Origin: Deltaproteobacteria bacterium
Lineage (GTDB): Bacteria > Desulfobacterota_B > Binatia > UBA9968
Length of the DNA: 11,026 nucleotides
Direction of reading: 5' to 3'
Assembly (NCBI GenBank): GCA_005879255.1
Contig: VBKY01000192.1
Location: forward strand, 1-11,026
In this document: positions 1-11,026 of the stretch, one piece after another
Layout of the letters: the number at the start of each line of letters is the position of its first letter
Numbering within the stretch: the stretch's first letter is position 1
Made by a program: the position numbers and the translations under genes
Notes under the pieces: generated by a model
Told to the model about the DNA's origin: nothing
What the model saw: the letters and a program-made list of their open reading frames with translations, nothing else
Databases searched by the model: none

Positions 1-759
1 GTAACGACCGTCTTTACACCGATAAATGTTCGTACCGGCGCCGCCGTAAGCTTTCGCGCCGGGACGCCGCTCCAGCCGATTCTCCCGGCTGTAACGCGCG
101 ATGGAGCTGCTGTTCGCGAATGTCAGTGCTTCCTGCAGCGATATATCGATGCGTTGGCCGGCGCCGGTTTCACGCTCGTGCCGAATGCCGGCGAGCGCGA
201 GCATCGCCGCAACGCCGCCCGCCATCTGGTAAGCGAGATGACTTGGCGCCGTGCATTGCCCTTTGGTGTTATCGCCCTGACCGAAAAGAAAACCACCGGT
301 CGCATTGGAGATGGCATCGCTGCCTTTGTAATGGCGATAGGGACCTGTGCGTCCGAAGGGCGTGAGCGAAACGATCACCAAGTGTGAAAACTCTTCTTTA
401 AAGCGTTGGTTGTCAAAGCCGAACTTTTCCAGATATCCAAGCGGCGTCGCTTCGACGAAAAGATTCGCCGACGCCAGCAGCTTGGCAAAAATCTCGCGAT
501 CCGAATCGTGGTTCAGATCGAAAACAATGCTGCGCTTGTTCGTATTGGCGTGAATAAAAGTGAGGCTGCGCTCGGGATGCTCGATATTGCCAGCGAACGG
601 AGGCACCAGACGGTTTGGATCACCGCCCGGCGGTTCGACTTTTATGACGTCGGCCCCGAGATCGGCGAGCCAGCGGGTCGCGTAGGATGCCGGTATGTCG
701 CCCAGTTCGATGACACGGAGATGACTTAAGGCACCACGATCAGGAAGATTTTCTGGCAA
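1..759 (-). CDS. CaiB/BaiF family (type III) CoA-transferase, 3' end outside window
   Basis: The reverse strand reads open for 253 codons and runs off the left edge, so only the N-terminal part of a protein that is usually about 400 residues is present. Family signatures are clear: LRVIELGD near residue 14, LGADVIKVEPPGGD at 34, NKRSIVFDL at 74, SLTPFGRTGPY at about 131-141 and TGAGQRIDISLQEA at about 198-211. Such enzymes move CoA between acyl-CoA and a carboxylic acid in the cytoplasm. An in-frame TAG at 771-769 and the absence of any ATG before the conserved domain point to a TTG start at 759, with GAGG four bases upstream. Oddly, the position that carries the catalytic Asp in characterised members (Asp169 in formyl-CoA transferase) appears to be Tyr177. 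Gene identity is firm; start codon and activity are less sure. Confidence 0.88.
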   Translation of the reverse strand, partial: MPENLPDRGALSHLRVIELGDIPASYATRWLADLGADVIKVEPPGGDPNRLVPPFAGNIEHPERSLTFIHANTNKRSIVFDLNHDSDREIFAKLLASANLFVEATPLGYLEKFGFDNQRFKEEFSHLVIVSLTPFGRTGPYRHYKGSDAISNATGGFLFGQGDNTKGQCTAPSHLAYQMAGGVAAMLALAGIRHERETGAGQRIDISLQEALTFANSSSIARYSRENRLERRPGAKAYGGAGTNIYRCKDGRY

Positions 760-813
760 GGGGCCTCGCTATTTTAAATTGATAATTCCGTGATCCTATC
801 CTGGTTTTTGGCA

Positions 814-839
814 TAGGGTACGGCATGTCGTGCCCCTAC
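814..839. repeat. Imperfect palindrome, REP-like, in the CoA-transferase/reductase gap
   Basis: A 26-base imperfect inverted repeat with arms TAGGGTACG and CGTGCCCCTA around a GCATGT core lies in the 113-base gap between two minus-strand genes. It could fold in the transcript, but no T-run follows, so an intrinsic terminator is not supported. Its form resembles dispersed intergenic palindromes; only one copy was found in this window. Confidence 0.4.
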
Positions 840-872
840 AGTCGAACGCCACGTCGATAGTCGTTGGCAAAT

Positions 873-1874
873 TCATTTGCTCAGATCGACCAGCACGCGA
901 CCCCGAATGCCGCCTTTGAGGATCTCGTCTATCTTCGGATTCAATTCTTCAAGTGAAACTTCAGTCACGAGCTCGGCAAGATCGATCCCCCATTCGCCGG
1001 CGAGTTTGCTCCAAGCCATCTGCCGTGAGCGCATGGGAATCTCGACAGAATCGACGCCCAGCAGGCTCACACCGCGCAGAATAAACGGGAACACATTGAC
1101 GTTGAGATCGGCGGACATGGCGTTGCCGCATGCGGTGACCAGGCCGCCGTGCTTTGCGGTCTTGAGCGCCGTCGCCAGAATATTGCCGCCGACGGTATCG
1201 ACGACACCGGCCCAGCGCGGTTTTTGCAGCGGCCGGCCCGATGTGTCATTCGCCTCTTCGCGGGAAATAATTGTCTTGGCGCCGAGCCCGGTAAGAAAAG
1301 CTTGTTCGCTTACTTTTCCGGTTGCGGCGACGACATTGAAACCGAGCTTGGCAAGGATCGCCACGGCCACACTGCCGACACCGCCGGTCGCGCCGGTAAC
1401 CAACACCTCGCCGGAGTCCTTGGACAATCCGCTCGCCATCAAACGAATGACGCATAACGCGGCTGTGAGTCCCGCCGTCCCGTAGCTCATGCTGTCTTTC
1501 AAGGACAGGCCTTGCGGTAATTTGATTGCCCAAGCGGACGGCACGCTGATGAATTGACCGAAACCGCCGGCGGTATTCATGCCGAGATCGTAGCCCATAA
1601 CGATCACCTGATCGCCAACACCGAACGATTTTGTCGTGGAATCGGCCACCACTCCCGCAGCGTCGATGCCCGGCGTGTGCGGATATTTTTTCGTGACGCC
1701 TTTGTTGCCAGTCGCGGACAATGCGTCTTTGTAATTCAACGACGAATATTTCACCTCGATGATCAACTCGCCGGCCGGCAAATCGCTCAACGCCTTTTGC
1801 TTGATCTCACGAACGAATGTTTTCTCCGCGGTCTCCGACACGACCATTGCCTTGAAAGTTTGCGGTAACGCCAT
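873..1874 (-). CDS. YhdH/AcuI-type NADPH-dependent acryloyl-CoA reductase/quinone oxidoreductase (MDR superfamily)
   Basis: A complete zinc-independent medium-chain reductase of 333 residues, close to the roughly 325 usual for YhdH/AcuI. An N-terminal GroES-like domain carries SSLNYKDALSATG (about residues 44-56) and YPHTPGIDAAGVV (about 64-76). The Rossmann nucleotide site VTGATGGVGS follows at about 159-168, and the family-typical FPFILRGVSLLGVDS at about 262-276. Known members reduce acryloyl-CoA to propionyl-CoA with NADPH, or act on related enones. The reading frame opens at 1880, but AGGAG abuts that ATG directly, whereas it lies six bases before the second ATG at 1874, so 1874 is preferred. 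It points toward the CoA-transferase gene, and the two may share a transcript. The exact substrate is unknown. Confidence 0.9.
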   Translation of the reverse strand: MALPQTFKAMVVSETAEKTFVREIKQKALSDLPAGELIIEVKYSSLNYKDALSATGNKGVTKKYPHTPGIDAAGVVADSTTKSFGVGDQVIVMGYDLGMNTAGGFGQFISVPSAWAIKLPQGLSLKDSMSYGTAGLTAALCVIRLMASGLSKDSGEVLVTGATGGVGSVAVAILAKLGFNVVAATGKVSEQAFLTGLGAKTIISREEANDTSGRPLQKPRWAGVVDTVGGNILATALKTAKHGGLVTACGNAMSADLNVNVFPFILRGVSLLGVDSVEIPMRSRQMAWSKLAGEWGIDLAELVTEVSLEELNPKIDEILKGGIRGRVLVDLSK

Positions 1875-2216
1875 TTCCATCTCCTAATCTTGCGCCATTT
1901 TTGATTACCTTCAGCGGTACCGAAAATAAAGCCAAACTGTCAAGAGCCGGTCATGAAAGAAGCCGCGCCGGGTGGCGGGGGATTGGTCCAAGGGCACACG
2001 ACTCGTTCAAGCCGTTCAAATAGTTCAAAACGTTCAAGCCGTTTAACTCTCCGGAAAGGAATCTGACGATTTGAACCGGCGATTTAAACGGAATGCATAA
2101 CCACAATGAGATTTGTTCTAAAGGCGTCACCCCGAATGTTTTTATCGGAGGTCACCCAAGTCGAACTATGTCGAGGAATTTCGCGGACAGGGTTGTCGAA
2201 CAGGTCAAAGCCAGAC
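1875..2216. other. Gene-free spacer between two minus-strand gene groups
   Basis: No credible coding sequence was found on either strand. It holds a 9-bp tandem repeat (2005-2049), a possible 8-bp stem pairing CCGTTTAA (2039-2046) with TTAAACGG (2084-2091), and a weak hairpin at 2126-2155. Base composition changes across it: the genes to the left look richer in G+C than the operon to the right. It may therefore mark the junction of two separately acquired blocks. Confidence 0.6.
2005..2049. repeat. 9-bp tandem repeat, GTTCAANNN x4 plus one degenerate unit
   Basis: Units are GTTCAAGCC, GTTCAAATA, GTTCAAAAC, GTTCAAGCC and GTTTAACTC, an exact 9-base period. The first six bases are constant in four units and the last three vary. 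It lies upstream of the reductase gene (minus strand) and beyond the end of the radical-SAM operon. No protein-coding frame explains it. Its role is unknown. Confidence 0.75.
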
Positions 2217-2359
2217 CTATGAATTCTTCTCCACCGGGCGGAACTTAGGCAAAGTGTATTCTCCTAGATCCTAGTAAATCACTTCCAGCGGCATGCCCGT
2301 ATGAACTTTTTCCGAATCACGATTGACGACGTTGCATACTTAGCGCTGATGTTAGCCAC
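2217..2359 (-). pseudogene. Decayed DUF35-type OB-fold protein relic (start and C-terminus only)
   Basis: Just downstream of the cupin-like gene, AAGGAGG lies seven bases before a GTG at 2359, reading MANISAKYA. The frame then leaves homology and stops at 2281-2279. With one base added near 2332 the same strand reads NVVNRDSEKVH-TGMPLEVIY, then an in-frame TAG (2273-2271), then DLGEY-TLPKFRPVEKNS and a stop at 2219-2217. GMPxEVxY followed by TLPKFRP is the usual C-terminal ending of DUF35 (acyl-CoA-associated OB-fold) proteins, of which about 90 upstream residues are missing. The best reading is a gene that kept its translation start and C-terminus but lost its middle, then gained a frameshift and an amber stop. 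The homology is from motif memory, not a search. Confidence 0.55.
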
Positions 2360-2386
2360 GTGATCTCCTCCTTGGCAATTGTGTCG

Positions 2387-2815
2387 CTACGCGCGAAACC
2401 GCCGCGCCTTTCCTGCCGTCAGCAGCTCCTGCTCGAAGTCTTCTCCAAACAGAGGTCCATCGACTGATACGAAGAATGTACATCCCTCAGGCCCAGGAAT
2501 GAGACTTTCTCTCTTGAGCCCCTTGGGCGTGCAAATATAATTTCCCGGCCCAATCGTTTCACCGTCAGAGACAAAATAGCCCTCGAGAACGAGCAGCTCT
2601 GCATTGCCGCCATAACCGTGCTCGCCGAAAGGATTGTAGCCTTCCGGCCAATAAATCAGATACGTTCCTGCCCCGGTGTCGGCGTCAAATCTTAAGACTT
2701 TCAGCTTTCCCTTACCTAGGGAACTTTCCCAGGGGATTTGACCTTTCCACGATTTGAACACAGCAAGATCGTTGTGCCAGATGACTTCGTCGAGATGAAA
2801 TTTTGCGCTTCTCAC
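2387..2815 (-). CDS. Small cupin-like protein
   Basis: 142 residues with a single-domain cupin pattern. GEHGYGGNAELLVLEGYF (residues 64-81) fits cupin motif 1, with His66 and Glu73 as candidate metal ligands, and DGETIGPGNYICTPKG (84-99) fits the following beta turn and motif 2 region. Single-domain cupins bind a metal or small ligand and include dioxygenases, decarboxylases and sensors, so no reaction can be assigned; it resembles the ChrR/DUF4437 type most. The start is GTG, whose bases overlap the TGA of the preceding small gene (GTGA), which implies translational coupling. It is the fourth gene of the radical-SAM operon and is likely cytoplasmic; no signal peptide is seen. Confidence 0.72.
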   Translation of the reverse strand: MRSAKFHLDEVIWHNDLAVFKSWKGQIPWESSLGKGKLKVLRFDADTGAGTYLIYWPEGYNPFGEHGYGGNAELLVLEGYFVSDGETIGPGNYICTPKGLKRESLIPGPEGCTFFVSVDGPLFGEDFEQELLTAGKARRFRA

Positions 2816-3042
2816 GCTTGTACGATCCTCTTGATCTCTGCTTCGACAAGACTCAATTTATCCGGGGCGCGAACGATGTTGCGGTCCACGGTGCAGTCAC
2901 AGCGCCCGCCGTGCTTGAACAGAACGCCATAAATGTGATTTTGTTTAGGGGGCTCTGTTGCATGCCCTTCAACGAGCTCGCGTACGCGCCGATATTTTCC
3001 GTTACAATCTTGATAGGGTATCTCAGCCAGCGCTTCTAGCAT
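2812..3042 (-). CDS. Hypothetical 76-residue protein with three cysteines, coupled to the radical-SAM operon
   Basis: I do not recognise a family. The reading frame opens further upstream, but that extension lies inside the pseudo-radical-SAM gene. The ATG at 3042 has AAGGTG about four bases before it and gives 76 residues overlapping the previous gene by 20 bases. Its stop overlaps the cupin GTG start by four bases. Overlap at both ends and the same strand support a real gene made in step with its neighbours. The protein is soluble and basic in the middle, with Cys13 and a Cys48-Asp-Cys50 pair (GRCDC) and a helix-like C-terminus (about 60-75). It could be a small subunit, adaptor or electron-transfer partner of the radical-SAM pair. 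A peptide substrate is possible but less likely, since there is no evident leader/core layout. Confidence 0.68.
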   Translation of the reverse strand: MLEALAEIPYQDCNGKYRRVRELVEGHATEPPKQNHIYGVLFKHGGRCDCTVDRNIVRAPDKLSLVEAEIKRIVQA

Positions 3043-4201
3043 CTTGCACCTTTTCCATCGAGTTCTTTGCATCCGACTTAAGGGGCGCACCCCGGCCAAT
3101 ATCGTAGACGCCACTATCAGGGTAGCGGCTTCGTCCAGGCCCCATGAGATAACCGATGGGCTCATCCTGCCCGTACTTCACCCAAGCGTCGTACCAGACT
3201 CTGTCAACCTCTAAAAAAAATTCCGTCGCTGGCTGACGCAGGCCGGCTAAAGCTGCAGTCAGTTCCGCACGCCAGTGAATCAGATTCGGAACCACGCCAT
3301 GCATCATAAGAAACCGAATTCCCTCGCTGGTAGAGGCCAAGGCTTCGTCGCTACTTTTGAAACCCGAGGTTTCCGCCATTTCTAGACCTACGGCAAACCG
3401 AGGAAGGGCAGCGTTCCAGCCGTAAACATAAACCTGGTCGAGCAATCGGCGGACCCATTCCTCCCAGCCTATTTTTTTGTTTTCGCCGGGACACAGAAGC
3501 GCAAAAAGCTGCTGATTCCATACTCCAGGATTGGACAGACGAGCCTCGACCCCGTGTCGATGGATACGCTTTTCTATCTCGACTGGCATGGGAGACATCT
3601 CCAGTAGGATCGGCACCTGGTGGCCAATGCGGCCTCGAATGGCGTCGACGTATTGCAAAAAAAACTCTGCCTCTTCTTGCTGATCCATGGAGTCTAAAAC
3701 AGTCTTCCCGCCAAGTAGAATACACGATGGCATCTCTTGCGGTGGGCGTTGCTTTTTAACAAATATTTCCGCGACAGCATCGGCGACCTTGGCAGGGTCA
3801 TGAACTTCGTTGCCAAAGCCAACGGGGCTCACCTGAGCATCGGGCGAGACTACTGCGGAGTAAGGCGTGCCATCGGCGAACATTGCACTTTGATAGGCAG
3901 AATCTTGCGGAAAGGGATGTGCCAAGGCGACAATATCTCCCCCTTCTCTGTCGACCACTTTCAAGTGCTCCCCGTTACTCTCGATTCGATAGGGCGAGTC
4001 GTGTTGTTTGTTGACGCGGATAATCGTCCGGCGCAAAGAATAAGGCCCACCCTCCAACCGCAACAGCCCACGCACATCATCGACTTTCAACTCTCTTTCC
4101 CAAGAAAGGCCGTGGGTTAACAACTCTTCTTTGACAATAGCTTCTTGGGAAAGGTCGGAATAGCGGCTGAAAAGCTCCTCTAGTTTCTTTAGCCTGCTCA
4201 T
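3023..4201 (-). CDS. Degenerate radical-SAM paralogue lacking the cluster cysteines
   Basis: 392 residues, colinear with the radical-SAM protein just upstream. Shared landmarks are GGPYSLRRTI versus GGPYQLRRTI, FADGTPY versus FSDGTPF, the LLGGKT/LNGGTI strand, GWEEWVRRLLDQV versus GRNEWIRRMLDQV, and SEGIRFLMMHGVV versus TEGLRFFMSHGIV. Between FADGTPY (108-114) and HDPAKVADA (134-142) the partner has an extra stretch of about 30 residues carrying all cluster cysteines. Here it is missing, and only Cys160 and Cys237 remain. It cannot bind a radical-SAM [4Fe-4S] cluster in the usual way, so a structural, substrate-binding or regulatory subunit is inferred. The reading frame opens at 4243, but GCAGGA six bases before the ATG at 4201 makes that start better, 23 bases after the upstream stop. 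Confidence 0.82.
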   Translation of the reverse strand: MSRLKKLEELFSRYSDLSQEAIVKEELLTHGLSWERELKVDDVRGLLRLEGGPYSLRRTIIRVNKQHDSPYRIESNGEHLKVVDREGGDIVALAHPFPQDSAYQSAMFADGTPYSAVVSPDAQVSPVGFGNEVHDPAKVADAVAEIFVKKQRPPQEMPSCILLGGKTVLDSMDQQEEAEFFLQYVDAIRGRIGHQVPILLEMSPMPVEIEKRIHRHGVEARLSNPGVWNQQLFALLCPGENKKIGWEEWVRRLLDQVYVYGWNAALPRFAVGLEMAETSGFKSSDEALASTSEGIRFLMMHGVVPNLIHWRAELTAALAGLRQPATEFFLEVDRVWYDAWVKYGQDEPIGYLMGPGRSRYPDSGVYDIGRGAPLKSDAKNSMEKVQDARSAG

Positions 4202-4224
4202 TTTCGGTCCTGCTGTTGGAAAAA

Positions 4225-5574
4225 TTAGTCCCCCATGTCCCATGCGGCGCTGTTGGGATAATGGTTGCGGCCTGGACCGATGGGATGACGGGTTTGGGGA
4301 GGAAGATCGAATTCAACAAGCAGATCGTACCAATTCCGGTCAATCTGGATGAAGTAATCAACGGGCGGTGGCGTTTGGCCGCCAAGCGCCGAAAGCGCCT
4401 CGACGCACCAACTGATGGGACGAACAACAATGCCGTGACTCATAAAAAACCTCAGCCCCTCTGTGGTAGATCTGACTGCTTCTTTAACCGTCTTGAAGCC
4501 CCAGGGCTGAGCCATTTCGACACCGGCGACAAAGCCAGGAATAACATGCCCCACGCCAAATATATCAACTTGATCCAGCATCCGCCGAATCCACTCGTTG
4601 CGTCCGATGTGGCGCGCTTTCCCGGGTGAGATGATTTCAAAGAGATCTTCATCCCAGACTTCAAAGTTCGATGACCGTGAGGTGACTCCAGCTTCTTTGG
4701 CGCGTTTTTCCATCTCCTCGGTCCATGGGATGGACTGAAGCATGATAGGAACTTTATTGCCTGTGCGCTCCCGAACGGCGGCAACGAATGAGAGGTAAAA
4801 CTCTTGCTCGGACTGTTTGCGCAAAATATGTTCGATCGTGCCGCCGTTGAGATGGATCTGGTAAGGGCGCCTCAGCTCAGGAAATCGGGTCCAATCTTCG
4901 ACAATAAACAGGTGGAAGGCGGCCTCGGCGACCTCCTCGGGCTTCTTGGGAGTGATGTAACCGATTTGTCCCAACAGTTTCTTCGTGCGCGCATTCTCAT
5001 TGATGTCGCAAAATTTGCACTCGTCCTCTGGGCCCCAATACTGGCATTGACGAAATACGATGCAGTCACCTCGCTCCTCCAATACATGAGGAAAAGGAGT
5101 TCCGTCAGAAAACTGCTTCTTAAAATAATCCAATGGCGGTTTGCCCCACGGCTTTACGTCAGCAATCAGCTTGCGAGTGGCACGATCTAGGATCCGCGGA
5201 ACCCCGTCGACCACATCAATAAGATACGGGGATGAAGGATTGATCCTCGGGCGCATAATGGTTCGGCGCAGCTGGTAGGGCCCGCCATGCACCTCAATGA
5301 CGTTGGGTAACTTGATCGGCGCCTTTTGATCGTCCATCTTGTCTAGACGACCCTGGTCCCATGAAAAAAGATGATAAGTCTTGAGAACTTCCCCCCCGCC
5401 GAAATTGATCGCCTCGTTCGTGAACATGAATCCTTCGCGCTGCGTGTCCTCTTTGACAATGACCTCGGCATTCACGTCGGGGTAACGCTTGAACAAAGCC
5501 TCGATGTGTTCCTCTCGCGGTTTTACTTCGTGCTCTACACCTAATAGCATGGCTTCACCCCTCTCGTATTTCAT
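4225..5574 (-). CDS. Radical-SAM-like enzyme with CX8CX2C motif
   Basis: 449 residues; first gene of the minus-strand operon. Residues 171-189 run DCIVFRQ-CQYWGPEDECKFC, giving Cys177-X8-Cys186-X2-Cys189 plus Cys171. This fits a radical-SAM cluster site wider than the canonical CX3CX2C; Elp3 (CX9CX2C) shows that such spacing is possible. HLNGGTI (241-247) sits where radical-SAM barrels carry the GGE-type SAM-contact strand, and alternating strand/helix segments continue to about residue 390. The expected role is reductive cleavage of SAM to start a radical reaction on an unknown substrate in the cytoplasm. An N-terminal domain of about 150 residues is shared with its paralogue. Two starts are possible: ATG 5574 (GGAG nine bases before) or ATG 5550 (GGGGTGA about four bases before). 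A divergent promoter and an operator-like palindrome lie upstream. Confidence 0.78.
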   Translation of the reverse strand: MKYERGEAMLLGVEHEVKPREEHIEALFKRYPDVNAEVIVKEDTQREGFMFTNEAINFGGGEVLKTYHLFSWDQGRLDKMDDQKAPIKLPNVIEVHGGPYQLRRTIMRPRINPSSPYLIDVVDGVPRILDRATRKLIADVKPWGKPPLDYFKKQFSDGTPFPHVLEERGDCIVFRQCQYWGPEDECKFCDINENARTKKLLGQIGYITPKKPEEVAEAAFHLFIVEDWTRFPELRRPYQIHLNGGTIEHILRKQSEQEFYLSFVAAVRERTGNKVPIMLQSIPWTEEMEKRAKEAGVTSRSSNFEVWDEDLFEIISPGKARHIGRNEWIRRMLDQVDIFGVGHVIPGFVAGVEMAQPWGFKTVKEAVRSTTEGLRFFMSHGIVVRPISWCVEALSALGGQTPPPVDYFIQIDRNWYDLLVEFDLPPQTRHPIGPGRNHYPNSAAWDMGD

Positions 5575-5604
5575 GGGCCACTGCTCCGCAACAACTATTC
5601 AATG

Positions 5605-5631
5605 CATATCGACAAAATAATTTCGTGTCAA
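5605..5631 (-). promoter_or_regulatory. Putative promoter of the radical-SAM operon
   Basis: The minus strand carries a perfect TTGACA (5631-5626). A weak -10 follows, either TATGCA at 17 bases or GATATG at 15 bases. It lies 31-57 bases upstream of the 5574 start. A TTCG-N7-CGAA palindrome ends 21 bases before the -35 box, a position that suits an activator. Confidence 0.5.
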
Positions 5632-5652
5632 GAAACCAAGTGTCGATGTTTG

Positions 5653-5667
5653 TTCGCTATTGACGAA
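5653..5667. promoter_or_regulatory. Operator-like palindrome, copy 1 (TTCGCTATTGACGAA)
   Basis: It matches TTCG-N2-AT-N2-ACGAA, shared by four sites in the two control regions flanking this locus. It is nearest the radical-SAM operon promoter. It is an inferred binding site for the IclR-family regulator encoded at 9513-10379. Confidence 0.6.
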
Positions 5668-5705
5668 TGATAAATTCTATTGACCACGGTCTCGCTTGTG
5701 TATCG

Positions 5706-5720
5706 TTCGCAATATACGAA
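5706..5720. promoter_or_regulatory. Operator-like palindrome, copy 2 (TTCGCAATATACGAA)
   Basis: It matches the shared TTCG-N2-AT-N2-ACGAA pattern, with half-sites TTCGCA and TACGAA around ATA. It lies 29 bases upstream of the TTGACA of the plus-strand transporter operon. An upstream position suggests activation; inferred IclR target. Confidence 0.65.
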
Positions 5721-5749
5721 TCTTTTGGACTGCTGCAGCTGAAAGTGGA

Positions 5750-5779
5750 TTGACAATTTGAAAAGAACGGGGATATTGT
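5750..5779 (+). promoter_or_regulatory. Promoter of the binding-protein/amidohydrolase operon
   Basis: TTGACA (5750-5755) is followed after 16 bases by GATATT or after 18 bases by TATTGT (within 5772-5779). The same boxes with the same spacing recur at 10505-10534 in front of another binding-protein gene, which strengthens the call. Confidence 0.65.
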
Positions 5780-5831
5780 GCCGTCAGTAGAGCGAGACAA
5801 GACATGCGCTAAAAAATGGGGAACGTAAACG

Positions 5832-6836
5832 ATGGAAGCAAAAAAGTTGGGGTGGCTTTGTAGTTCTCTCATTTTCTTCCTCCTAGCCGTACTGTATCCG
5901 GCCTCCACTCTGGCCCAACGTAACGAGGTTTTTGTTCTCGTCTCTAATCACTTTCCTTATTATTGGAATTCTTACGTCGGAGTTGAAAGAGGGTTTTTTG
6001 CCGATGAGAACCTCGACGTCAAGATTGTCGCTATGGGCAGTGCCGAGCTGTCTCTAAAAGGGATCATTGGGGGAAGTGGCCAAGTTGCTCTTACCAACCC
6101 CATTGGCGCCATACTGGCTCGGCGACAGGGAGCGCCAGTTACGATTGTCGGTAGTATCATCCACAAACCTCTATATGAACTTATCGCAGCACCGCGATTC
6201 AGGAGCATTAAGGATTTGAAAGGTGAAACTTTGGCTGTGCAGTCGATGTTTTCGGCCGAAGGCGTATTACTTCGTACGCTTCTCCAGAGGCATGGCCTCA
6301 GCTATCCCCGGGACTTCACCGTCTTTCAAGTTGCCGGCGGAACGAGAGGAAGGCTAGCTGCAGTCACGAGCGGCCGCCTGGCTGCAGCGTTGTTGGTGAT
6401 TCCGACGAACGTTATTGCCCTTGAACAGGGACTGATAAGTCTAGGCACAACCGTCGACATCTGGCCTTCATTCGAATTCGTCAATATCGTCGCTGACCAA
6501 CGCTGGCTGAGCCAAAAGCCCCAAGCAACTATAGGTTTCTTGACCGCGATGTTACGAGCCAACCGGTGGCTCTACGACCCAAGAAACAAGAGAGAAGCCG
6601 CAGAAATCCTCACGAAATACACAAAGCTTTCGGCGAAGCATGCGGAACTCTCTTATGATGCCTACCTCGCTAAGTACAAAGCAATCAGCCCCGATGCCAC
6701 CAACCAAACCGAGGGATTTCAACAAATGGAAAAGGTCATGATGGAGCTAGGACAACTCGACGGGGTTTACCCCATGGAAGAATTTGTCGATAAGCAGCCT
6801 CTTGAAAGAGCCCTCGAACGGGTCAAGGGCAAGTAG
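5832..6836 (+). CDS. ABC-type substrate-binding protein, NMT1/THI5 (SsuA/TauA-like) family
   Basis: 334 residues, normal for the family. A secretion signal at 1-28 (Lys-Lys, a hydrophobic stretch LIFFLLAVLYP, cleavage near STLA-Q) sends it to the periplasm. The family pattern is clear: FPYYWNSYVGVERGFFADEN at about 37-56, then a glycine-rich strand (GGSGQVALTNP), DLKGETLAV at about 132-140, GGTRGRLAAVTSGRLAAA in the hinge region and a helical C-terminus. Relatives bind sulfonates, nitrate, thiamine precursors, aromatic acids or phthalate-type compounds; the ligand here is unknown. GGGGAA precedes the ATG by about nine bases. It is first in the plus operon, divergent from the radical-SAM genes. 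No permease or ATPase gene is in the window. Confidence 0.88.
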   Translation: MEAKKLGWLCSSLIFFLLAVLYPASTLAQRNEVFVLVSNHFPYYWNSYVGVERGFFADENLDVKIVAMGSAELSLKGIIGGSGQVALTNPIGAILARRQGAPVTIVGSIIHKPLYELIAAPRFRSIKDLKGETLAVQSMFSAEGVLLRTLLQRHGLSYPRDFTVFQVAGGTRGRLAAVTSGRLAAALLVIPTNVIALEQGLISLGTTVDIWPSFEFVNIVADQRWLSQKPQATIGFLTAMLRANRWLYDPRNKREAAEILTKYTKLSAKHAELSYDAYLAKYKAISPDATNQTEGFQQMEKVMMELGQLDGVYPMEEFVDKQPLERALERVKGK

Positions 6837-7012
6837 CTCGAAAAAGATACTTCGAGCGCTAATGACTAGGTCAAAACGCATGGCGCTGAACGTGATTGAA
6901 GAAGTGTGTTCATCTTGCAAACCGCAAATGCAGGTCTTCGTGATTGGCAAGACACGGACAAAAGGACACCATCATCGGCCATAGGAACAAAGCAACCACG
7001 GGAGGGAGAACC

Positions 7013-8119
7013 ATGAATCGAGGACTTTCGCATTCATGTCCAGGAATTTGTCGATTGCCGATCTGGGTATTCCTCTTCGCCCAAATTCTTTTCGTTAATT
7101 CACCAACGGCGTACGCTCAACAACCTTTTTACCAAGGCAAGACTCTCCGAATCGTGGTTTCGTCTGCTGCTGGGGGAGGCAGTGATACAACAGCTAGAAT
7201 CCTAGCACGCCATCTGTCGCGATATGTTCCGGGCAATCCAGCTATCATTGTGGAGAACATGCCGGGTGGTGGGGATATCGTGGGCATCAATTATGTTTAC
7301 AACGTTGCCAAACCTGACGGGCTGACCTTGTTATTTAGTACAGGCGCTCCGATCACACAGCTGCTAAATCCCCCTGAAATGAAATTCGATATTTTAAAGA
7401 CGCAGTTTATTGGCGGAAGCTCGGAATCTGTGGCAGCGTTCATTCGCAACGATAAAACCGGAATCAAGTCTGTCAGCGACCTCACAAAAGCAACCGGCCC
7501 TATTGTACTTGGAGGAACACAAGTCGGATCGATTAAAGATATATCTTTGCGCGTGGCCATGAACTTATTAGACGTAAAAACGAAGTATGTCACAGGCTAT
7601 GGGGGCTCAGGTCCCGCTCGTCTAGCGTTTGAGCGAGGAGAAATCAATTTTACCCAGGAATCAACCGCTACAATTACCTCCACGGTTATGCGATGGGTCA
7701 AGGAAGGTTGGACTTCAATGCTGTATCAGGTGGGATTTCTCGGAGCCAAGGGCAATGTCATCAAGGATCCCGTTTGGAACAAAATGGGGCTCGACCTACC
7801 AACGGTCGGTGAAGCCTACAAAATGCTCCATGCGAAAGAACCTTCGGGGCCCGCGTGGGAAGCTGCAAAGGCGCTCGTCGGTGGCTACTCCTTAACCCGA
7901 ATGATAGCTTTTTCACCTGGAGTATCCGCAGACCGTGTAACTGAATTGAGAGCCGCGTTCAAATCGATGACTCTGGATTCTGCCTTTCAGGAGGAACTGG
8001 AGAAGAGGGGTTCGGCTGCACGGTTCCTTTTAGGCGATGAGGCACAAGATATTGCTGCCACGATCATCAACTCACCGAAGGAAGCTGTGGAACTCTTGAG
8101 AAAGCTCGCCACTCTATAG
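7013..8119 (+). CDS. TctC/Bug-type tripartite tricarboxylate transporter binding protein
   Basis: 368 residues. The reading frame opens at 6944, but GGGAGGGAG lies four bases before the ATG at 7013, and from there a good signal peptide is formed (hydrophobic IWVFLFAQILFV, cleavage near TAYA-QQ at residue 35). The mature part shows the Bug-family start KTLRIVVSSAAGGGSDTTAR (about 43-62), VENMPGGGDIVG (80-91) and NVAKPDGLTLLF (97-108). Bug proteins bind carboxylates or aromatic acids in the periplasm and normally serve a TctA/TctB permease, neither of which is present here. It lies 176 bases after the NMT1-like gene. Two binding proteins of different transporter classes in one operon is unusual. 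Confidence 0.88.
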   Translation: MNRGLSHSCPGICRLPIWVFLFAQILFVNSPTAYAQQPFYQGKTLRIVVSSAAGGGSDTTARILARHLSRYVPGNPAIIVENMPGGGDIVGINYVYNVAKPDGLTLLFSTGAPITQLLNPPEMKFDILKTQFIGGSSESVAAFIRNDKTGIKSVSDLTKATGPIVLGGTQVGSIKDISLRVAMNLLDVKTKYVTGYGGSGPARLAFERGEINFTQESTATITSTVMRWVKEGWTSMLYQVGFLGAKGNVIKDPVWNKMGLDLPTVGEAYKMLHAKEPSGPAWEAAKALVGGYSLTRMIAFSPGVSADRVTELRAAFKSMTLDSAFQEELEKRGSAARFLLGDEAQDIAATIINSPKEAVELLRKLATL

Positions 8120-8143
8120 TAGGAAGCGAAAGGAAGTCTGGTG

Positions 8144-8236
8144 ATGGAATTTGTTCAGACTTCTATTCCCGAATGGTTTACCATCCGCAGCTGCGAAATA
8201 TTGCCAGGCAAAGATGTGAAGAAGGAGGGACAATAA
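8144..8236 (+). CDS. Possible 30-residue leader or small protein before the amidohydrolase
   Basis: An ATG at 8144 (with GTG immediately before) has AGGAAG seven bases upstream and is open for 30 codons to TAA at 8234-8236, two bases before the amidohydrolase ATG. The protein (MEFVQTSIPEWF...) has no recognised motif. It could be a translationally coupled leader or simply chance. Confidence 0.3.
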   Translation: MEFVQTSIPEWFTIRSCEILPGKDVKKEGQ

Positions 8237-8238
8237 CC

Positions 8239-9330
8239 ATGCCGATAATCGACGCTGATACGCACGTGGATGAGACCGAAGACACCTGGGCCTATCTAGA
8301 TGCAGGCGATCAGCAGTTCAAGCCCGAGACAGCCTACCCCAAAGATCAGGACCCTTCTCGGCCACCCATGCGTTACTGGGTCATCGATGGGAAGCGCCAC
8401 CTTCGTTTCATACGCAGCGACGAGCAAACACAGACGACAGTTCAAACCCGTGAACTTATCGACGTGGACGCCCGACTGCGGGATATGGACCGGATGGGCG
8501 TGGACGTCCAGGTTATGTATCCGACGCTTTCTTTAGTGGAAGTCACGGAGCGGCCGGAAGTGGCCCTGGCGCTGCGGCACAGTTACAATCGCTGGCTCGC
8601 CGACAGGTGGGCGCGGTCGGGAGGGAGGCTGCGCTGGGTCATGCTGCCGCCTCTAAGGACGATGGACAAGGCATTGGAGGAGCTGCGTTTCGCAAAGGGC
8701 CACGGAGCCTGTGGGTTGCTCAAGAAGGGCGATCGAGAAGCCGGTTTTTGGCCCGCCGATCCTTATTTTTTCCCGCTCTATGAGGAAGCGCAGCGCCTCG
8801 ATCTGCCGATCTGCTTCCATACAGGATCTGGCACTCCCGATTTCAGTCCGGCGCGCCAGTTCCAATTCGGCGGCTTTTATCGCATTACGCTTCCTGTTGT
8901 GCATGCTTTTCAATCGCTGATCCTACAGGGAGTGCCGGCGCAGTTTCCGACCTTGCGCTTTGGTTTTATCGAAGCGGCCGCTTCCTGGATACCGCATGTT
9001 GTTCACAACCTACGCAGACATCTCGCCAAGAATCGAGAGCGACCGGCCAGTGTGCTGCGGGGCACAAATAAATTCTTGGACATTTCCGAAGACGTCATGC
9101 GCAGCAACCACATGTACGTTACATGTGAGGTGGACGAGGATCTGTCGTATCTCCTAAAGTACATCGGCGAGGACAACCTACTCTTGGGCTCCGATTACAG
9201 TCATAGCGATCCCGCTCAGGAGATGAGCTTTATCCGCCGGCTCCAACAACGCGCTGACGCGGGAGATATCCCACAATCGGTCGTAAAGAAAATTACCGAT
9301 CACAATCCCAGAGCGTTTTATGGTCTGTAG
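8239..9330 (+). CDS. Amidohydrolase_2 family metal-dependent hydrolase or decarboxylase
   Basis: 363 residues, usual for the ACMSD-like branch of the amidohydrolase superfamily. Metal-site landmarks are IIDADTHVDE (3-12, the first strand, with His9 and an acidic residue in place of the second His), CFHTGSG (192-198, His194), IEAAASWIPH (244-253) and GSDYSHSD (317-324, Asp319). Family members hydrolyse C-N or C-O bonds or decarboxylate aromatic or muconate-type acids, so either role is possible. The frame opens at 8173, but GGAGGG nine bases before the ATG at 8239 and the start of homology at MPIIDADTH select 8239. It is last in the plus operon with the two binding proteins and presumably acts on the imported compound. 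Confidence 0.9.
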   Translation: MPIIDADTHVDETEDTWAYLDAGDQQFKPETAYPKDQDPSRPPMRYWVIDGKRHLRFIRSDEQTQTTVQTRELIDVDARLRDMDRMGVDVQVMYPTLSLVEVTERPEVALALRHSYNRWLADRWARSGGRLRWVMLPPLRTMDKALEELRFAKGHGACGLLKKGDREAGFWPADPYFFPLYEEAQRLDLPICFHTGSGTPDFSPARQFQFGGFYRITLPVVHAFQSLILQGVPAQFPTLRFGFIEAAASWIPHVVHNLRRHLAKNRERPASVLRGTNKFLDISEDVMRSNHMYVTCEVDEDLSYLLKYIGEDNLLLGSDYSHSDPAQEMSFIRRLQQRADAGDIPQSVVKKITDHNPRAFYGL

Positions 9331-9398
9331 TCGACACCAGCCGGAGGCAGTACCGTCCTAGGAGACTGTATCGTAACTCCCCTTATGATAGGCCCGCC

Positions 9399-9448
9399 AC
9401 AAACGAGTTGACTCATGCCAGAGTAGCCGCTTAGCCGTTTGTCATGAG
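9399..9448. repeat. Interleaved inverted repeats between convergent genes
   Basis: ACAAACG (9399-9405) can pair with CGTTTGT (9436-9442), and CTCATG (9412-9417) with CATGAG (9443-9448). The arms interleave, so the two stems either exclude each other or form a pseudoknot. The site lies between the convergent amidohydrolase and iclR genes and could act in transcript ending, but no T-run is seen. The rest of the 9331-9512 gap shows nothing else. Confidence 0.3.
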
Positions 9449-9512
9449 CAGCTTAATCGTAATGCTCTTCTTATGGTGATTTTGTGCTGTTCGAAGGCAT
9501 GATGAGATTTCA

Positions 9513-10379
9513 TTACTTGGTGGATGAGTCTTTATGTCCAAGAGCCTCCGAAATCCGGAACGCCATAGACACTGTTGCACGAATGATTCGCGGGAAAGAT
9601 ACGCTCGGAACCAAGGAGGCCGGGAGGGTAACCGCCACGGCAGCCGTTACAGTTCCGCGAGAATCCCTGATAGGCGCAGCAACTCCGACAGCTCCTCCGG
9701 GAACTGCTTCTCCCTTGCTTAAGGCGAAACCCCGTTTCCGTATCGTGTCCAATTCCGCTTCTAGTCTTTTGGGATCGGTAATGGTTTTCTTAGTGAGCTT
9801 CTTTAAAGGCTTCCGCCTGAACAGGCTTTTTCGCTCTGCCTGATCCATAAAGGCGAGAAGTACTTTCCCTCCCGCTCCATGATTGTAGGGCAATCGAGTG
9901 CCAACCGGATAGGCGACTCTTAGGAAGTCGGAAGGCTCGATCCGTTCCACAACGAGAAGCCCATCGTTATCGAGTACTCGTAGGGACACGGTTCCGCCGA
10001 CCTGCCTTTGTAGATCTTGCATGAAAGGCGTGGCGGCCCTGCGAACGTCCAGCGTTCGCGAGACAATCTCGCCTAGCTCCATCAACTTAAAACCAAGCTT
10101 GTACCTTTGGATAACTAAATCTCTTTGAGCAAAACCTTTTTCCTCCAGCGACTTTAAAAGTTGATGCACGTGGCTCTTTGACAGATGAAGCTCTCTGCTC
10201 AATTCGGAGATTCCCCATACCGGCCTACTTGCTGAAAAGCAGCACAAAATGTCCAAAGCCTTTCTCACTGTCGTCGACGAGCGCGGCCGGTTCTTGTTTC
10301 GCATGTAACTTGTGACACCTTGATCGGCAATCAGACTATTGCCTGCGGCTTCATTAGCTGGAACGTCGTTCGATGTCAA
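9513..10379 (-). CDS. IclR-family transcriptional regulator
   Basis: 288 residues from a TTG at 10379, or 263 from an ATG at 10304 preceded by AGGTG at 11 bases; the shorter form is the more usual length. The N-terminal winged helix-turn-helix is clear: VRKALDILCCF, GISELSRELHLSKSHVHQLL, LEEKGF, then the linker YKLGFKLMELG. The effector-binding domain follows, with RRAATPFMQDLQRQVGGTVSL, VAYPVGTRLPYNHGAGGKVLLAF and a closing GGAVGVAAPI and VAVTLPAS. IclR proteins bind palindromes as dimers or tetramers and respond to small catabolic acids. Convergent with the amidohydrolase and divergent from a binding-protein relic, it probably controls the whole locus through four TTCG-N7-CGAA sites, one of which lies 18 bases upstream of its own TTG. 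Confidence 0.92.
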   Translation of the reverse strand: MTSNDVPANEAAGNSLIADQGVTSYMRNKNRPRSSTTVRKALDILCCFSASRPVWGISELSRELHLSKSHVHQLLKSLEEKGFAQRDLVIQRYKLGFKLMELGEIVSRTLDVRRAATPFMQDLQRQVGGTVSLRVLDNDGLLVVERIEPSDFLRVAYPVGTRLPYNHGAGGKVLLAFMDQAERKSLFRRKPLKKLTKKTITDPKRLEAELDTIRKRGFALSKGEAVPGGAVGVAAPIRDSRGTVTAAVAVTLPASLVPSVSFPRIIRATVSMAFRISEALGHKDSSTK

Positions 10380-10396
10380 GGCAAAGAGGACGAGCG

Positions 10397-10411
10397 TTCG
10401 GGATTCACGAA
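10397..10411. promoter_or_regulatory. Operator-like palindrome, copy 4 (TTCGGGATTCACGAA)
   Basis: It matches TTCG-N2-AT-N2-ACGAA, with the least symmetric centre of the four sites. It is just upstream of the iclR reading frame, where binding would block its transcription, suggesting autorepression. Confidence 0.5.
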
Positions 10412-10462
10412 CACTTATTCCTTAATATTCCAAGGTTGGCAAATATAAGACGGTCCGTTATG

Positions 10463-10477
10463 TTCGTAATCTACGAA
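10463..10477. promoter_or_regulatory. Operator-like palindrome, copy 3 (TTCGTAATCTACGAA)
   Basis: This is the most symmetric copy: TTCGTA and TACGAA are perfect inverted halves around ATC. It lies 27 bases upstream of a plus-strand TTGACA. A minus-strand TATATT (10447-10442) could serve as an iclR -10, which would put this site over the iclR -35 region. One site may thus activate rightward and repress leftward transcription. Confidence 0.68.
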
Positions 10478-10504
10478 TAGACAGCACGCCGATGCACAAA
10501 AGAG

Positions 10505-10534
10505 TTGACAAACCGAAAATCACGGAGATATTGT
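10505..10534 (+). promoter_or_regulatory. Promoter of the deleted binding-protein gene
   Basis: TTGACA (10505-10510) is followed by GATATTGT (10527-10534) with the same spacing as the 5750-5779 promoter. Similarity continues past the -10 into the first transcribed bases. It appears intact although the gene it served is broken. Confidence 0.62.
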
Positions 10535-10633
10535 CCTGTAAGAGCGACGCGAGAAACCGAACCGCGCGGCGTCGGTAGCTGAACAGATCTCAGCGGCCAC
10601 GGAGTTTCGCCAGCAAACAAATGGAGGAAGATT

Positions 10634-10977
10634 ATGGAGAAGATCATTGCGAGTTGAGAGCTCATACGATCGAGAGAATTAAGCGCACGGGAGCGCCAGT
10701 CAACTGGGTAGCTCTGGAAAATACGATCTTCGTTCAGACTCACAACCTAAGCGTTAGCGCACACACCTCTCGACCTCATGCTGCCGCCCTCTTCATCGAC
10801 TTTATCCTGCCCGCCGAAGGAATGAAGGCTGCAAGAGAAGTTCAACTTGTGCCTTCTAGGGTGGATGCGCCGAGCGATTTTCTACAAGGAAAAGGATACA
10901 CGATGCATCCCGTGCCCCTGTATGGAGACCGAGAGATCAAGCTCTATAAGGATTTGTTAGTAAAAGGGTATAAATGA
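10634..10977 (+). pseudogene. Internally deleted extracellular solute-binding protein gene
   Basis: GGAGG six bases before the ATG at 10634 marks an ideal start, but the frame reads only MEKIIAS before TGA (10655-10657). In the next frame the sequence from about 10650 to the stop at 10977 encodes the C-terminal third of an iron/2-aminoethylphosphonate-type binding protein. It contains IERIKRTGAPVNWVALENT, SAHTSRPHAAALFIDFILP-AEG and VPSRVDAP, matching the usual HPNAARLFIDFLLSxEGQ and final PxR pattern. Roughly 200 residues are missing. The simplest explanation is an internal, out-of-frame deletion joining the signal-peptide start to the C-terminus. An open frame from 10621 gives 118 residues but has no ribosome site and no secretion signal, so a working product is unlikely. 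Confidence 0.62.
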
Positions 10978-11026
10978 CGGCAGTCCAAACAGTTAATCCA
11001 TCGCTTTAATTCCGAAAATCTTGTAC

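Follow-up and report, generated by a model that had tools for sequence, protein, structure and literature searches.

Pseudoenzymes that act as partners are a familiar feature of kinases and proteases. Active/pseudoenzyme pairs of other enzyme families likewise consist of a live copy and a dead copy that is kept by selection. In a narrow search of the open-licence literature (titles and the beginnings of abstracts) no such radical-SAM pair and no cluster-less tandem partner was found. Two papers that contain both "radical SAM" and "CX8CX2C" deal, judging by their titles, with a DNA polymerase and with the biosynthesis of Fe-S clusters. The window analysed here (the whole stretch of 11,026 nucleotides) contains two adjacent genes, A and B, whose products were compared with the described radical-SAM families. 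Protein A is alike to the family model NF045502 (variant_rSAM), as it carries the three-cysteine site and its score of 149.2 bits passes the curated cut-off of 125 bits. Protein B differs, like most B-lineage proteins tested: it reaches 83.4 bits, which is under the cut-off, and the match covers mainly the C-terminal half of the model. The name of the model gives no function and, as far as such names tell, the enzyme family is known but without an assigned function. TIGR04043 (MSMEG_0568 family), which we take to be the radical SAM protein of the Nit1C nitrilase cluster, shows a distant sequence relation to A at 37.1 bits; A does not reach its cut-off of 303.7 bits, and a Pfam scan of 10 window proteins gave no nitrilase. 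The best structural neighbours of the A and B models are HydE, lipoyl synthase and biotin synthase, enzymes that carry the cluster, at only about 9-16% identity. For the Nit1C radical SAM protein, the closest relatives are described as the biotin synthase-related proteins of COG2516 (PMC1199592). Protein A has no Pfam family at E 1, so PF04055 is not matched, and it has no sequence match at E 1 among PDB chains.

Two paralogues and the loss of the cluster loop

The two genes are adjacent and colinear and code for 449 and 392 residues, as had been predicted (Table 1). Given the 23-base gap between them, they are likely carried on one transcript. Alignment gave 34% identity over 431 columns (BLASTP E 2e-75), which is far beyond chance, and on this alignment A and B are paralogues, in line with what had been proposed. 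The start of A is ambiguous within 5548-5574 of the minus strand: a purine-rich stretch precedes both Met1 and Met9, the latter start would give 441 residues, and several relatives have 440-443. In the predicted single-chain fold A forms the radical-SAM partial TIM barrel, with the three-cysteine motif after strand beta-1 in the variant spacing CX8CX2C. The motif Cys177-X8-Cys186-X2-Cys189 stands in A exactly where the original prediction had placed it, and all three cysteines occur in 120 of 120 A-type rows among the matches listed. It is absent from B and from 19 of 19 full-length close relatives of B. The shortening of the second copy, put earlier at about 30 residues, was measured as 29 residues matching A 176-204, and B is left with two cysteines, at 160 and 237. 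The single-chain prediction for B is nevertheless a barrel of radical-SAM descent, so that the expectation of radical-SAM-type barrels in both proteins was borne out. A second deficit in B, of 29 residues in runs of 27 and 2 around A 56-87, is not part of the cluster loss, because the motif-bearing proteins P0020, P0022 and P0062 also lack most of that stretch; by alignment it is a trait of the whole B lineage. At its C-terminus B extends 22 residues past A.

Table 1. Features of the A-B locus and their positions in the window
Feature	Position	Strand	Evidence
Gene A, variant-family (CX8CX2C) radical-SAM protein, 449 aa	4225..5574	-	NF045502 149.2 bits, predicted fold
Codons of A Cys177-X8-Cys186-X2-Cys189, cluster motif after strand 170-174	5008..5046	-	
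Codons of A residues 176-204, 29-residue stretch without counterpart in B	4963..5049	-	
A Gly244-Gly245, after strand 240-244	4840..4845	-	
A Glu305 to Pro317-Gly318-Lys319	4618..4662	-	E305, G318, K319 in 120/120 A-type rows (among the matches listed)
A stop to B start, 23-base gap	4202..4224	-	
Gene B, cluster-less radical-SAM paralogue, 392 aa	3023..4201	-	NF045502 83.4 bits (below cut-off), BLASTP vs A, predicted fold
Gly128/Phe129 of B, point where the cluster loop is missing	3815..3820	-	
B-lineage C-terminal R-G-x-x-L, B residues 370-374	3080..3094	-	
Cupin_7 (ChrR-like) protein, downstream of B, about 200 bases away	2387..2815	-	

Residues were counted in 145 rows, comprising 120 A-types, 20 B-clade rows and 5 other B-lineage rows. 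The A-types are the 120 listed of 284 matches, less P0062 and plus the A of the window (P0025 is a near copy of it); the count did not include P0024, P0147, P0148 or the two fragments P0021 and P0145. All 120 A-type rows among the matches listed share the same residue at twelve columns. In the 20 rows of the B clade the three cysteines are gone and Gly245 is kept in 3, Glu305 in 7, Gly318 in 6 and Lys319 in 7; Trp307, Gly340, Gly351 and Gly381 are kept in all 20 and Gly359 in 19. The motif-bearing P0020, P0022 and P0062 have kept the cysteines, Gly245, Gly318 and Lys319, with Asp replacing Glu305 in P0022. The motif-free P0023 and P0146 have lost Gly245, Gly318 and Lys319 (Glu305 is kept in P0146), and Gly381 is gone in both and Gly340 in P0146. 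Thus, even residues that the B clade keeps are lost there, which speaks against B as a partner of A. In the secondary structure of A, Gly245 comes after strand 240-244 and Glu305 after strand 299-301, and Gly244-Gly245 is presumably the place of the radical-SAM GGE motif. In radical-SAM enzymes, SAM and the cluster sit on the side of the barrel where these two residues would lie. Joint loss of the cysteines and of A-type invariant residues is the expected outcome of a switch to a non-catalytic role.

The rest of B is conserved. In the 20 B-clade rows 175 columns are near-invariant (at least 95%), and Glu274, Asp110-Gly111 and Glu20/Lys24 are retained in at least 19, so that a pocket may remain. 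There are 42 columns that mark P0020, P0022 and P0062 against the A-types; of these, 18 reach at least 90% retention in the B clade and 24 fall short of it, the latter being a point against a retained partner. At these columns P0023 has the same residue in 22 (20 differ) and P0146 in 16 (26 differ). Arg370, Gly371 and Leu374 of the C-terminal R-G-x-x-L are common to P0020, P0022, P0062, P0023, P0146 and the B clade, and they occur in 7%, 11% and 1% of the A-type rows among the matches listed.

Descent and constraint of the B lineage

A search with B, in which roughly 8000 candidates sharing most words were scored, gave 24 proteins: 19 full-length close relatives (P0001-P0019), P0020, P0022, P0023, P0024 and the fragment P0021. 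The close relatives are 66-96% identical to B and 386-396 residues long; none has the motif, none has any C-X4..14-C-X2-C triad, and each contains 1 to 5 cysteines. The motif is present in P0020, P0022 (as CX7CX2C) and P0024 and absent in P0023. A profile search at E 1e-10, scored on candidates chosen in the same way, gave 27 proteins, that is, the former set without P0024 and with the addition of P0146 (without motif), the fragment P0145 and the motif-bearing P0147 and P0148. Seven of eight B-lineage proteins tested score below the NF045502 cut-off of 125, P0062 being the exception with 140.2. It was also observed that the motif-bearing P0020 (109.7 bits) and P0022 (104.4 bits) fall below that cut-off and are thus missed by the naming model.

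In a tree of 36 chosen rows, from which the loop columns were left out, the B lineage forms a group of 17 rows with branch support 100/100, three of them with the motif (P0020, P0022, P0062) and 14 without. The A of the window groups with P0026 and P0030 (99/96) inside a nine-row clade (100/99). This clade excludes the B lineage, so the A/B duplication predates it. On this tree the loss of the motif falls within the B lineage. Two changes of the motif-free state are required by the best tree, but a topology in which the motif-free proteins form one clade is not rejected (p-AU 0.233). Branches are long for P0146 in the 36-row tree and for P0023 in a tree drawn from 144 proteins, which dropped seven proteins, near copies or a fragment (P0001, P0003-P0006, P0021, P0025), and the branching at the fork joining the B lineage to the A-types is not settled by the tree. 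Two simpler origins of B were considered and rejected. A recent duplication of A does not fit with a nine-row clade of A (100/99) that leaves the B lineage outside, and an assembly or frame error does not fit with 19 full-length relatives sharing the architecture of B.

Constraint on B was tested against 13 of the 19 close relatives by neutral mutation of B's own DNA, with 100 runs for each comparison. In nine of the 13 comparisons the substitutions were more conservative than in every neutral run. P0003 fell in the upper tail of the neutral runs, P0004 and P0007 within the neutral range, and P0001, with 16 changes, below the neutral mean (-1.12 vs -0.45). That P0001, P0004 and P0007 do not exceed the neutral expectation counts against a partner role. 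Five comparisons reach a divergence of at least 24%; there, none of the 100 neutral runs was free of stops, yet the relatives are full length; at 67-76% identity the neutral runs averaged 5 to 7 stops. The constraint is to be read as support and not as proof, since databases hold open frames only and all comparisons share one reference. These data support the view that B is conserved as a family and is under constraint at the protein level. The original prediction of a pseudoenzyme kept under selection therefore stands as regards loss of the cluster site, conservation of the family and protein-level constraint. The heterodimer in which B would position substrate stays a hypothesis. The prediction had also regarded B as an inactive copy of this very A, and that part is contradicted by the trees, in which B belongs to an older lineage with motif-bearing members.

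Occurrence of B beside A

Pairing of A and B was seen directly in this window only. P0020 and P0026 share one source and equal contig sizes (3631), and so do P0023 and P0030 (281337), which suggests that the members of each pair lie on the same contigs. Over the three presumed pairs the A proteins are 68-73% identical and the B proteins 41-48%; B thus evolves faster, and this argues against the partner role. Partners were sought for P0014-P0019, and no A-type at 73% to 100% identity to A was found among the matches listed. From branch lengths in the 36-row tree we estimate that such partners would be about 85% identical to A, and their absence is a further point against partnership. Partners at 90% identity or more may hide in the 69-member 90% cluster of P0025; for the rest, short contigs may explain the missing partners or B may stand alone there.

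Genomes were sampled from four phyla and comprise the centres and further genomes in which a match was known beforehand. A matched at E 1e-30 in 26 of 297, 34 of 294 and 11 of 296 genomes and at E 1e-15 in 3 of 250. A single copy above the cut-off was present in 73 of the 74 carriers, one genome had two copies on different contigs, and no intact tandem was found among the 74. Single-copy homologous loci had been named beforehand as evidence against the proposed pair. Here the question could be put to distant relatives only, in which the family occurs alone almost throughout (73/74), and to that extent the single-copy loci weigh against B as a partner. In Metallosphaera javensis AS-7, a broken second variant radical-SAM copy (L002 12783-13178) was observed about 1.5 kb after an intact one (9998-11257); its pieces correspond to the first 35 and the final 100 residues, and the former piece contains a stop. 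A search with B among 95 genomes of the Methylomirabilota (the phylum of G004) matched 4, all distantly. Two of these four have one in-frame TGA in the variant radical-SAM stretch (G008:C28:408-1067 and G027:C161:7150-7806), which may simply be the gene end. A scan of genome contigs turned up nothing closer than 12 distant loci, whose best segments are 24-31% identical, and none of 15 pattern matches on viral contigs was a relative. The neighbours of distant solitary copies showed no shared function (Pfam at E 1e-5 gave families of different kinds for 4 of 10 proteins at three loci), and two Streptomyces plasmid contexts differ from each other.

In the window itself the minus-strand neighbours are, by Pfam, the Cupin_7 protein, an oxidoreductase of the zinc-binding-dehydrogenase family and a CoA-transferase, and on the plus strand there are an NMT1-type binding protein and an amidohydrolase. 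These point to small-molecule metabolism in general and do not name a substrate. The Cupin_7 protein is a possible third member of the A-B unit.

A probable non-catalytic barrel and its possible role

Judged by motif and predicted fold, A is most likely active as a radical-SAM enzyme, of the NF045502 variant type and with ordinary radical-SAM chemistry, in which the three cysteines would hold a [4Fe-4S] cluster and SAM would be cleaved to the 5'-deoxyadenosyl radical. By sequence B is an ancient paralogue from a once motif-bearing lineage that has lost the cluster loop and several A-type invariant residues, and it has probably been kept as a non-catalytic barrel. Loss of the cluster site together with the upkeep of B suggests a non-catalytic job, perhaps as a partner of A. 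We infer an ancestor beside A and complex formation with A. B would then remain attached to A, as the inactive member of what was once a complex of two enzymes, and would shape or regulate the active half. That B is such a dead half of a former active-enzyme pair and is still needed as partner is the reading we favour, by a cautious judgement. More tentatively, an ancestral active pair could have turned into a radical-SAM complex of one active protein and one cluster-less obligate partner, with motif-bearing forms such as P0020, probably lying beside P0026, surviving.

The main rival is that B is a pseudo-radical-SAM protein apart from A, for example a sensor, a scaffold or a repurposed barrel with new chemistry, that shares the operon by chance. 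It would explain why P0014-P0019 have no visible A partners among the matches listed, and it agrees with the 175 near-invariant columns and with the retention of Glu274, Asp110-Gly111 and Glu20/Lys24, where a pocket may remain. However, the co-directional genes 23 bases apart and the two further presumed A-B pairs favour a link with A, and we consider this rival rather unlikely. The faster evolution of B and the comparisons with P0001, P0004 and P0007, none of which rises above the neutral range, would fit a decaying remnant without function. Such decay is hard to reconcile with full-length open frames in relatives down to 66% identity where neutral runs averaged 5 to 7 stops, with nine of 13 comparisons beyond all neutral runs (subject to the open-frame-only databases and the one shared reference), or with the near-invariant columns of the B clade, and it is very improbable. 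Least credible of all is a B with remaining radical-SAM or iron-sulphur activity, based on other ligands or on a cluster common to A and B: the barrel is kept, but P0001-P0019 hold no candidate cysteine triad and Gly245, Gly318 and Lys319 are mostly lost too.

Since proteins that have the cluster site and proteins that lack it occur within one lineage, the loss is open to tracing and testing, the set being the motif-bearing P0020, P0022 and P0062 against the B of the window, P0001-P0019, P0023 and P0146. The scores also show that such partners are missed by a family model fitted to complete enzymes with the motif, as they stay under its cut-off.
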